From Clavibacter zhangzhiyongii (GTDB lineage: Bacteria; Actinomycetota; Actinomycetes; Actinomycetales; Microbacteriaceae), in assembly GCF_014775655.1 (NCBI RefSeq), contig NZ_CP061274.1, positions 2,356,001-2,420,000 on the forward strand: DNA of 64,000 nucleotides. The letters are read 5' to 3'. Within the stretch, counting starts at the first letter, position 1, and the number at the start of each line of letters is the position of its first letter. The position numbers were made by a program, and so were the translations under genes. The notes below the pieces were generated by a model that was not told where the DNA came from, ran no database searches, and was given only the letters and a program-made list of their open reading frames with translations. Positions 1 to 64,000 of this stretch are shown one piece after another.

Positions 1-2792
1 GCGTTCCGGAGCGGGTTGTCGTCGGCCGGCCACTCGCCCGCGGCGACCGAGTCGGCCTCCTGCTTGATGCCGATCATCGCCGCGATGAAGCGCTCGACCT
101 CGGCGAGGTCCTCGCTCTCCGTGGGCTCGACCATGAGCGTGCCGGGCACCGGGAAGCTCATCGTGGGCGCGTGGAAGCCGTAGTCGACGAGGCGCTTGGC
201 CACGTCGTCCACCGTCACGCCGGTCGCGGCCGTGAGCGGGCGGAGGTCGAGGATGCACTCGTGCGCGACCAGGCCGTCCTCGCCCGCGTAGAGCACCGGG
301 TAGTGGTCGCGGAGGCGGGCGGCGATGTAGTTCGCCGACAGCACCGCGGCGCCGGTCGCCTGCTTCAGGCCCTCCGCGCCCATCATCCGGACGTAGGCCC
401 AGCTGATGGGGAGGATGCTCGGCGACCCGTAGGGAGCCGCCGACACCGGGGCGCCGCCGTGCTCGATCGTGGAGACGACGCCGCCCTGCACGAGCGCGTG
501 CACGTTGCGCTGCGCCTGCGGGTGGCCGGGCAGGAAGGGCGCGAGGTGCGCCTTCGCCGCGACCGGGCCGACGCCGGGGCCGCCGCCGCCGTGCGGGATG
601 CAGAACGTCTTGTGCAGGTTGAGGTGCGAGACGTCGCCGCCGAAGTCGCCGAACCGGGCGAAGCCGAGCAGCGCGTTGAGGTTCGCGCCGTCGACGTAGA
701 CCTGGCCGCCGGCCTCGTGCACGGCCTCGCAGATCGCGCCGACCTCGTGCTCGTAGACGCCGTGGGTGGAGGGGTAGGTGATCATGAGCCCGGCGAGCTC
801 GTCGCGGTGGGCGGCGATCTTCGCGCGCAGGTCGTCGAGGTCGACGTTGCCGAGCTCGTCGCACGCGACGACCACGACCCGCATGCCGGCCAGCACGGCG
901 CTGGCCGCGTTCGTGCCGTGCGCGCTCTGCGGGATGAGGCAGACGTTCCGCGCGTCGTCGCCGTTCGCGAGGTGGTAGCCGCGGATCGCGAGGAGGCCCG
1001 CGAGCTCGCCCTGGCTGCCGGCGTTCGGCTGGAGGCTCACGGTGTCGTAGCCGGTGACGTCGGCGAGCCAGGTCTCGAGCTGGAGGACCAGCTCGAGGTA
1101 GCCCTCGACGTCGTCGGCCGGCGCGAAGGGGTGGATGGCCTGGAACTCGGGCCAGGTCACCGCCTCCATCTCGGTGGCCGCGTTGAGCTTCATGGTGCAG
1201 GAGCCGAGCGGGATCATGCCGCGGTCGAGCGCGTAGTCCTTGTCGGAGAGGCGCTTGAGGTACCGCATCATGCCGGTCTCGGAGCGGTGCGTGGAGAAGA
1301 CGGCGTGCGTGAGGTACTCGCTCGTGCGGATCGATGCCTCGGGGATCGACGACAGGTCGCCGGATGCGCCCTCGTCCTCGGCGAGCTCGGCGCCGAACGC
1401 GCGCGCGACGACCGCGAGGTCCTCGGGGCGGGTGGCCTCGTCGACGCTGAAGCCGAGGGTGTCGGCGTCCACGCGGAGCAGGTTGACCCCGCCGTCCGCG
1501 GCGGCCGCGAGGATCTCGTCGGCGCGTCCCGGCACGGCGACGCGGACGGTGTCGAAGAACGCGGCGTGGACCGGCTCGACGCCGACGGACGCGAGCGAGC
1601 GGACGAGGCGGCGGGCGCCCCGGTTCGCCTGGCGCGCGATCACGCGGAGGCCCTTCGGCCCGTGGTACACCGCGTACATCGAGGCCATGACCGCGAGGAG
1701 CACCTGCGCCGTGCAGATGTTGCTCGTGGCCTTCTCGCGGCGGATGTGCTGCTCGCGCGTCTGCAGCGAGAGGCGGTAGGCGGGGTGGCCGGCCGCGTCC
1801 TGGCTGACGCCCACGAGGCGGCCGGGCATCTGCCGCTCGAGGCCGGCGCGCACGGCGAGGTAGCCGGCGTGCGGGCCGCCGAAGCCCATGGGCACGCCGA
1901 AGCGCTGCGACGTGCCGACCGCGATGTCCGCGCCGAGCTCGCCCGGCGAGGTGATCACCGTGAGCGCGAGCAGGTCGGCCGCGACGACCGCGAGGCCGCC
2001 CGCCTCGTGCACGCGCGCGATGACGGCGCTCGGGTCCCAGATGCGGCCGGAGGCGCCCGGGTACTCGATGAAGGCGCCGAACGCGTCGGGCAGCTCCGCG
2101 GGATCCACCGTGGCGAGGTCGTGCGCGACCAGCTCGATGCCGAGCGCCGCGGCGCGGCTGTCGAGGAGCGCGCGCGTCTGCGGCAGGGCGTCGGCGTCGA
2201 TGAGGAACACGGGCGTCTTCGCCTTGGAGGCGCGGCGCGCGAGCAGCATGCCCTCGACGACGGCCGTGGCCTCGTCGAGCATGGACGCGTTCGCGGTCGC
2301 GAGGCCCGAGAGCTCGGCCACCATCGTCTGGAAGTTGATGAGCGCCTCGAGGCGGCCCTGCGAGATCTCCGGCTGGTACGGCGTGTAGGCCGTGTACCAG
2401 CTCGGGTTCTCGAGCACGTTGCGGGTGATGACCGCGGGCGTGATCGTGTCGTGGTAGCCGAGGCCGATCATCGACGTGCGCACGCGGTTGCGGCCCGCGA
2501 TGCGGCGGAGCTCGGCGAGGGCGTCGCGCTCGGTCGCGGCCTCGGGCAGCACGGAGTCGCCCTCGGTGCGGAAGCGGTCGACCTGGATCGACTCGGGCAC
2601 GGCCTTCGCGAGGAGCGACGGGATGGAGTCGTGGCCGAGGACGCCGAGCATGGTGGCGCGGGCCTCGGAGTCGATGCCGATGTGGCGGGCGCCGAACGCG
2701 CCGGGCGCGAAGGCGGAGGACTCCTCCGCGATGTCGGGCGCGGAGACGGGGGCGGGAGCGGCCGGGCGCGTGCCGGCGTCGACGGCGGTCAC
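1..2792 (-). CDS. gcvP: Glycine dehydrogenase (decarboxylating), P-protein, 3'-truncated by window edge
   Basis: PLP-dependent P-protein of the glycine cleavage system. It decarboxylates glycine and passes the aminomethyl group to the lipoyl arm of GcvH. About 930 residues are visible from the GTG at 2792; the family is usually 950-980 residues, so only the last few dozen C-terminal residues lie beyond base 1. The N-terminal part ([11 protein letters not shown]...RATMLGVLG) is typical of bacterial single-chain GcvP. The start is fixed by a GTGA overlap with the gcvH stop, indicating translational coupling as the last gene of gcvT-gcvH-gcvP. The long open frame on the opposite strand here is only a high-G+C shadow. 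The identification is secure; the C-terminus is unseen. Confidence 0.96.
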
Positions 2793-3160
2793 TCGCCCAC
2801 CAGCGCGACGTACTCGTCGTGGCTGAGGAGCGCGGGGAGGGCCTCGAAGCGCACCTTCACGAGCCAGCCGGCGCCGAACGGGTCGCTGTTGACGAGGTCG
2901 GGCGAGGCCACGACGTCGTCGTTGACCTCGGTGACGGTGCCGTCGATGGGCGCGAAGAGCTCGCCGACCGACTTGGTCGACTCGATCTCGCCGACGACCT
3001 CGCCGCCGGAGAGCTCGTCGCCCACCGCGGGCAGCTCGACGAAGACGACGTCGCCGAGCTTGTCGGCCGCGTAGGCCGTGATGCCGACGGTCGCGACGTC
3101 GCCGTCGACCTGCACCCACTCGTGCTCGGCGGTGTACTGGAGGCTGGTCTGATCGGTCAT
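2789..3160 (-). CDS. gcvH: Glycine cleavage system H protein
   Basis: Small lipoyl carrier protein of 123 residues, the usual length. It shuttles the aminomethyl group between GcvP, GcvT and dihydrolipoamide dehydrogenase. The sequence opens [16 protein letters not shown], the classic H-protein start, and carries the lipoylation motif ESTKSV with the modifiable lysine near residue 63, followed by the GxVxEVN segment. The ATG overlaps the gcvT stop (ATGA) and its own TGA overlaps the gcvP GTG, so all three genes are translationally coupled. No lipoate ligase or lpd gene is in view. Confidence 0.97.
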
Positions 3161-4377
3161 GCGGAGGCCTTTCGCGAGTAGAAGGGGAGGGTCACGACGG
3201 TGGCGGGCACGCGCGTGCCGCGGACGTCGACGGCGAGGCGCGTGCCGGGGGCGGCGAGCGCGGGATCCACGTACGCCATGGCGACGGGGTGGCCGAGCGT
3301 GGGCGAGAGGGCGCCGCTCGTGACGATGCCGACGGGCGCGACGGCGCCCTCGGTCGCCTCCATCACGGCCTCGAGGGCGGAGGCGTCGGATCCGGCGGCC
3401 TCCTCCTCGTAGACGGGGTAGTCGGCGCGCGGTGCGCGGCGGCCCTCGGTGACGAGGCCGACGAGCACGCGGGCGACCGGATCCGGGCCCTTCTCCACGG
3501 CGGCGCGGCCGCGGAAGTCGCCCTCCTTGGCGAGCGCGACCACCTTGCCGAGGCCGGCCTGGACGGGCAGCGTGTGGAGGCCGAGCTCGTGGCCGTAGAG
3601 CGGCATGCCCGCCTCGAGGCGGAGCGTGTCGCGGCAGGCGAGGCCCGTGTTCAGCAGGCCGAGCGGCGTGCCGGCGGCGACGAGCGCCTCCCACAGGGCG
3701 ACGGCGTCCTCGGTGGCGACGTACAGCTCGTAGCCGTCCTCGCCCGTGTAGCCGGTGCGGGCGACGAGCACGTCCTGGCCGGCGAAGCGCGCAGGCATCG
3801 CGCGGTAGTAGCGGAGCGCCTCGAGCGGCGTCTCGGTCTCGAGGCCCATGGTGGCCTCGAGGATCGCGCGGGAGACGGGGCCCTGCACGGCGATGAGGGC
3901 GACGTCGTCGCTCGCGTCGTCGACCTCCACGTCGTCCCGGCCCGCGGCCGCCTCGGCGAGGACGGCGAGCACGGGGTCGTGGTTGCCCGCGTTGGCGACG
4001 ACGAGGAAGGACTCCTCGCCCGTGCGGTAGACGATGAGGTCGTCGACGATGCCGCCCGAGGGATCCAGCAGCAGCGTGTACTTCGCCTGCCACACGGCGA
4101 TGGCGGAGAGCCTGCCGGCGAGCATGGAGTCGAGGAACGCGCCGGCGCCCTCGCCCTCCACGGCGATCTCGGCCATGTGCGAGATGTCGAAGATGCCGGC
4201 GGCCTCGCGCACGGCGCGGTGCTCGGCGAGGTCGCTGGTGTACCGGACGGGCATGAGCCAGCCCGCGAAGTCGGTGAAGGAGGCGCCAGCAGCCTCGTGC
4301 ACGGCGTGCAGCGGGGAGCGGCGGGGCGGCGCCTCGGCCATCGCGTCGGGCGCGGCGTCGGCTGGTGCGTCGGGCAT
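3157..4377 (-). CDS. gcvT: Glycine cleavage system aminomethyltransferase (T protein)
   Basis: Tetrahydrofolate-dependent aminomethyltransferase. It releases ammonia from the H-protein-bound aminomethyl group and forms 5,10-methylene-THF. It is 406 residues long, with the GcvT signature near the N-terminus ([14 protein letters not shown], then FDISHMAEI) and the C-terminal barrel ending [11 protein letters not shown] chose the ATG at 4377 because GGAGGA sits 5 bases upstream. An in-frame ATG at 4434 lies inside the riboswitch and has no such ribosome-binding site. It is the first gene of the gcvTHP operon and is directly behind the glycine riboswitch, so glycine-induced expression is expected. 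Confidence 0.96.
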
Positions 4378-4418
4378 GGAGTCCTCCGGTCGTGACCGGC
4401 GCGGACGCCGGATGCGGG

Positions 4419-4600
4419 ACTCCCCCTCTGTCATGGGCCTGAGAGCTTCGCGCCGTCCGAGGACGGTGCTTTCACCGTGGGCGAGCCGCGCGGGGCGGCT
4501 GCTTTTCAGAGTGGCCAGTGCATCGCGGTACGTGGACCTGAGAGATTGGCGGGGAGGCTTGCTCCTTCGGTGCTCCCGGAGGAGCTCTCCCGCGATGCGT
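4419..4600 (-). promoter_or_regulatory. Tandem glycine riboswitch in the gcvT leader
   Basis: On the minus strand the leader shows two successive glycine aptamer signatures. The first runs from GGGAGAGCTC through ACCGAAGGAGCAA to CAATCTCTCAGG. After a short linker comes a second, running from CACTCTG through GGTGAAAGCACC to GAAGCTCTCAGGCCCATGACAGAGGGGG. These are the conserved P1/P3a pieces of the gcvT element. The element ends about 40 bases before the gcvT start, leaving little room for a long terminator, so control may be on translation or by a short anti-SD switch. A TATGCT hexamer at 4628-4623 is a possible -10 for the leader, without a convincing -35. Confidence 0.93.
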
Positions 4601-4680
4601 GCGCGGCCGTGTTATGGGGTCCAGCATATCGAGCGGCACGTTTCGGGCGCGTGACGATCCGGCGCGCGGTCCGCATGCGA

Positions 4681-4717
4681 CGACGCCGCCGCATCCTCCT
4701 CGGATGCGACGGCGTCG
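4681..4717 (-). terminator. Intrinsic hairpin downstream of the SseB-like gene
   Basis: A 16-bp stem (4681-4696 with 4702-4717, one mismatch) around a 5-base loop lies 21 bases after the stop of the leftward SseB-like gene. There is no clear T tract, as usual in this genome. It would separate that gene from the glycine riboswitch promoter. Confidence 0.6.
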
Positions 4718-4737
4718 GGGTCGGGCGCGAGCGGGCG

Positions 4738-5190
4738 TCAGATCGCGTCGGGCGACGGGGCGGCGGGCGTCTGCGGGGCGTCCTCGTCCTGGTCGATGAC
4801 GCGGCGCACGTCGTCGGCGAGCTGCGCGACGCCCTCGGGCATCATCTCGAAGCCGTCCGTGGTGCCGACGTTGATGACGAGGCCGGTGCCCTCGGGGATC
4901 GCCTGCACGAGCTCGGCGGCGGGGATCGTCGCGACGTGGTCGGCGACGCTCGTGACCTTCTCGTCGATGCGGTCCTCGTGCGTGAACGCGGCCAGCATGG
5001 GGACGCCCTCGCGGTCGAAGAGGACCGGCTGGAGCTGGTCGGTCTCGGGGGTCAGGGGCGTGGCGGTGGGCACCACGACCACGGTGTTGATGAACTCCGT
5101 GAGGACGGCGGTCATGTCGGACTCGCCGGCCTGGCCGCGCGCGATGGCCTGCTCGAGGGGGGTGGGCTCTCGGTCCTGTGAATCGGTCAT
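4738..5190 (-). CDS. SseB family protein
   Basis: A 150-residue soluble protein matching the SseB N-terminal domain fold common in actinobacteria: LEQAIARGQ near residue 12, VLFDREGVPMLAAFTHEDRI in the middle, and LVINVGTTDGFEMMPEGV towards the end. The family has no established enzymatic role; some members are linked to sulfurtransferase regulation or type III secretion, which does not apply here. The ATG at 5190 has CACGAT six bases upstream on its strand, a weak leaderless-type -10. It is monocistronic and ends before a terminator hairpin. Confidence 0.8.
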   Translation of the reverse strand: MTDSQDREPTPLEQAIARGQAGESDMTAVLTEFINTVVVVPTATPLTPETDQLQPVLFDREGVPMLAAFTHEDRIDEKVTSVADHVATIPAAELVQAIPEGTGLVINVGTTDGFEMMPEGVAQLADDVRRVIDQDEDAPQTPAAPSPDAI

Positions 5191-5316
5191 GCCCCCATCG
5201 TGCCCGATCCGCCGGGGCGGCGGCTGATCGCGGCGGCCGCGGGCGCGTCGGCCGGGCGCGCGGCGGAGTTAGGATCGACCTTTCCCGTCCGCCGCCCGAC
5301 CCGAGGGGAGCCGCCC

Positions 5317-5679
5317 GTGCCGATCGGACGCAGCCGCCCCCGCGGCGAGCTCGAGGCCGCGATCATGGACGCCCTGTGGGACGCCGACGAGCCGCTCACC
5401 GGCAAGGACGTCGTCGCCCGCATCCCGGATCCGCGTCCCGCGCTCACGACCGTGCTCACGGTGCTCGAGCGGCTCGGCCAGAAAGGCCTCGTCACCCGCT
5501 CGGACGAGGCGCGCTCGCTGACGTTCGCGCCCGCCCGCTCCCGCACGGACCACGCGGCGTCGCTCATGTCGGGCGCGCTCGCGGCCACGAAGGACCGCGA
5601 GGCCGCGCTGCTGCGCTTCGCCGGCACGCTCGACGGCGACGACCTCACGGCCCTCCGCCGCGCGCTCGGCGACGGCTGA
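5317..5679 (+). CDS. BlaI/MecI/CopY-family winged-helix repressor
   Basis: A 120-residue DNA-binding protein with the BlaI/MecI helix-turn-helix: RGELEAAIMDALWDADEP followed by ALTTVLTVLERLGQKGLVTR, then a short C-terminal dimerisation region. The GTG at 5317 is chosen because GAGGGGAG lies 8 bases upstream; the frame stays open to 5200 but that part has no RBS. TAGGAT near 5266 is a plausible -10. Relatives repress beta-lactamase, mecA or copper genes and are paired with BlaR1-type or CtpA-type partners. None is next to it; its only suggestive neighbour is the convergent CopC-like gene. Its target is unknown. Confidence 0.85.
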   Translation: MPIGRSRPRGELEAAIMDALWDADEPLTGKDVVARIPDPRPALTTVLTVLERLGQKGLVTRSDEARSLTFAPARSRTDHAASLMSGALAATKDREAALLRFAGTLDGDDLTALRRALGDG

Positions 5680-5695
5680 CGCGGATCCGCCGCGG

Positions 5696-6466
5696 CTAGC
5701 GCGGGTCGTCGGCCCCGTCGGTCGGACCGCCCACGCTGCGGCCGTCCTCGCCGGGGAACCGGCGCGACGACCGGCGCACGACGCCGAGCACCACGAGCAC
5801 GGCGGCCGCGAGGATCGCGAAGCCGATGAGCACGAAGACCCAGACGGGCGTGGTCTCGGCGGCGTCGGCGATCGGCACGGACTCGCCGGACTGCGCGTCC
5901 GAGGTCGGGGCGGGCGCCGCGGATCCGCCGCCCTGCGTGGTCATGGTGCCCTCGGGCTCCGGGGTCGGGGTGGGCGCGCTGCCCGCCCAGGCGTCGCCGC
6001 AGGCGGGGGCCTCGAGCACGGCCGGCGTGCCGACCGTGTCGCCCTCGGGCGCGTAGGTGAAGGAGTAGGTGCCGTCGATGGGGTGGCTGTCGCCCGAGAC
6101 CGCGCGCCAGGTGACCTGGTAGGTGCCCGCCGTGCCGAGCGCGACGCGGCTCGTGGCGGTGGATCCGTCGACCGTGACGCAGCCGTCCTGGTGGAAGGAC
6201 CCGTCGGACGAGTTGACCACCTGGATCGCGAAGCCCGAGGCCTGCGCGTCGAGCGCGAGCAGCTCCGCGCTGAAGTCGAGCGCCACGGTGCCGGGCTCGG
6301 CGGTGACGGTGGCGTCGGCCGCCGGGGTGGATCCCACGAGCCGGTCGTGCGCGGAGGCCGGGCCCGCCGGGATCAGCGCGCCCCCGACCACGAGCGCGGC
6401 GGCGCCCGCGGCGAGCGCGACGCGACGGAGGACGGACGGGGTGCGGGGGTGGTGCGGAGACGCCAT
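5696..6466 (-). CDS. CopC-domain copper-binding membrane-anchored protein
   Basis: A 256-residue exported protein: signal peptide (about residues 15-40), cleavage after an ASA motif giving a mature N-terminal His (HDRLVGSTPA), a CopC/CopX beta-barrel ending at SGDSHPIDGTYSFTY, a Pro/Thr/Ser-rich linker, then one C-terminal transmembrane helix and a basic cytoplasmic tail. The N-terminal His plus the Asp and His of GDSHP fit the type of Cu(II) site described for CopC. CopC usually travels with CopD or YcnI-like genes; here it stands alone, convergent with a BlaI/CopY-like regulator 16 bases away. The ATG at 6466 begins a good signal peptide; upstream in-frame GTG/ATG codons at 6520-6515 are less likely. 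Confidence 0.85.
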   Translation of the reverse strand: MASPHHPRTPSVLRRVALAAGAAALVVGGALIPAGPASAHDRLVGSTPAADATVTAEPGTVALDFSAELLALDAQASGFAIQVVNSSDGSFHQDGCVTVDGSTATSRVALGTAGTYQVTWRAVSGDSHPIDGTYSFTYAPEGDTVGTPAVLEAPACGDAWAGSAPTPTPEPEGTMTTQGGGSAAPAPTSDAQSGESVPIADAAETTPVWVFVLIGFAILAAAVLVVLGVVRRSSRRFPGEDGRSVGGPTDGADDPR

Positions 6467-6541
6467 GTGTCCATCATCCCCTGCGCGCGGGACGCGGCGA
6501 CGGTCGGCGGCGGGCATCACGACCGGGCGTCACGCGCTCGC

Positions 6542-6547
6542 TAGGGT
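6542..6547 (+). promoter_or_regulatory. -10 element TAGGGT, near-leaderless start
   Basis: TAGGGT ends 8 bases before the ATG at 6556 and there is no Shine-Dalgarno sequence between them, so transcription would begin at or next to the start codon. Confidence 0.55.
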
Positions 6548-6555
6548 GACGAGCG

Positions 6556-6954
6556 ATGACCGACACCCGCCCCCGCCGCCGCCGCCGGATCCTGATCGCG
6601 CTCGCCGTCGTCGTCGCCGCGGTCGTGCTCCTGATGCTCGCCCGGTACGCGACCCTCTCGGTGTTCGCGACGGAGGGGGACGTGCCGGCCGCCTCGTCCA
6701 TCCCGTTGCCGGAGGGAAGCGAGGTGGTCGACGAGGGCGTCGAGTGCGCGTCCGGGGGCTGCTGGCTGCTCCTCTCCGTGCGTCCTCCCGAGCAGATGAC
6801 GGTGGACGAGCTCGCGGCCGCGCTCGGAACCACCCCGCAGGCGCGCATCCCGGGGACGCCCTGGGACCCCCGCACCATCTCGCTGCGGGCGGAGCCGCAC
6901 GGGTCGCTCCTCCAGGTGCAGGCCGACTACTGGTCGCAGGAGTACGTGCCCTGA
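6556..6954 (+). CDS. Hypothetical single-pass membrane protein
   Basis: A 132-residue protein of unknown function. An Arg-rich cytoplasmic start (TDTRPRRRRR) is followed by one hydrophobic helix at about residues 12-30, giving an N-in/C-out topology. The extracytoplasmic domain of about 100 residues has a Cys pair (ECASGGC, near residues 62-68) that could form a disulfide. No recognisable family motif is seen. It is preceded by a -10 element that directly abuts the start codon and is followed by the ChaB-like gene 108 bases downstream. Confidence 0.7.
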   Translation: MTDTRPRRRRRILIALAVVVAAVVLLMLARYATLSVFATEGDVPAASSIPLPEGSEVVDEGVECASGGCWLLLSVRPPEQMTVDELAAALGTTPQARIPGTPWDPRTISLRAEPHGSLLQVQADYWSQEYVP

Positions 6955-7061
6955 TCCACGCGCCGGGATCGACGCCCTCGACGCCCGCGACGGCGGAGGG
7001 GCAGGGTGGGAGGGACAGCGGGAGCGCGACGCGCGCGACCGCCCGAGCACGAGGAGGATCC

Positions 7062-7466
7062 GTGGCCCCCGACGACGACGACGACGACATGCCCAGCACC
7101 ATCCGCCGCTCCCCCGAGCACGCGCAGGCCACCTGGTCAGCCGCGCACGCGGCGGCCGAGGAGCAGTACGGATCCGGCGAGCGCGCCGAGCGCACCGCCT
7201 ACGCCGCGCTCAAGCACGGCTTCGAGAAGGTCGGCGACCGCTGGGAGGCGAAGGACGAGAAGGGCCCGTCGGACGACGGCGCCGAGCGGCGCGGCGCGGG
7301 CACGGCCGGCGGCGTGGACGCGAACGCGTCGAAGGCGCACCTGATGGAGGTCGCGCGACGCCTCGACGTGCGCGGCCGCAGCCGCATGACGAAGGACGAG
7401 CTGGTCGACGGGATCCGGAAGGCGAACGACCGGGAGACCCGGAGGGCGCGCGAGCGCGAGGGCTGA
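7062..7466 (+). CDS. ChaB-family protein with C-terminal Rho N/SAP-like motif
   Basis: A 134-residue soluble protein. The N-terminal half matches the ChaB domain (PSTIRRSPEHAQATW, then AYAALKHGFEKVGDRWE). The C-terminal part (SKAHLMEVARRLDVRGRS, then MTKDELVDGI) resembles the Rho N-terminal/SAP-like helix-extension-helix often fused to ChaB in actinobacteria. ChaB was named as a cation transport regulator, but its biochemistry is unclear. The GTG at 7062 is selected because AGGAGG ends 4 bases before it; it adds a short poly-Asp N-terminus. The alternative ATG at 7089 lacks an RBS. It converges on the GNAT gene with a 3-base gap. Confidence 0.85.
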   Translation: MAPDDDDDDMPSTIRRSPEHAQATWSAAHAAAEEQYGSGERAERTAYAALKHGFEKVGDRWEAKDEKGPSDDGAERRGAGTAGGVDANASKAHLMEVARRLDVRGRSRMTKDELVDGIRKANDRETRRAREREG

Positions 7467-7469
7467 GGG

Positions 7470-8024
7470 TCAGTCCAGGTCGACGCGGAACAGCTCGCAC
7501 TCGGCGTCGTAGTAGGCGCGCGTGCGGCCGAGCGGGCGCATGCCGATCCGCCGGCACACCGCCTGCGACGGCGCGTTGGCCGGGTTCGTGACCGCGAGCA
7601 CGCGCCGGAGCCCGCCCGCGGCCGCGTGCTCGAGCACCCGCCGGGCCGCCTCGGTCGCGACGCCGCGGCCCCAGGCGTCCGGGTGCAGGTGCCAGCCGAT
7701 CTCCGTCTCGCCCTGCTCCGGCGCGTCGCGCGGGGCGGGGTCGTCGCCGGCGAGCGGCGCGGCGGATGCGGGCAGGTCCTTCAGCAGGAGCGTGCCGAGC
7801 AGCGGGCCGCCGTCGCGGTCGGCGATCGCCCAGATCCCGCGCACCGGGTGCTCGAGGGCGGCGTAGCGGGCGGCGCGGGCGACCGCCTTGGCGGGATCCG
7901 TGTGCACCTCCCCCGTGCCGATCCACCGCTGCACCTCGGGCCGGGAGTGCAGGTCGAGCAGGAAGGGCGCGTCCGCCTCGGTGAAGCGGCGGAGGAGCAG
8001 GCGGTCGGTCGCGAGGTCGGGCAT
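7470..8024 (-). CDS. GNAT-family N-acetyltransferase (RimJ/RimL-like)
   Basis: A 184-residue acetyltransferase of the Acetyltransf_3 type: TDRLLLRRFTEADAPFLLDL at the N-terminus, EIGWHLHPDAWGRGVATEA with the acetyl-CoA pyrophosphate loop (Q/R-x-x-G-x-G/A) at about residues 110-130, and NPANAPSQAVCRRIGM near the C-terminus. Substrate is not predictable; relatives acetylate ribosomal protein N-termini or small molecules. The ATG at 8024 is preceded at 6 bases by TAGCCT, a leaderless-type promoter. It is monocistronic. Confidence 0.9.
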   Translation of the reverse strand: MPDLATDRLLLRRFTEADAPFLLDLHSRPEVQRWIGTGEVHTDPAKAVARAARYAALEHPVRGIWAIADRDGGPLLGTLLLKDLPASAAPLAGDDPAPRDAPEQGETEIGWHLHPDAWGRGVATEAARRVLEHAAAGGLRRVLAVTNPANAPSQAVCRRIGMRPLGRTRAYYDAECELFRVDLD

Positions 8025-8030
8025 CGCCCC

Positions 8031-8036
8031 AGGCTA
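8031..8036 (-). promoter_or_regulatory. -10 element TAGCCT for the GNAT gene, leaderless
   Basis: On the minus strand TAGCCT is separated from the ATG at 8024 by exactly 6 bases with no room for a ribosome-binding site. The divergent gene at 8073 has a mirror-image arrangement at 8061-8066. Confidence 0.6.
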
Positions 8037-8060
8037 GGGGGCGACGTCGGTGGCTCCCCC

Positions 8061-8066
8061 TACCGT
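8061..8066 (+). promoter_or_regulatory. -10 element TACCGT, leaderless
   Basis: TACCGT lies 6 bases before the ATG at 8073, the same spacing as at many other genes here. Confidence 0.5.
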
Positions 8067-8072
8067 GACGGC

Positions 8073-9209
8073 ATGCCCGAGCCGGTGGATGCGTGGTGGG
8101 CGCGGCGCCGCTGGTCGCGCGGCCTCGACGTGCCGTACCCGGTGGGCACCTACCGCGAGGCGTGGGCGTCGTTCCCCGTGCTCATCCGGCAGTACCACCC
8201 CGAGCTCAACCGCGGCATCACGCTCACGCAGGTGCCGCCTGCGGCCGACGTGCTCCTCACCTGGCAGTGCGACGTCGGGCACGTCTTCGTGGCGACGCCC
8301 CAGGAGCAGCGGATGCGGCCGGGCCGCCAGCGCCGGCGGTCGTCGTGGTGCCCGGACTGCGCGGAGGCGGCCGCGCCGCGCACGCCCGTGCTGCCGATGG
8401 CGGATCAGGTGCGGTGGGCGGGCGCGTCGCCGCTGGTGGCGGGGCCGGTGGCGGGATCCCCGGTGCCGGGTGCGACGGCGGGCGCGGCGGCGGACGCTCC
8501 CGTCGGGGCCGCGCCGTCGGGATCCGGGGCGCCGCGGGGCCGGCGCGGGTCGCGTGACGGGATGCCCGCGCCGCGCGGCGCGGGTCGTGAACGCCGCGGG
8601 AAGGACGGGACGCCCAACGCGACCGCGTCTGCATCCGCACCCGCCCCCGCCCCCGCCCCCGCGGAGCGCCGCGCTGCTGCCGCCGCCCCGCCACCCACCC
8701 GGCCGCGCCGCTCCCCCGCCGTCTGCGCGAGGACGCCCGACCTCCCCGTCGGGGAGCCGTTCGCGAGCGCGTGCGCGCCGCCGCCCGCGTCCGCCGTCGA
8801 GGAGCGCCTCCGCCACGACCTCGCCGCCCGGCTCGAGCACACGCCGGGCCTCAACGCCGTCCGCCTCGCCCGCCCGTTCTTCGAGCACCTCGAGGCGTGG
8901 CCGGACATCCTGCTGCCCGAGCTGCGCGTCGCGATCGAGTACGACTCCACGGGCCGTCACGGCCTCGAGCACGTCGGCCGGCGCGAGGAGGCCGACCGCC
9001 GCAAGGACCGTGCGCTGCGGGCCGCCGGGTGGGAGGTGATCCGCATCCGCACGGGCAAGCTGCCGCCCCTCGGCCCCTACGACCTGTGCGTCTCGGGCCT
9101 CACCCGCGGCACGGTGGATCAGCTGCTCGACCGGCTCCGCGAGATCCGCGGTCCGCTGTTCGTCGACGCATACCTGCGCGAGGCCCCGCCGTCGGCCGCC
9201 GCGGGCTGA
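8073..9209 (+). CDS. Zinc-ribbon plus PD-(D/E)XK (DUF559/Vsr-like) nuclease-like protein
   Basis: A 378-residue protein with three parts. Residues 1-110 form a treble-clef/zinc-ribbon unit: W-x-C-DVGH...RRSSWCPDC, giving four ligands from LTWQC..GH and CPDC. The middle, about residues 115-240, is low-complexity Ala/Pro/Gly, including a short PA dipeptide run. Residues 245-360 resemble the DUF559/very-short-patch-repair fold: DILLPELRVAIEYD (acidic pair), GRHGLEH, then RRKDRALRAAGWEVIRIRTG. This suggests a nuclease acting on DNA or a mobile-element relict, but no activity is established. The ATG at 8073 follows a leaderless -10. The adjacent convergent gene encodes another nuclease-type domain. 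Confidence 0.72.
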   Translation: MPEPVDAWWARRRWSRGLDVPYPVGTYREAWASFPVLIRQYHPELNRGITLTQVPPAADVLLTWQCDVGHVFVATPQEQRMRPGRQRRRSSWCPDCAEAAAPRTPVLPMADQVRWAGASPLVAGPVAGSPVPGATAGAAADAPVGAAPSGSGAPRGRRGSRDGMPAPRGAGRERRGKDGTPNATASASAPAPAPAPAERRAAAAAPPPTRPRRSPAVCARTPDLPVGEPFASACAPPPASAVEERLRHDLAARLEHTPGLNAVRLARPFFEHLEAWPDILLPELRVAIEYDSTGRHGLEHVGRREEADRRKDRALRAAGWEVIRIRTGKLPPLGPYDLCVSGLTRGTVDQLLDRLREIRGPLFVDAYLREAPPSAAAG

Positions 9210-9226
9210 CGTCGCGCGCCGCGCCG

Positions 9227-9790
9227 TCAGCTGACCCGGAGCGCCAGCGCCTCGCTGCGCCAGCGCGCGAGCAGCTCCCACGGATCCGGCTGGCCGGCCT
9301 CGAGCGCGGCCACGTGCGCGCGCAGGTCCGCGTCGAGCGCGAACCACTCGGTGCGGGCGAAGCGCTGCCGCGCGAACTGCGCATGCCGCGCGCGCTCCAC
9401 GGCCCGGCCGCCGCGCTCGAACGCGAGCAGCTCGTCGTGCCGGAGCGTTCCGAGGCGCTGCCGCGGGTTCGCGCTGGTGCCGATCTTCATCCGGTCGCCG
9501 AAGCGGATGTAGTAGACGACATCGACCCGGGGCGGCGTGAGCTCGCCGTCGGGGTGGTCGCCGTGCCGCCACTCGCACACCGCGCACAGCCAGCCGGTCA
9601 GATACCGCACGCCGAGGCGCGATCCGCAGGCCGGGCACGGCGACGGCAGCACGTCCTCCACGCCGTGCGCCCGCTCCGCCCATCCGGCCGCCGCGACGAG
9701 GTGCGCCGCGCACAGCGGCACGGGCGCGTCGCGCTCGGCCGGAGCCGCGCAGCCCTCGGCACGGCACCCCGCTGATCCCCTCGACGTCAT
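9227..9790 (-). CDS. T5orf172 (GIY-YIG-like) domain protein with Cys-rich N-terminus
   Basis: A 187-residue protein. The N-terminal half carries Cys/His pairs (GCRAEGC...LCAAH and CPACGSRLG...LCAVCEW) typical of zinc-binding knuckles. The C-terminal half is a T5orf172/MUG113-type domain: VDVVYYIRFGDRMKIGTSAN, then PRQRLGTL and FARTEWFAL, a divergent GIY-YIG fold in which YYI and KIG mark the catalytic sheet. Related domains are found in phage and mobile-element proteins, and a nuclease function is plausible. TAGCGT lies 6 bases before the ATG at 9790. It sits tail to tail with the PD-(D/E)XK-like gene, 17 bases apart. Confidence 0.75.
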   Translation of the reverse strand: MTSRGSAGCRAEGCAAPAERDAPVPLCAAHLVAAAGWAERAHGVEDVLPSPCPACGSRLGVRYLTGWLCAVCEWRHGDHPDGELTPPRVDVVYYIRFGDRMKIGTSANPRQRLGTLRHDELLAFERGGRAVERARHAQFARQRFARTEWFALDADLRAHVAALEAGQPDPWELLARWRSEALALRVS

Positions 9791-9796
9791 GCTCCG

Positions 9797-9802
9797 ACGC
9801 TA
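9797..9802 (-). promoter_or_regulatory. -10 element TAGCGT, leaderless
   Basis: Minus-strand TAGCGT, 6 bases before the ATG at 9790. Confidence 0.55.
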
Positions 9803-9912
9803 GGCCGGGCGGCCGACACCGGATGCCGAGGGCATCGCGAGCGACGGCGCCCGAACGGGGGCGGGACCCATCCGCCATGCGTCCCTACGCTCGATGGGAC
9901 CCAGGAGGATCC

Positions 9913-10458
9913 TTGCCCCGACACGCCTTCGCGATGCCCGCCCTCGCGCTCATGCTCGCCCTGTCCATCTCCGGATGCTCGTCCACGCCGGCGGAGCCGG
10001 ACATCACGACGTCCCCCACGACGGCCGAGGCGGCACCGGCCCCCTCCGCGACCCCGGAGCCCGTCGACACCTCGGCAGCTGCCATCGCTTCGGCGATCAA
10101 GGCGTCGGTCCCGTCCGCCGGCGATGTGGTGCAGATCACCGAGGACAACGACCCGAACGACGTGATCGGTCGACCGACCGGGTACGTCGACGCCGCCACG
10201 CTCTACGACACCCGCGTGACGTGCGACGAGCTCGGTGCGGAGTGCGGGGCGTCCGTCGAGATCTGGGGCGATCCCGCTGCCGCGCAGGCGCGGATGGACT
10301 ACATCCAAGGCATCCTCGCCTCCACCACGGCGCTCGGGACCGAGTACGACTATGTGCGGGGCGACGCCATCATCCGGGTCACCGGCGTCCTGAAGCCCTC
10401 CGAGGCATCGGAGTACGAAGCCGCCATCGACGCGTACCTGGGCGCTCCCACCGGGTGA
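9913..10458 (+). CDS. Hypothetical lipoprotein
   Basis: A 181-residue exported lipoprotein. A basic start (LPRHAFA) leads to a hydrophobic stretch and the lipobox LSISGC, with the lipidated Cys at about residue 20, then a Pro/Thr/Ala-rich tether and a globular domain of about 130 residues with one Cys pair (VTCDELGAEC). The TTG at 9913 is chosen because AGGAGG ends 4 bases upstream; an ATG at 9934 would also leave a signal peptide. No known domain is recognised. It converges with the next gene, 20 bases apart. Confidence 0.78.
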   Translation: MPRHAFAMPALALMLALSISGCSSTPAEPDITTSPTTAEAAPAPSATPEPVDTSAAAIASAIKASVPSAGDVVQITEDNDPNDVIGRPTGYVDAATLYDTRVTCDELGAECGASVEIWGDPAAAQARMDYIQGILASTTALGTEYDYVRGDAIIRVTGVLKPSEASEYEAAIDAYLGAPTG

Positions 10459-10478
10459 CCCGTGCAGGGTCGCCGCCC

Positions 10479-10883
10479 CTACCCCCGCGCCCGCACCACC
10501 ACGGGCGCCGCGTCCTCGAGGCCGCGGCGGAGCTCCACCGACGTCCACGGCACGGGCGCCTCGGCGAAGATCGGCTCGAGGACCTCCCACATGATCCGGC
10601 GGTCCGGCCCCACGAAGTACACGTCGTAGGAGTCCTCGCCGAACTCGTTGCCGTCGATCCAGCCCGCCTCGAGCAGCTGGAGGGCGTCGTCGCCGGCGAT
10701 CTCGGTCGCGGCGAGCGACTCGAACGCCTCGTACGCCGACGCGGACTCGTCGGCCTCGAACCGCAGGACGACCCAGTCGTCGGGCTCCTCCTCGCGCGTC
10801 CAGGGCTGCGCGACCGCGACGATGGCGAGGGTGAGCCCGGTGATGATCCCGCTGAGGAGGAGCGCCTTGATCCGCGGCGTCAT
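10479..10883 (-). CDS. Hypothetical membrane-anchored protein
   Basis: A 134-residue protein of unknown function. One transmembrane helix at about residues 5-25 (IKALLLSGIITGLTLAIVAV) is followed by an acidic extracytoplasmic domain (TREEEPDDW, then DDALQLLEAGWIDGNEFGED, then YDVYFVGPDRRIMWEVLEP). The domain content looks like a small alpha/beta fold but no family is recognised. The ATG at 10883 is the natural start of the helix; no strong RBS is seen. Confidence 0.65.
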   Translation of the reverse strand: MTPRIKALLLSGIITGLTLAIVAVAQPWTREEEPDDWVVLRFEADESASAYEAFESLAATEIAGDDALQLLEAGWIDGNEFGEDSYDVYFVGPDRRIMWEVLEPIFAEAPVPWTSVELRRGLEDAAPVVVRARG

Positions 10884-11040
10884 GCCCGCGTCCGTCCGGC
10901 GTCGACTGCCCTGCTCATGCGACCTCCCCGTCCCGGCGTCGGCCCTCGGGACGGCGGCGCCTCGTCCAGTATCGCCGAGCGCCCGGCCGGGTCCGGTGAC
11001 GATCCGCTGATGACCGTGGACCGGGAACGGTCCTGGTGGC

Positions 11041-11046
11041 TAGCGT
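11041..11046 (+). promoter_or_regulatory. -10 element TAGCGT upstream of a MarR-like gene
   Basis: TAGCGT lies about 57 bases before the GTG at 11104. The resulting leader contains GGAGGA just before the start codon, so this is a leadered transcript, in contrast to its many leaderless neighbours. Confidence 0.45.
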
Positions 11047-11103
11047 GCGTCTGCGACGAGGCGCCGACCAGGGGCCGGAGCATCGGCGCCACCGGAGGAG
11101 CAC

Positions 11104-11526
11104 GTGGACGACGACGACGACGCCGAGCACATGATCACCGCCATGTCGTCGGTGTTCGACCGGATGGACGCGGCCACGATCGCGGCCTGGGACGGGTTGA
11201 CCGGCCTGCAGATCCAGCTCCTCCGCGTCGTCGCGACCGGCATGCGCGTCGACCGGCAGTCCCTCGGCGTCTGGACGCGCACGTCGCGCGGGGCCCTCGT
11301 GCCGAGCCTCGCGGCGCTGCTCCAGCGGCAGGTCCTCGAGGAGCAGGTCGACCGCGAGGGCCCGCACCTCGTGGTCGCGCCCACCGGGGAGGCGCTCCTC
11401 GCGCGCGTCCACCGGGCGCGCACCCGCTGGCTCCGCGACGCCGCCGCGGCCGCCGAGCCCGCCGTCGACGAGGGCGAGCTGCGGCGCGCGGTGGAGCTGC
11501 TGCGCCGCGTCGCGGACGGCGCCTGA
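11104..11526 (+). CDS. MarR-like winged-helix protein
   Basis: A 140-residue probable DNA-binding protein. After an acidic N-terminus beginning with a run of Asp, the central part (LTGLQIQLLRVVATG, then QSLGVWTRTSRGALVPSLAALLQRQVLEEQ) fits a MarR-like wHTH with recognition helix and wing, followed by a C-terminal dimerisation helix (GELRRAVELLRRV). The assignment is from pattern only and could be a divergent family. The GTG at 11104 is supported by GGAGGA 4 bases upstream. It is followed 49 bases later by the permease gene, which has its own promoter. Confidence 0.6.
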   Translation: MDDDDDAEHMITAMSSVFDRMDAATIAAWDGLTGLQIQLLRVVATGMRVDRQSLGVWTRTSRGALVPSLAALLQRQVLEEQVDREGPHLVVAPTGEALLARVHRARTRWLRDAAAAAEPAVDEGELRRAVELLRRVADGA

Positions 11527-11563
11527 TCCGCGCCCTGCCCTTCACCCGCCGGAAGCGCGCCCC

Positions 11564-11569
11564 TAGTGT
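11564..11569 (+). promoter_or_regulatory. Promoter with -35 TTCACC and -10 TAGTGT, leaderless
   Basis: TAGTGT ends 6 bases before the ATG at 11576, and TTCACC lies exactly 17 bases upstream of it. This is one of the few leaderless starts here with a recognisable -35. Confidence 0.6.
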
Positions 11570-11575
11570 GGGGAA

Positions 11576-13042
11576 ATGGCGAATCCCATCGAGGCAGACG
11601 CACCATCGCGCAGCGTGCTCAAGCGGTCCATCACGGCCAAGCAGCTGTACTTCTACGTCGTCGGCGACGTCCTCGGATCCGGCATCTACGTGCTCGTCGG
11701 TCTCGTGGCCGCCGCCGTGGGCGGTGCGTTCTGGATGGCGTTCCTCGTGGGCGTCTCCATCGCCACCATCACCGGCCTCGCCTACGCGGAGCTCGTGACG
11801 AAGTACCCGCAGGCCGCCGGCGCCTCGCTGTACATCAACAAGGCGTTCCGCAGCCCCGTGCTCACGTTCTTCATCACCATCTGCATGCTGAGCGCCAACA
11901 TGGCCGCGGTCGGATCCCTCGCCGCCGGCTTCGTGCGCTACCTCAGCGACCTCATCGGGCTGCCGGAGTCGGCCATCTGGGCGACCACCGGCATCGCCGT
12001 CGCGTTCGTGGCCGTCATCACGCTCATCAACCTCATCGGCATCAGCGAGTCGGTGATCGCGAACGTGGTCATGACGTTCGTCGAGATCAGCGGCCTCGTC
12101 GTGGTCGTCGCCATCGGCGTGATCGCGCTGGTCGAGGGCGTCGGCGACCCGGCCGTGCTGCTGCAGTTCCAGGTCGAGGGCGGCGGCGGATCCGCGGTGC
12201 TGGCCGTGCTCGCCGGCGTCTCCCTCGCCTTCTTCGCCATGACCGGCTTCGAGAACGCGGCCAACGTCGCCGAGGAGACCATCGACCCGTCGCGCGCGTT
12301 CCCCCGCGCGCTCATCGGCGGCATGATGACCGCCGGCGTCGTCTACGTGCTCGTCTCGATGGCCGCGGCCCTCGCCGTGCCCATCGGCGACCTCGCCGGC
12401 AACACGCTCCTCGAGGTGATCCGCGCCGACCTGTTCTTCATCCCCGCCGCGGTCATGCTGGTGGTCTTCGGCCTGATCGCCATGGTCGCCATCAGCAACA
12501 CCGCGCTCGTGACCGTGGTGGCCCAGTCGCGGATCCTGTTCGGCATGGCCCGCGAGAACGTCGTGCCCGCGATCTTCGCCAAGGTGCACCCGGCCCGTCG
12601 CAGCCCCTACGTGGCGCTGATCTTCGGCGGCGCCGTCGTGGCCGCGCTCCTCATCATCGGCGCGGCGGTCCGCTCCAGCCAGGCCGGCATCCCCGAGGAC
12701 GAGCGGCTCGACATCGTCGACCGGCTCGCCACCATCACCGTGGTGTTCCTCCTCTTCATCTACGCGCTCGTGATCGTCGCGTGCCTGAAGCTCCGCGGCC
12801 ACGACGAGACGGACGACACCTACCGCGCGAACACGCCGCTGCTGATCGTCGGGATCCTCGGCAACGTCGCCGTGCTGATCTACACGCTCGTCGACGACCC
12901 GGACGCCCTGTGGTGGGTCGCCGGCCTGCTCGCGCTGGGGCTCGTGCTCTACCTGCTGCAGCGGGCGTTCGGGAAGAAGGCACCCGAGCTCGCGGACGCC
13001 GCCGGCGTCGCCGCGGCCGGCCCCACGGACAGGGAGGTCTGA
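11576..13042 (+). CDS. APC-superfamily amino acid permease
   Basis: A 488-residue integral membrane transporter with about 12 hydrophobic segments. It begins near residue 18 with the APC signature (ITAKQLYFYVVGDVLGSGIY) and includes AYAELVTKYPQAAGASLYI in TM2-3 and FFAMTGFENAANVAEE in TM6, the substrate-proximal loop of cationic/neutral amino acid transporters. Likely a proton-coupled amino acid importer or exchanger; substrate unknown. The stop at 13042 is 2 bases from the universal stress protein ATG, so the two genes form an operon. It is transcribed from a leaderless promoter. Confidence 0.9.
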   Translation: MANPIEADAPSRSVLKRSITAKQLYFYVVGDVLGSGIYVLVGLVAAAVGGAFWMAFLVGVSIATITGLAYAELVTKYPQAAGASLYINKAFRSPVLTFFITICMLSANMAAVGSLAAGFVRYLSDLIGLPESAIWATTGIAVAFVAVITLINLIGISESVIANVVMTFVEISGLVVVVAIGVIALVEGVGDPAVLLQFQVEGGGGSAVLAVLAGVSLAFFAMTGFENAANVAEETIDPSRAFPRALIGGMMTAGVVYVLVSMAAALAVPIGDLAGNTLLEVIRADLFFIPAAVMLVVFGLIAMVAISNTALVTVVAQSRILFGMARENVVPAIFAKVHPARRSPYVALIFGGAVVAALLIIGAAVRSSQAGIPEDERLDIVDRLATITVVFLLFIYALVIVACLKLRGHDETDDTYRANTPLLIVGILGNVAVLIYTLVDDPDALWWVAGLLALGLVLYLLQRAFGKKAPELADAAGVAAAGPTDREV

Positions 13043-13044
13043 CC

Positions 13045-13500
13045 ATGCACGTGATCGTCGCCACCGACGGATCCCAGGCGTCGCTCGAGGGAGCCCGCCA
13101 GTTCAAGCTGATCGCCGACTCGCGCGAGATCCGCGACGTCACGGTGCTCGCCGTCGTGAGCCCGTACGCTGCCGCCCCCTTCGCCAACGAGCTCGGCCCG
13201 CAGCACCCGCACGCGCAGACCGAGCTGAGCTACCGCAAGGACGCCGAGATCGCCGTGGGCGTGGTCGCCGCGGTGTTCGACGGCTGGGGGCCGCGCATCC
13301 ACCGCGACGTGCGCAGCGGCTCCCCCGCGACGGAGATCATCCGCGCCGCCGAGGAGCTCCCCGCCGACCTGATCTCCATGGCCGCGGGCAGCCGCGGCCT
13401 CACCGCGACGATCCTGTTGGGCAGCACCGCCTCGCGCGTGCAGCACTCGGCGCCGTGCCCGGTGCTGATCTGCCGGCCGACGCGGCCGCGCCGCGGGTAG
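13045..13500 (+). CDS. Universal stress protein (UspA family)
   Basis: A 151-residue single-Usp-domain cytoplasmic protein: MHVIVATDGSQASLEGAR at the N-terminus (strand 1 and ATP-site Asp), and SMAAGSRGLTATILLGSTAS, then CPVLICRP, the G-x2-G-x9-G-[ST] nucleotide-binding motif at about residues 113-130. It starts 2 bases after the permease stop, with AGGGAGG upstream, so it is co-translated with it. Transporter-Usp pairs are known in other bacteria, where the Usp subunit may regulate the carrier. Confidence 0.92.
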   Translation: MHVIVATDGSQASLEGARQFKLIADSREIRDVTVLAVVSPYAAAPFANELGPQHPHAQTELSYRKDAEIAVGVVAAVFDGWGPRIHRDVRSGSPATEIIRAAEELPADLISMAAGSRGLTATILLGSTASRVQHSAPCPVLICRPTRPRRG

Positions 13501-13526
13501 AGCGCGACCGGGCCGACGCCGCGGGA

Positions 13527-13934
13527 TCAGTCGAGCGCCTCGAACACCATGGTCGCCTGGATCCGGTCGCCGCCGCCCAGGCCCTTGCTCCCCGAGACGG
13601 CCGTCGAGATGGTGTGCAGCCGGTAGCCCCGCGCCGCCTGGGCGTTGATCGCCCTCTCCAGCTCGGTGAGGTTGCCGGACCCCGTGCCCCACACCTTCTC
13701 CTTGAGGATGGTCTGCAGCACGACGTAGTCCTTCCCGCGCTTCCGCGGCGTCGCGACCGGCTCGCTCGCTGTCTCGTCGGTCACGGGCGCCGCGGATGCC
13801 ACGGGCGCCACGGCGGGCGGGCCGTATCCGGGAGGCGGCGGGGGTTGCACCGTCTCCGTCCACCGCGTGCCGTCCCACCAGCGCATGGTCCCGGATCCGT
13901 CGTCGTACCAACCGGCCTGCGCCTCAGCCGCCAT
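13527..13934 (-). CDS. DUF2510 plus DUF4177-like protein
   Basis: A 135-residue protein beginning with a DUF2510 motif (AGWYDDGSGTMRWWDGTRWTE), the Trp-rich module common at actinobacterial N-termini. A Pro-rich linker follows, then a C-terminal region (KDYVVLQTILKEKVWG, then LERAINAQAARGYRLHTIS, then RIQATMVFE) resembling DUF4177-type small domains. The ATG at 13934 starts directly at the DUF2510 unit. The frame stays open upstream to 14057 but without homology. Function unknown; probably cytoplasmic, as no membrane segment is present. Confidence 0.8.
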   Translation of the reverse strand: MAAEAQAGWYDDGSGTMRWWDGTRWTETVQPPPPPGYGPPAVAPVASAAPVTDETASEPVATPRKRGKDYVVLQTILKEKVWGTGSGNLTELERAINAQAARGYRLHTISTAVSGSKGLGGGDRIQATMVFEALD

Positions 13935-14171
13935 GGCCTCGCCTCTCGTCGTGAGCTCCTCCGCCCATCGTGCTCCGTCGGGGGCGGGGCGGTCGCGCCT
14001 GCCGGCTGCACGAACCGCCGTCCCCGCACCGCCCGAATGTAAAGCCCATGTGAACACTTCTCGCCCCGGCCGATCCCGTGCGTATCGTGCTCAGGACCTC
14101 CCGGCCCGACCCGCCGCGGCGCGACCGGGAGGATCCCCCACCCGAGAACGCCGACACGCACGGAGGCTTTC

Positions 14172-15572
14172 ATGGCACCCGCACCGCAGCTGCACAAGGG
14201 ACTGACGCAGAGACAGCTCAGCATGATCGCGATCGGCGGGGTGATCGGCGCCGGCCTCTTCGTCGGCTCCGGCGTCGTCATCAACGGCGCCGGCCCCGGC
14301 GCGTTCCTCACCTACGCGATCTCGGGCGTCCTCATCATCCTGGTGATGCGGATGCTCGGCGAGATGGCCACCGCGAACCCGAGCACCGGCTCCTTCGCCG
14401 ACTACGCCCGCCACGCCCTCGGCGGCTGGGCCGGCTTCTCGATGGGGTGGCTGTACTGGTACTTCTGGGTCATCGTCGTCGGCTTCGAGGCGGTCGCCGG
14501 CGCGAAGGCCCTCACCTACTGGTTCGATGCCCCGCTCTGGTTGCTGTCCCTCGGCCTCATGGCGCTGATGACCGCCACGAACCTCGTCTCCGTGGGCGCG
14601 TTCGGGGCGTTCGAGTACTGGTTCGCGGGGATCAAGGTGGCCGCCATCATCCTGTTCCTCGGCCTCGGCGGGCTCTACGTGCTCGGCATCTGGCCCGGCC
14701 GCTCCGCCGACTTCTCGAACCTCACCGCACACGGCGGCTTCTTCCCGAACGGCGTCGGCGCGATCTTCTCCTCGGTCGTCGTCGTGATCTTCTCCATGGT
14801 CGGCGCGGAGATCGCCACCATCGCCGCGGCCGAGTCGAAGGACCCGGCGACCGCGATCCGGAAGTCCACCAACTCCGTGATCCTCCGCATCTCGCTCTTC
14901 TTCGTCGGCTCCCTGTTCCTGCTCGCCGTGATCCTCCCGTGGGACTCCACGGAGCTCGGCGCCTCGCCGTTCGTGAGCGCCTTCGACCGGATGGGCATCC
15001 CGTTCGTGGGCGACGTGATGAACGCGGTCGTCCTCACGGCCGTGCTCTCCTGCTTGAACTCCGGCCTCTACACGGCGTCGCGCATGCTCTTCGTGCTGGC
15101 CGGCCGACGGGAGGCGCCCGCGCGGCTGGTGCAGGTGACGTCCCGGGGCGTGCCGCGCGCGGCGATCCTGCTCTCGTCGGTCGTCGGCTTCCTCTGCGTG
15201 ATCGCCGCGGCCGTCTCCCCCGACACCGTCTTCCTGTTCCTGCTGAACTCCTCGGGCGCGATCATCCTGTTCGTCTACCTGCTCATCGCGATCTCGCAGA
15301 TCGTCCTCCGCCGCCGCAACGGATCCGCAGGGCTCGTGGTGCGGATGTGGCTGTTCCCTGGCCTCTCGATCCTCACGGTCGCGGGGATCGTCGCGGTGCT
15401 GGTGCAGATGGCGCTGGATCCCGAGATCCGCCCCCAGCTCGTCCTGAGCCTCGTCGCGTGGGCGGTCGTGCTCGGGCTGTACGCGGTGACGAAGGCGCGG
15501 AGCGGGTCGGTGGATCCGGCGGCGGCCGTCGAGGAGCCGGAGGTCGCCGTCGCCATCGCGCGCGAGGCCTGA
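14172..15572 (+). CDS. AAT-family amino acid permease (GabP-like)
   Basis: A 466-residue transporter of the amino acid transporter (AAT) family: HKGLTQRQLSMIAIGGVIGA at residues 8-27, followed by GLFVGSG, then MRMLGEMATANPSTGSFADYA in TM2-3, and VFSMVGAE-type TM6 (FSMVGAEIATIAAAESKDP). Twelve hydrophobic segments are visible. The nearest described family members import GABA, proline or aromatic amino acids; the substrate cannot be fixed. The leader upstream (from about 14090) contains TATCGT and a GGAGG-type RBS (CGGAGG) close to the ATG. It stands alone, followed by the phosphatase gene with its own promoter. Confidence 0.9.
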   Translation: MAPAPQLHKGLTQRQLSMIAIGGVIGAGLFVGSGVVINGAGPGAFLTYAISGVLIILVMRMLGEMATANPSTGSFADYARHALGGWAGFSMGWLYWYFWVIVVGFEAVAGAKALTYWFDAPLWLLSLGLMALMTATNLVSVGAFGAFEYWFAGIKVAAIILFLGLGGLYVLGIWPGRSADFSNLTAHGGFFPNGVGAIFSSVVVVIFSMVGAEIATIAAAESKDPATAIRKSTNSVILRISLFFVGSLFLLAVILPWDSTELGASPFVSAFDRMGIPFVGDVMNAVVLTAVLSCLNSGLYTASRMLFVLAGRREAPARLVQVTSRGVPRAAILLSSVVGFLCVIAAAVSPDTVFLFLLNSSGAIILFVYLLIAISQIVLRRRNGSAGLVVRMWLFPGLSILTVAGIVAVLVQMALDPEIRPQLVLSLVAWAVVLGLYAVTKARSGSVDPAAAVEEPEVAVAIAREA

Positions 15573-15604
15573 TCCAGCCCGCCGGTTGCCGCGTGCCCGC
15601 TGGT

Positions 15605-15610
15605 TAGGCT
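15605..15610 (+). promoter_or_regulatory. -10 element TAGGCT, leaderless
   Basis: TAGGCT lies 7 bases before the ATG at 15618; no RBS fits in between. Confidence 0.6.
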
Positions 15611-15617
15611 GGCTCGC

Positions 15618-16310
15618 ATGGCGACAGTGATCCTCGTGCGGCACGGACGCACCACAGCGAACGCGACCGGGATCCTGGCCGGGCGCACCCCCGGCGTCGA
15701 CCTCGACGACACCGGGCGCGAGCAGGCGGACCGCACCGCCGAGCGGCTCGCCTCAGTGCCGCTCGCGGCCGTCGTCTCCAGCCCGCTGCAGCGCTGCTGG
15801 GAGACCGCGCAGCGGATCCTCGATCGGCAGACGGGGAAGCCCGCCCAGCCCGTCGACCCCGACCTCACCGAGTGCGACTACGGCGACTGGCAGGGCCGCG
15901 CCCTCGCCGACCTCGCCACGGAGGACCTCTGGAAGACGGTCCAGTCGACCCCGTCCGCGGTCGTCTTCCCCGGCGGCGAGTCCATGGCCGGGATGCAGGC
16001 ACGCGCGGTCGCCGCGATCCGCCGCCATGACGCCGCCATCGAGGCCGAGCACGGGCCGGGCGCGGTGTGGGTCGCGGTCAGCCACGGCGACGTCATCAAG
16101 TCGATCCTCGCCGACGCATACGGCATGCACCTCGACCTCTTCCAGCGCATCGACGTGGGCCCGGCCTCCGTCTCGATCGTGCGCTACGGCGCGGGACGGC
16201 CGACCGTCCACGCCACCAACACCGACGCCGGCGACCTCTCCTGGCTGGCGGCGAGCGTCGGATCCGGCGATGCGCCGGTCGGCGGCGGCGCCGGGCACAG
16301 CACCCCGTGA
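15618..16310 (+). CDS. Histidine phosphatase family protein (MSMEG_4193-like)
   Basis: A 230-residue phosphoglycerate-mutase-like phosphatase. It shows the RHG catalytic motif (ILVRHGRTTANATG, nucleophilic His near residue 9), DLTECDYGDWQG in the middle, and AVSHGDVIKSILAD supplying the second catalytic His. It heads a conserved actinobacterial triplet with a DUF3090 protein and a SCO1664-type protein, all on the same strand with short spacing. In many actinomycetes the triplet lies near mshC, the mycothiol ligase gene; here the defence island begins straight after it. Physiological substrate unknown. Confidence 0.9.
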   Translation: MATVILVRHGRTTANATGILAGRTPGVDLDDTGREQADRTAERLASVPLAAVVSSPLQRCWETAQRILDRQTGKPAQPVDPDLTECDYGDWQGRALADLATEDLWKTVQSTPSAVVFPGGESMAGMQARAVAAIRRHDAAIEAEHGPGAVWVAVSHGDVIKSILADAYGMHLDLFQRIDVGPASVSIVRYGAGRPTVHATNTDAGDLSWLAASVGSGDAPVGGGAGHSTP

Positions 16311-16321
16311 TCGCACGCGCC

Positions 16322-16327
16322 TAGAGT
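16322..16327 (+). promoter_or_regulatory. -10 element TAGAGT, leaderless
   Basis: TAGAGT lies 6 bases before the ATG at 16334, so the DUF3090 gene may also be transcribed separately from the phosphatase gene. Confidence 0.55.
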
Positions 16328-16333
16328 GGGAGC

Positions 16334-16891
16334 ATGCCCACACGAGCCCTCGAATTCGACTGGCCCGACCGGGCCGTGGTCGGCACCATCGGCCTCCCGG
16401 GCGCCCGCACCTTCTACTTCCAGGTGCGCTCCGGTCCGCAGCTGGTGACCATCGCCCTCGAGAAGCAGCAGTCCGCGCTGCTCGCCGAGAAGATCGAGGA
16501 GATCCTCGACCAGCTCGTCACCGTCGAGGGCAACCCGTTCAGCGTCCCCACGAGCACGCCCCCGGAGCTCGTCGACAACGACCCGCTCGAGGACGTCGAC
16601 GAGCGCTGGCGCACCGGCGCCATGGGCCTCGGCTGGGATCCGTCGATGGCCCAGGTGGTCATCGAGGCGTACCCGCTCGCGGAGGACGACGACAGCGACG
16701 ACTTCGACCTGCCGAGCGCCGACGACGACACGGCCGACACCGAGATGCTCGTGGTGCGGATGCCCGTCGGTGCGGCCCGCGCGTTCGCGAAGCGCACCCA
16801 CGAGATCGTGGGCGCCGGCCGCCCGATCTGCGCCCTGTGCGGCTACCCCATCGACCCCGACGGGCACATCCACACCTTCCCCGACAACTGA
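16334..16891 (+). CDS. DUF3090 family protein
   Basis: A 185-residue cytoplasmic protein matching DUF3090: ALEFDWPDRAVVGTIGLPGA, then RTFYFQVRSGPQLVTIALEKQQ at the N-terminus, VVRMPVGAARAFAKRTHEIV, and a C-terminal zinc-knuckle-like CALCGYPIDPDGH. It is always found beside the MSMEG_4193-type phosphatase and the SCO1664-type protein in actinobacteria, but no biochemical role is established. Its stop overlaps the next start (TGATG), indicating coupling. Confidence 0.9.
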   Translation: MPTRALEFDWPDRAVVGTIGLPGARTFYFQVRSGPQLVTIALEKQQSALLAEKIEEILDQLVTVEGNPFSVPTSTPPELVDNDPLEDVDERWRTGAMGLGWDPSMAQVVIEAYPLAEDDDSDDFDLPSADDDTADTEMLVVRMPVGAARAFAKRTHEIVGAGRPICALCGYPIDPDGHIHTFPDN

Positions 16892-17658
16892 TGTCGGAGA
16901 CGGACCTCGTGACCGGCGAGCTCACGCTCACCGGCCGCATCCGCACCGCGTCGAACGCCACGTTCCTCGGCACCATCGGCGACACGGTCGTCGTCTACAA
17001 GCCCGTCGACGGCGAGAACCCGCTCTGGGACTTCCCCGACGGCAGGCTCGCCGACCGCGAGGTGGCCGCGTACCGGGTCTCCGAGGCGCTCGGCTGGAAC
17101 GTCGTCCCGCGCACGTGGCTCCGCGACGGCCCCCTCGGCGAGGGCATGGTGCAGCTCTGGCAGGACGAGGATCCCGACCAGGACGCCGTCGACCTGCTCC
17201 CGAGCGACGAGGTGCCCGAGACCGGGTACCGCACGGTGCTCGGCGGCGAGGACCAGGACGGCCGCTCGGTCACCCTCATCCACGAGGACTCCCCCGCCCT
17301 CCGTCGCATGGCCGTCTTCGACGTGATCGCCAACAATGCCGACCGCAAGGGCTACCACGTGCTCGCGATGCCCGACGGCCACCGCTTCGGCGTCGACCAC
17401 GGGCTCACCTTCCATGAGGACCACAAGCTGCGGACGGTGCTGTGGGGGTGGGTCGGGGATCCGCTCACCGCCGGGGAGCTCGCCGGTGTGGATCGGGTGC
17501 TCGCGGGGCTGGATGGGGAGTTGGGGCGGGAGTTGTCGGGGCTGCTGACGGCGGAGGAGATCGACGCGCTGCGCGCTCGGTGCACGCGGCTGCGCTCGGA
17601 GGCACGCTTCCCTGCGCCCGCTGGCCAACAGTCCGCGGTGCCCTGGCCGTTGTTCTAA
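16891..17658 (+). CDS. SCO1664 family protein (kinase-fold-like)
   Basis: A 255-residue protein of the SCO1664 family. VVVYKPVDGENPLWDFPDG near residue 30, RTWLRDGPLGEGMVQLWQ, and VFDVIANNADRKGYHVL followed by RFGVDHGLTFHED give the Lys, the NNADRK-type catalytic loop and the VDHG metal loop of HipA/PI3K-like kinases. A protein- or small-molecule-kinase fold is therefore likely, but the substrate is unknown. The ATG overlaps the DUF3090 stop by one base. It is the last host gene before the low-G+C island. Confidence 0.88.
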   Translation: MSETDLVTGELTLTGRIRTASNATFLGTIGDTVVVYKPVDGENPLWDFPDGRLADREVAAYRVSEALGWNVVPRTWLRDGPLGEGMVQLWQDEDPDQDAVDLLPSDEVPETGYRTVLGGEDQDGRSVTLIHEDSPALRRMAVFDVIANNADRKGYHVLAMPDGHRFGVDHGLTFHEDHKLRTVLWGWVGDPLTAGELAGVDRVLAGLDGELGRELSGLLTAEEIDALRARCTRLRSEARFPAPAGQQSAVPWPLF

Positions 17659-17960
17659 AAGCCCGCCGAGGACCGGCCGCCCGTACCCCGGCGCCGCACG
17701 CGATTAGTTGTTGAATCATAACTCCACCACGTTCCCATGGTCATGAGGTATTAGGCAACGCGAGGAGAAGGTGAGGAGTTCGGTCGCCCGCCGACGCTCG
17801 CCCAGCACGGACACTCGTCATCGTGGTTCGTCCAGTCGCACGCGGCGGGACCTGCGTGGTGGTGCATCCGGCCGAATCGACCAAGCTCTTCAGACCGGTG
17901 CTAGCATCGGATCATAACCTCAGGTGAACGGCCTGTTCTTTTAATGACCATGTGCCATGG
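17659..17960. other. Island left junction, no gene
   Basis: These 302 bases contain no credible coding frame. They hold the decayed copy of the ychF 3' end (17704-17750) followed by about 200 bases of mixed, lower-G+C sequence up to the hsdR stop codon. No terminator hairpin for hsdR or for the SCO1664-type gene was recognised. Confidence 0.6.
17704..17750 (-). repeat. Decayed direct repeat of the ychF 3' end (putative attachment site, left)
   Basis: Read on the minus strand this segment translates as Y-L-M, a one-base deletion, then H-G-N-V-V-E-L-stop-F-N-N-stop. The true ychF end at 26065-26112 reads [15 protein letters not shown]-stop. Shared blocks include agttgttgaa and aactccac, with roughly 70 percent identity over 47 bases. 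Both copies have the same orientation. It looks like an old attachment site or a relic left by insertion of the restriction island. Confidence 0.7.
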
Positions 17961-20900
17961 CTACTCCCCTGTCCCCATGCCGAGTCCGAAGAACCGCTCG
18001 AAGAACGAGCCGAGCTTGTCGATAACCCGCCTCTTCGTTTCGCCGCGACCTCCGCCGGCAGCGAAGCGGGAGACCGGCGGCAGAACCCTCGTGATTGCCG
18101 TCCCCGCGGTCCGCACCTGACCATCATGGAACGCAGTATCGACGAATGCTCGTGTGGCGTCAGGTCGGAGGTTTTCTTCCACGATTAGCGCCTCGAGCTC
18201 GGCCTCCCGCTTGGCTGCGATGAATTCCCACCATTCCTGGTCGAGCTCCCCGTCAACGGAGAGCGATTCGACGAAGTCCTCGATGAGGTCCTTCTTGTTA
18301 CGCAGTGTCGGGCTCGCTGCAACCGCACGGGAGATCTCAGCAAGGATCTTTTTGTCGTCCCCGTCGCCGCGCTCGTCGCGATACCTCCGGACGAGGATCA
18401 GAATGTAGTCGACATTGATCTCGACCTGTTTCATCAGTTCGATCTCAAAGACGACGTCGTCGTTAATCTGCTCCTTGTCAGCATTCTTGTCCTTGCGGAA
18501 GTCCGCGTAGAGGTCCAAGTACACGCTGCGGTAATCCTGCCCCTGACGTTCAGTCAGGATCCCATGACCGGTGAACTCATCGAACGAGGTCAGGATGTTC
18601 TGCAAGCGCAGGATCGCGCTAAAGAGCTTGATGAAATCCTTCTGTGCGGACTCACCGATGATCGACTGCTCGAGGGGGAATGTGGTCAGTAGCTCAGTGA
18701 CCTTGTCGACGTAATCGTCGGAGTACTCGCCATACGGTTTGAGCAGAACCACGCCGCGCGCGTCCTTGTTGCCGAACAGCGCGATCGCATCGTTGGTCTC
18801 CTCTTCGAGGTCACGGAAGCTGACGATGTTTCCGTACGTCTTCACCGAGTTCAGGATGCGATTGGTGCGGGAGTATGCCTGGATCAACCCGTGAGCGCGC
18901 AGGTTCTTGTCGACAAACAGCGTATTCAACGTCGTCGCGTCGAAACCGGTCAGGAACATGTTCACGACGATCACAAGGTCGATCTCGCGCTGCTTGAGCC
19001 GGAGGGACAGATCCTTATAGTAGTTCTGGAACCGATCGGCTGACGTGTCGAACGAAGTCCCGAACATGTCGTTGTAGTCCTGGATCGCGTCTTCCAGGAA
19101 CGACCGCGCGTCCATATTTAGCGCGCCCGTGTCGAAGCCTTCTTCGTCGAGCCCGCCGTCCTCGACCGCGTCGTTCGCGCCGTAAGAATAGATCAGACCA
19201 ACCTTCAGCCGCCGATCCGACGGCAGACCCCTCTGCTGCAACTGGAAGTGGTTGTAATAGACGCGGGCCGCCTCGATCGATGCGCTCGCGAACAGTGCGT
19301 TGAACCCCCGAACCCGCCGCTCACCCAGCGCGTAGTGCTCGGCACGCTTCGTCTTCTGGTCGAAGTGCTCGAGTGTGTAGCCCACAATCTGACTGATCCG
19401 CTCAGGAGCGACCAGCGCCTTCTCGGTGTCGATCGCAGAGACCTGCATATCTACCACGTTGCCGACTTTGACTGTATTGACGTAGTCGATCCGGAACGGC
19501 AGAACGTTCCTGTCGGTGATCGCGTCCACAATCGTGTAGGTGTGCAGCTTCTCCCCGAAGGCCTGCTCGGTGGTCTTCAGCTGCGGATTCCCGCCGCTCC
19601 CAGAGTTCACCGCGAAGATCGGCGTGCCGGTGAAACCGAAGAGGTTGTACCGTTTGAACGCCTTCGTGATCGAAACATGCATGTCGCCGAACTGCGAGCG
19701 ATGGCACTCGTCGAAGATGATCACCACATGGCCGTCGTAGATCGCATGGCCCTTGTTCGCACCAATGAACGTGGAGAGCTTCTGAATCGTCGTGATAATG
19801 ATCCGTGCTCCCGGATCCTCAAGCTGCTTCTTCAACACTGCAGTCGAGGTGTTGGAGTTGGCAGCACCTTTCTCGAACCGGTCGTACTCGCGCATCGTCT
19901 GATAGTCGAGGTCCTTGCGATCCACAACGAACAGCATCTTGTCGACGCTCGGCAGTTTCGAGGCGAGCTGCGCGGCCTTAAACGACGTCAGAGTCTTGCC
20001 CGAACCTGTCGTGTGCCAGACATACCCGCCAGCGGCGAGGCTGCCAAGTGTCTTGTAGTTGGTCGAGACATCGATCCTCTGCAGGATCCTCTCCGTCGCG
20101 ACGATCTGGTACGGCCGCATCACCAGCAACATCCGGTCGGCCGTGAGCACGCAATACTTCGTCAGCACGTTCAACAGGGAGTGCTTGGCAAAGAACGTCC
20201 GCGCGAACGCCGACAGGTCAGCGATCGGCTTGTTTTGCGCGTCTGCCCACCACGACGTGAACTCGAACGAGTTGCTGGTCTTCCGCACCCGTTTCGCGCC
20301 CGAGGCTTCACTTAGGTGCTCCCGGCGCGTCGTGTTCGAGTAATACTTCGTCAACGTGCCGTTCGAGATCACAAACAGCTGGACGTACTCGAAGAGACCG
20401 GAGCCAGCCCAGAAACTGTCGCGCTGGTAGCGGTCGATCTGGTTGAACGCCTCACGGATGTCAACACCGCGACGCTTCAGCTCGACGTGCACCAAAGGTA
20501 GGCCGTTAACCAGGACGGTGACGTCGTATCGGTTCGAAGGCGCCGAACCACCTTCGCTCTGGCCCGTTTCGTACTGGTTAACCAGTTGCAGTCGGTTGTT
20601 GTGAATGTTCTGCTTGTCAATCAACATGATGTTCTTGATTGAGCCATCGTCGCGCTTCAGCAGCTGAACATGATCCTCTTGGATCCGTACCGTCTTATCG
20701 GCAATGCCCTCGTTCACCCCAGCGATACGCTCATTAAAGAAGTGACCCCACTCCGCGTCGGAGAAGGCGATGGCATTCAGTGCTTCAAGCTGCACCCGCA
20801 GGTTTGAGACCAGCTGGGCCTCGGACGAAATCGGCAAATACTCGTACGCCTGTGACTGCAACAGCCGGATCAGCTCACGCTCGAGCTCGGCCTCCGACTG

Positions 20901-20999
20901 ATACGCGCCGGCACCAAATCCGTCCGGACTGTATAGAGCAACAACGGTGCTCTCGCTCGACATCGCGATCGGAGCATAGTGCAAATGTTGATTCGTCAC
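17961..20999 (-). CDS. hsdR: Type I restriction enzyme R subunit (ATP-dependent translocase/nuclease)
   Basis: A 1012-residue HsdR. The N-terminal nuclease domain has D159, E173-L-K175 and the Q187-x3-Y191 motif. The SF2 motor shows Walker A HTTGSGKT (329-336), motif II DECH (430-433), FGFTGTPIF (about 455) and the later helicase motifs, then a helical C-terminal domain for binding the methyltransferase core. It translocates DNA and cuts at a distance when the HsdM/HsdS complex meets an unmodified site. The GTG at 20999 overlaps the stop of the PrrC-like gene (GTGA), making it the last gene of the operon hsdM-mrr-hsdS-prrC-hsdR. All catalytic residues are intact. Confidence 0.96.
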   Translation of the reverse strand: MTNQHLHYAPIAMSSESTVVALYSPDGFGAGAYQSEAELERELIRLLQSQAYEYLPISSEAQLVSNLRVQLEALNAIAFSDAEWGHFFNERIAGVNEGIADKTVRIQEDHVQLLKRDDGSIKNIMLIDKQNIHNNRLQLVNQYETGQSEGGSAPSNRYDVTVLVNGLPLVHVELKRRGVDIREAFNQIDRYQRDSFWAGSGLFEYVQLFVISNGTLTKYYSNTTRREHLSEASGAKRVRKTSNSFEFTSWWADAQNKPIADLSAFARTFFAKHSLLNVLTKYCVLTADRMLLVMRPYQIVATERILQRIDVSTNYKTLGSLAAGGYVWHTTGSGKTLTSFKAAQLASKLPSVDKMLFVVDRKDLDYQTMREYDRFEKGAANSNTSTAVLKKQLEDPGARIIITTIQKLSTFIGANKGHAIYDGHVVIIFDECHRSQFGDMHVSITKAFKRYNLFGFTGTPIFAVNSGSGGNPQLKTTEQAFGEKLHTYTIVDAITDRNVLPFRIDYVNTVKVGNVVDMQVSAIDTEKALVAPERISQIVGYTLEHFDQKTKRAEHYALGERRVRGFNALFASASIEAARVYYNHFQLQQRGLPSDRRLKVGLIYSYGANDAVEDGGLDEEGFDTGALNMDARSFLEDAIQDYNDMFGTSFDTSADRFQNYYKDLSLRLKQREIDLVIVVNMFLTGFDATTLNTLFVDKNLRAHGLIQAYSRTNRILNSVKTYGNIVSFRDLEEETNDAIALFGNKDARGVVLLKPYGEYSDDYVDKVTELLTTFPLEQSIIGESAQKDFIKLFSAILRLQNILTSFDEFTGHGILTERQGQDYRSVYLDLYADFRKDKNADKEQINDDVVFEIELMKQVEINVDYILILVRRYRDERGDGDDKKILAEISRAVAASPTLRNKKDLIEDFVESLSVDGELDQEWWEFIAAKREAELEALIVEENLRPDATRAFVDTAFHDGQVRTAGTAITRVLPPVSRFAAGGGRGETKRRVIDKLGSFFERFFGLGMGTGE

Positions 21000-22060
21000 G
21001 CCGCTATCCTCCAGTTGAACGCCTTGAGAAACTCGTGGAACTCATTCTTGAAGGCATCCGTCAGCTCCACGGAAATTACCGAGGAATCGGTGTCTGCGAA
21101 CCGATCATGACTGTACAAATTGAGAACCCTCGTCAGAACGACGGCATCAGGCCCCTTGAGCAACTCACCCCATCCCCCGGTGTATCCTAGGAAGTTTGCT
21201 GTTTTTTCGAGAAGCGCGCGGAACTGATTGAAGTGGCTCCTTTGAACCCTGTCTTCTGAAATTGCCAGTTGGATCTCCTCTATAAGCGCGAGGTGATAAC
21301 TGAATGGAGCGTCCTGAGATTGGCGCTTCAACGCCCATCCCGCCGGCCTGCCTCGCTGAAGTACGTATGCCCGATCCCTCTTGCGACGGAGAGAGTTGAA
21401 TAGCACATTAAAAAAGAGTGGGTGGTGGGTCGCAATGACAAATTGCAGATTGACACCTGACGCGCGTTTTATCAAATCAGATAAGGCGAGCGCTACAGTG
21501 ACGATACGCACGTCGTCCATGGACGACACAGGGTCGTCGATCACGGCAAGAGTTAGGCCATCGTAGTCAGATGTTGAGCGCAGGTCGACGGGATCGCTAA
21601 GCGTGTCAACCGCTTCACTTAGGACAGTGTAGTAGACACACCAGACGAAGACGCTTTCTTCTGCGCGCGATATTTTAATACCGCCACCCGAGCTATCGTC
21701 ACCACTGTGTATGCCAAAGCTAACTTCACCATTGGCTAAGTCGAGTATTGGTTCTATCTTACCGCTTGTGAAGTGTTGAAAGTTGTCGACGATTGCACCA
21801 TCAAGACCCTGAGTCTCAATAGTTTTCATAAGTTCGTGACCGAGGTTCATCTTGAGCACGCGTCGCTCATTGTCCCACGTAAACACGTCCTCGACGTAAG
21901 AGTTATAGAGCACTACACCATCGGCGTCACGATGCTTCAGGCGTTGCGCCAACCGCGTTTTTCCGGTCGTGTTCGGCGCATAGATAAGGCCAGTAGATAA
22001 ATCAGCCATGCTGTCCAGTAGGGAATCGGCAAGATCATCGATTGTTTCGTGAAAATGCAT
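20996..22060 (-). CDS. PrrC-like ABC-type ATPase, candidate anticodon nuclease
   Basis: A 354-residue protein. The ABC-type nucleotide domain shows Walker A APNTTGKT (28-35), a degenerate signature ISRAEES (130-136), Walker B LAVIDDPVSSMDD (171-183, with the DDPVSS hallmark of PrrC/RloC ATPases) and a switch His in IATHHP (about 212). The C-terminal 100 residues hold R281-ALL-E285 and H318. E. coli PrrC uses R320, E324 and H356, so the R-to-E spacing is identical and the E-to-H spacing is 33 instead of 32. The position between hsdS and hsdR is also that of prrC in the E. coli prr locus. By analogy it would be held silent by the restriction complex and would cut a tRNA anticodon loop when that complex is inhibited. 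It has no zinc-hook coiled coil, which argues against RloC. The function is inferred. Confidence 0.72.
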   Translation of the reverse strand: MHFHETIDDLADSLLDSMADLSTGLIYAPNTTGKTRLAQRLKHRDADGVVLYNSYVEDVFTWDNERRVLKMNLGHELMKTIETQGLDGAIVDNFQHFTSGKIEPILDLANGEVSFGIHSGDDSSGGGIKISRAEESVFVWCVYYTVLSEAVDTLSDPVDLRSTSDYDGLTLAVIDDPVSSMDDVRIVTVALALSDLIKRASGVNLQFVIATHHPLFFNVLFNSLRRKRDRAYVLQRGRPAGWALKRQSQDAPFSYHLALIEEIQLAISEDRVQRSHFNQFRALLEKTANFLGYTGGWGELLKGPDAVVLTRVLNLYSHDRFADTDSSVISVELTDAFKNEFHEFLKAFNWRIAA

Positions 22061-22063
22061 AGG

Positions 22064-23236
22064 CTACCGTGCCTCATTGAAGGTTAGGAGCCTGTCACGG
22101 TAGTACTCGTACTGCTTGCGGCGCGCACTGATCTCGGCGGGTAGGCCAATCGACAAATCATTTACGATTTCGTCGAAACTCGCCAACGCTGAAGCGACCC
22201 GCCGCTGCGTTTCAAGCGAGGGCAACTGGACTCGTAAGCGCTTGAAGCCATCCACATCGATGTTCTTTTGTGCAGACTGCGTCGAAGTCGTGAAGATGAT
22301 TGGTTGCATACTTAGGAGAAGTTGGCCCACAAAATTCTTATCAACGGAGGCATCCGTCACGTCGAGAGTGAAGCCCGAGTCAAGCATCCAGAACTTTTCT
22401 GTAACCCGCCGTACACAGTTCGCCGACATCGCAAAACGAGATATCACCCATTCGTCTTCACGATTAAACGCGTCAGTCCGGAAGCTTTCGCCCCCACCCC
22501 CATAGACCGGATAAACGGTGCCAGCATTATCTTTCTTCGTAATCCGAGCCCCGAAATTTAAATGAACAATCTCACCGAGTGAAACGTCTCTGACACTTGC
22601 GTCATCTGACGAGTTCAGCAACACGGCGCGGTAGTACTCATACTGGCCGCGGCGGGCTTCCAGCTCTGCTTCCAGCTCTGCTTCCAGCTCTGCTTCCAGC
22701 TGAGTAAATTGATCCAATACTCGCACGATTTCGCGCTGAACCGGAAGAGGCGGGACAGGGATTCGGATATTGGCAAATCCTTGAGACGGCAATGAACGAA
22801 CTTTCGTCCCGCTAATATGACGTCGCTTTTGCTCATCAAAATCACTAGAGCGTAAAAAATACGAGACGTATTTTGGATCTAAAGCCGAAGTGTAAATGAG
22901 CGTGTGGTTACTAACAGCCACAGGCCGATTACCCAACCAGGCAACCCCTCGCGCGAGATCCTCGTCGTTTTCTCCCGTTACCGCAATAATCACGTCGCCT
23001 GGCTGAGCTTGGCGCGACTTTGCAGCCACTTCTTCCGACACGAATACGTTCGTTTCGGCAGCATGGACACCGTATTTGGTGTAGATCTGCCCGTAATGAA
23101 TGCAGCCCACTCCTTCGGAACTAAAATCTTTCTTCTGAGGACCTCCGCCACGAATGAATGTACCAATTTCTCCAAACGTTTTGCGCTCTACGCCATCCGG
23201 GCACAGCTCATGGACCAATTCGCTAATACGGCTCAT
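22064..23236 (-). CDS. hsdS: Type I restriction enzyme specificity subunit
   Basis: A 390-residue HsdS with two target-recognition domains (about residues 15-165 and 205-365), each followed by a conserved helix. The first ends IPVPPLPVQREIVRVLDQF and the second RLRVQLPSLETQRRVASALASF, both leading to RRxQYEYYR. Between the halves, residues 180-194 form an ELEA repeat encoded by 12-bp tandem units, comparable to the TAEL repeat of type IC HsdS. It determines the bipartite DNA sequence recognised. The ATG overlaps the mrr-like stop (ATGA), and the PrrC-like gene begins 3 bases after its stop. Recognition sequence not predictable. Confidence 0.95.
   Translation of the reverse strand: MSRISELVHELCPDGVERKTFGEIGTFIRGGGPQKKDFSSEGVGCIHYGQIYTKYGVHAAETNVFVSEEVAAKSRQAQPGDVIIAVTGENDEDLARGVAWLGNRPVAVSNHTLIYTSALDPKYVSYFLRSSDFDEQKRRHISGTKVRSLPSQGFANIRIPVPPLPVQREIVRVLDQFTQLEAELEAELEAELEARRGQYEYYRAVLLNSSDDASVRDVSLGEIVHLNFGARITKKDNAGTVYPVYGGGGESFRTDAFNREDEWVISRFAMSANCVRRVTEKFWMLDSGFTLDVTDASVDKNFVGQLLLSMQPIIFTTSTQSAQKNIDVDGFKRLRVQLPSLETQRRVASALASFDEIVNDLSIGLPAEISARRKQYEYYRDRLLTFNEAR
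22657..22704 (+). repeat. 12-bp tandem repeat in the hsdS central spacer
   Basis: The unit cttccagctctg occurs three times exactly and once in part (22657-22704), encoding a four-residue repeat in HsdS. Such repeats can gain or lose units by slippage without a frameshift, changing the distance between the two half-sites. Confidence 0.92.
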
Positions 23237-24171
23237 GCGAAGAAGTCCTCATCTAACTCGACAACTCTGTACGTCTCGCGGACCTGAACGCCCACGCCGT
23301 ACCTGATCATGAGTGTCGTCAGGCGCTTGCCATCGATAAGGATGATCCTCGTCGGGACATTCTCTGCGTACATACGTGCACCGTCCGAGAATCGGCTCGT
23401 CGTGATAAAGATCCCGCGATCGGCCTTTCCTGCGAGAGCACCGACGAAGGCCTGCAGGTCGGGTCGCGCGACCGTGTTGCCTTCGGCGTATCTTTTCGCC
23501 TGGATGTATACACGACTGAGTCCAAGGATGTCCTGGTCGATCACGCCGTCGATGCCGCCGTCGTTGCTAAGCTGCGTGACGCTTCCCTTGCCCGTCGTGC
23601 CGCCATATCCCATGGCGAGCAACAGGTCTACGACAGCCTGTTCGAAGAATGCGGGTTCCTTGCCCTGCAGGCGCTCGAGCAGCTCGGCGGCGACTTCCTC
23701 GCGAATACGCGCGACACCCTCCTGCACCTGCTCGATGGGGGTCAGCGACGACGAAAGCTCGTCGTGGAGTAGAGCGCTGGCGAGACCGCCTGCGCTCTTC
23801 GAACGCGGCCCCGACGACTGATAGACCCTGATCGGAGAAGAAGGATCTTCACCAAGAGTCTTGATGTCGCGTTCCTTGATTCCGCCCGGGAAGAGCTGGA
23901 GAAGCTGCCGACCCGGTTCAGTGATCCGGTAATGCCCCCGCTTCGGTCGTTCCAAACCACCGACATTGGTCAGGAACGAAACTCCCCAGCCAAGCCGGTT
24001 CTGGTACTTGATCTGGCTCCCGGATGGAAGCATCTCCGTCTTTTGTTCGTCGGTGAGGCGACACTCGTCGGCGACCAGGGGCTGGAACTCACGCCAGTGC
24101 ATGGTCGCACCCGAGTTCAACACCCGCAGTGTTGGGATCATGAACTCCTCCCAGGTGGGCATCTCGGTCAT
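23233..24171 (-). CDS. Mrr-family restriction endonuclease
   Basis: A 312-residue protein with a Mrr_N winged-helix domain at residues 1-95 (MPTWEEFMIPTLRVLNSG, then LERPKRGHYRITEPGRQLL), a linker with a helical segment, and a C-terminal Mrr catalytic domain from about residue 172: FFEQAVVDLLLAMGYGG, D208 in GGIDG, and Q224-A-K226 in VYIQAKRY, giving the D-(x)15-QxK active site. E. coli Mrr cuts methylated DNA. Its placement between hsdM and hsdS, with TAATG and ATGA junctions on either side, shows co-expression with the type I enzyme, so its specificity must tolerate the host's own HsdM methylation. Catalytic residues are intact. Confidence 0.92.
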   Translation of the reverse strand: MTEMPTWEEFMIPTLRVLNSGATMHWREFQPLVADECRLTDEQKTEMLPSGSQIKYQNRLGWGVSFLTNVGGLERPKRGHYRITEPGRQLLQLFPGGIKERDIKTLGEDPSSPIRVYQSSGPRSKSAGGLASALLHDELSSSLTPIEQVQEGVARIREEVAAELLERLQGKEPAFFEQAVVDLLLAMGYGGTTGKGSVTQLSNDGGIDGVIDQDILGLSRVYIQAKRYAEGNTVARPDLQAFVGALAGKADRGIFITTSRFSDGARMYAENVPTRIILIDGKRLTTLMIRYGVGVQVRETYRVVELDEDFFA

Positions 24172-25739
24172 TACTTTGTGCCCTCGAGATCGGCGACGAT
24201 CTCGTCGATGGACATGCGCAGTACGGCCTGACGCGCGACAATCCGGTCTATCTCGGCATTTAACACGGTGATGTCGATAGTCTCGCTGGTGTCCTCCCGC
24301 TCGACATACGACGACACCGCGATGTTGTAACCGTTTGCGGCGATGTCCTCGTTCGGCACGAGCGTCGCGACATAGTCGACATTTGTACGGGCGGTGAACG
24401 TATCGAGGATGTGCTTCTGGTTAGTCTCCGTCATCTTGTTCTTGTTGCCGCTGCGCTTGAACTCGGCTGAGGCATCAATGAACTGAACTTCGTTGTCGCT
24501 CTTGGACTTCTTTAGCACGATTATGCAGGTGGCGATCGTGGTACCAAAGAATAAGTCCGGAGGAAGTTGGATGACGGCATCGACGTAGTTGTTGTCGACG
24601 AGGTACTTGCGGATCTTTTGCTCCGCTCCCCCGCGGTATAGAACCCCAGGGAACTCGACGATCGCCGCGGTGCCGTTGACGGCGAGCCAAGATAGCATGT
24701 GCATCGTGAAGGCAAGGTCGGCCTTCGACTTTGGAGCGAGCACTCCGGCGGGCGCGAACCGGGGGTCGTTTATAAGCAGCGGGTTCGCATCACCAGCCCA
24801 CCTGATCGAGTACGGCGGGTTGGAGACGATCGCCTCGAACGGCTCATCATCCCAGTGCGCAGGATCAATGAGCGTGTCGCCATGGGCGAGGTTGAACTTC
24901 TCGTAGTTCACGTCGTGCAGGAACATGTTGATCCTGGCGAGGTTGTACGTGGTCAGGTTAATTTCCTGCCCGTAGAATCCTTGGCGAACGTTCTCTTTAC
25001 CGAGTACCTTTGCGAATTTCAGTAGCAGCGAGCCCGAGCCGACAGCCGGGTCATAGACTTTGTTCACCTGAGTCTTGCCGGCCACGGTGATGCGGGCCAG
25101 CAACTCAGAGACCTCTTGCGGCGTGTAGTACTCGCCGCCGGACTTACCCGCACTTGAGGCGTACATCTGCATGAGGTATTCGTACGCGTCGCCGAACAGA
25201 TCGATCGAGTTGTCTTCGAAGTTCCCCAGCGGCAGGTCGCCGATCGCATCGAGAAGTTTCACAAGTTTCTCGTTGCGCTTCGTGACAGTGGGGCCGAGCT
25301 TGGAGCTGTTCACGTCGAGGTCGTCAAACAAGCCCTTGAGGTCGTCCTCGGCAGCAGTGCCGACAGCGGAGCCCTCGATGTTTTTGAAGACCCGAGCGAG
25401 CGTCTCGTTCAGGTTCGTGTCACGGGGCGCGCGTTCACGCACGTTCTGGAACAGCTCTGACGGAAAGATGTAGAAGCCCTTCTCGTCTACCGTCTCCTCG
25501 CGGCCGTACTCAGCGTCCGAGTCTGGAAGGCGCGTGTAGTCGAAGTCCGCGTTCCCCGCGTCTTGCTCGCTATTGTTAATGTAGGCGGTCAAGTTTTCGG
25601 AGATAAACCGGTAGAACAGCGTGCCCAGCACGTAAGACTTGAAGTCCCAGCCGTCCACCGAGCCGCGCAGGTCGTTCGCAATGCGCCAGATGGTCTTGTG
25701 TAGTTCTGCGCGCTGGCCGTCGCTAGTCGTCGGTGTCAT
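24171..25739 (-). CDS. hsdM: Type I restriction-modification DNA methyltransferase subunit
   Basis: A 522-residue N6-adenine methyltransferase subunit. HsdM_N helical domain (residues 9-150, LHKTIWRIANDLRGSVDGWDF), YYTPQEVSELLARI at about 204, SAM-binding motif I DPAVGSGSLLL near 230, and catalytic motif IV SNPPYS near 306-311. First gene of the operon; its TAA overlaps the mrr-like ATG. The ATG at 25739 starts just before the conserved helix with GAGGA close upstream. Another in-frame ATG lies at 25772 and the frame is open to 25868, so the exact N-terminus is uncertain by a few residues. Confidence 0.95.
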   Translation of the reverse strand: MTPTTSDGQRAELHKTIWRIANDLRGSVDGWDFKSYVLGTLFYRFISENLTAYINNSEQDAGNADFDYTRLPDSDAEYGREETVDEKGFYIFPSELFQNVRERAPRDTNLNETLARVFKNIEGSAVGTAAEDDLKGLFDDLDVNSSKLGPTVTKRNEKLVKLLDAIGDLPLGNFEDNSIDLFGDAYEYLMQMYASSAGKSGGEYYTPQEVSELLARITVAGKTQVNKVYDPAVGSGSLLLKFAKVLGKENVRQGFYGQEINLTTYNLARINMFLHDVNYEKFNLAHGDTLIDPAHWDDEPFEAIVSNPPYSIRWAGDANPLLINDPRFAPAGVLAPKSKADLAFTMHMLSWLAVNGTAAIVEFPGVLYRGGAEQKIRKYLVDNNYVDAVIQLPPDLFFGTTIATCIIVLKKSKSDNEVQFIDASAEFKRSGNKNKMTETNQKHILDTFTARTNVDYVATLVPNEDIAANGYNIAVSSYVEREDTSETIDITVLNAEIDRIVARQAVLRMSIDEIVADLEGTK

Positions 25740-26064
25740 GTCCTCAGTATCCTCGCCATCCCGGACGACCATACCCACCACCACACTACGAACCTCGGCC
25801 CCACCGCTCACGCGGATCACGAGCTGCGAACGGTGGCGTGAGGCTCCTGACCTGCCGTAGTGGTCCAACAGCTGCTCCTGCTGCGTTCTGACAACTGGCG
25901 GAGGTTGTCACCGCGGACGAAAGTGCGACGTGGGCTGGACGTCACACGTACACGTGCCCGGACGCGCGGTTCCCCTGTCCCGGGGGCGAGGTGCCGGCAG
26001 TGCCCTTACCCCTGTTGTCAAGACGTCAGGACGTCGGCCGTCACCGGTCATGCGACGTAACAGG
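25740..26064 (-). promoter_or_regulatory. Upstream region of the restriction operon
   Basis: These 325 bases between hsdM and the ychF 3' end contain no convincing gene. They hold an inverted repeat at 25889-25910 (tgacaac and gttgtca around 8 bases), a third gttgtca at 26014, and a gacgtc direct repeat near 26022. The promoter for the operon should lie here, but no clear -35/-10 pair was recognised. Confidence 0.45.
25889..25910. promoter_or_regulatory. Inverted repeat, possible operator for the hsd operon
   Basis: TGACAAC and GTTGTCA are perfect 7-base arms separated by 8 bases, about 150 bases upstream of hsdM. The shape fits a dimeric repressor or controller site, but no regulator gene is linked to it. 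Confidence 0.35.
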
Positions 26065-26112
26065 TCAGTTGTTGAACCGGAACTCCACAACATCCCCGTC
26101 CTGCATGACGTA
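26065..26112 (-). repeat. Direct repeat at the intact ychF 3' end (putative attachment site, right)
   Basis: The last 15 codons and stop of ychF. The same stretch recurs in decayed form at 17704-17750, so it marks the right boundary of the restriction island. Confidence 0.65.
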
Positions 26113-27138
26113 CTCCTTGCCCTCGATGCGGGCCTTGCCCTTGGAGCGCGCCTCGGCGATGGAGCCGGTCTCGACCAGGTCGTCGTAGGAGATGACCTCG
26201 GCCTTGATGAAGCCCTTCTCGAAGTCGGTGTGGATCACGCCGGCCGCCTGCGGGGCCTTCCAGCCCTTCCCGATGGTCCAGGCCCGCGTCTCCTTCGGGC
26301 CCGCCGTCAGGTAGGTCTGGAGGCCGAGGGTCTCGAAGCCGATGCGGGCGAGCTGGTCGAGGCCCGACTCCTCCTGGCCGGTGCTGGCGAGCATCTCGGC
26401 GGCGTCCTCGGGGTCGAGCTCGATGAGCTCCGACTCGATCTTCGCGTCGAGGAACACGGCCTGCGCGGGCGCCACGAGGGCGGCCAGCTCCGCGAGCTTC
26501 GTCTTGTCGCCGAGCACCTGCTCGTCGACGTTGAACACGTAGATGAAGGGCTTCGCGGTCAGCAGGCCGAGCTCGCGGACGGGCTCGAGATCGATGGAAG
26601 ACGCCGACAGCGGCTTGCCCGAGTCGAGCCACTCGCGCGCGGACTTCGCGGTCTCGAGCACGATCGGCTCGATGCGCTTCGTCTTCAGCTCCTTCTCGTA
26701 GCGCGGCTCGGCGCGCTCGAGGGTCTGCAGGTCGGCGAGGATCAGCTCGGTGTTGATGGTCTCCATGTCGCTCGCCGCGTCGACGCGGCCGTCGACGTGC
26801 ACGACGTCCTCGTCCTCGAAGCCGCGGACGACCTGCGCGATGGCGTCGGCCTCGCGGATGTTCGCGAGGAACTGGTTGCCGAGGCCCTCGCCCTCGCTCG
26901 CGCCGCGGACGATGCCCGCGATGTCGACGAAGGAGACGGGGGCCGGGAGGATCCGCTCGGAGCCGAAGAGGCCGGCGAGCACCTCGAGGCGCGGGTCCGG
27001 CAGGTTCACCACGCCCACATTCGGCTCGATCGTCGCGAACGGGTAGTTCGCGGCGAGCACCTGGTTCTTGGTCAGGGCGTTGAAGAGCGTCGACTTGCCG
27101 ACGTTGGGGAGACCGACGATAGCGATAGTGAGTGCCAC
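26065..27138 (-). CDS. ychF: Redox-regulated ATPase/GTPase YchF (OLA1 family)
   Basis: A 357-residue, full-length YchF. Obg-like G domain with Walker A GLPNVGKS (residues 9-16), switch regions with YPFATIEPN and PDPRL, NxxE-type base recognition instead of NKxD, a coiled-coil insert, and the C-terminal TGS domain ending in the conserved GDVVEFRFN. It binds ribosomes and hydrolyses ATP; roles in translation and stress response are described. The GTG at 27138 is the only sensible start; TACGAT lies 8 bases upstream. The 3' end coincides with the edge of the restriction island. Confidence 0.95.
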
Positions 27139-27146
27139 GGGAGTCC

Positions 27147-27152
27147 ATCGTA
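27147..27152 (-). promoter_or_regulatory. -10 element TACGAT for ychF, near-leaderless
   Basis: Minus-strand TACGAT lies 8 bases before the GTG at 27138 with no Shine-Dalgarno sequence in between. Confidence 0.5.
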
Positions 27153-27237
27153 CGGGGCGGGCCGGCTCCTCCCCCGCCCGCGGGCGGCTGGGCTGTCCCG
27201 AGATCGGGCGTCGGTCGTCCGTGCGACGATCGAGCCC

Positions 27238-27867
27238 ATGCCGTTGGACTTCACCGCGATCGACTTCGAGACCGCCAACAACTCGTCGGCGAGCGCCTGC
27301 TCGGTGGGTCTCGTCAAGGTGCGCGACGGCGTCGTGGTCGACACCGCGTCCTGGCTCATCCGACCGCCCGCGGGGCACGACTCCTTCTCCGTCTGGAACA
27401 CGCGGATCCACGGCATCGTCGAGGACGACGTGGCCGGCGCCGACGGCTGGGCCGACCAGCTGCCGCGCCTCATGGCCTTCGCGGGCGACGACCACCTCGT
27501 CGCCCACAACGCGCGCTTCGACATGGGCGTGATCCAGGGCGCGTGCAAGGCGACCGCGCTCATCGCGCCGCCGTACTCCTACCTCTGCAGCCTCCAGGTC
27601 GCGCGCCGCACCTACGCGCTGGAGTCGTACCGGCTCCCGGTCGCGGCACGGGCCGCGGGCTTCGAGGACTTCGCGCACCACGAGGCGCTGGCCGACGCGC
27701 GCGCCTGCGCTGCGATCGTCGTGCACGCCGCCGGGAGGCACGGCGCGGCGTCGCTCGCGGGGCTGGCGGAGGCGGCCGGCGTCGGCATGGGCCGCATCGG
27801 CGCGCCGCGCACGCAGACCGTGACGCAGGCCTCGGCCGCCGCGACGCCGCCCATCGACTGGGCCTGA
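27238..27867 (+). CDS. DnaQ-like 3'-5' exonuclease
   Basis: A 209-residue DEDDh-family exonuclease. Exo I FTAIDFETAN (residues 5-14, D and E), Exo II LVAHNARFDMGV (about residue 88), Exo III HHEALADARACA (about residue 148, H and D). It is the length of a free-standing exonuclease domain plus a short Ala-rich C-terminal tail, similar to actinobacterial proteins often annotated as DNA polymerase III epsilon-like. No polymerase or BRCT domain is attached. Likely cytoplasmic DNA repair or RNA turnover. It is divergent from ychF. Confidence 0.9.
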   Translation: MPLDFTAIDFETANNSSASACSVGLVKVRDGVVVDTASWLIRPPAGHDSFSVWNTRIHGIVEDDVAGADGWADQLPRLMAFAGDDHLVAHNARFDMGVIQGACKATALIAPPYSYLCSLQVARRTYALESYRLPVAARAAGFEDFAHHEALADARACAAIVVHAAGRHGAASLAGLAEAAGVGMGRIGAPRTQTVTQASAAATPPIDWA

Positions 27868-27955
27868 TCCTCCCCAGACTCACCCGGCCGGATCCGTCCC
27901 TCGGCCGCCCGCCCGGCGTCCCGGCCGTGTCGGAGGCCGCTGGCACACTGCACGC

Positions 27956-29335
27956 ATGGATCCCGTCATCGCCCTCCTCGTCGGCCTCGTCATCGGCCTG
28001 GCCGTGGGCGCAGTGGTGGGTCTCGCCGTCTCGCGCGCCCGCTCGGGGGTGGATGCGCCCGGCGGCGCGGGCGAGGCCGCCCGCCTCGCCGCCGCGGAGG
28101 CGACCGTGTCGGCGCTGCGCGAGCAGCTGGATCGCACGGAGCGGCTCGCCGAGGAGCAGGTCGCCCAGACCACCGCGCAGTACGCGGAGCGCGCCCAGGC
28201 GCAGGACGCGCTGCACCGCGAGCGGCTGGATGCGCAGGAGTCCCACCTCCGCGAGCAGATCGGCCAGCAGGAGGACCGCATCGCGGAGCTGCAGACGAGG
28301 CTGCGCGAGATCCAGCGCGCCGAGGTCGCCCGCACCGAGGAGGACGGCCGCGTGCTCACCGCGCTCAGCCCCGTCGCCGAGAGCCTCAAGCAGGTGCAGG
28401 CGAAGGTGCACGAGCTGGAGGAGCAGCGCCGGCAGCAGCACGGCGAGCTGAGCGAGCAGCTGCGGAGCGCCACCGAGGCGGAGGAGCGACTGCGGGCCAC
28501 GGCCGAGACGCTCGCCTCCGCGCTGCGCTCCAACAGCACGCGCGGAGTGTGGGGCGAGACGCAGCTGCGGAGCGTCGTCGAGGCGGCAGGGCTCATCCAC
28601 CGGGTCGACTTCGACGTGCAGACGTCCGTCTCCACGGCGCAGGGCGTCGGCCGGCCCGACATGGTGGTGCACCTGCCCGGCGGCAAGCACATCGCGGTGG
28701 ACGCGAAGGCGCCCTTCACCGCGTACCTCGAGGCGAGCGCCATCCCCGCCTCCGCCACCGGATCCGAGGGCGCGCGCCGCGACGCGCTCATGAAGCAGCA
28801 TGTGCAGGCCGTGCGCGACCACATCACGGCGCTCGGCAGCCGCGCCTACTGGGAGGGGCTCGACGCGAGCCCAGAGATGGTCATCGCGTTCATCCCGAGC
28901 GAGTCGCTCGTGTCGTCTGCGCTCGAGGCGGATCCGAGCATCATGGAGTTCGCGTTCTCCCGGCGGGTCGCCCTCTCCTCCCCCGTCACCCTCTGGTCGG
29001 TGCTCAAGACCGTCGCGTTCAGCTGGCAGCAGGAGGTGCTCACGGAGGACGCGAAGCAGCTCTTCGACCTCAGCCGCGAGCTGCACGCGCGCCTCGCCAC
29101 GAGCGGCGAGCACATCGCGAAGCTCGGACGCTCGCTCACGGGCGCGGTCGGCGACTACAACCGCGTCGTCGGATCCCTGGAGCGCCAGGTCCTCCCCACC
29201 GCCCGCCGCCTCACCCGGCTGGACGAGTCGAAGGTCATCGGCACGCTCGAGCCGCTCGAGGCGACCGCGCGCGAGCTCACGGCCGACGAGTTCACCCGGC
29301 CGTCGTCCCCGGTCGCGGACACCCCCGCTGGGTAG
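27956..29335 (+). CDS. rmuC: DNA recombination protein RmuC
   Basis: A 459-residue protein: one N-terminal membrane helix (residues 3-25), a long coiled coil (about 40-190, rich in Ala/Glu/Arg/Gln), then the RmuC nuclease-like domain: GVWGETQLRSVVEAAGL, then HLPGGKHIAVDAKAPFTAYL, and AFIPSESLVSSALEADPSI. The D-A-K in VDAKAPF is the PD-(D/E)XK-type core. RmuC limits inversion at short repeats. CACACT lies 6 bases upstream of the ATG at 27956. Length and domain order are normal. Confidence 0.93.
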   Translation: MDPVIALLVGLVIGLAVGAVVGLAVSRARSGVDAPGGAGEAARLAAAEATVSALREQLDRTERLAEEQVAQTTAQYAERAQAQDALHRERLDAQESHLREQIGQQEDRIAELQTRLREIQRAEVARTEEDGRVLTALSPVAESLKQVQAKVHELEEQRRQQHGELSEQLRSATEAEERLRATAETLASALRSNSTRGVWGETQLRSVVEAAGLIHRVDFDVQTSVSTAQGVGRPDMVVHLPGGKHIAVDAKAPFTAYLEASAIPASATGSEGARRDALMKQHVQAVRDHITALGSRAYWEGLDASPEMVIAFIPSESLVSSALEADPSIMEFAFSRRVALSSPVTLWSVLKTVAFSWQQEVLTEDAKQLFDLSRELHARLATSGEHIAKLGRSLTGAVGDYNRVVGSLERQVLPTARRLTRLDESKVIGTLEPLEATARELTADEFTRPSSPVADTPAG

Positions 29336-29338
29336 AGT
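29333..29338 (+). promoter_or_regulatory. -10 element TAGAGT for fbaA, overlapping the rmuC stop
   Basis: TAGAGT begins at the TAG stop codon of rmuC and would give a leader of about 95 bases ending in GAAGGAG before the fbaA ATG. Confidence 0.5.
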
Positions 29339-29440
29339 GGCGAGCACGCGGGGCCCGGCCGCAGACGACGCGTCCACCGGCCGACGGGTTCCCGCGACAG
29401 CCGCACGGCGCCGCCGTGGATCCGCCGAAGGAGATGCACC

Positions 29441-30466
<1,026 letters not shown>

Positions 30467-30481
30467 CGGCGCACCACGCAC

Positions 30482-30519
30482 GACGGCGGGGCCGGTCCAC
30501 CAGGACCGGCCCCGCCGTC
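30482..30519. terminator. Bidirectional terminator between fbaA and the DUF6264 gene
   Basis: A perfect 17-bp stem (30482-30498 with 30503-30519) and a 4-base loop between two convergent genes. Confidence 0.85.
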
Positions 30520-30544
30520 ACGCGTGCGTCAGGATGCGACGGCC

Positions 30545-31351
30545 TCAGGGCCCGCCGCGCGACATGATCTGCTGGAACGCCGGATCCTGCACGATGAGCG
30601 ACAGCACGAGCACGCTCGTGATCACCGTCGCCACCACCGCTCCCGCGATCGGCACCCAGAAGGCCACGCGCTTGCGCTTCACCAGCTCGAGCGCGATCCA
30701 CGCGGCGAGCACGAACACGACGACGTTGACCACGTTCACGGCGATGCCGATGACGGAGGTCTGCTCGGTCACCGTGTAGGTGCCGCCGCCGAACAGCGCG
30801 TACGACTGGTTGATGGCACGCGACGGATCCGCGTTGGCGCCGATGCTGCCGGCCACGTTCACGAGGCCCGCGGCGAGCAGGCCGATGGTGATGGCGGCGT
30901 CGAACCGACGCGGGGCGCGACGCGCGTCCTGGCCGGCGAGGTAGCCAGGTCGGGCCGGCTTCGCGCCCTGCCCGGGCGGCGGCGGGGTCGCGTCGGCGGG
31001 CGGCTTCACGGCCGGGGCCCGACGGGCCTCCTTGCGCGCGGCCTCCGCGGACTTCTCCGCCTCCCGGCGCTCGGCGAGCATCCGCTCACGGGCGGCCTTG
31101 CGCTCCTCGGCCATCTGCTCGGCGAGGGTCTCGGGCGCGGACGCCTTGGCGCCCTTCTTGCCGCCGCGGCCGGTGGATGCCGGGGCGTCCCGCTCGGCCT
31201 GCGCTCGGCGGTACTCGGCCGCCTCGGCGACGATGCGGGCGTCGGCCTCGGACAGCTCGGAGGATCCGCCGCCCTCCGCCGACGGCGACGCGTACTCGCC
31301 GTACCGCGGCGCGGGCCGGCCGGGACGGCGCGTGCCGTCGCCGTCGCTCAC
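30545..31351 (-). CDS. DUF6264-like membrane protein
   Basis: A 268-residue protein. The N-terminal half is hydrophilic and charged, with a helical Arg/Glu/Ala stretch (about residues 60-110, AERDAPAS, then [20 protein letters not shown]) that is probably coiled coil, then a Pro-rich linker. The C-terminal half has three or four membrane helices ([20 protein letters not shown], then [20 protein letters not shown], then [20 protein letters not shown]). It resembles the actinobacterial DUF6264 family. The GTG at 31351 overlaps the ispH stop (GTGA), so the two are coupled. Function unknown. Confidence 0.75.
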
Positions 31352-32439
31352 GCGCGGGTGCGCCCGCCCATGGCGCGCGAGTCCGTGTTGCCGGACTGGT
31401 CCTTGCGCAGCTCCTTGGGGAGCGAGAAGACGAGGTCCTCCTCGGCCGTGACGACCGCGGTCACCTCGCCGTAGCCGGCGTCGGCCAGGTCGTCGAGCAG
31501 CTCCTGCACCAGCACCTCGGGCACCGAGGCGCCGCTCGTGACGCCGACCGTCTGTACGCCGTCGAGCCACTCCTGCTTGACCTCGGACGCGTAGTCGACC
31601 CGGTAGGACGCCTTGGCGCCGTACTCGAGCGCGACCTCGACGAGGCGAACGGAGTTGGAGCTGTTCGCGGATCCGATGACGATGACGAGGTCGGCGTCGA
31701 CCGCGACCTTCTTGATGGCCACCTGGCGGTTCTGCGTGGCGTAGCAGATGTCGTCGCTCGGCGGGTCCTGCAGGTTCGGGAAGCGGGCGCGGAGGCGGCG
31801 GACCGTCTCCATCGTCTCGTCGACCGAGAGCGTGGTCTGCGAGAGCCAGACGAGGTTGTCGGGGTCCTTGACCTCGATGCGGTCGGCGTGCTCCGGGGAG
31901 TTGACGACGATGGTCTGCTCGGGCGCCTCGCCCGCGGTGCCCTCGACCTCCTCGTGGCCCTCGTGGCCGATGAGGAGGATCTGCTTGTCCGCCTTGGCGA
32001 AGCGCACGGCCTCGCGGTGGACCTTGGTGACGAGGGGGCACGTCGCGTCGATGGCCTGGAGCCCGCGGTCGGCCGCGCCCTGCACGACGGCCGGCGAGAC
32101 GCCGTGCGCGCTGAAGACGACGTGGGCGCCCTCGGGGACCTCGTCGACCTCCTCCACGAAGATCGCGCCCATGCGCTCGAGCGTCGAGACGACGTGCACG
32201 TTGTGGACGATCTGCTTCCGCACGTAGACGGGCGCGCCGTAGCGCTCGAGCGCCTTCTCGACGGCCACGACGGCGCGGTCGACGCCCGCGCAGTAGCCGC
32301 GGGGGGCGGCGAGCAGGACCCGCTTGGGTCCGTCCACCGGGTTATCCTTGAGCCTGTTGCGGACGCCGGGCATCCGCGGCATCGACAGGCTGACGACGGG
32401 TGCTCCCACGAGTCGCTGGTCAATGGTCGCTGTAGTCAC
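31348..32439 (-). CDS. ispH: 4-hydroxy-3-methylbut-2-enyl diphosphate reductase
   Basis: A 363-residue [4Fe-4S] enzyme making IPP and DMAPP in the last step of the MEP isoprenoid pathway. The three cluster cysteines are in [11 protein letters not shown] (about residue 50), [11 protein letters not shown] (about 132) and [11 protein letters not shown] (about 227), and the HGVSP and GSANSSNS substrate loops are present. The GTG at 32439 is preceded by TACAAT at 7 bases. It pairs functionally with the cis-prenyltransferase gene further right, and its neighbour xseA is divergent, the usual actinobacterial arrangement. Confidence 0.97.
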
Positions 32440-32446
32440 GTATTCA

Positions 32447-32452
32447 ATTGTA
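32447..32452 (-). promoter_or_regulatory. -10 element TACAAT for ispH, leaderless
   Basis: Minus-strand TACAAT, 5 of 6 consensus, 7 bases before the ispH GTG. The surrounding A+T-rich tract also faces the divergent xseA gene, so this short stretch may serve both directions. Confidence 0.65.
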
Positions 32453-32483
32453 TGCGCCCGCGCTGGGCGCCGAGTGGGGGACC

Positions 32484-33800
32484 ATGAGCGAGACGCGCAC
32501 CGTGTCCATGCCCGCGGCGGACGCCCCGACGGTCGACGCCCCGTGGCCCGTCTCGGTGCTGTCGGGCAAGATCAAGGGCTGGATCGACCGGCTGGGCACC
32601 GCGTGGGTCGAGGGCGAGATCACCCAGTGGGGCGGATCCGGCGGCAACGTCTACGGGAAGCTCAAGGACCTCGACGTCGACGCCACCATCAGCTTCACCG
32701 TCTGGTCGTCGGTGCGCGCCAAGATCCCGGCCGACCTCGGACAGGGCGCCCGCGTCGTCGCGCTCGTGAAGCCCAACTACTGGGTCAAGGGCGGCACGCT
32801 CACCATGCAGGTGCTGGAGATGCGGCACGTCGGCCTCGGCGACCTGCTCGAGCGGCTCGAGCGCCTGCGGCAGACGCTGCGCGCCGAGGGCCTGTTCGAC
32901 GCCGACCGCAAGCGGCGGCTCCCCTTCCTCCCCGGCTGCATCGGCCTCATCACCGGCAAGGACTCCGACGCCGAGAAGGACGTGCTCCGCAACGCCCAGC
33001 TCCGCTGGCCGAGCGTGCGGTTCCGCGTCGTGCACACCGCGGTGCAGGGAGACCGGGCGCCCGGTGAGGTCACGCGCGCCATCGGGGTGCTCGACGAGGA
33101 TCCCGAGGTCGACGTCATCGTCGTCGCCCGCGGCGGCGGCGACTTCCAGAACCTGCTGGTCTTCAGCGACGAGACGCTCGTGCGCACGGCGGCCGCGTGC
33201 CGCACCCCGCTCGTCAGCGCGATCGGGCATGAGGCCGACCGGCCGCTGCTCGACGACGTCGCCGACCTCCGCGCGTCCACGCCCACGGACGCCGCCAAGC
33301 GCGTCGTGCCCGACGTCTCCGAGGAGCTGTCGCGCGTGCAGCAGGCGCGCGCCCGCATCGGGATGCGCCTCACCAGCCAGGTGCGCGGCGAGATCGACCG
33401 GATCGAGCAGCTGCGGTCGCGTCCCGTGCTCGCGAGCACCGCGTGGATCGTCGACTCGCGCGCCGAGGAGCTCGGCCGCTACATCGCGCGCTCCGCGGAG
33501 CTCGCCGGCCGCGTCGTCGAGCGCGGGATGCAGCAGACGAGCGAGCTCTCCCGCCAGCTCCGCACGCTCTCGCCGCAGCACGTCCTCGACCGCGGCTACG
33601 CCATCGTGCAGACGGCCGACGGATCCGCCCTCCGCGCCCCCGCCGACGCTCCGACGGGCACCGGCCTGGTGCTGCGGCTCGCCGCCGGCGCGCTCGGCGC
33701 CACCTCCACCGGCCCGACCGACGACATCCCCTCGTCGGCCGCGCGCCTGCCCGCCTCCCCCGCCCGCGACGCCCGGCCCGCGTCCGGCACCGAAAGCTAG
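32484..33800 (+). CDS. xseA: Exodeoxyribonuclease VII large subunit
   Basis: A 438-residue subunit of the ssDNA exonuclease VII. N-terminal OB-fold ([16 protein letters not shown], then [20 protein letters not shown]), catalytic domain with [35 protein letters not shown] and [21 protein letters not shown] (about residues 245-270), then the long coiled coil and the C-terminal RGYAIVQ segment. The ATG at 32484 starts near the OB-fold; an upstream in-frame start at 32448 adds 12 residues without homology. It is followed by xseB. Confidence 0.96.
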
Positions 33801-33803
33801 GAT
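33798..33803 (+). promoter_or_regulatory. -10 element TAGGAT for xseB, leaderless
   Basis: TAGGAT overlaps the xseA TAG stop and lies 7 bases before the xseB ATG, so xseB could be made from a separate leaderless mRNA. Confidence 0.5.
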
Positions 33804-33810
33804 CTCCCCC

Positions 33811-34068
33811 ATGCCCACCAGCCCCGCCGACCCCGGCGCCGACACCGGCGCACGCCTGCCGGACGTCTCCGACCTCAGCTACGAGGAGGCGCGCGACGCC
33901 CTCGTGCGCGTCGTCAACGACCTCGAGCAGGGCGCGTCCACGCTCGAGGAGTCGATCGCCCTGTGGGAGCGCGGCGAGGCCCTCGCCGCCCGCTGCGAGG
34001 AGTGGCTGCTCGGCGCGAAGGCGCGCCTCGACGCCGCGCGCACGTCCGCCGCGTCCGACGCGCGCTGA
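33811..34068 (+). CDS. xseB: Exodeoxyribonuclease VII small subunit
   Basis: An 85-residue XseB: a helical hairpin with DLSYEEARDALVRVVNDLEQ, then TLEESIALWERGEALAARCEEWL, the standard core. It binds the coiled coil of XseA. It lies 10 bases after xseA and its stop is 2 bases before the next GTG. Confidence 0.95.
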   Translation: MPTSPADPGADTGARLPDVSDLSYEEARDALVRVVNDLEQGASTLEESIALWERGEALAARCEEWLLGAKARLDAARTSAASDAR

Positions 34069-34070
34069 CC

Positions 34071-34781
34071 GTGGCGAAGCCCCGCACCCCCAACGTCGTC
34101 GCCGAGCTCGGCCGACCGGAGACGCCCGAGGAGACCGCCGCCCGCAAGGCCGCCGACTCCCGCCGCCACCGCGCCAAGCAGACGTTCCGCAACCTGCTCT
34201 ACTCGCTCATCGTCACGGTCGCGACCGTCGCGGTGATCGTCGCCATCGTGCCGCGCTCGAACACCACGATCCTCCCGGACGTCGACTACGCCGCCGCGGC
34301 CGCCGAGGCCCAGGGCGGCTTCCCCCAGACGCTCGTGGTCCCGGAGCTGCCGGCGGCCTGGAAGAGCAACGACGCGGAGATCCGCCCGGCCGGGCGCGAC
34401 GGCGTGGCCGTCTGGTACATCGGCCTCATCACGCCGAGCAACCGCTACGTGGGGATCTCGCAGGGCATCGACGCGAACCCCACCTGGCTCCTCGAGACCC
34501 TGCGGTCCGCCCCCGAGGTGAGCCGCGAGGAGATCGGCGGCCTCGAGTGGACGCTCTACGACAACAGCGGCGCGGAGGATCCCGGCAACGTCGTCCTCGC
34601 GGCGAGCGCCGTGGACGGCGACAGCACCTACGCGGTCTACGGCACGGCCGACGCCAACGAGCTGCGCACCGCGATCGACGCCGTCGCCGCCGCGCGCGGC
34701 ACCCCGGCCGGCGTCCCGACGCCCGCCGACGGCAGCTCGACCACCAGCACCATCGCACCGGAGGAGGGGATCGAGGGATGA
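34071..34781 (+). CDS. DUF4245 family membrane protein
   Basis: A 236-residue actinobacterial protein: cytoplasmic basic N-terminus, one transmembrane helix at about residues 43-62 (LLYSLIVTVATVAVIVAIVP) and an extracytoplasmic DUF4245 domain (VVPELPAAWKSNDAEIRPAG, then VAVWYIGLITPSNRYVGISQ, then NPTWLLETLR). It is nearly always located between xseB and fumC/glpX in actinobacteria, but the function is unknown. The GTG at 34071 is 2 bases after the xseB stop and its own stop overlaps the next ATG (ATGA). Confidence 0.9.
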   Translation: MAKPRTPNVVAELGRPETPEETAARKAADSRRHRAKQTFRNLLYSLIVTVATVAVIVAIVPRSNTTILPDVDYAAAAAEAQGGFPQTLVVPELPAAWKSNDAEIRPAGRDGVAVWYIGLITPSNRYVGISQGIDANPTWLLETLRSAPEVSREEIGGLEWTLYDNSGAEDPGNVVLAASAVDGDSTYAVYGTADANELRTAIDAVAAARGTPAGVPTPADGSSTTSTIAPEEGIEG

Positions 34782-35440
34782 CCGATCAGGCAGAGACGGC
34801 GTCGGACGACGCCGTGCAGGCGCCCGCCGAGGTGTGGGCCGAGATGATGGAGGGCAACGCCCGCTTCGTCGCCGGCGAGCCGCGCCACCCGCGCCAGGAC
34901 GTCGAGCGCCGCGCCGCGCTCGCGCACGTGCAGCGCCCCGTCGCCGCTCTGTTCGGCTGCAGCGACTCGCGCCTCGCGGCCGAGATCATCTTCGACAAGG
35001 GCCTCGGCGACCTCTTCGTGGTGCGCAACGCCGGCCAGATCATCTCCGACTCCGTGCTCGGCAGCCTCGAGTACGCGGTCGCCGTGCTCGGCGTGCCGCT
35101 CATCGTCGTGCTCGGCCACGACGAGTGCGGTGCCGTCCGCGCGGCCATCGAGAGCGCGGCGCCCGACGCGGAGGCGCTGCCGCCGCACATCGCGAACCTC
35201 ATCGCGCCCATCGCGCCGGCCGTCCGCCGCGTCGCGGGCGACCCCGTCGTGCCCGACGAGGTCGACGCGGGCGAGGTCGGCCGCGAGCACCTGCGCGACA
35301 CCGTGACCCGCCTCCTGGAGGCGTCCGAGATGATCTCCGACCACGTGGCGGCCGGTAGCCTGGCCATCGTCGGCGCCAACTACAAGCTCCTCGAGGGCAC
35401 CGCGGTGCCCGACGTCATCGTGGGCGACATCCCTCGCTAG
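34778..35440 (+). CDS. Beta-class carbonic anhydrase
   Basis: A 220-residue cytoplasmic zinc enzyme that interconverts CO2 and bicarbonate. Zinc ligands and catalytic dyad: FGCSDSR (Cys and Asp/Arg dyad at about residues 49-55) and LGHDECGAV (His and Cys at about 104-109), with [10 protein letters not shown] between them. The end ([20 protein letters not shown]) is typical of the family. The start overlaps the DUF4245 stop, so it is translated in the xseA-xseB-DUF4245 operon, at a place where many relatives have glpX. Confidence 0.95.
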
Positions 35441-35520
35441 AGGGGCTTCCCGCGCTGACCCGCACACTCCGGGCCCCTGCGGTCCGGTGCATCACCCGTC
35501 CCGAAGGAGAGAGAAACAGC

Positions 35521-36948
<1,428 letters not shown>

Positions 36949-36969
36949 CCGGAGCCCCGCACGGACGCC

Positions 36970-37005
36970 GACGGGCGCCGATCCCCTCGGGGACCGGCGC
37001 CCGTC
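36970..37005. terminator. Bidirectional terminator between fumC and the PhoH-like gene
   Basis: A stem of 11 bp plus 5 bp separated by one mismatch (36970-36986 with 36989-37005) between convergent genes. Confidence 0.75.
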
Positions 37006-37023
37006 GTCATGCGGCGGCGTGGA

Positions 37024-38370
37024 TCACACGGGGTCGCCGTCGAGCAGCCCCGTGACGAGCGCGGCGATCGCGCTCCGCTCCGAGCGGGTCAGCGTGATGT
37101 GCCCGAACAGCTCGTGGCCCTTCAGCGTCTCGATGACGCTGGCGACGCCGTCGTGCCGGCCGACGCGGAGGTTGTCGCGCTGCGCGACGTCGTGGGTGAG
37201 CACCACGCGCGAGTTCTGGCCGATGCGGCTGAGCACCGTCAGCAGCACGTTGCGCTCGAGCGACTGCGCCTCGTCGACGATCACGAACGCGTCGTGCAGC
37301 GAGCGCCCGCGGATGTGCGTGAGCGGCAGCACCTCGAGGATCCCCCGCTCCACCACCTCGTCCATGACGTTCTGCGAGACGACCGACCCCAGCGTGTCGA
37401 ACACGGCCTGCGCCCACGGGTTCATCTTCTCGGCGGCGTCGCCCGGCAGGTAGCCGAGCTCCTGGCCGCCGACCGCGTACAGCGGGCGGAACACCATGAT
37501 CTTCCGGTGCTGCTGCTTCTCCAGCACCGCCTCGAGCGCCGCGCAGAGCGCGAGCGCCGACTTGCCGGTGCCGGCGCTGCCGCCGAGGGAGACGATCCCC
37601 ACCTCGCGGTCGAGGAGCAGGTCGATCGCGAGGCGCTGCTCGGCCGAGCGGCCCTTGAGGCCGAAGACCTCGCGGTCGCCGCGCACGAGGTGCACCGTGC
37701 CGCGGCGCGTGACGCGGCCGAGGGCGGATCCGCGGTCGGAGTGCAGCACCACGCCCGTGTTGACGGGCAGGTCCTGCACGGCGCGCGTCTGCAGCGTCTC
37801 GGTGTCGTAGAGGTCGGCCATCTGGTCGCTGGAGAGCGTGACGTCGGCCATGCCGGTCCAGCCGCTGTCGACGGCGAGCTCGGCGCGGTACTCCTCCGCC
37901 TGGAGGCCGATGGAGGCCGCCTTCACGCGCAGCGGCATGTCCTTCGAGACGACCGTGACGGCGAGGCCCTCGGTCGAGAGGTTGAGGGCGACCGCGAGGA
38001 TGCGCGAGTCGTTGTCGCCGAGCTGCAGGCCGTTGGGCAGCGCCGCCATGCTCGAGTGGTTGAGCTCGACGCGGAGCGTGCCGCCGGCGTCGCCCACCTC
38101 GATGGGGAAGTCGAGCCGCTCGTGCTCCTCGCGGAGCTGGTCGAGGAGGCGGAGGGCCTGTCGCGCGAAGTAGCCGATCTCCGGGTCGTTCCGCTTCGCC
38201 TCGAGCTCCGTGATCACGATGACCGGGATCACCACCGCGTGCTCGGCGAAGCGGAAGAGCGCGCGCGGGTCGGACAGGAGGACGGAGGTGTCGAGCACGT
38301 ACGTGCGCTCGGCCTGCTGCGTCCCCTCCCCCCGGTCGTCGCGTCGTGCGGTGCTGCTGCGGCTGTCCAT
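37024..38370 (-). CDS. PhoH-like ATPase with N-terminal PIN domain (PhoH2/YlaK-type)
   Basis: A protein of about 448 residues. PIN domain first ([19 protein letters not shown], then [12 protein letters not shown] and [14 protein letters not shown], giving the Asp/Glu set), then a PhoH ATPase: [13 protein letters not shown] (Walker A, about residue 260), [28 protein letters not shown] (Walker B) and a Thr-His-Asp sensor. PhoH2-type proteins combine a ribonuclease with a 5'-3' RNA helicase. The ATG at 38370 is a cautious start; in-frame starts at 38391 and 38433 exist and no RBS decides between them. Confidence 0.9.
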
Positions 38371-38581
38371 CGGGGCCACGGGCCACTCCATCCCCGAGCG
38401 TTCGCGCTCGGAACCTGACGGCGATCGGGCCACGGTGACGAGAGATCCTGCGGCCCTCTCGATCAGGCGCCATGCCTGATGAGTGCGAACCTACGTCGCG
38501 CACCCCGGCGGTGACCAGTGCCACGCGCGACCCGATGTGTCAGGGACATTAACTCTTGCCCGGCGCCGGGGCCGGGGCGCG

Positions 38582-39367
38582 TCAGGAGCCGAAGCGGCGC
38601 TGGCGCGAGGAGTAGTCGCGGAGGGCGCGGAGGAAGTCGACCTCGCGGAGGTCCGGCCCCAGCGCCTCCATGAAGTAGAGCTCGCTGTGCGCCGACTGCC
38701 ACAGCATGAAGTCGCTGATGCGCTGCTCGCCCGAGGTGCGGATCACGAGATCGGGATCGGGCTGGCCCCCCGTGTAGAGGTGCTCGCCGATGAGGTCGGG
38801 GGTGAGGAGGGCCGCGAGGTCCTCGAGCGTGCCGCCGGCGAGGTGGTGCGACTGCACGATGCTGCGCATGGCGTCGGCGATCTCGGTGCGCCCGCCGTAG
38901 CCGACCGCGAGATTGATGTGCAGGCCGGTGTTGCCCTTCGACCGCTCCTCGGAGGCGTCGAGCCGGGCGATGAGCTCGGGCGGCAGGCCCTCGTCGGATC
39001 CCACGTGCTTGACCCGCCAGTCGCGGTGCCGGGAGAGGTCCTCCGCGAGCTGGCCGATGATGTCGATGAGCGCGGTGAGCTCGGCGCTGCCGCGGCCCGT
39101 GAGGTTGTCGGTGGAGAGCAGGTAGAGCGTCGTGACCTTGATGTCGAGGTCGTCGCACCACTCGAGGAACTCGAGGAACTTGGCCGCCCCGGCGCGGTGC
39201 CCGTGCGCCGCGGACTCGAGTCCGAGCTGACGGGCCCAGCGGCGGTTGCCGTCGAGGATCATCGCGATGTGGTGCGGCAGGGCGCTCCGGTCGAGGCCGC
39301 GGCGGATGCGCTTCTGGTACGCCCGGTAGAGCAGACCGCGCCACGGTCGGATCGGCTTCTCTCGCAC
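38582..39367 (-). CDS. uppS: Cis-prenyltransferase (isoprenyl / undecaprenyl diphosphate synthase)
   Basis: A 261-residue Z-type prenyl diphosphate synthase condensing IPP to give the C50-C55 carrier for cell-wall glycans. AMILDGNRRWARQLG with the catalytic Asp near residue 39, HRAGAAKFLEFLEWC, LYLLSTDNLTGRG, INLAVGYGGRTEI, and DLVIRTSGEQRISDFMLWQS with the RTSGE..R motif near residue 200. An ATG at 39370 is also in frame, but the GTG at 39367 stands exactly 6 bases after TAGCGT, matching other leaderless starts here, so I prefer it. Whether the product is short- or long-chain is not determinable. Confidence 0.92.
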   Translation of the reverse strand: MREKPIRPWRGLLYRAYQKRIRRGLDRSALPHHIAMILDGNRRWARQLGLESAAHGHRAGAAKFLEFLEWCDDLDIKVTTLYLLSTDNLTGRGSAELTALIDIIGQLAEDLSRHRDWRVKHVGSDEGLPPELIARLDASEERSKGNTGLHINLAVGYGGRTEIADAMRSIVQSHHLAGGTLEDLAALLTPDLIGEHLYTGGQPDPDLVIRTSGEQRISDFMLWQSAHSELYFMEALGPDLREVDFLRALRDYSSRQRRFGS

Positions 39368-39373
39368 CATCCC

Positions 39374-39379
39374 ACGCTA
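39374..39379 (-). promoter_or_regulatory. -10 element TAGCGT for uppS
   Basis: Minus-strand TAGCGT, 6 bases before the GTG at 39367 and only 3 before the ATG at 39370; the spacing supports the GTG start. Confidence 0.55.
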
Positions 39380-39435
39380 GCCCACGCACCCGGAAGCCGG
39401 ATCGCCCGGCCGGCTGACGTCGCGCAGGGCTGTCC

Positions 39436-39441
39436 TACACT
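39436..39441 (+). promoter_or_regulatory. -10 element TACACT, leaderless
   Basis: TACACT lies 6 bases before the ATG at 39448. Confidence 0.55.
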
Positions 39442-39447
39442 CGCAGG

Positions 39448-40203
39448 ATGACGCCCGCCGCCTCCTCCCCCGGCCCGCTCGGCAGTCCGCAGGACGGCGA
39501 TCCGGAGGACGAGGCGTCCGTCGCCCACCTCCCGCTCGTCGAGGACGCGCAGGACGCCGGCCTGGAGCCGAAGCCCACCTGGCGCGGCTGGCTGCACGCG
39601 GGCATGACCCCCGTGGCGCTCGTGCTCGGCATCGTGCTGATCGCGGTCGCCGACGGCCCGGCCGCCCGCATCGCGTGCGCCGTGTTCGTGGCGTCGTCGC
39701 TCCTGCTGTTCGGCGTCTCCGCGGTCTACCACCGGTTCGACTGGTCGCCGCGGGCGAAGATCCTCCTCAAGCGGATGGACCACGCCAACATCTTCCTGCT
39801 CATCGCGGGCTCGTACACGCCCATCACGGTGCTCGCGCTGCCGCACGGGAAGTCGGTGCTGCTGCTCTGGCTGGTGTGGTCGGGCGCCGCGCTCGGCGTG
39901 CTGTTCCGCGTCTTCTGGATCCACGCGCCGCGCTGGCTCTACGTGCTGCTGTACCTCGTGCTCGGCTACGCGTCGCTCGTGTTCATCGTCGACTTCTTCC
40001 GCGCCGACGCCGCGATGATGACGCTCATCCTCGCCGGCGGCCTCGCCTACACGGTCGGCGCGGTCGCGTACGCGCTGAAGCGGCCGAACCCCTGGCCCGG
40101 CCGCTTCGGCTTCCACGAGATCTTCCACGCGTTCACCCTGGTGGCGTTCCTCTGCCACTGGACGGGGATCCTGCTGGTGGCGACGAACCCGCCCGTCGTC
40201 TGA
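39448..40203 (+). CDS. Hemolysin III / PAQR-family membrane protein (TrhA-like)
   Basis: A 251-residue protein with an acidic N-terminus of about 45 residues and seven membrane helices. Family motifs: SAVYHRFDWSPRAKILLKRM, DHANIFLLIAGSYTPI, and FGFHEIFHAFTLVAFLCHW at the C-terminus, contributing the His/Asp metal site of PAQR proteins. The bacterial TrhA subgroup affects membrane lipid homeostasis; haemolytic activity is unlikely to be its role. It is convergent with the ABC transporter operon. Confidence 0.92.
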   Translation: MTPAASSPGPLGSPQDGDPEDEASVAHLPLVEDAQDAGLEPKPTWRGWLHAGMTPVALVLGIVLIAVADGPAARIACAVFVASSLLLFGVSAVYHRFDWSPRAKILLKRMDHANIFLLIAGSYTPITVLALPHGKSVLLLWLVWSGAALGVLFRVFWIHAPRWLYVLLYLVLGYASLVFIVDFFRADAAMMTLILAGGLAYTVGAVAYALKRPNPWPGRFGFHEIFHAFTLVAFLCHWTGILLVATNPPVV

Positions 40204-40227
40204 CCGGGCGGGCGCGTCGGGCGACCG

Positions 40228-41607
40228 CTACAGGTACGGCTGCACGTTCTCCGCGTAGGCGGAGGTGAGCTGCGCCGCGGCGGCCGGGAACACGTCGGCC
40301 GGGTCCGCGTCCTGCGAGAGGATCTGCGCCCACGGCTGCTGCAGGTACGTGTCGCCGTTGGGGATCAGCGTCCGCGCCCAGTCCTGCGAGCGCACGTGCT
40401 CGAGGCTGTCGTACGCGGTGCGGAACGCCGGGTTGTCGCCCCAGAAGCCGGTGAGGTCCGTGCTCTGGCCGGCCGACGTGCGCACGGGCGCGTAGCCGGT
40501 CTTCTTCGCGAAGGCGACCTGCTGGTCGACCTCCGTGACGTGCTTGATGAACATCGCGGCGGCGAGCTGCTGCTCCTTCGTCTTGCTGCCGACGACGGCG
40601 AGGCCCGTGCCGCCCGTCGGCACGAACCGCCCCTGCGGTCCGCCCGGCAGGACGCCCGTGCCGACGGGGAACCGGGCGCTGCCCGTGACGATGCCCGCGG
40701 CACCGGCGGATGCGATGGTGCTGGGGGCGAGGCCGCCCGCGAAGTCGACCGCGGTGTCGCCGCTGGCGGCCGCCACGTTCGCGATCTTCGAGTCGAAGAC
40801 GAGGCCGCGCGCGTAGCGGGCCGCCTCCAGGGTCTCCGCCTGGTCGAGCGCCAGATCCCACCCGTCGGAGTACCGGCCGCCGCGGCCCCACAGGACGTTG
40901 CTCATCGCCCACGTGCCGATGGACCCCTGCGGGAGGCGGATGGCGGGCGTGCCGCCGGTCGCCTTCATGATCGCGGGCGCCCACTCCTCGAGCTCCGCCC
41001 AGGTGTCGGGCGCGCGGTCGGGCAGGCCGGCCTTCGACCAGATGGACCTGTCGTAGTAGAAGATCGGCGTCGAGCGCGCGTAGGGCACGGCGTACCGGGC
41101 GCCGTCGTAGAGGTAGTCGTCGAGGAACACCCCGTTGAAGTCGTCGAGCTCGAAGCCGAGGTGCGCCATGAGGCCGTCCATCGCGATCGACTGCTTGTTG
41201 ACCATGTAGCGGAACCACCAGGTGTCGCTGGCGTTCACCATGTCGGGCATGCTGTCGGTGCCCGCCGCGGCCTGCAGCTTCTGCGCGATCTCGTCGTAGC
41301 TCGCGCCGCCCGTCACCACGTTCACCGTGATGCCCGTCTTCGCCAGGAAGTCCGCGGCGAACTGCGCCTCGAGGTCGGAGGTCTGGCCGGGGTGCGTCGT
41401 CCACCACGTGATGTCGGTGGCGGGCTGGATCCCGTCCCAGTCGGTGTCGGGGGCCGCGGTGGCCGCGGTGCCGCCGCCCACGGACGGGCCGGAGCAGGCG
41501 GCGAGGAGCGCGGTGCCGCCGAGGACGGCGCCGAGCTTCAGCATGTCGCGCCGGCGGAGGGAGCTGGCGGCGGCGGCGCCGAAGGCGGAGCGGGGGGCGA
41601 TGGGCAT
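40228..41607 (-). CDS. Sugar ABC transporter substrate-binding lipoprotein (UgpB-like)
   Basis: A 459-residue exported solute-binding protein. The twin-arginine-like start SSLRRRDMLKLG is followed by the lipobox LLAAC (Cys at about residue 39). The mature part is of the extracellular solute-binding family 1: ITWWTTHPGQTSDLEAQF, then DYLYDGARYAVPYARSTPIFYYDR, then FPVGTGVLPGGPQGRFVPTG. The ligand is probably a sugar, oligosaccharide or glycerol-phosphate-like compound. The ATG has AGGAG 6 bases upstream. It is the last gene of a three-gene permease-permease-binding-protein operon; no ATPase subunit is present, so a shared MsiK-type ATPase is expected. Confidence 0.92.
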   Translation of the reverse strand: MPIAPRSAFGAAAASSLRRRDMLKLGAVLGGTALLAACSGPSVGGGTAATAAPDTDWDGIQPATDITWWTTHPGQTSDLEAQFAADFLAKTGITVNVVTGGASYDEIAQKLQAAAGTDSMPDMVNASDTWWFRYMVNKQSIAMDGLMAHLGFELDDFNGVFLDDYLYDGARYAVPYARSTPIFYYDRSIWSKAGLPDRAPDTWAELEEWAPAIMKATGGTPAIRLPQGSIGTWAMSNVLWGRGGRYSDGWDLALDQAETLEAARYARGLVFDSKIANVAAASGDTAVDFAGGLAPSTIASAGAAGIVTGSARFPVGTGVLPGGPQGRFVPTGGTGLAVVGSKTKEQQLAAAMFIKHVTEVDQQVAFAKKTGYAPVRTSAGQSTDLTGFWGDNPAFRTAYDSLEHVRSQDWARTLIPNGDTYLQQPWAQILSQDADPADVFPAAAAQLTSAYAENVQPYL

Positions 41608-41687
41608 GGTTCTCCTGGGATCGGGCGTGCGGGGATGCGGATCGGGCGGGGAGGAGGGAGCGGGGTCGCGGGTCGTGGGTCGCGACG

Positions 41688-42602
41688 TCAGCCGGTCACG
41701 GCGCCGGCGGTCAGACCGCCGACGATGCGCCGCTGGAAGACGAGGAAGACCGCGAGCACGGGGAGCGTGACGATGACGGTGCCGGCCATGAGGACGCCCC
41801 AGTTCGTGATGCCCGTGGTGTCCTGCAGGAGGGTGAGGCCGACGGGCAGCGTCATCATGCGCGGGTCGGTCGTGACGAGGAGCGGCCACAGGTAGTCGTT
41901 CCACTCGCCGACGATCGAGACGAGCGCGACGGCGGCGATGGTGGGCGCCGACATGGGGATCACGAACGACCACAGCCGCCGCAGGTGCCCGGCGCCGTCC
42001 ATCGCGGCCGCCTCGAGCACGGAGCCCGGCAGCGTGAGGAAGTGCTGCCGGAAGAGGAACGTGCCGTAGGCGCTCGCGACGCCCGGGAGGATGAGGCCCG
42101 GGTACGTGTTGATCCAGCCGAGGCCCGCGACGACCTGGTAGTTCGGGATCATCACGATCTGCTGCGGCACGAGCAGCGCGAGGATCACGACCCCGAACCA
42201 GACCTTCGCGAACGGCACGCGGATGAACACGAGCGCGTACGCCGTCATCAGGCCGAGCAGCACCTTGAGCCCCGAGCCCACGAGCGTCTTGACGGCGCTG
42301 TTGGCGGCCAGGGTCTGGAAGGAGACCGTGTCGGACGCCGTGACGTAGTTGTCGGGCGCGAACGACGACGGCAGCAGCTCCAGCGGCACCGAGTAGATCT
42401 CGCCGAAGTCCTTGAAGCTCGTCAGCACCATCCAGACGAGCGGCAGCAGCATCACGAGCACGGCGAGGGCGAGCGCGAGGTACGTGCCGGCGAGCGGCGG
42501 CCGCGCGGATCCGGATGCGGTGGAGCGTCGGAGGCGGCGACGCGAGCGGCCGGGCGCCGCCGTCGTGCCCGCGGACTCGGGTCGGGCGAGGGTCGCGGTC
42601 AC
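41688..42602 (-). CDS. Sugar ABC transporter permease (UgpE-like)
   Basis: A 304-residue inner-membrane permease with six transmembrane helices and the EAA loop EAAAMDGAGHLRRLWSFVIP (about residues 205-225) that contacts the ATPase. The N-terminus is an Arg-rich cytoplasmic tail of about 35 residues. The GTG at 42602 overlaps the preceding permease stop (GTGA). It pairs with the UgpA-like gene upstream and the lipoprotein gene 80 bases downstream. Confidence 0.93.
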   Translation of the reverse strand: MTATLARPESAGTTAAPGRSRRRLRRSTASGSARPPLAGTYLALALAVLVMLLPLVWMVLTSFKDFGEIYSVPLELLPSSFAPDNYVTASDTVSFQTLAANSAVKTLVGSGLKVLLGLMTAYALVFIRVPFAKVWFGVVILALLVPQQIVMIPNYQVVAGLGWINTYPGLILPGVASAYGTFLFRQHFLTLPGSVLEAAAMDGAGHLRRLWSFVIPMSAPTIAAVALVSIVGEWNDYLWPLLVTTDPRMMTLPVGLTLLQDTTGITNWGVLMAGTVIVTLPVLAVFLVFQRRIVGGLTAGAVTG

Positions 42603-43594
42603 GAGTAGTGCACCTTCCGCTGGACGATGACGAGCTGGACGAGCGTGACGACGAGCAGGACGAGGAAGAGGATCGTGGCGACGGCCGACGAGTAGCCGGC
42701 CCGGCCGGCCACGAAGCCCTCGTGGTAGATCTGGTACATCATCGTGGTCGTGCCCTGCAGCGGCCCGCCCTTGGTCATCGCGCTGATGAGGTCGAAGGTC
42801 TGCAGCGAGCTGAGCAGCGTGGTCACGCTCAGGAAGAACGTGGTCGGGCTGAGCATCGGCAGCACGATGCGCACGAAGGCGCGCATCCGGCCGGCGCCGT
42901 CGAGGGCCGCCGCGTCGAGCAGGTCCTTCGGCACCGCCTGGAGGCCCGCGAGGTAGATGAGCGCGCAGTAGCCGAGGTCGCGCCAGACCTGCACGGTGGT
43001 GACCATCGCGAGGGCCGCGCCCGGGTCGCTGTACCAGTCGGGCGACGGCAGGCCGAGGGCGGACAGGCCCGCGGAGATGAGGCCGAAGTTCGGGTCGAAG
43101 ACGTACAGCCAGAGGAAGCCGACGGCCACGCCGGAGAGCACGTACGGCGCGACGATGATGGTGCGGACCGGCCCGCGCAGCCGGATCCTGCGGTTCAGCA
43201 GCACGGCGACGCCGAGCCCCAGCACCATCGAGCCGACGACCGTGACGCCGGTGAACACGACCGTGACGCCGACGACCGTGGGGGTCTGCGGATCCTGGAA
43301 CCACGCTACGTAGTTGGCGAGGCCGACCTCGCGCGCCACCTGCGACCCGATGTTCCACTGCAGCGTGGAGTAGTAGAAGGACTCGAGCAGCGGCTTGTAC
43401 GTGAAGACCGCGAGCAGCAGCACGTTGGGGCCGACGAAGGCGAGGAACAGGAGACCGTCGCGGACGCGGCCCGGTCGGCGGCGGCGCGGGGCCGAGCCGG
43501 GACGCCGGGCGGTCGGACGGCCGGAGGTCGACCCCGGGGCCGGCACCGCCGCCGGGGTCGACGCGACCCGGGTGGGCGCGGGGGCGTGCGTCAC
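42599..43594 (-). CDS. Sugar ABC transporter permease (UgpA-like)
   Basis: A 331-residue inner-membrane permease, first gene of the operon. It has a long basic N-terminal tail (about residues 1-45), six transmembrane helices and the EAA-type loop LLDAAALDGAGRMRAFVRIV (about residue 235). AGGAGG lies 9 bases before the GTG at 43594. Upstream is an 18-bp perfect palindrome that probably mediates carbohydrate-responsive repression. Confidence 0.93.
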   Translation of the reverse strand: MTHAPAPTRVASTPAAVPAPGSTSGRPTARRPGSAPRRRRPGRVRDGLLFLAFVGPNVLLLAVFTYKPLLESFYYSTLQWNIGSQVAREVGLANYVAWFQDPQTPTVVGVTVVFTGVTVVGSMVLGLGVAVLLNRRIRLRGPVRTIIVAPYVLSGVAVGFLWLYVFDPNFGLISAGLSALGLPSPDWYSDPGAALAMVTTVQVWRDLGYCALIYLAGLQAVPKDLLDAAALDGAGRMRAFVRIVLPMLSPTTFFLSVTTLLSSLQTFDLISAMTKGGPLQGTTTMMYQIYHEGFVAGRAGYSSAVATILFLVLLVVTLVQLVIVQRKVHYS

Positions 43595-43618
43595 ATCGGA
43601 CCTCCTCCTGGATCACAG

Positions 43619-43636
43619 GGAGGGAACGTTCCCTCC
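43619..43636. promoter_or_regulatory. 18-bp perfect palindrome, LacI-type operator
   Basis: GGAGGGAACGTTCCCTCC is fully self-complementary, with the central CG typical of LacI-family operators. It lies 25 bases upstream of the UgpA-like start and just downstream of a possible -10 (TACTTT on the minus strand, 43652-43647), where a bound repressor would block transcription. No LacI-type gene is in the window. Confidence 0.75.
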
Positions 43637-43706
43637 GTGCCTGGCCAAAGTAGGCAGGGCGGGTTAACGGACGGGTGCGCGCGGGTGGCGGGCGGACGGA
43701 CGAGCG

Positions 43707-43742
43707 ACGGCCGGCGCCCCCCGGACGGGGGGAGCCGGCCGT
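43707..43742. terminator. Strong intrinsic terminator hairpin
   Basis: A 9-bp GC stem (43707-43715 with 43734-43742) extended by a C-run/G-run pairing inside. It follows the stop at 43768 of the leftward small secreted protein gene and shields the ABC operon promoter from read-through. Confidence 0.75.
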
Positions 43743-43767
43743 CGTCGTCCGGGTCCGATGGTGACCG

Positions 43768-44019
43768 TCAGCCGAGGTGCGACCCGCCTCCCCAGCCCAC
43801 ATGGTGGCCCGGGTCCGAGACCCAGGGGTCCGGAGCCGCCGAGTGCGGGTTGTGACCCATCGCGCTGACGCTGACCCCGTCCAGCGCGGCGGTCGGGGAG
43901 GCGGACGCCGAGTCGAGGTGCAGGCCCACCGTGGCGCAGAGCGCGATGGCCGCGATGGCCGCGCAAGCGCCCCGGCCGAGGCGACGAGGGGATCGGGTGC
44001 AGGGCGTGGGGGATGACAT
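43768..44019 (-). CDS. Small secreted Gly/His-rich protein
   Basis: An 83-residue protein with a classical signal peptide: basic start, hydrophobic core ACAAIAAIALCATVGLHL at about residues 20-37, and a predicted cut after SASA. The mature peptide is only about 40 residues and is rich in Gly, His, Ser, Pro and Trp (two HH/GH clusters, GHHVGWGGGSHLG at the end). The start at 44019 has GGAG 10 bases upstream, and TAGGGT at 44057-44052 could be its -10. No family is known to me. Position just before a terminator supports a real gene. Confidence 0.6.
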   Translation of the reverse strand: MSSPTPCTRSPRRLGRGACAAIAAIALCATVGLHLDSASASPTAALDGVSVSAMGHNPHSAAPDPWVSDPGHHVGWGGGSHLG

Positions 44020-44051
44020 GGTGAGAGGGCTCCGTCCGTGGGTGGAGCTCG

Positions 44052-44057
44052 ACCCTA
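44052..44057 (-). promoter_or_regulatory. -10 element TAGGGT for the small secreted protein gene
   Basis: Minus-strand TAGGGT about 32 bases before the ATG at 44019, giving a short leader that contains GGAG. Confidence 0.4.
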
Positions 44058-44131
44058 CGGAGCCCGCGACCCGGTGGAACGCCGCGCGTCCACAGCCGGT
44101 GGACGAGGACGCCACCCGACGGGAGCGCCGC

Positions 44132-44482
44132 TCAGCCGCGCGGCGTGCCCGCGGGGTCGTCCGGCGCCGCGTCCGCGTCCGCGTCGCCGTCCGTGACGGT
44201 GGGGTCCGTCGCTCGGCGGTCGCGCTCGGGAGCGGCGTCGCGGGCGAGGTCGGCCTCGAGCTTCTCCGCCTCGAGCCGGCCGCGGATCTCCTCGCGGTAG
44301 CGCGTGCGGCGGATGCGCCGGGTCATGTCGACCATGAGCAGCAGCACCATGACGGCCACGAAGAAGATCGCGATGAAGCCGACGGGACCGGGCGAGACCG
44401 TGTCCGGGTCGAACTCGGCGGTGGGCGTGGGGCTCGGGGTCGTGACGGCCGCGGCGAGGCGGAGGGCGAGATCCGAGCCCAT
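44132..44482 (-). CDS. Small membrane protein downstream of mca
   Basis: A 116-residue protein: short Thr/Pro/Ser-rich extracytoplasmic N-terminus, one transmembrane helix (about residues 33-52, GFIAIFFVAVMVLLLMVDM), and a charged cytoplasmic tail with helical REEIRGRLEAEKLEADLAR and an Asp/Ala-rich end. The ATG overlaps the mca stop (ATGA), as in other actinobacteria where a similar small membrane gene follows mca. Function unknown. Confidence 0.8.
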   Translation of the reverse strand: MGSDLALRLAAAVTTPSPTPTAEFDPDTVSPGPVGFIAIFFVAVMVLLLMVDMTRRIRRTRYREEIRGRLEAEKLEADLARDAAPERDRRATDPTVTDGDADADAAPDDPAGTPRG

Positions 44483-45369
44483 CACGCGCGTGCCGCCCGG
44501 TCGTCCGCGTCGTCCGGGATGCCGGCGAACAGGTCGTGCTCCTCGTCCGGCGCGTCGACGCGCGACTCCACGAGCTGGAAGTCCTCGAACGGCCAGGCGC
44601 GCTGTTGCAGGTCGCGCGGCCAGCGGAAGAAGGAGCTGTCGGGCGCGACCTGGCTCGCGTGCGAGAGGAGCGCGCGGTCCCGGGCCTCGAAGTGGTCGGC
44701 GACGTGCACGTGCGTGGTCGCGAGGTCGGGGCGGTCGCCCATCCAGCCGAGCATCTCGTCGACGGCCTCGAGCATCTCGGGGGCGGCGTCCGAGGCGACC
44801 AGGTGCTCGCGCACGGCGCGGAGCTTGGCGCCGTTGAAGATCCGGTCGAAGTAGAGCTTGGAGACCTCCCACGGCTCGCCCGCGTCGGGGTACGAGCCCG
44901 GGACGCCGGACTCGCGCCACGCCTCCATCGCGATCACGTGCGCCTGGATGTGGTCGGGGTGCGGGTAGCCGCCGTTCTCGTCGTACGCCACGAGGACGTG
45001 CGGGCGGAACGCGCGGACGAGGCGGATGAGCGGCTCGGCCGACACCTCCACCGGGATGCTCGCGAAGGACGCGGGCGGCAGCGAGCCGTCCTCGCGCGCC
45101 ATGCCGGAGTCGACGTAGCCGAGCCAGCGATGCTGCACGCCCATGACGGACTGCGCGCGCGCCATCTCGATGCGGCGGAGGCCGGGCAGGTCGCGCTCGG
45201 CCATCGCGCGCTCGGCGAGGCCCTCGTTGAGGATGTCGCCCGCCTCGCCGCCCGTGCAGCTGACGACCATGACCTCGGCGCCCTGGTGCGTGTAGTGGGT
45301 GTACGTCGCCGCGCCCTTGCTGGACTCGTCGTCGGGGTGGGCGTGCACGGCCATGAGGCGCAGGGTCAC
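44482..45369 (-). CDS. mca: Mycothiol S-conjugate amidase
   Basis: A 295-residue LmbE/GlcNAc-PI deacetylase-family zinc hydrolase that cleaves mycothiol S-conjugates during detoxification. AVHAHPDDESSKG (residues 7-19) carries the His-Pro-Asp-Asp zinc/catalytic motif, and YDENGGYPHPDHIQAH (about 134-149) supplies the second His set. Length and the C-terminal part match Mca rather than MshB. The GTG at 45369 has GGAG 4 bases upstream. The gene shows that the organism uses mycothiol. It is divergent from the DUF4307 gene. Confidence 0.94.
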   Translation of the reverse strand: MTLRLMAVHAHPDDESSKGAATYTHYTHQGAEVMVVSCTGGEAGDILNEGLAERAMAERDLPGLRRIEMARAQSVMGVQHRWLGYVDSGMAREDGSLPPASFASIPVEVSAEPLIRLVRAFRPHVLVAYDENGGYPHPDHIQAHVIAMEAWRESGVPGSYPDAGEPWEVSKLYFDRIFNGAKLRAVREHLVASDAAPEMLEAVDEMLGWMGDRPDLATTHVHVADHFEARDRALLSHASQVAPDSSFFRWPRDLQQRAWPFEDFQLVESRVDAPDEEHDLFAGIPDDADDRAARA

Positions 45370-45435
45370 GGGGCTCCAAGGGTGGGGAAGGTAGTCTGGA
45401 TCCCCAGAGTACAAGGTGCGTGTGAGGAGATCGCC

Positions 45436-45918
45436 GTGACGACCGAGTCCCGATCCCCCGTCCCCGCCGGGTCCCTGCCGGACGACGACGAGACCGTCGA
45501 GCACCGCGTCCCGGCCCCGCGATCCACCCCCGCGCTCGACGAGCGGTACGGGCGCACGCGGCCCGCGCGCATCCGCCAGCGGTGGCTCTACGGGGTCGCC
45601 GGCGGGCTCGTCGCGCTCGTGTTCGGCGCGTGGGTGCTGTGGGCCGGGCTCGACCAGGCGTCGGGATCCATCGACGCCACCGACCGCGCCTTCGACATCG
45701 TCGACGACCGCACCATCGACGTCACGTTCTCGGTCGTCATGCCGACCGGCACCGCGGCCTACTGCGCGGTCCAGGCGCAGGACGAGCAGCGCTCCATCGT
45801 CGGGTGGGAGGTCGTCGAGCTCCCCGCCCAGGACGGCTTCGAGCGCATGGAGACGGTGCGGCTGCGCACCACCGGTCCCGCCGTGACCGGGTTGATCCAC
45901 AGCTGCTGGCCCGCCTAG
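45436..45918 (+). CDS. DUF4307 family membrane protein
   Basis: A 160-residue protein of the actinobacterial DUF4307 family. Hydrophilic N-terminus (about 45 residues, ending LDERYGRTRPARIRQRW), one membrane helix (about 51-70, VAGGLVALVFGAWVLWAGLD) and an extracytoplasmic domain (ATDRAFDIVDDRTIDVTFSV, then YCAVQAQDEQRSIVGWEVVE). The GTG at 45436 is chosen from AGGAGA 5 bases upstream; TAGTCT at 45392-45397 is a likely -10. It normally sits between mca and greA, as here. Function unknown. Confidence 0.9.
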   Translation: MTTESRSPVPAGSLPDDDETVEHRVPAPRSTPALDERYGRTRPARIRQRWLYGVAGGLVALVFGAWVLWAGLDQASGSIDATDRAFDIVDDRTIDVTFSVVMPTGTAAYCAVQAQDEQRSIVGWEVVELPAQDGFERMETVRLRTTGPAVTGLIHSCWPA

Positions 45919-45929
45919 AGTGGGGGATT

Positions 45930-45953
45930 CGCCCCGACGGATCCGTCGGGGCG
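45930..45953. repeat. 24-bp perfect palindrome upstream of greA
   Basis: A fully self-complementary 24-base element centred on GGATCC lies between the DUF4307 stop (45918) and the greA start (45979). It may be a terminator or attenuator hairpin for DUF4307 transcripts, or part of greA autoregulation; TAGAGT at 45916-45921 just before it looks like a -10 for greA, which would put the hairpin at the 5' end of the greA mRNA. Confidence 0.6.
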
Positions 45954-45978
45954 TCCGTGCGAGTGCAAGGAGTCCATC

Positions 45979-46467
45979 GTGGCGCAGGAGCAGGCAGTCA
46001 CCTGGCTGACCCAGGAGGCGTTCGACCGCCTCAGCAGGGAGCTCGACACCCTCAGCGTGCAGGGCCGCGAGGAGATCGCGAAGAAGATCGAGATCGCCCG
46101 CGAGGAGGGCGACCTCAAGGAGAACGGCGGCTACCACGCCGCCAAGGAGGAGCAGGGCAAGATCGAGGCCCGCATCCGCCAGCTCACGCAGCTGCTGCGC
46201 ACCGCCGAGGTCGGCGACGCCCCGGAGAGCCACGGCGTCGTGGAGCCCGGCACGGTCGTCACCGCGCTCATCGCCGGCGACGAGACCAAGTTCCTGCTCG
46301 GCAACCGCGAGATCGCGGGCGACAGCGACCTCGACGTCTACAGCGAGCAGTCCCCGCTCGGCGCCGCGATCATCGGCTGGGAGGTCGGGCGGAAGGGCGC
46401 GTACACCGCGCCCAACGGCCGCGAGATCCCCGTCGAGATCCAGGCCGTGGAGAACTACACGCCGTAG
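45979..46467 (+). CDS. greA: Transcription elongation factor GreA
   Basis: A 162-residue GreA. N-terminal coiled coil with TQEAFDRLSRELDTL, then GREEIAKKIEIAREEGDLKE, including the acidic tip D/E residues that stimulate transcript cleavage in the RNA polymerase secondary channel, and the C-terminal FKBP-like domain (SPLGAAIIGWEVG). The GTG at 45979 has AAGGAG 6 bases upstream. Length is normal. It ends at a very strong terminator. Confidence 0.96.
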   Translation: MAQEQAVTWLTQEAFDRLSRELDTLSVQGREEIAKKIEIAREEGDLKENGGYHAAKEEQGKIEARIRQLTQLLRTAEVGDAPESHGVVEPGTVVTALIAGDETKFLLGNREIAGDSDLDVYSEQSPLGAAIIGWEVGRKGAYTAPNGREIPVEIQAVENYTP

Positions 46468-46478
46468 CGCTCCCCACC

Positions 46479-46526
46479 ACGACGAGAGGGGACGCGGACC
46501 ATGTGGTCCGCGTCCCCTCTCGTCGT
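46479..46526. terminator. Long perfect inverted repeat, bidirectional terminator between greA and ilvA
   Basis: A 23-bp perfect stem (46479-46501 with 46504-46526), centred 12 bases after greA and ending 11 bases before the ilvA stop on the other strand. It is unusually long and perfect compared with other terminators here. Confidence 0.85.
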
Positions 46527-46537
46527 CCCCGGCGACC

Positions 46538-47914
46538 TCAGTCGCGCTGGAGCCGCGGGTCGTAGCCCGCGTCGCGGAGGCGCTGCACGACCTCGCCCGT
46601 GTGCTCGGGACCGCGCGTCTCCACGCTCACCTCGAGCTCGACCTCGCTGATCTGCAGCCCGCGGCCGTGGCGCGTGTGCAGCACCTCGACGACGTTCGCG
46701 TTCGCCTCGGAGATGATCTGCGACGTGCGGGCGAGCTGGCCCGGGCGGTCGGGCAGCATGATCCGCAGCTTCACGTAGCGGTCGGAGGCGGCGAGGCCGC
46801 GGCTGATGACGCGCTCCATCATGAGCGGGTCGATGTTGCCGCCCGAGAGGATCACGACGGTGCGGCCGGCGTCCGTGACGAGACCCGCGAGGATCGCCGC
46901 GACGCCCACGGCGCCCGCGGGCTCCACCACGAGCTTCGCGCGCTCGAGGAGGAGGAGCAGGGCCCGCGCGGTGTCGTCGTCCTCGACCGTGACGACCTCG
47001 TCGACGCTCTCGCGGATGATGTCGAAGTTGAGCAGGCCCGGCTTCGCCACCGCGATGCCGTCCGCGATCGTGGGCGTGATCTCGATCTCGGTCGCGCGGC
47101 CCGCGGCCAGCGACGGCGGGTAGGCGGCGGCGTTCCGCGCCTGCACGCCGACGACGCGGATGGTGCGGCCCTCCTCGGCGGCGCGCAGCTTGAGCGCGGT
47201 CGCGACCCCGGAGATCAGGCCGCCGCCGCCGATGGGCACGACGACCGTCTCCACGTCGGGCGTCTGGTCGAGGATCTCGAGGCCGAGGGTGGCCTGGCCC
47301 GTGATGACGTCCTCGTGGTCGAACGGCGGGATGAGCACGGCTCCCGTCTGCGCGGCGAACTCCGCGGCGGCGAGCAGCGGCTCGGCGACCGTGTGGCCGC
47401 GCAGGATGACCTCGGCGCCGTACTGGCGGGTGGCCTGCAGCTTCGGCAGCGCGACGCCCACCGGCATGAAGATCGTGGCGCGGATCCCGAGCTCGCGCGC
47501 GGCGAACGCGACGCCCTGCGCGTGGTTGCCGGCCGACGCGGCCACGACGCCGCGCGCCTTCTCCTCGTCGGTGAGGCGCGAGATGCGGTTGTACGCGCCG
47601 CGGATCTTGTACGACCCGGTGCGCTGCAGGTTCTCGCACTTGAGGTGCACGGGGCTGCCGAGGATCTCGGCGAGGAAGCGCGACGACTCCATCGGGGTCA
47701 CGTCGGCGACGCGGCTCACCACCTCGCGGGCGGCCCGGATGCGCTCGAGGGTGGGCGCGGATCCGCGGGGCAGCTCCCCCGCGAGCGCCGCGGCGTCCTC
47801 CCCCAGCTGCGAGGGGTCGAGCTCGTCGCCCACCGCGCGCAGTCGGGGCGGCTCGGCGTGCGGGGCGGCGGCGGCCGTCTCGGCGGGGGTCGCGGCGGGG
47901 GCGGCGTCGGTCAT
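46538..47914 (-). CDS. ilvA: Threonine ammonia-lyase (threonine dehydratase)
   Basis: A 458-residue PLP enzyme converting threonine to 2-oxobutanoate. PLP Lys in RTGSYKIRGAYNRI (about residue 103), phosphate loop GGGGLISG (about 228-235), ASAGNHAQGVAF, and a single C-terminal ACT domain (LPDRPGQLARTSQIISEANAN, from about 378). One ACT domain plus an extra 40-residue Ala-rich N-terminus resembles the actinobacterial IlvA/TdcB-like form. The ATG at 47914 has GAGGA 8 bases upstream and overlaps the stop of the PerM-like gene (ATGA). Confidence 0.93.
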   Translation of the reverse strand: MTDAAPAATPAETAAAAPHAEPPRLRAVGDELDPSQLGEDAAALAGELPRGSAPTLERIRAAREVVSRVADVTPMESSRFLAEILGSPVHLKCENLQRTGSYKIRGAYNRISRLTDEEKARGVVAASAGNHAQGVAFAARELGIRATIFMPVGVALPKLQATRQYGAEVILRGHTVAEPLLAAAEFAAQTGAVLIPPFDHEDVITGQATLGLEILDQTPDVETVVVPIGGGGLISGVATALKLRAAEEGRTIRVVGVQARNAAAYPPSLAAGRATEIEITPTIADGIAVAKPGLLNFDIIRESVDEVVTVEDDDTARALLLLLERAKLVVEPAGAVGVAAILAGLVTDAGRTVVILSGGNIDPLMMERVISRGLAASDRYVKLRIMLPDRPGQLARTSQIISEANANVVEVLHTRHGRGLQISEVELEVSVETRGPEHTGEVVQRLRDAGYDPRLQRD

Positions 47915-49143
47915 CTGGTGCGCTTCCTCGGGTTCGGGCGGCGGGTGGCGTGCGAGGCGTCGGCGGGGACCGCGGGCGGCGGCGGCTCGGGGTTCCCCCG
48001 CCAGGCGCCGCTGGCGACGTGCTTGACCATGGAGTTGAGGGTGGCGACGAGCGGGACGGCGAAGAACGTGCCCGCGATGCCGCCGACCATGCCGCCCGCG
48101 GCGACCGAGAGCACGACCGCGAGCGGGTGCACCTTGACGACCGAGCCCATGATGAGCGGCTGGAGGATGTGCCCCTCCACCTGCTGCACGATCAGCACGA
48201 TCGCGATCATGATGAGCGCCTGCGTCAGCCCGTTGTACACGAGCGCCACGAACACGGCGAGCGTGCCCGTGACGACGGCTCCGACGATCGGGATGAACGA
48301 GCCGAGGAAGACGAGCACGCCGATGGGGATGGCGAGCGGGACGCCGATGATGGCGGCGCCGCCCGCGATGCCGACCGCGTCGATCAGCGCGACGAGCACC
48401 TGCACCTTCACGAAGTTCTGCAGCGTCGTCCAGCCGGCCTTGCCCGCGCCGTCGACCGCGGGGCGCGCCAGGCGCGGGAACAGGCGCACGACCCAGCGCC
48501 ACATGCCGGGGCCGTCGATGAGGATGAACAGCGTCGAGAACAGCACGAGCAGCACGCCCGTGAGCACGTGCCCGAGCGAGGACGTGACGGAGAGCGCGCC
48601 GCTGAGGAGCGCGCCGGCGTCGCGCTGCACGGCGTCCACCGCCTGGGCGTACGCGTCGTTGAGCTGCGCCTCCGAGAGCTGCAGGGGCCCGTCCGTGAGG
48701 AAGTCGCGGACGTCCGCGTAGCGGCTGAGCGACTGCGCGCGGATGGAGTCGTACTGGCCGATGATCTGGGTGGTCACGAGGTAGACGAGCGCCGCCACCG
48801 CGACGATCACCCCGATCTCGGAGATCGCGACGGCGAGCCACTTGGGCACGCGGTGCCGCTGCATCCAGTTCGAGATGGGCACGAGCAGGGCCGCGAGCAC
48901 GATGGCGAGCAGCAGCGGGATGACCACGTACTCGAGCTGGATCACGAGCCAGCCGACCGCCCCGAGCACGCCCAGGATGAGGAGCAGGCGCCAGGCCCAC
49001 GCGCCCGCGATGACCATGCCGGGCGGCACGGCCTCGGCGACGGTGCGCGCGACCGGACGGACGGTGTCGATGTCGGGCTCGACGGGGCGCTCGGCCGCGC
49101 GGGCGGCAGCCGCGCGCGCGCGGGATCGCTGGCCGAAGATCAT
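47911..49143 (-). CDS. AI-2E family transporter (PerM-like membrane protein)
   Basis: A 410-residue polytopic membrane protein of the AI-2E/PerM family. Eight or so membrane helices, LEYVVIPLLLAIVLAALLVP near the N-terminus, GVLVFLGSFIPIVGAVVTG, then VQQVEGHILQPLIMGSVVKVHPL, the family signature, at about residues 320-340. Substrates are various; autoinducer export is only one reported case. The C-terminus is Pro/Lys/Arg-rich and cytoplasmic. TAGACT lies 6 bases before the ATG at 49143. It is coupled to ilvA. Confidence 0.92.
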   Translation of the reverse strand: MIFGQRSRARAAAARAAERPVEPDIDTVRPVARTVAEAVPPGMVIAGAWAWRLLLILGVLGAVGWLVIQLEYVVIPLLLAIVLAALLVPISNWMQRHRVPKWLAVAISEIGVIVAVAALVYLVTTQIIGQYDSIRAQSLSRYADVRDFLTDGPLQLSEAQLNDAYAQAVDAVQRDAGALLSGALSVTSSLGHVLTGVLLVLFSTLFILIDGPGMWRWVVRLFPRLARPAVDGAGKAGWTTLQNFVKVQVLVALIDAVGIAGGAAIIGVPLAIPIGVLVFLGSFIPIVGAVVTGTLAVFVALVYNGLTQALIMIAIVLIVQQVEGHILQPLIMGSVVKVHPLAVVLSVAAGGMVGGIAGTFFAVPLVATLNSMVKHVASGAWRGNPEPPPPAVPADASHATRRPNPRKRTR

Positions 49144-49149
49144 GCTGGG

Positions 49150-49155
49150 AGTCTA
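49150..49155 (-). promoter_or_regulatory. -10 element TAGACT, leaderless
   Basis: Minus-strand TAGACT, 6 bases before the ATG at 49143; identical to the hexamer upstream of lemA. Confidence 0.6.
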
Positions 49156-49228
49156 GGACGGGCCTCCCGTCCGCCCGTGCGCCCGGCCGCGGGCGGATGT
49201 CGCCCGATGCCGCGTCGGGGGCCGCGGG

Positions 49229-49234
49229 TAGCGT
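49229..49234 (+). promoter_or_regulatory. -10 element TAGCGT, leaderless
   Basis: TAGCGT lies 6 bases before the ATG at 49241. Confidence 0.55.
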
Positions 49235-49240
49235 CGGGGC

Positions 49241-50473
49241 ATGCCCGACTCCGTCTCCCCCGCCCTCGCCCGCCGCATCGCCCTGGCGGCGCAGGGGCTC
49301 GGCCGGGCCGAGGGGACCGCGGCGGGCACGCGCCGGCTGGGCGCGGTGATCCGCCGGCTCGGCCTGCTGCAGATCGACTCGGTCAACGTCTTCGAGCGCA
49401 GCCACCACCTGCCCGTGCTCGCCCGCGTCGGCCCCTATGACCGCGCCGCCCTCGACCGGATGCTGTTCGGCGGAGGCGGCGCGTACACCGAGTACTGGGC
49501 GCACCAGGCCGCCGTGCTGCCCGTCGACGACCTGCCGCTGTTCCGCTGGCGGATGGAGGCGGAGCGCGCCCGCCGCACGCGGCCCGGATCCTGGGCGCTC
49601 GAGCACGCGCCGCTCCTCGCGGAGGTGCGCGCCGAGCTCGGCCGCACGGGTCCGGTGCCGGCGAGCGCCGTCGAGCACGAGGCGAACGTGCGCACGGGCC
49701 CGTGGTGGGGCTGGTCGGACGTGAAGCGCGCGCTGGAGGCGATGTTCGCGTGGGGCGAGATCGCGAGCGTGGGGCGCCGCGGGTTCGAGCGCGTCTACGG
49801 CCTCGCGGAGGACGTGCTCCCCGCCGCGGTCCGCGACCGCGACGTGCCCGAGGAGGACGCCGTCCGCGAGCTGGTGCGCCGCGCCGCCGTCGCGCACGGC
49901 ATCGGCACCGCGGCCGACCTCGGCGACTACCACCGGCTGTCGCGCGCCGCCACCGATCGCGCGCTCCGGGACCTCGCGGACGCGGGCGAGGTGCTGCCCG
50001 TCACGGTGCCCAGCTGGGAGGGGCGCGGGAAGCCGCTGCCCGTGTGGCTGCACCGGGACGCGCGGCTGCCCCGGCGGATCCGCGGCGAGGCGCTGCTCTC
50101 GCCGTTCGACCCGGTCGTGTGGTTCCGCGAGCGGGCGCTCCGCCTCTTCGACCTGCACTACCGGATCGAGATCTACACCCCGGCCGCGCAGCGCGTGCAC
50201 GGCTACTACGTGCTGCCGGTGCTGATGGACGACGAGATCGTCGCCCGGGTCGACCTCAAGAGCGACCGGCAGGCGGGCGTGCTGCGCGTGCAGGCGTCGT
50301 GGGCCGAGGGACGGCACGACGCCTCCGTCGTCGCCGAGCGGATCGCCCCGCTGCTGGAGCGCGCCGCCGCGTGGCAGGGCCTCGAGCGCGTGGGCGTCGT
50401 CGACCGCGGCACGCTCGCGCCGGCGCTGCGGGCGCACCTGCCCGCGATCGACGCGACGGCCGCGCCGGCCTGA
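49241..50473 (+). CDS. YcaQ/AlkX-like winged-helix DNA glycosylase family protein
   Basis: A 410-residue HTH_42 (YcaQ) family protein built of tandem winged helices: IRRLGLLQIDSVNVFERSHH (the conserved QIDSV), EYWAHQAAVLPVDDLPLFRW (containing the family's H-x-A), and SPFDPVVWFRERALRLFDLHYRIEIY near residue 290, then GYYVLPVLMDDEIVARVDLK. E. coli YcaQ unhooks DNA interstrand crosslinks, and streptomycete AlkX/AZL-type proteins protect against alkylating agents, so a DNA repair role is likely. It is convergent with lemA. Confidence 0.88.
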   Translation: MPDSVSPALARRIALAAQGLGRAEGTAAGTRRLGAVIRRLGLLQIDSVNVFERSHHLPVLARVGPYDRAALDRMLFGGGGAYTEYWAHQAAVLPVDDLPLFRWRMEAERARRTRPGSWALEHAPLLAEVRAELGRTGPVPASAVEHEANVRTGPWWGWSDVKRALEAMFAWGEIASVGRRGFERVYGLAEDVLPAAVRDRDVPEEDAVRELVRRAAVAHGIGTAADLGDYHRLSRAATDRALRDLADAGEVLPVTVPSWEGRGKPLPVWLHRDARLPRRIRGEALLSPFDPVVWFRERALRLFDLHYRIEIYTPAAQRVHGYYVLPVLMDDEIVARVDLKSDRQAGVLRVQASWAEGRHDASVVAERIAPLLERAAAWQGLERVGVVDRGTLAPALRAHLPAIDATAAPA

Positions 50474-50482
50474 GGCCGCCGG

Positions 50483-51049
50483 CTAGAACTGGACGCGCGG
50501 CGGCTCGGCGATGGACGCGAGGCTCGAGACCTCGTAGAAGTCCCGCTCGCCGAAGCCGAGCCCGCGCACGAAGAGCGTGTTCGGGAAGTGCGTGATCTTG
50601 GTGTTGAGCTCGCGGACGCCGCCGTTGTAGAAGCGGCGCGAGGCCTGGATGCGGTCCTCGGTGTCGACGAGCTCGCCCTGGAGCTGGAGGAACGTCTGGC
50701 TCGTCTGCAGCTGCGGGTACGCCTCGGCGACCGCGAACAGCGACTTCATGGCACCCTGCAGGTGCTCCTCGGCGGCGCTCGCCTCGACGGGGCTCCCGGC
50801 GCTGATCGTCTCCGTGCGGGCGGATGCCACCGACTCGAACACCCGGTTCTCGTGCGCCGCGTAGCCCTTGACCGACTCGATGATGGTCGGTAGCAGGTCC
50901 GCCCGTCTCTTCAGCTGCACGGTGATGTCGCTCCACGCCTCGTCCACCCGGACGTTGAGCGTGACGAGGGCGTTGTAGGTGGCCCAGAGGTAGATGCCGA
51001 CGAGCACTGCCAGGAGCACGACGACGCCCAGCGCGATCCACAGTTCCAT
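50483..51049 (-). CDS. lemA: LemA family protein
   Basis: A 188-residue membrane-anchored helical protein: one N-terminal transmembrane helix (residues 4-24, LWIALGVVVLLAVLVGIYLW), then the LemA helical bundle with YNALVTLNVRVDEAWSDITVQLKRRADL, cut here by convention, followed by KGYAAHENRVFESVASAR and RRFYNGGVRELNTKITHFPN. The ATG at 51049 starts directly at the helix and is 7 bases from TAGACT. Function in bacteria is poorly defined. The usual partner (a TPM-domain protein) is absent. Confidence 0.93.
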   Translation of the reverse strand: MELWIALGVVVLLAVLVGIYLWATYNALVTLNVRVDEAWSDITVQLKRRADLLPTIIESVKGYAAHENRVFESVASARTETISAGSPVEASAAEEHLQGAMKSLFAVAEAYPQLQTSQTFLQLQGELVDTEDRIQASRRFYNGGVRELNTKITHFPNTLFVRGLGFGERDFYEVSSLASIAEPPRVQF

Positions 51050-51056
51050 GCTGGGG

Positions 51057-51062
51057 AGTCTA
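51057..51062 (-). promoter_or_regulatory. -10 element TAGACT for lemA, leaderless
   Basis: Minus-strand TAGACT, 7 bases before the ATG at 51049. Confidence 0.6.
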
Positions 51063-51133
51063 CGCGCGGGTCCGAGGAGCACCCGGGGAGAGAGCCGGGG
51101 GCGCACCCGTACTGGGGGCGTCGAGGTGGAGCG

Positions 51134-52552
51134 TCAGCCGCGGGCGCGCAGCGCGTCGCGGAGGAAGAGGTACGAGGAGCGGGGCGTGCGGTCGCGCGTG
51201 CGCGGATCCACGTGGACGAGCCCGCGCGGCGTCGAGACGCCGGCCTCCCACTCGAACCCGTCGAGCAGGCTCCCCGCGACGACCGCCTCGAGCCGCACGC
51301 CCTCCGCGGGCCCGCCCGGCGCGACCGCGGCGAGCGCGGCGGTGAGGTGGTCGGAGACGGCGTGGGCGCGACGCGGATCCCGACGGCTGCCGTCGCGGTC
51401 GTCCACCTGCTCGGGGTGCGCCGCGTCCAGGCCGGAGAGCACGACGGGCGGGAGGGCGTCGCCGTAGCGCGCGCGGAGGTCGGCCAGCACGACGGGCACG
51501 AGGTCGGGGGCGACCGGGTGGCCGTCGAGCGAGGCGGGGTGGTCGGTCCAGGGCAGCTCGGCGAACGGGATCGCGGTGGACCCGGCGACCAGGCGCGGCA
51601 CGGCGGCGATGCGGATCGGGTCGGCGAGCGCGACGCCGTAGTGGTCGAGCGGCTGGCCGATGGCGCGGAGGTCGGCGGGATCCACGCGGGCGAGCCGCTC
51701 GAACGCCTCGGCGTGCGGGCCGTCGAGGTCGGGGTAGCGGCCGAGCAGCACGGCGTCGGCGAACAGGTCCTGGTGCAGGGCGCGGGCGACGACGGCGGCC
51801 ACGCGGTCGTCGTCGTCGGCGGTGGCCGCCTCGACGACCCGGTGCGCGTTCACGATCCCCACGCGGGCCGACGAGCGCGCGCCGCGGATCGCCTCGACGG
51901 CGCGCCCGTGCGCGAGGAGCTGGTGGTGCACGGTGGGCAGCGCGTCGAGCCCGAGGCGGGATCCGGGCGCGTGCGTCCCGGTGACGTGGCCGGCCATCGT
52001 GGTGAGGGCGGGCGTGCGCAGCGTCACCCAATCGGGCACGCGGTCGGCGAGCGCCTCGGCGACGAGGTACGCCAGGTCGCCGAAGCGGAGGGCCGTGTCG
52101 CGGTGCAGCCAGCCGCCGCGGTCCTGCAGCTCGACCGGCAGGTCGTGGTCGTGCAGGGCGGCGCGCGGGCGGATCCCCGCCGCCAGCAGCGCGTCGACCA
52201 GCTCGTCGTAGAAGCCGATGCCCTCGCGGCGGAGCCCGCCGCGGGCCTCGGGCTGCACCCGGGACCAGGAGACGGAGAAGGACAGGACGTCGACGCCGAG
52301 CTCGGAGGCGAGCGCGACGTCCTCCGGCATCCGGGCGATGTGGTCCGCTCCGCGCTCGGGATCCGCGCCGTCGACGACCGCGCCGGGCCGCCGGGCGAAC
52401 GCGTCCCACACCGACTCGGTGCGACCGCCCTCGTGCGCGCGGCCCTCGACCTTCGCGGCGCTCGTGCCGACCCCGATGCGCGGGCCGCCCGCGAGGAGGC
52501 CCGCCAGCTCGGTCGGCGTGGGGCGGTCGGGAGCTGCGTCGCGAGGGGTCAC
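51134..52552 (-). CDS. Glycoside hydrolase family 1-like protein lacking catalytic glutamates
   Basis: A 472-residue protein with a clear GH1 beta-glucosidase fold: DVALASELGVDVLSFSVSWS, RVQPEARGGLRREGIGFYDE, ELQDRGGWLHRDTALRFGDL, and SLLDGFEWEAGVSTPRGLVH near the end. In GH1 the acid/base is the Glu of T-L/F-N-E-P and the nucleophile the Glu of T/S-E-N-G. Here those positions read T-L-R-T-P (177-181) and V-L-S-G (371-374), so both catalytic Glu are gone. The usual HWDLP loop is also altered to HDHDLP. It is probably not a retaining glycosidase; a binding or regulatory role, or decay in progress, is possible. The GTG at 52552 follows GATACT by 7 bases. No frameshift is present. Confidence 0.8.
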   Translation of the reverse strand: MTPRDAAPDRPTPTELAGLLAGGPRIGVGTSAAKVEGRAHEGGRTESVWDAFARRPGAVVDGADPERGADHIARMPEDVALASELGVDVLSFSVSWSRVQPEARGGLRREGIGFYDELVDALLAAGIRPRAALHDHDLPVELQDRGGWLHRDTALRFGDLAYLVAEALADRVPDWVTLRTPALTTMAGHVTGTHAPGSRLGLDALPTVHHQLLAHGRAVEAIRGARSSARVGIVNAHRVVEAATADDDDRVAAVVARALHQDLFADAVLLGRYPDLDGPHAEAFERLARVDPADLRAIGQPLDHYGVALADPIRIAAVPRLVAGSTAIPFAELPWTDHPASLDGHPVAPDLVPVVLADLRARYGDALPPVVLSGLDAAHPEQVDDRDGSRRDPRRAHAVSDHLTAALAAVAPGGPAEGVRLEAVVAGSLLDGFEWEAGVSTPRGLVHVDPRTRDRTPRSSYLFLRDALRARG

Positions 52553-52559
52553 CTGAGCC

Positions 52560-52565
52560 AGTATC
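52560..52565 (-). promoter_or_regulatory. -10 element GATACT for the GH1-like gene, leaderless
   Basis: Minus-strand GATACT lies 7 bases before the GTG at 52552; no RBS is present, so the start choice rests on this spacing. Confidence 0.45.
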
Positions 52566-52706
52566 GGGCACGGGGAGGCGTCGCCCTCGCCCGCCCGGGA
52601 CGCCCGTCGCGGGGCACGCGCCCCGCCCGCGCACACCCCGCATGCCGCCCGCACGGACGGGCCGCACAGGTTGCCATACCACTTCCGTCACGGTCGGTGC
52701 GGGCGG

Positions 52707-52735
52707 TTGACATGCCCTGCGGATCCCGTCTGAAT
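52707..52735 (+). promoter_or_regulatory. Sigma-70-type promoter TTGACA-N17-CTGAAT
   Basis: A consensus -35 (TTGACA, 52707-52712), a 17-base spacer and a -10 CTGAAT (52730-52735), followed 8 bases later by the GTG at 52744. This is the best full promoter in the window. Confidence 0.75.
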
Positions 52736-52743
52736 GGTCCACG

Positions 52744-55047
52744 GTGCGGTATCGAGCGAGGAACGAGGACCGTCCGTCCACGGGGGGTGGTGCGGGCGGC
52801 GTCCGTCGATCCCGCGAGCGCGTCGTCCGCGCGGTCGCCCTCGTCGCGCTGCTCGCCGCGCTGGGCGCCGGCGGCACCGCCGCCGCGACCGCCGCCACCT
52901 CCCCTCCCGGCCCGCCGCCCACGACGCCGAGCCCCGACCCGTCGGCCGCACCCGCTCCCCGGCCCGCCCCCACGGTGGAGGCGCCGGTGTTCTCCACGGA
53001 CGGCGCCGTCGCCGTCACGGGCACGAGGCCGTCCGGGGTCGACGTGCAGGTCACCATCGCGAGCGTGCCCGCCGCCGTGACCCTCCCCTCCCCCACCACC
53101 TGGCGCGCGACCGCGACGGGCGTGCCCGACGGGCAGAGCCCCGTCCGCGTCACCGCGGGCGGCCAGGAGGCCACGGCCACCGCCTCCGTGCTGCGCGCGC
53201 CCCGGGTCAACAGCTTCTCCGTCGTCACGACGGGCCTCGTGAGCGGCACCGGCTTCCCGGGCGCGACGGTCGACGCGCGCTCGGGATCGGCCGCGTGCCG
53301 CGCCACCGTGGGCGCCTCCAGCACCTGGGCGTGCCTGCTCGCGCCGCCGCCGCCCTCCGGCACCGCCGTCCCCGTCACCGCCACGCAGACCACCTCCTGG
53401 AGCACGGGCGCCCCCGCGGTCGGCCGCGGCACCGGCAGCTTCGACACCACGGCGCCCGGTGCCGCCGTCATCACCGCCCCGGCGGCCGGCGCGACCGTCG
53501 ACGCGACGGGCATCACGATCTCGGGCACCTCCGACGAGGACGGCACCACGGTGCGCGCCTACCTGTCCGGCTACGGCGACGCGGCGTGCCAGGCGCAGGT
53601 CGCGGGCGGCCGGTGGTCGTGCACGACCGGGACGCTGCCGCCGGGGCCGCTCGGGATCACCGCGACCGTCACGGATCCGCTCGGCAACATCAGCGTCCTC
53701 GCCCGCGAGGTGCGGGTCACGATCCAGGCGCCCGCCACCGCGCCGACGCCCGGCGCGACGCCCACCCCCGGCACCCCGACGCCGGAGCCCTCGCGCTCCC
53801 CCGAAGGCGCCACGGCCGCGCCCGCCCCCGGATCCGGCGGCGGCGGCGGATCCGCCCCGGGCGCCGGTCCCTCCCCCGAGGGCGCGCCCGGCGCCGGTGC
53901 CGCGCCGCGGGCCACCGCCCCCGGCACGTGGAACGCCCCCACGCGCTTCGGCACCTCGCTCCAGCCGCTGCCCGCCGCCTTCACCGACGGCCGCGGGCTC
54001 CTGCCGCTGCTCCTCGCGCTCGGCGCCGTCCTCCTCGTCACCCTGCCGGCGCTCCTCCTCCGGGGCGCGCTCATCTCGCGCTTCGGCGGACGCCACCGCA
54101 CCTCCGACGATGTGACGCCGCTGCGCATCGTCGCCCGCGGCGACGCCGGGGCGCTCACCACGCGCGCCGCGGCCGCCGCCTTCACGGAGTCCACCGCCAC
54201 CACCGGGCAGATGCGCATCGTGCCCGGCACGCTCGACTCCGCGCCCCTCCCCGTGCCCGCCCGCCGCGAGCCCGAGCCGACGCTGCTCGGCACCCGCCCG
54301 GCCCACGAGCCCGGCCGCGCCCGCCGCTGGGGTGCGGCCGCCGCCGCGCTCGCCCTCGCGGCCGCGCTCGCCTCGCTCTCCCTGCCCGTCGGATCCGATC
54401 CCAACGCCGTGCGCCTCTTCCTCGCCGCGCTCGCGGGCCTCGCCGTCGTGAACCTCGTCGGCGTCGTGGCGGTCGCCGCGGTGGCGGGCCCCCTCGGCGC
54501 CGGACCCGCCCGCGTCCGCGCCGTGCCCGCCCTCCTCGTCCTCTCGGCGACGGCGGTGCTGGTCTCGCGCGGGTTCGGGCTCGCCCCGCCCGTCGTCATC
54601 GGCCAGGTGCTCGGCCTCGTGGCCGACGACCGCGACGACCGGTCGCGTGCCCGCCTCGCGCTGGTGCAGTCGGGATCGCTCGCCGCCCTCGGGCTCGTGG
54701 CGTGGATCCTCTACGGCCTCGTCCCCGCCACCGGCGGCATGTGGTGGCAGATGGCGAACGAGCTGCTCAGCACGGTCACGCTCGCGTCCCTCAGCTCCGC
54801 GGCGCTCGCGCTCGCGCCCGTCTCGCTCGTGCTCGGCAGGTCGCTGCTGCTGCGCTCCCTCCCGCTGTGGGCCGTCACGAGCGTCGTGGTCCTCACCCTC
54901 GCCTTCGCCGCCGTCGCCACGACCGCGAGCGGCGTCCCGGCCGGCGTGTGGATCACCTCGCTGGTCGTCGCCGCGGCCTTCGCGGCCGTGAGCCTCGCGG
55001 TGTGGCTCTGGATCCGCGTGGTCGAGCCCTCCGTCCAGCGCTCCTAG
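52744..55047 (+). CDS. Secreted Ig-like repeat protein with C-terminal polytopic membrane domain
   Basis: A 767-residue protein of unknown function. Signal-type hydrophobic segment at about residues 28-50, a Pro-rich tether, two or three bacterial Ig-like/adhesion modules (about residues 75-330; e.g. GITISGTSDEDGTTVRAYLS, then LGITATVTDPLGNISVLARE, with Cys pairs), a long Pro/Gly/Ala linker, one membrane helix near 420-440, a hydrophilic part, and then about seven more membrane helices to the C-terminus (from about residue 540). The GTG start is supported only by the strong promoter 8 bases upstream. Likely displayed at the cell surface. The repeat region is high in Thr, Ala and Pro. Confidence 0.75.
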   Translation: MRYRARNEDRPSTGGGAGGVRRSRERVVRAVALVALLAALGAGGTAAATAATSPPGPPPTTPSPDPSAAPAPRPAPTVEAPVFSTDGAVAVTGTRPSGVDVQVTIASVPAAVTLPSPTTWRATATGVPDGQSPVRVTAGGQEATATASVLRAPRVNSFSVVTTGLVSGTGFPGATVDARSGSAACRATVGASSTWACLLAPPPPSGTAVPVTATQTTSWSTGAPAVGRGTGSFDTTAPGAAVITAPAAGATVDATGITISGTSDEDGTTVRAYLSGYGDAACQAQVAGGRWSCTTGTLPPGPLGITATVTDPLGNISVLAREVRVTIQAPATAPTPGATPTPGTPTPEPSRSPEGATAAPAPGSGGGGGSAPGAGPSPEGAPGAGAAPRATAPGTWNAPTRFGTSLQPLPAAFTDGRGLLPLLLALGAVLLVTLPALLLRGALISRFGGRHRTSDDVTPLRIVARGDAGALTTRAAAAAFTESTATTGQMRIVPGTLDSAPLPVPARREPEPTLLGTRPAHEPGRARRWGAAAAALALAAALASLSLPVGSDPNAVRLFLAALAGLAVVNLVGVVAVAAVAGPLGAGPARVRAVPALLVLSATAVLVSRGFGLAPPVVIGQVLGLVADDRDDRSRARLALVQSGSLAALGLVAWILYGLVPATGGMWWQMANELLSTVTLASLSSAALALAPVSLVLGRSLLLRSLPLWAVTSVVVLTLAFAAVATTASGVPAGVWITSLVVAAAFAAVSLAVWLWIRVVEPSVQRS

Positions 55048-55205
55048 CAGCCGCCCCCGCGCGCTGTCCCGCTGCCACGCCGGGCCTGGTGCGCGCCGTC
55101 CGCCGGGGCCACACTGGGTGTCGCCGCCGGACCGGCGGAGCGGATCCGACCCGCGCAGCGCTGCGCAGCGCAGCGCATCGCGGGCCGACGACGGCGGGAG
55201 CGGGC

Positions 55206-56648
55206 ATGTCGCAGGCGAACACGGGCCTCTGGGCGGCGCTGACGAGGCGGAAGCCCGTCGACGCGATCGAGTCGGAGCCGGGCGCCGGCACCCCGGAGGG
55301 CGGGCTCACCCGCTCGCTCGGGCTCTGGCAGCTCACGGCGATCGGCGTGGGCGGCATCATCGGCACCGGCATCTTCACGCTCGCGGGCACGGTCGCGAAC
55401 CAGACCGCGGGCCCCGCCGTCCTCATCTCGTTCCTCATCGCCGGCATCGCGAGCGCGGCGGCCGCCCTCTCCTACGCGGAGTTCGCGGGCATGATCCCGA
55501 AGGCCGGCTCCGCGTACACCTACGGCTACGCGGCCCTCGGCGAGATCGTCGGCTGGTTCATCGGCTGGGACCTGCTGCTCGAGTACACCGCCATCGTGGG
55601 GGTGGTCGCCATCGGGGTGTCGGGCTACGCGGGCTTCCTCCTCGACCAGCTCGGCGTCGACCTGCCCGCCTGGATGCTCGGCGCGGCCGGCACGGGCGAC
55701 GGCCACGTGGTCGACCTGTTCGCGGTGATCCTCTGCCTCGGCACCGCCTTCGTCCTCACCCGCGGCATGAAGAGCGTCGGCCGCTTCGAGCTCTACCTCG
55801 TGGGGCTCAAGGTCGCGCTCGTGCTGGTGATCGTCGTCATCGGCTTCACGCAGATCACCGGCGCGAACTACCAGCCCTACTTCCCGTTCGGCGCGGCCGG
55901 GGTCTTCACGGGCGCCGCGACGGTCTTCTTCGCCGTGTTCGGCTACGACGCGATGAGCACCGCCGCCGAGGAGTCGAAGGACGCCACCAAGCACATGCCG
56001 AAGGCGATCCTGCTGTCGCTCGGCATCGCGATGGTGCTCTACGTGCTCGCCACGATCGTGCTCACGGGCATGCAGCGCTACAGCGAGATCGACCCGAAGA
56101 GCGGCTTCGCGACGGCGTTCGAGTCGGTGGGCCTCCCCGCGGTGGCGAACGTGGTGGCGGTCGGCGCGATCGTCAGCGTCGTCACGGTGATGCTCACCTT
56201 CATGCTCGGCGCCAGCCGCGTGTGGTTCTCGATGAGTCGCGACGGGCTGCTGCCGAGGTGGTTCGCGGTCACCGACCGGAAGCGCAACGTGCCGACGCGG
56301 GTCACGTGGATCATCGGCATCGGCTCGGCCCTCTTCGCCGGCTTCCTGCCCATCACGGTGGTGGCGGAGCTCACCAACATCGGGATCCTGCTGGCGTTCG
56401 TCGTGGTGTGCGCGGCCGTGATCGTGCTCCGCTACAAGCGGCCCGAGATCCCGCGGACGTTCCGGCTGCCGCTCATGCCCGTGGTGCCCATCGTCGGCAT
56501 CGCGTTCTCGCTGTGGCTCGTCTCGTCGCTGCCGTGGGAGACGTGGGTGCGCTTCGCGGTGTGGCTCGCCATCGGCCTCGTGATCTACCTCACCTACTCC
56601 CGCCGGAACTCCGTGCTCGCGCCGGACAGCCCGCGCAACCGGCGCTGA
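55206..56648 (+). CDS. Cationic amino acid permease (CAT family, APC superfamily)
   Basis: A 480-residue transporter with about 12 membrane helices. GLWQLTAIGVGGIIGTGIFT (TM1, residues 38-57), SYAEFAGMIPKAGSAYTYGY (TM3 region), VFFAVFGYDAMSTAAEESKD (TM6, residues 237-256) and LPLMPVVPIVGIAFSLWL identify the CAT/YhdG group. Likely imports cationic or branched amino acids. GGGAG lies 6 bases before the ATG at 55206. It ends before a strong bidirectional terminator. Confidence 0.93.
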   Translation: MSQANTGLWAALTRRKPVDAIESEPGAGTPEGGLTRSLGLWQLTAIGVGGIIGTGIFTLAGTVANQTAGPAVLISFLIAGIASAAAALSYAEFAGMIPKAGSAYTYGYAALGEIVGWFIGWDLLLEYTAIVGVVAIGVSGYAGFLLDQLGVDLPAWMLGAAGTGDGHVVDLFAVILCLGTAFVLTRGMKSVGRFELYLVGLKVALVLVIVVIGFTQITGANYQPYFPFGAAGVFTGAATVFFAVFGYDAMSTAAEESKDATKHMPKAILLSLGIAMVLYVLATIVLTGMQRYSEIDPKSGFATAFESVGLPAVANVVAVGAIVSVVTVMLTFMLGASRVWFSMSRDGLLPRWFAVTDRKRNVPTRVTWIIGIGSALFAGFLPITVVAELTNIGILLAFVVVCAAVIVLRYKRPEIPRTFRLPLMPVVPIVGIAFSLWLVSSLPWETWVRFAVWLAIGLVIYLTYSRRNSVLAPDSPRNRR

Positions 56649-56706
56649 CGCCGGCGCACGCCTGGCGCTCGCCCAGCGCACGCCCGGCGCACCGCCCGGA
56701 CGACGA

Positions 56707-56746
56707 CAGGGGCGCCGCCCCCCTCGCGAGGTGGGCGGCGCCCCTG
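56707..56746. terminator. Bidirectional terminator between the CAT permease and ferritin-like genes
   Basis: A perfect 14-bp stem (56707-56720 with 56733-56746) and a 12-base loop between convergent genes. Confidence 0.85.
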
Positions 56747-56764
56747 CTGCGTCGTGCCTGCGGG

Positions 56765-57706
56765 CTAGTTCGCGCCGCTGGTGTTGATGCCGCCGTTGAC
56801 GCCGTTCGGGTAGAACCCGCCCTTGGTGACGGCCTTGTTGTTCAGGTACACGATGTTGAGGACCTGACCGGTGGTGCGGCTGAACGCGATGCCGTTCGCG
56901 TCGGTCGGCACGAGGTTCGCGCCGCCCGAGATCGTGATGCCCTGGTCGAGGTCCGTGGACCCGTCGAGGGAGTCGCGCGCGTTCGAGATCGCGTTGGTCG
57001 GGGCCGCGAGGCCCTTCGCGAACAGCGACGTGCGGATGATGCCCGCGTGGTACGCCTCGACCGCGAGGATGCCGGCGGCCGCCTCGAGGTACGTCTTGTT
57101 CGTGATGAGCGGGGCGGCGCCCTTGTAGGCGGTCACTCCGACGTCCTCGAACACGAAGGACGCGAGAAGGAAGTTCTCGTCGCTCGCGAACGCGTCGAAC
57201 TTCTCGCCCGGCTTGATGAGGCCGGCGGCCGTGGCCGCGGCGGAGAACGCCGCGTCCAGGTCGATGGCGGGACGGGCGACCTTCGCCGAGCCCAGCGCGG
57301 AACGCAGGAACTTGACGTGGGCCTTCTCGTCCTGGGCGATCTCGCGGGCGTACTCGCGGATCGCGCGGTCCTTGAACTGGACCTGGCGACCGCCGGTGAC
57401 GCCACCGGGCGTGCCGACGCCCGAGATGTCGTTCGGGACGAGGCCCGCGCCGGTGGAGGCGCGGAGGTAGAACTCGGCCTCGAGGTACTCGAGGTTGAGC
57501 GCGAAGTTGAGGACGGCGAGGTCGGTGGCCTGGCCCGCGTCGGCCTCGGCCTGGGCGTCGGCCGCCTGGGCTCCGCTGGCGGGGATGAGGGCCGCGGCGC
57601 CGACGCCGAGTCCCGCGACGCCCGCGGCGCTGAAGAAGCGACGACGGTCGAGCGGCGACTGCGCGCTGCGGTCGATGGCCTGGGTGATGAACTTCTTGTC
57701 GAACAT
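56765..57706 (-). CDS. Ferritin-like domain, desiccation-related (PCC13-62-like) Tat-exported protein
   Basis: A 313-residue exported protein. Twin-arginine signal [20 protein letters not shown] (residues 20-40) with cleavage after GAQA. The mature part is a ferritin-like four-helix domain: [20 protein letters not shown], then [20 protein letters not shown] (E-x-x-H type), and [18 protein letters not shown], resembling plant desiccation-related protein PCC13-62 and its bacterial relatives. The C-terminal 80 residues are Gly/Asn-rich beta. Metal-binding Glu/His pairs are present but a ferroxidase role is unproven. GGGAG lies 8 bases before the ATG. Confidence 0.85.
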
Positions 57707-57890
57707 GGATGAGCTCCCTTGATCGTCGCGGCCGTATCCCAGATACCGAGCGCGGGGTGGTTCGAACGCTAAACGGGTGTTCGGCATCCAGGAAGGGGCG
57801 CAGGGCGTTGTTTCGCTGGATGTCGGGAATCGTTCGGAACGGGGCTCCCAGCGGATTGGCCCGGATGCGCGCGGATCCCGGATCCGTCGA
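57707..57890. other. Intergenic region upstream of the ferritin-like gene
   Basis: These 184 bases hold the promoter region of the ferritin-like gene, with TATCTG and GATACG near 57735-57745 on its strand and a GGTTCGAACG palindrome near 57759. They also hold the 3' side of the OpgC-type gene. No terminator hairpin is seen for the latter. Confidence 0.35.
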
Positions 57891-60515
57891 TCAGGTGGGG
57901 ATGACCTTGAAGAGCACCTTGCGGGTCACCATGAACCAGATAGCCGCCAGGACGAGCGTGTGGACCACTGCCCCCTGCCAGGGGTTCGCCCTGTCGAGGA
58001 ACGGCAGGCTGCCCACGAGCAGCACGAAGAAGACGTGGACGATGAACACGTAGAGGCTCGCGGATCCGAGCGGCGTGTAGAACCAGCCGAAGGCGCGGTC
58101 GACGGGCTTCCACACCCGCGTGAGGAACGTGTACGCCACCACGAGCATCAGCGCGAGGTCGAGGAGCCGGCCCGGCTGCAGGAACGTCCGCTGGTACAGC
58201 GAGCCGTAGAGCGACGAGTAGAGGCCCTCGGGCACGCCGGGGAGCTGCACGCCGTACGTGTGGCCGGCCCAGAGCACCGCGAGCGACCCGACGTAGGCCA
58301 CCAGGCCGATCGTCACGAGCACGCGGCCGAGCCGGCCGGTGAGCGCACGCGTGATCGGCCTGCGGTAGTAGCCGATCACCATGCCGTTGAGGAAGGCGAC
58401 CTGCCACGTGAGCAGCGGGAAGACGTCCTCGAACATCGACGGCAGCACGCGGATGTCGTACAGCGCGTTGAGCACGTAGGCGGTCCAGCTGACGATGAGG
58501 ACGACCCACCACATCCGCCGGCGCAGCAGCCAGACGACCGCGGGCACGAGCAGGGTCAGCACCACGAACAGGCCCATGATGTTGAACACCCACGGGCCCA
58601 TGCGCAGCAGCAGCAGGTCGCGGATCGCGTACCAGGGCGGCGGGTAGTCGAGCAGGCGGTCGCCGTTCGGGTAGAGGTCGTAGACCTGGCCGCTCGCGAC
58701 CTCGCCGTCGGCGCCCGTGCCGCGGTCGGTGAAGGTGGTGATCACGTCGGTGGCGAGGAACGGCACGAACGTGAGCGCGAAGACGATGACGACCACGGCG
58801 ATCGCCACGACGTACTGCTTGAACGCGCGGCGCAGGATCGAGACGAGGGCCTTCATCTCGCCGAACCGCTTCACGGCCATCGGGTAGACCATGCCGAGCA
58901 CGAGGCCGGAGAGCAGCACGAACATCTCGGCGCCCGTGATGGCGCCGATCGCGTTGATCGTCACGAACGAGTACGGGCTCGCGATCTCGATGTGGGTGAT
59001 GACGACGGCCACGATGGTCCAGCCGCGGAACAGGTCGAGGCGGCGGTCGCGGGGGCTGTCCTCGTCCGGGTAGCGCCAGCCGGGCTTGAGGCGGCCGAGG
59101 ATCCCGGAGGCGAGGAAGAGCACGAGGAGCACGACCGCGCAGAGGACGATCCAGCCCATCTGCTCGTCCTGGGGCGATCCCGGGTCGCGGTACTGCGCGG
59201 TCGCGACGTTCGCGCGCTCCTGGTCGAAGACCTCGGTGACGGGGCCGAGGGTGGCCGTCGCGGGATCGAGGTCGGCCCGGAGCGCCGACGCGATGGCCGG
59301 GTCGCCGGTGGCGCGCCAGTCGATGAGCGCGCCGTCCGCCTCGGCCTCCTCCCGCTCGAGCTCCCGCCAGACGACCATGCCGATGCCCGGGTGCGCGGCG
59401 CGCACGTCGGCGGCGAGCACCTGCTCCCACCACGCGCTCTTGATCTCGGCCTCGCCGGCGCCGTCGTCGCGCGCCGGGTCGTAGAGGGCGCCCGTCTCGA
59501 TCACCGCGGGCTTGCCCGTGCCGTCGATCCACTCGGCCGCGAAGTCGCGTCCGGCGCCGCTGTCGTCCGGGTAGCCGTAGTCGCCCGCGAGCTCGCGCAG
59601 GTACTTGCCCTCCTCGGGCACGACGTTCTCGCCGAACTCCTGCTGCGGCACCACCTCGCTGCCGAGGTAGTCCTCCGTCGACGGGCCCTCGACGAAGTCC
59701 TCCTCGGCGCCGAAGTGGGAGGCGGACAGGCCCACCCAGTCGACGGCCTCGTCGCCCGGGTAGTAGGGGCGGTACGCGTCGTCGTCGGCGTCGACCCGGC
59801 CGTTCCCGTCGGTGTCGAGCTCCGCGATGGGGCGGGTGCCGGAGGCGTCCGTGAGGCCGTCCGCGGCGCCGAAGGGGTAGCCGGCCGCGTACGCCGGCGA
59901 CCAGACGGTCACGGCGCCCGCGTCGGAGGCGTGGACGGCGTCGGCGACCTGGCGGAAGGCCTGCACGTAGGCGGACGGCTGCTGCCCCCACGGGGTCCAC
60001 GAGCCGTTCATCTCGGGCGCGAACCGGACGAGCGCGCGGGAGTCGTAGCGCTCGCGGAGCACCTCGAGGCGGTCGGTGAGGGCGGTCGCGTCCGCCGCCG
60101 TCAGCTCGCCGAGCGGGACGGACGGCTCGAGGGTGAGGAAGAGGAGCGATCCCTGCTGCGCGGCCTGCTGCGCGAACTGGTCGAGGTAGGTGACGTCGTC
60201 GGAGGAGAGCGGGTAGCGCACCGACTGGCCGAGGACGGCGGGGGTCGCGCCGAGGCGGTCGGCGTAGCTGCGCGCGTCGTCCGCGGTCCAGTCGAGGATC
60301 CCGCCGAACCAGGGCGCGTCAGGCGCGGTCGTGAGGTCGAGGTCGTCGGCGCGGGCGGCGGGTGCCGTCGCGGCGGGCGCCGGGCCGGCGGGCACGGCGA
60401 GCGCCGCGGTCGCCGGGACGACCGCGATGGCGAGCGCGACGACGGCCGCGGCCCAGCCGCGCATCCCGCCCCGCGTTCGCCCGCCCCCGCGCGCCCGCAT
60501 CCCCCCGGAGCGCAT
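57891..60515 (-). CDS. GH26-like glycosidase fused to OpgC-type membrane acyltransferase
   Basis: An 874-residue fusion. Signal/anchor helix at about residues 20-42. Residues 60-420 form an extracytoplasmic glycosidase-like TIM barrel resembling GH26: acid/base E168 in [14 protein letters not shown] and candidate nucleophile E340 in [10 protein letters not shown] calcium-loop-like [13 protein letters not shown] occurs at 234-246. A membrane helix near 453-472 leads to a polytopic C-terminal half (about 490-874) of the OpgC/acyltransferase type: [52 protein letters not shown]. OpgC adds acyl (succinyl) groups to periplasmic glucans. Together they suggest trimming and acylation of an exported polysaccharide. 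The start shares a base with the anti-sigma gene stop (TGATG); an ATG at 60500 is an alternative. Confidence 0.82.
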
Positions 60516-60964
60516 CAGCCGCGGAGCCGGACCAGCCGCCAGCGGTTGCTGCCGTCGGTGCGCTCGTAGGTGAGGTCGTCGAGGACGGCCTGCGCGAGCG
60601 CGAGCCCGCGGCCGCTCTCGCTGAGGTCGTCGGGCATGGACACCTGCGTGAGGTCGACGACCGCGGGCTGCCCGTCGTCCTCGAACAGCGCCACGATGCG
60701 GTCGTGCTGGCAGATCACCGTCATGGTGAAGGTGACGGGGTACCCCGCGCGCTCCCGCATGGCGACGCCGTGCTCGACCACGTTGCCGGCGATCTCCACC
60801 ACGGCCGTCTCGAACAGCATCCGCTCGGTGTCGCTGACGTCGAAGGCCTGGTCCCACACCGCCGCGATCACCGCGTGCACGGCGGCGAGGCTCTCGTCCA
60901 CCGCCGGGAGCGTGACGTTGGCCCGCACCGGAGGCGCGTGGTGCGTCCTGCCCTCATCGGTCAC
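60515..60964 (-). CDS. RsbW-type anti-sigma factor / serine kinase (HATPase_c_2)
   Basis: A 149-residue GHKL ATPase. N-box ETAVVEIAGNVVEHGV (about residues 52-67), G1 box FEDDGQPAVV and G2 box LSESGRGLALAQAVLDDL (about 115-132). Such proteins bind a sigma factor or phosphorylate a STAS partner. The gene follows the STAS gene with an 11-base overlap (GTG at 60964) and belongs to a PP2C-STAS-kinase partner-switching set. No sigma factor gene is visible in the window. Confidence 0.9.
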   Translation of the reverse strand: MTDEGRTHHAPPVRANVTLPAVDESLAAVHAVIAAVWDQAFDVSDTERMLFETAVVEIAGNVVEHGVAMRERAGYPVTFTMTVICQHDRIVALFEDDGQPAVVDLTQVSMPDDLSESGRGLALAQAVLDDLTYERTDGSNRWRLVRLRG

Positions 60965-61292
60965 GGAACACGCCCTCGGGCGAGTCGTGCACCGTGAGGA
61001 CGCGGTTGAGGTTCGTGAGCTCGAGCACCGCCTTGACCTGGGCGTTGGGGCGGGCGAGCCGCAGGTCGCCGCCCGCCTGCCGCGCGCGCTTGAGGCCGGA
61101 GACGAGGGCGCCGAGGCCGGAGGAGTCCATGAACTCCGTACTGCCGAGGTCGACCACGACGAACGCCCGGCCGCCGTCGATGACCTCGGTGACGACCGTC
61201 GTGAGCTGCCGCGCGGAGACCATGTTGAGGCGTCCGCTCGGCGTGACGACGCTGACGTCGGTCCCCTGCTCGGTCACTGCGATGTCGATCAT
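60954..61292 (-). CDS. STAS-domain anti-sigma factor antagonist (RsbV/SpoIIAA-like)
   Basis: A 112-residue single STAS domain: VSVVTPSGRLNMVSARQLTT at the N-terminus, the phosphorylation loop STEFMDSSGLGALVSGLKRA (candidate phospho-Ser in DSSG, about residue 58), and NLNRVLTVHDSPEGVF at the end. Unphosphorylated antagonist would bind the HATPase. AAGGAGG lies 5 bases before the ATG at 61292, which also overlaps the glycosyltransferase stop (ATGA), so it can be translated independently as well as coupled. Confidence 0.92.
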   Translation of the reverse strand: MIDIAVTEQGTDVSVVTPSGRLNMVSARQLTTVVTEVIDGGRAFVVVDLGSTEFMDSSGLGALVSGLKRARQAGGDLRLARPNAQVKAVLELTNLNRVLTVHDSPEGVFRDR

Positions 61293-63280
61293 GCGTCCTC
61301 CTTGGCCGGCGTGAAGCCCCGGTAGCGGGCTGCACGGATGATGATGCTGAAGATCGCCAGGTCGAAGACGACCCAGGCGAGGTTGGTGAACGTGCCGAGC
61401 GGCGTCGCCTGCCCGACCGCGAGGCGGATGAGGCCGATCACGGAGGCGAAGACGAGCGCGCCCATCACGTACAGCTGCGGCTTCACGAGGTCCCACCGCG
61501 GCTTGCCGCTCGCGGCGCGCACCTTGGGGGTCACGGCGAAGTCGAGCGGCTTGTGCAGGAAGACGTTGGCCGCCGCCGTGGTGACCGACGCGATCCAGAC
61601 GGGGAAGAGCGCGAGCGAGTACTGCTGCCCGCGCCAAGTCCGCTTGCCGCGGCCGACGACCGCGAACAGGAGCTGGTTCACCACGAGGAACGGGATCAGC
61701 CGCACGAAGAAGTCGGTGGACAGCGCCTGCACCGGCAGCACGCCGAAGACGAGGTAGATGAGCGGCGCGGCCACGTAGACCACGGCGGTGAAGCCGGAGA
61801 AGTAGCTCCACATGGTGGCGAAGTACATGAGCCGCTGCGGGATCGAGAGCGCCTTCTGCAGCAGCGGGTTCTCGCGGAAGAACACCTGGATCGTGCCCTG
61901 CGCCCAGCGGAGCCGCTGGGTGAGCATGGTGGGCAGGTCCTCGGGCGCGAGCCCGTAGGCGAGCGTCTCGTCGTGGTACGCGCTCTTCCAGCCGAGGCCG
62001 TGCAGGCGCATGCAGGTCGCCATGTCCTCGGTGACCGAGATGGTGGCCAGCGGCATGATCGACTGCGCGTCGTCGTCGCGGTGCACGTCGACGTCGCGGA
62101 TGATCGCGCGCACGGCGTCGAGCGCCCCGAGCGGCGACCAGTCCCGCTGCGCGAGGCGGGCCATGGCGCTGTCGTCGACGAGGGAGACCGCGTCGCGGTC
62201 GGCGGAGTGTCGGCCGGAGAGGGCCGCGATCTCGGCGAGGTCGGCCCGCAGCGCGGCCATGTCGTCCTGCACCATGCGGGCGGCGATGGAGTCGACGCGC
62301 TTCTGGAAGCGGTACGTCACGTCCGCGAGCGCCTGGCCGCGGCGGAGCTCGGCACGGGCGCGGCGCACGTCGTAGGCGACGTCGTCGAGCGCCTTCCGGA
62401 CGTCCTGCTGGTCGGGCTCCAGCTCCGCGCGCGCCTTGTCGAGCACGTCGCCCGCGGTGCGGAGCGCGCGGAACACGCTGATCTCGGTGTCGGTCACGTA
62501 GCGCGAGACGCCGAGGAGCATGAGGGCCTCGCGGCGGAGGATCGCGTTGGAGCCGCAGAAGAACGCCGCGTTCCAGCCGTCCTTGCCCTGCTGGATGGGG
62601 CCGTAGAACAGGGGCGCCTGGCTGCCGAGCGGATCCGAGTCCGGCACGTTCACGAACACCTGCGGCGTCTGCACGAGCGCCATCCGCGGGTCCTCGAAGT
62701 AGCCGAGCGTCTTGTCGAGGATGTCCGGCTCGGGGATCTGGTCCGCGTCGAGGATGAGCATGAACTCGCCCTCGGTCGTGAGGAGCGCGTTGTTGAGGTT
62801 GCCGGCCTTGGCGTGCCGGGCGCGGCCCGTCCAGTCGGCGCTGCGGGTGATCCAGCCGATGCCCTCGGCCTCGGCGATGTCGCGCAGCTCCGTGCGGTTG
62901 CCGTCGTCGAGCACCCACGTCTTGTGCGGGTACCGGATGCGCTGGGCGGCGCGGGCGGTGTCCATCACGAGGTCGAGCGGCTCGTTGTAGGTCGCGATGA
63001 ACACGTCGACCGTGAGGTCCGGCGCGGGCGCCGGCGGCTTCGGGCGGTCGCGCGCGCGCCACATAGTGAGGCCGAACAGCAGCGAGTCGATGAGGCTGTA
63101 CGTCTCGGCGAGCACCAGCGGGATCGCGATCCAGAGCGCCTCGGGGTTCACCGAGAACAGCAGGCGCCAGATGATGTAGTTGAGGCCGAGGATCGCGGTC
63201 ACCACCGCGAGGATCCGGATGATCGCGAAGCGCAGCGTCATGCGCCCGGTCCCGGGCGGCCTCGCCTCGGTGCGGCTCAC
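61289..63280 (-). CDS. Processive family-2 glycosyltransferase, cellulose-synthase-like, with helical insertion
   Basis: A 663-residue membrane glycosyltransferase of the BcsA type. Two N-terminal helices, nucleotide-sugar motif FIATYNEPLDLV and DDG (about 92-127), DAD (178-180), TED (417-419) and QRLRW (455-459), then about five membrane helices. In BcsA, FFCGSNA-type and TED motifs are about 25 residues apart. Here roughly 150 extra residues (about 259-412), mostly Arg/Asp/Ala-rich helix, lie between them. No PilZ domain is present at the C-terminus. It likely polymerises and exports a beta-glycan, but cellulose is not proven. The GTG at 63280 overlaps the phosphatase stop (GTGA); an ATG at 63241 is an alternative. 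Confidence 0.88.
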   Translation of the reverse strand: MSRTEARPPGTGRMTLRFAIIRILAVVTAILGLNYIIWRLLFSVNPEALWIAIPLVLAETYSLIDSLLFGLTMWRARDRPKPPAPAPDLTVDVFIATYNEPLDLVMDTARAAQRIRYPHKTWVLDDGNRTELRDIAEAEGIGWITRSADWTGRARHAKAGNLNNALLTTEGEFMLILDADQIPEPDILDKTLGYFEDPRMALVQTPQVFVNVPDSDPLGSQAPLFYGPIQQGKDGWNAAFFCGSNAILRREALMLLGVSRYVTDTEISVFRALRTAGDVLDKARAELEPDQQDVRKALDDVAYDVRRARAELRRGQALADVTYRFQKRVDSIAARMVQDDMAALRADLAEIAALSGRHSADRDAVSLVDDSAMARLAQRDWSPLGALDAVRAIIRDVDVHRDDDAQSIMPLATISVTEDMATCMRLHGLGWKSAYHDETLAYGLAPEDLPTMLTQRLRWAQGTIQVFFRENPLLQKALSIPQRLMYFATMWSYFSGFTAVVYVAAPLIYLVFGVLPVQALSTDFFVRLIPFLVVNQLLFAVVGRGKRTWRGQQYSLALFPVWIASVTTAAANVFLHKPLDFAVTPKVRAASGKPRWDLVKPQLYVMGALVFASVIGLIRLAVGQATPLGTFTNLAWVVFDLAIFSIIIRAARYRGFTPAKEDA

Positions 63281-64000
63281 GCGCGGCTCACGGCGAGGAC
63301 GGTCACGTCGTCGAGCGGCGTGCCGGCGGAGGCGAGGATGCGCACCCGGTCGACGAGCGCGTGGACGCCGCCCGCCTCGGTCACGAGCCGGCCGATGGCG
63401 GCGAACGCGGGGTCGCTGCCGCCGAACATGTCGAACAGGCCGTCGCTGAAGGTCACGAACGTGTCGCCGCGCGCGAGGACCGCGTGGCGCTCCTCCCACC
63501 GGTGGTCGGGGTCGATCCCCACGGGCAGGTCGCTCGTGTCGAGGTGGGTGACCCGGCCGTCGGCGTGGACGATGATCGTCAGGCCGTGGCCCGCGTCCGC
63601 GTACCGCAGCAGCCCGGAGGCCTGGTCGAGGTGCCCGTGCTGCAGGGTGACGAAGGCGCCCGTGCGGTCGAGGTCGGCGTCGAGCGAGCGGGCGGCGTCG
63701 GTGACCATCAGCCCGGTGTCCTCGAGGACGCCCGCGCCGTAGCGGTCGGCGGTGCTCGCGATGCCGCGGAGGACCGCGCGCACGGTGGCCGTGAGGATCG
63801 CGGCGCCCGTGCCCTTGCCCATCACGTCGGCGAGGGAGAAGCGGAGGCCCGAGGGCGTGCGCTCGTAGTCGTAGAAGTCGCCGCCCACGACCTGCGCGGG
63901 GATGCACACCGCCGCGACCTCGTAGCCCGGGATCTCCACCTCGGCCGCGGGCAGCAGCGCCGACTGCACGGCGTGCGCGCGCTCCATCTCGGCGCTCGCC
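63277..64000 (-). CDS. SpoIIE-type PP2C serine phosphatase, N-terminus beyond window
   Basis: The visible 240 residues are a PP2C-like SpoIIE domain: QSALLPAAEVEIPGYEVAAV, then VGGDFYDYERTPSGLRFSLA, DVMGKGTGAAILTATVRAVL, and FVTFSDGLFDMFGG, with the metal-binding Asp residues of GDFYD, DVMGKG and SDG in place. The frame stays open to the right edge, so an N-terminal sensory or regulatory domain may exist outside. It would dephosphorylate the STAS protein encoded two genes downstream. It is the first gene seen of the polysaccharide/partner-switching operon. Confidence 0.93.
   Translation of the reverse strand, partial: ASAEMERAHAVQSALLPAAEVEIPGYEVAAVCIPAQVVGGDFYDYERTPSGLRFSLADVMGKGTGAAILTATVRAVLRGIASTADRYGAGVLEDTGLMVTDAARSLDADLDRTGAFVTLQHGHLDQASGLLRYADAGHGLTIIVHADGRVTHLDTSDLPVGIDPDHRWEERHAVLARGDTFVTFSDGLFDMFGGSDPAFAAIGRLVTEAGGVHALVDRVRILASAGTPLDDVTVLAVSRA

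Follow-up and report, generated by a model that had tools for sequence, protein, structure and literature searches.

A predicted PrrC anticodon nuclease in an actinobacterial type IC-like restriction operon

The 64-kb window (the whole stretch of DNA that was analysed) contains a gene that is very probably the prrC of an actinobacterial type IC-like prr locus and that, by analogy with E. coli, would encode a latent tRNA-Lys nuclease held in check by the HsdRMS complex. Our confidence in the assignment of the predicted protein to the PrrC family, made by sequence comparison, is high, the mechanism is transferred by homology, and our confidence in the details of its substrate is low to moderate. 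The gene belongs to a tight minus-strand run of five genes, hsdM, mrr, hsdS, prrC and hsdR, situated in an interval that varies among relatives:

17658-26068: variable interval, from a conserved flanking gene (16891-17658) to the YchF GTPase gene, compared with loci L123-L133
24171-25739, minus strand: hsdM, DNA methyltransferase (TIGR00497), by NCBIfam/Pfam models
23233-24171, minus strand: Mrr-type restriction endonuclease (Mrr_N and Mrr_cat) between hsdM and hsdS, by profile models
22064-23236, minus strand: hsdS, specificity subunit, by profile models
20996-22060, minus strand: prrC, 354-residue ABC-ATPase with a predicted C-terminal HEPN-type anticodon nuclease, by PADLOC model and alignment
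21107-21130, minus strand: prrC codons 311-318 (RVLNLYSH), HEPN-type R-x6-H motif with H318 last
17961-20999, minus strand: hsdR, type I restriction subunit with an EcoR124_C domain, by profile models

The start of hsdM was set at the ATG at 25739 (the mechanical ORF begins at a TTG at 25868). The hsdM and mrr genes overlap by 1 base and mrr and hsdS by 4 bases, and the gap between hsdS and prrC is 3 bases. The prrC frame is intact from its ATG at 22060 to the last base of its stop codon at 20996, and the stop overlaps the start of hsdR as GTGA. Both this overlap and the location of a gene for a 354-residue ATPase between hsdS and hsdR had been described in the first-pass annotation of this DNA, with which our coordinates for prrC agree. 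The EcoR124_C domain of HsdR is presumably a marker of type IC systems, and the operon is a type IC-like restriction operon carrying prrC.

The PADLOC model for PrrC spans residues 5-351 of the 354-residue protein with an E-value of 6.8e-90 (300 bits), values which indicate that the resemblance to PrrC is not due to chance. As a stand-in for E. coli PrrC we used a 396-residue protein of E. coli plasmid CP057689.1 (L011), chosen by its residue positions, since it has R, E, H and D at exactly 320, 324, 356 and 287, as published for E. coli PrrC; the same model matches this protein with an E-value of 7.7e-148. The two proteins align over their full length with 36% identity, and R320, E324, H356 and D287 of L011 pair with R281, E285, H318 and D250 of the window protein. 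The Walker A motif APNTTGKT and the DDPVSS motif are both in the window protein, and the ABC signature is present but altered (SRAEES vs SKGEES in E. coli-type PrrC). All of the residues and motifs on which the earlier PrrC-like label had been based are at the positions given for them, and the profile match and the alignment now uphold that label. The remark that the R-E spacing equals that of E. coli PrrC also held against L011, as did the difference of one in the E-H spacing (33 in the window protein, 32 in L011). In addition, R311-x6-H318 fits the HEPN motif Rx4-6H (PMC3710099). The window shares with the prr locus of E. coli (EcoprrI, a type Ic system; represented by L011) the gene order, the Walker A and B motifs, the R-x3-E and H residues and D287. 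In contrast, the window protein is 42 residues shorter than L011, most of the difference falling in an insert near the N-terminus and in the loop that follows Walker A, and Ala replaces Asn beside its catalytic Arg. The protein had been regarded as short, but its 354 residues lie inside the size range of 341-416 residues given for PrrC in PMC2610378. Matches to the window PrrC were present in 113 of 72,556 plasmid records, and in 96 of these the match spanned 80% or more of the query; identity was below 60% throughout, and several of the proteins were annotated as "anticodon nuclease". Searches of phage records gave no match, and those of viral contigs no confirmed match.

To examine conservation we used an alignment of 88 rows, comprising the window protein, eight plasmid relatives and 79 genome-contig relatives; two of the 89 loci were left out, L019 (the same stretch as L020) and L040 (extracted frame of 6 residues). 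The genome loci are the best 80 of at least 525 relatives, that is, those nearest to the window protein. However, the patterns by which these 80 were scanned fall within the ATPase part, without R281, E285, H318 or D250, so that conservation of the triad is not built into the set, even though the loci favour window-like proteins. R281, E285 and H318 are kept in all 88 rows of these best genome relatives and plasmid proteins, the three actinobacterial relatives included, and the lack of conservation that the first-pass annotation had named as counting against its proposal was therefore not seen. The Lys after E285, as well as D175, D176 and the switch H212, are likewise kept in 88 of 88 rows, the Ser before H318 in 86, and K34 in 87, the exception being a row shortened by a contig end. 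The D250 column has Asp in 85 rows and another residue in three, and column 311 has Arg in 81, Lys in six and Cys in one. The aligned proteins range from 354 to 416 residues with a median of 385 (one contig-end row has 305), and the window PrrC is the shortest complete protein among the 88 rows.

Gene order was surveyed by ordering the best tblastn hits in the same 80 genome loci (again, the best 80 of at least 525 relatives). HsdR is downstream of prrC in 79 loci, and the full order M-S-prrC-R is present in 70, among them that of Kocuria, which has Mrr between M and S. In eight of the 10 loci without the full order, no more than 1.5 kb separates the match from the end of its contig. Among the exceptions, L050 has HsdM downstream of prrC, and in L059 prrC is ahead of hsdM-hsdS, with no HsdR match within the stretch. 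The first-pass annotation had likened the position of the gene to that in the E. coli prr locus, which has the order hsdM-hsdS-prrC-hsdR (PMC3014915), and 76 of the 80 best relatives have HsdS before and HsdR after prrC, in line with that comparison. According to PMC2610378, PrrC is invariably linked to type Ic systems. Unlike the window, the Klebsiella plasmid locus L016 has the order hsdS-ATPase-hsdM with hsdR upstream, and the locus of PrrC170 from Klebsiella quasipneumoniae, compared by its description, has the order HsdR, HsdS, PrrC, HsdM (PMC11555353). PrrC170 is like the window PrrC in accompanying a type I system, and it is reported as a tested anti-phage defence that hits tRNA-Lys (PMC11555353). 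In Salinivibrio (L015) a small gene annotated as winged helix-turn-helix (7135-7335) is located between prrC and hsdR. Two E. coli plasmid records, L011 and L017, have an intact prr locus with phage-like genes nearby, such as those for a terminase or a late promoter activator and genes of the Phd/Doc type.

The AlphaFold2 model of the window PrrC, with an alignment input of 46 rows (the window protein and 45 of 76 listed references), had a mean pLDDT of 86.7 and a pTM of 0.72. It has C-terminal helices at residues 254-268, 274-291, 306-317 and 331-347, with R281 and E285 within the second of these, R311 in the third and H318 just after it. The best Foldseek matches to the whole model were Rad50, SMC heads and retron-complex ATPases; no HEPN protein was named among the 50 matches listed, which, with the whole model as query, were to ATPase heads. 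A PDB sequence search returned no PrrC structure and two weak profile matches, both Rad50 heads. The window PrrC is therefore predicted to consist of a Rad50/SMC-like ATPase head and a helical C-terminal part.

The PrrCs of Pseudoclavibacter sp. 125703-2019 (L020), Kocuria subflava (L021) and Galactobacter valiniphilus (L022) are about 70% identical to the window PrrC, and the next relative among the matches listed has 43% identity. These actinobacterial relatives are 355-358 residues long (L022 is cut by a contig end) and have the same triad, and their HsdR proteins are 74-88% identical to that of the window. The window protein and these three form one clade (support 100/100), nested in a nine-row clade (100/100) that is separate from the clade of 74 rows to which E. 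coli PrrC belongs. Deeper placement in this tree is unsure because of long branches (L016, L059, L042 and L034) and the unusual composition of the actinobacterial rows, for both of which warnings were raised. The Victivallis locus L078 has HsdM and HsdR proteins 75% and 60% identical to those of the window, yet its prrC groups with that of E. coli in the large clade, a pattern that hints at exchange of prrC between like operons.

Among 396 genomes of the phylum, nine had a match to the PADLOC PrrC model, of which only that of the window genome itself was strong (the next had an E-value of 1.4e-11); the matches in the eight further genomes were weak, at most 44 bits, and in other, longer frames. 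Only two of 398 family genomes matched at 1e-12, the window genome and the Pseudoclavibacter genome noted above (G779), in which the match is an intact 358-residue frame. At the threshold of the PrrC model prrC is thus rare near the window genome. Actinobacterial PrrC as such is not new, as Brevibacterium is an actinobacterium and its species Brevibacterium linens BL2 is a precedent. This strain was listed as PrrC-encoding in the RloC paper of 2008 (PMC2610378). Our literature search for PrrC in Microbacteriaceae found no paper on the subject, and one on actinobacterial PrrC in type I restriction led to that RloC paper, a 2026 review and a paper on denitrification. The window prrC locus opens no new kind of system; it extends a guard system of restriction enzymes that is already well understood by a clear clade from high-GC Gram-positive bacteria.

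A PrrC anticodon nuclease is expected to be silenced by the restriction complex and activated by its inhibitor together with dTTP. By extension from E. coli PrrC, the window PrrC would be made together with the Hsd subunits and kept silent by the HsdRMS complex. Should a phage inhibitor or other event disable restriction, the ATPase part would change shape and release the nuclease, which would then cut the anticodon loop of tRNA-Lys 5' of the wobble base, so that translation would stop and the infection would be aborted. The neighbouring Mrr probably adds a separate layer, the cutting of wrongly modified DNA. Based on this analogy and on what has been published on PrrC function (PMC3014915, PMC2610378, PMC3710099, PMC11555353, PMC12707154), the window PrrC is a candidate anticodon nuclease of the HEPN type, latent until released and probably directed at tRNA-Lys.

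The choice of target is complicated by the wobble chemistry of the host. E. coli PrrC is reported to be a poor cutter of tRNA-Lys that is missing either wobble modification; its D287 is thought to contact the modified wobble base, and D287 mutants tolerate hypomodified tRNA (PMC3014915). Unlike E. coli, the host of the window, which has MnmA over the cut-off, gave no match to MnmG and matched the MnmE model only in part and below the cut-off, in what was the sole genome searched for MnmE. A similar situation is described for M. tuberculosis, which has MnmA but apparently not the enzymes for the subsequent step (PMC10531406). MnmG had no match in the hosts of the three actinobacterial relatives either (0 of 4 clade hosts), whereas it is present in nine of the 11 other PrrC hosts tested, from among 77 non-actinobacterial genome loci; the two hosts lacking it have genomes of 1.1 and 1.4 Mb, perhaps incomplete, and belong to the nine-row clade. 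Across 60 family genomes, the window genome included, none had MnmG over the cut-off and nine had weak partial matches. The tRNA-Lys of the clade hosts should therefore be without the mnm5 group at the wobble base, a group favoured by E. coli PrrC; considering the poor cutting of hypomodified tRNA-Lys, a simple transfer of the substrate is uncertain. What is mildly new is that the four actinobacterial PrrCs form a tight clade with MnmG missing from all of its hosts, and this set of loci allows one to ask whether PrrC specificity follows the wobble-base chemistry of the host.

These considerations suggest that the window PrrC either reads s2U34 tRNA-Lys or has another target. We favour tRNA-Lys based on PrrC170, which at 35% identity to E. 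coli PrrC is reported to target tRNA-Lys still (PMC11555353), and the likely target would be tRNA-Lys(UUU), with a wobble base expected to be s2U instead of mnm5s2U. It is possible, though doubtful, that the substrate differs from that of E. coli PrrC, being another tRNA, tRNA-Lys(CUU), or tRNA-Lys(UUU) recognized via s2U alone; the last case overlaps our main reading, and the likelihoods of the readings consequently do not sum to one. The distribution of MnmG is consistent with a differing substrate, as is the residue beside the catalytic R281, which corresponds to N321 of E. coli-type PrrC and is Ala in all four clade members (A282) and Asn in 78 of the 84 other rows. The host also carries two candidate tRNAs, tRNA-Lys(TTT) and tRNA-Lys(CTT). 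However, the clade retains D250, which corresponds to the wobble-contact residue D287, and did not take the D287 route to tolerance of hypomodified tRNA described in PMC3014915; the TTT tRNA has the loop CTTTTAA and A73 (A73 is in the CTT tRNA as well); and two of the 11 other PrrC hosts also lack MnmG. The first-pass annotation had proposed that the target tRNA may be new, and its case is mixed: the modification enzymes and the private A282 speak for it, D250 and PrrC170 against it. On a reading that we put forward tentatively, the clade works in cells without MnmE and MnmG and must therefore cut tRNA-Lys with s2U only, a poor substrate for E. coli PrrC, or another tRNA. This actinobacterial branch would then have been re-tuned to s2U tRNA-Lys without mnm5, or to another tRNA, via changes such as N321 to A282 rather than by the D287 route, with Mrr and PrrC as separable add-ons giving three defence layers.

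We consider it improbable that the protein is an ATPase that has degenerated, or has a purely regulatory role, and lacks nuclease activity. Its Walker A is divergent, with changes of F to P and G to T in the three clade members that cover the motif, and the clade has the altered signature SRAEES, but the intact frame, the full triad (retained in the three actinobacterial relatives too), R311-x6-H318 and the Walker Lys speak against this reading. Even less credible, and rejected here, is that the protein is an RloC or a generic AAA_13 ATPase. RloC resembles the window PrrC in having an ABC-ATPase and a C-terminal R-x3-E...H anticodon nuclease, but is described as having a zinc-hook coiled coil and 658-897 residues and as rarely linked to restriction loci (PMC2610378). 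With a single Cys (C141), the window protein of 354 residues has no CXXC zinc hook, the hallmark of RloC, and its place in the operon and model score are those of PrrC. The protein does match Pfam AAA_13 (2.3e-9), a family that covers PrrC and other ATPases, and the PrrC model weakly matches the longer frames in eight phylum genomes noted above; its 300 bits for the window protein are nonetheless far from their 44 bits or less.

The Mrr gene was found, at 1e-50, in 29 of the 398 family genomes. In the six closest Mrr loci (that of the window and L135-L139) HsdM is before and HsdS after Mrr, and the other 24 had no HsdM match in flanks of at most about 1.5 kb. Loci L164, L165 and L166 have the order hsdM-mrr-hsdS-hsdR with no prrC match, as does L167, in which an unassigned 1.1-kb stretch separates mrr from the HsdS match; in L168 the 2 kb that remain downstream of the HsdS match contain neither an HsdR match nor one to prrC. 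When the whole operons of Pseudoclavibacter and Kocuria were compared, Mrr was between hsdM and hsdS, as in the window, only in Kocuria (2360-3283 of L021), so that the window and Kocuria have both genes and Pseudoclavibacter has prrC without mrr. Since there are loci with prrC only, mrr only or both, the two genes appear to come and go separately, as separable modules of one actinobacterial type I operon. Otherwise alike operons with or without prrC and mrr provide a way to ask which parts of HsdR silence PrrC.

The corresponding site was taken from 11 of 12 same-genus relatives, and both flanking genes were present in 10 of the 11. The distance from flank to flank is 52 to 7648 bases in the relatives vs 8409 in the window, L132 representing a near-empty site. 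Seven of 10 scanned proteins from the relatives' inserts match PADLOC models, among them those of a type I system unlike that of the window and a type IIG enzyme, and some inserts have candidate defence genes. The window locus has the appearance of cargo carried at a defence spot whose content varies. In the same-genus relative L124, a 1315-residue frame at this site (6793-10740) has a C-terminal part that matches the PADLOC models named PRTase_III-A.
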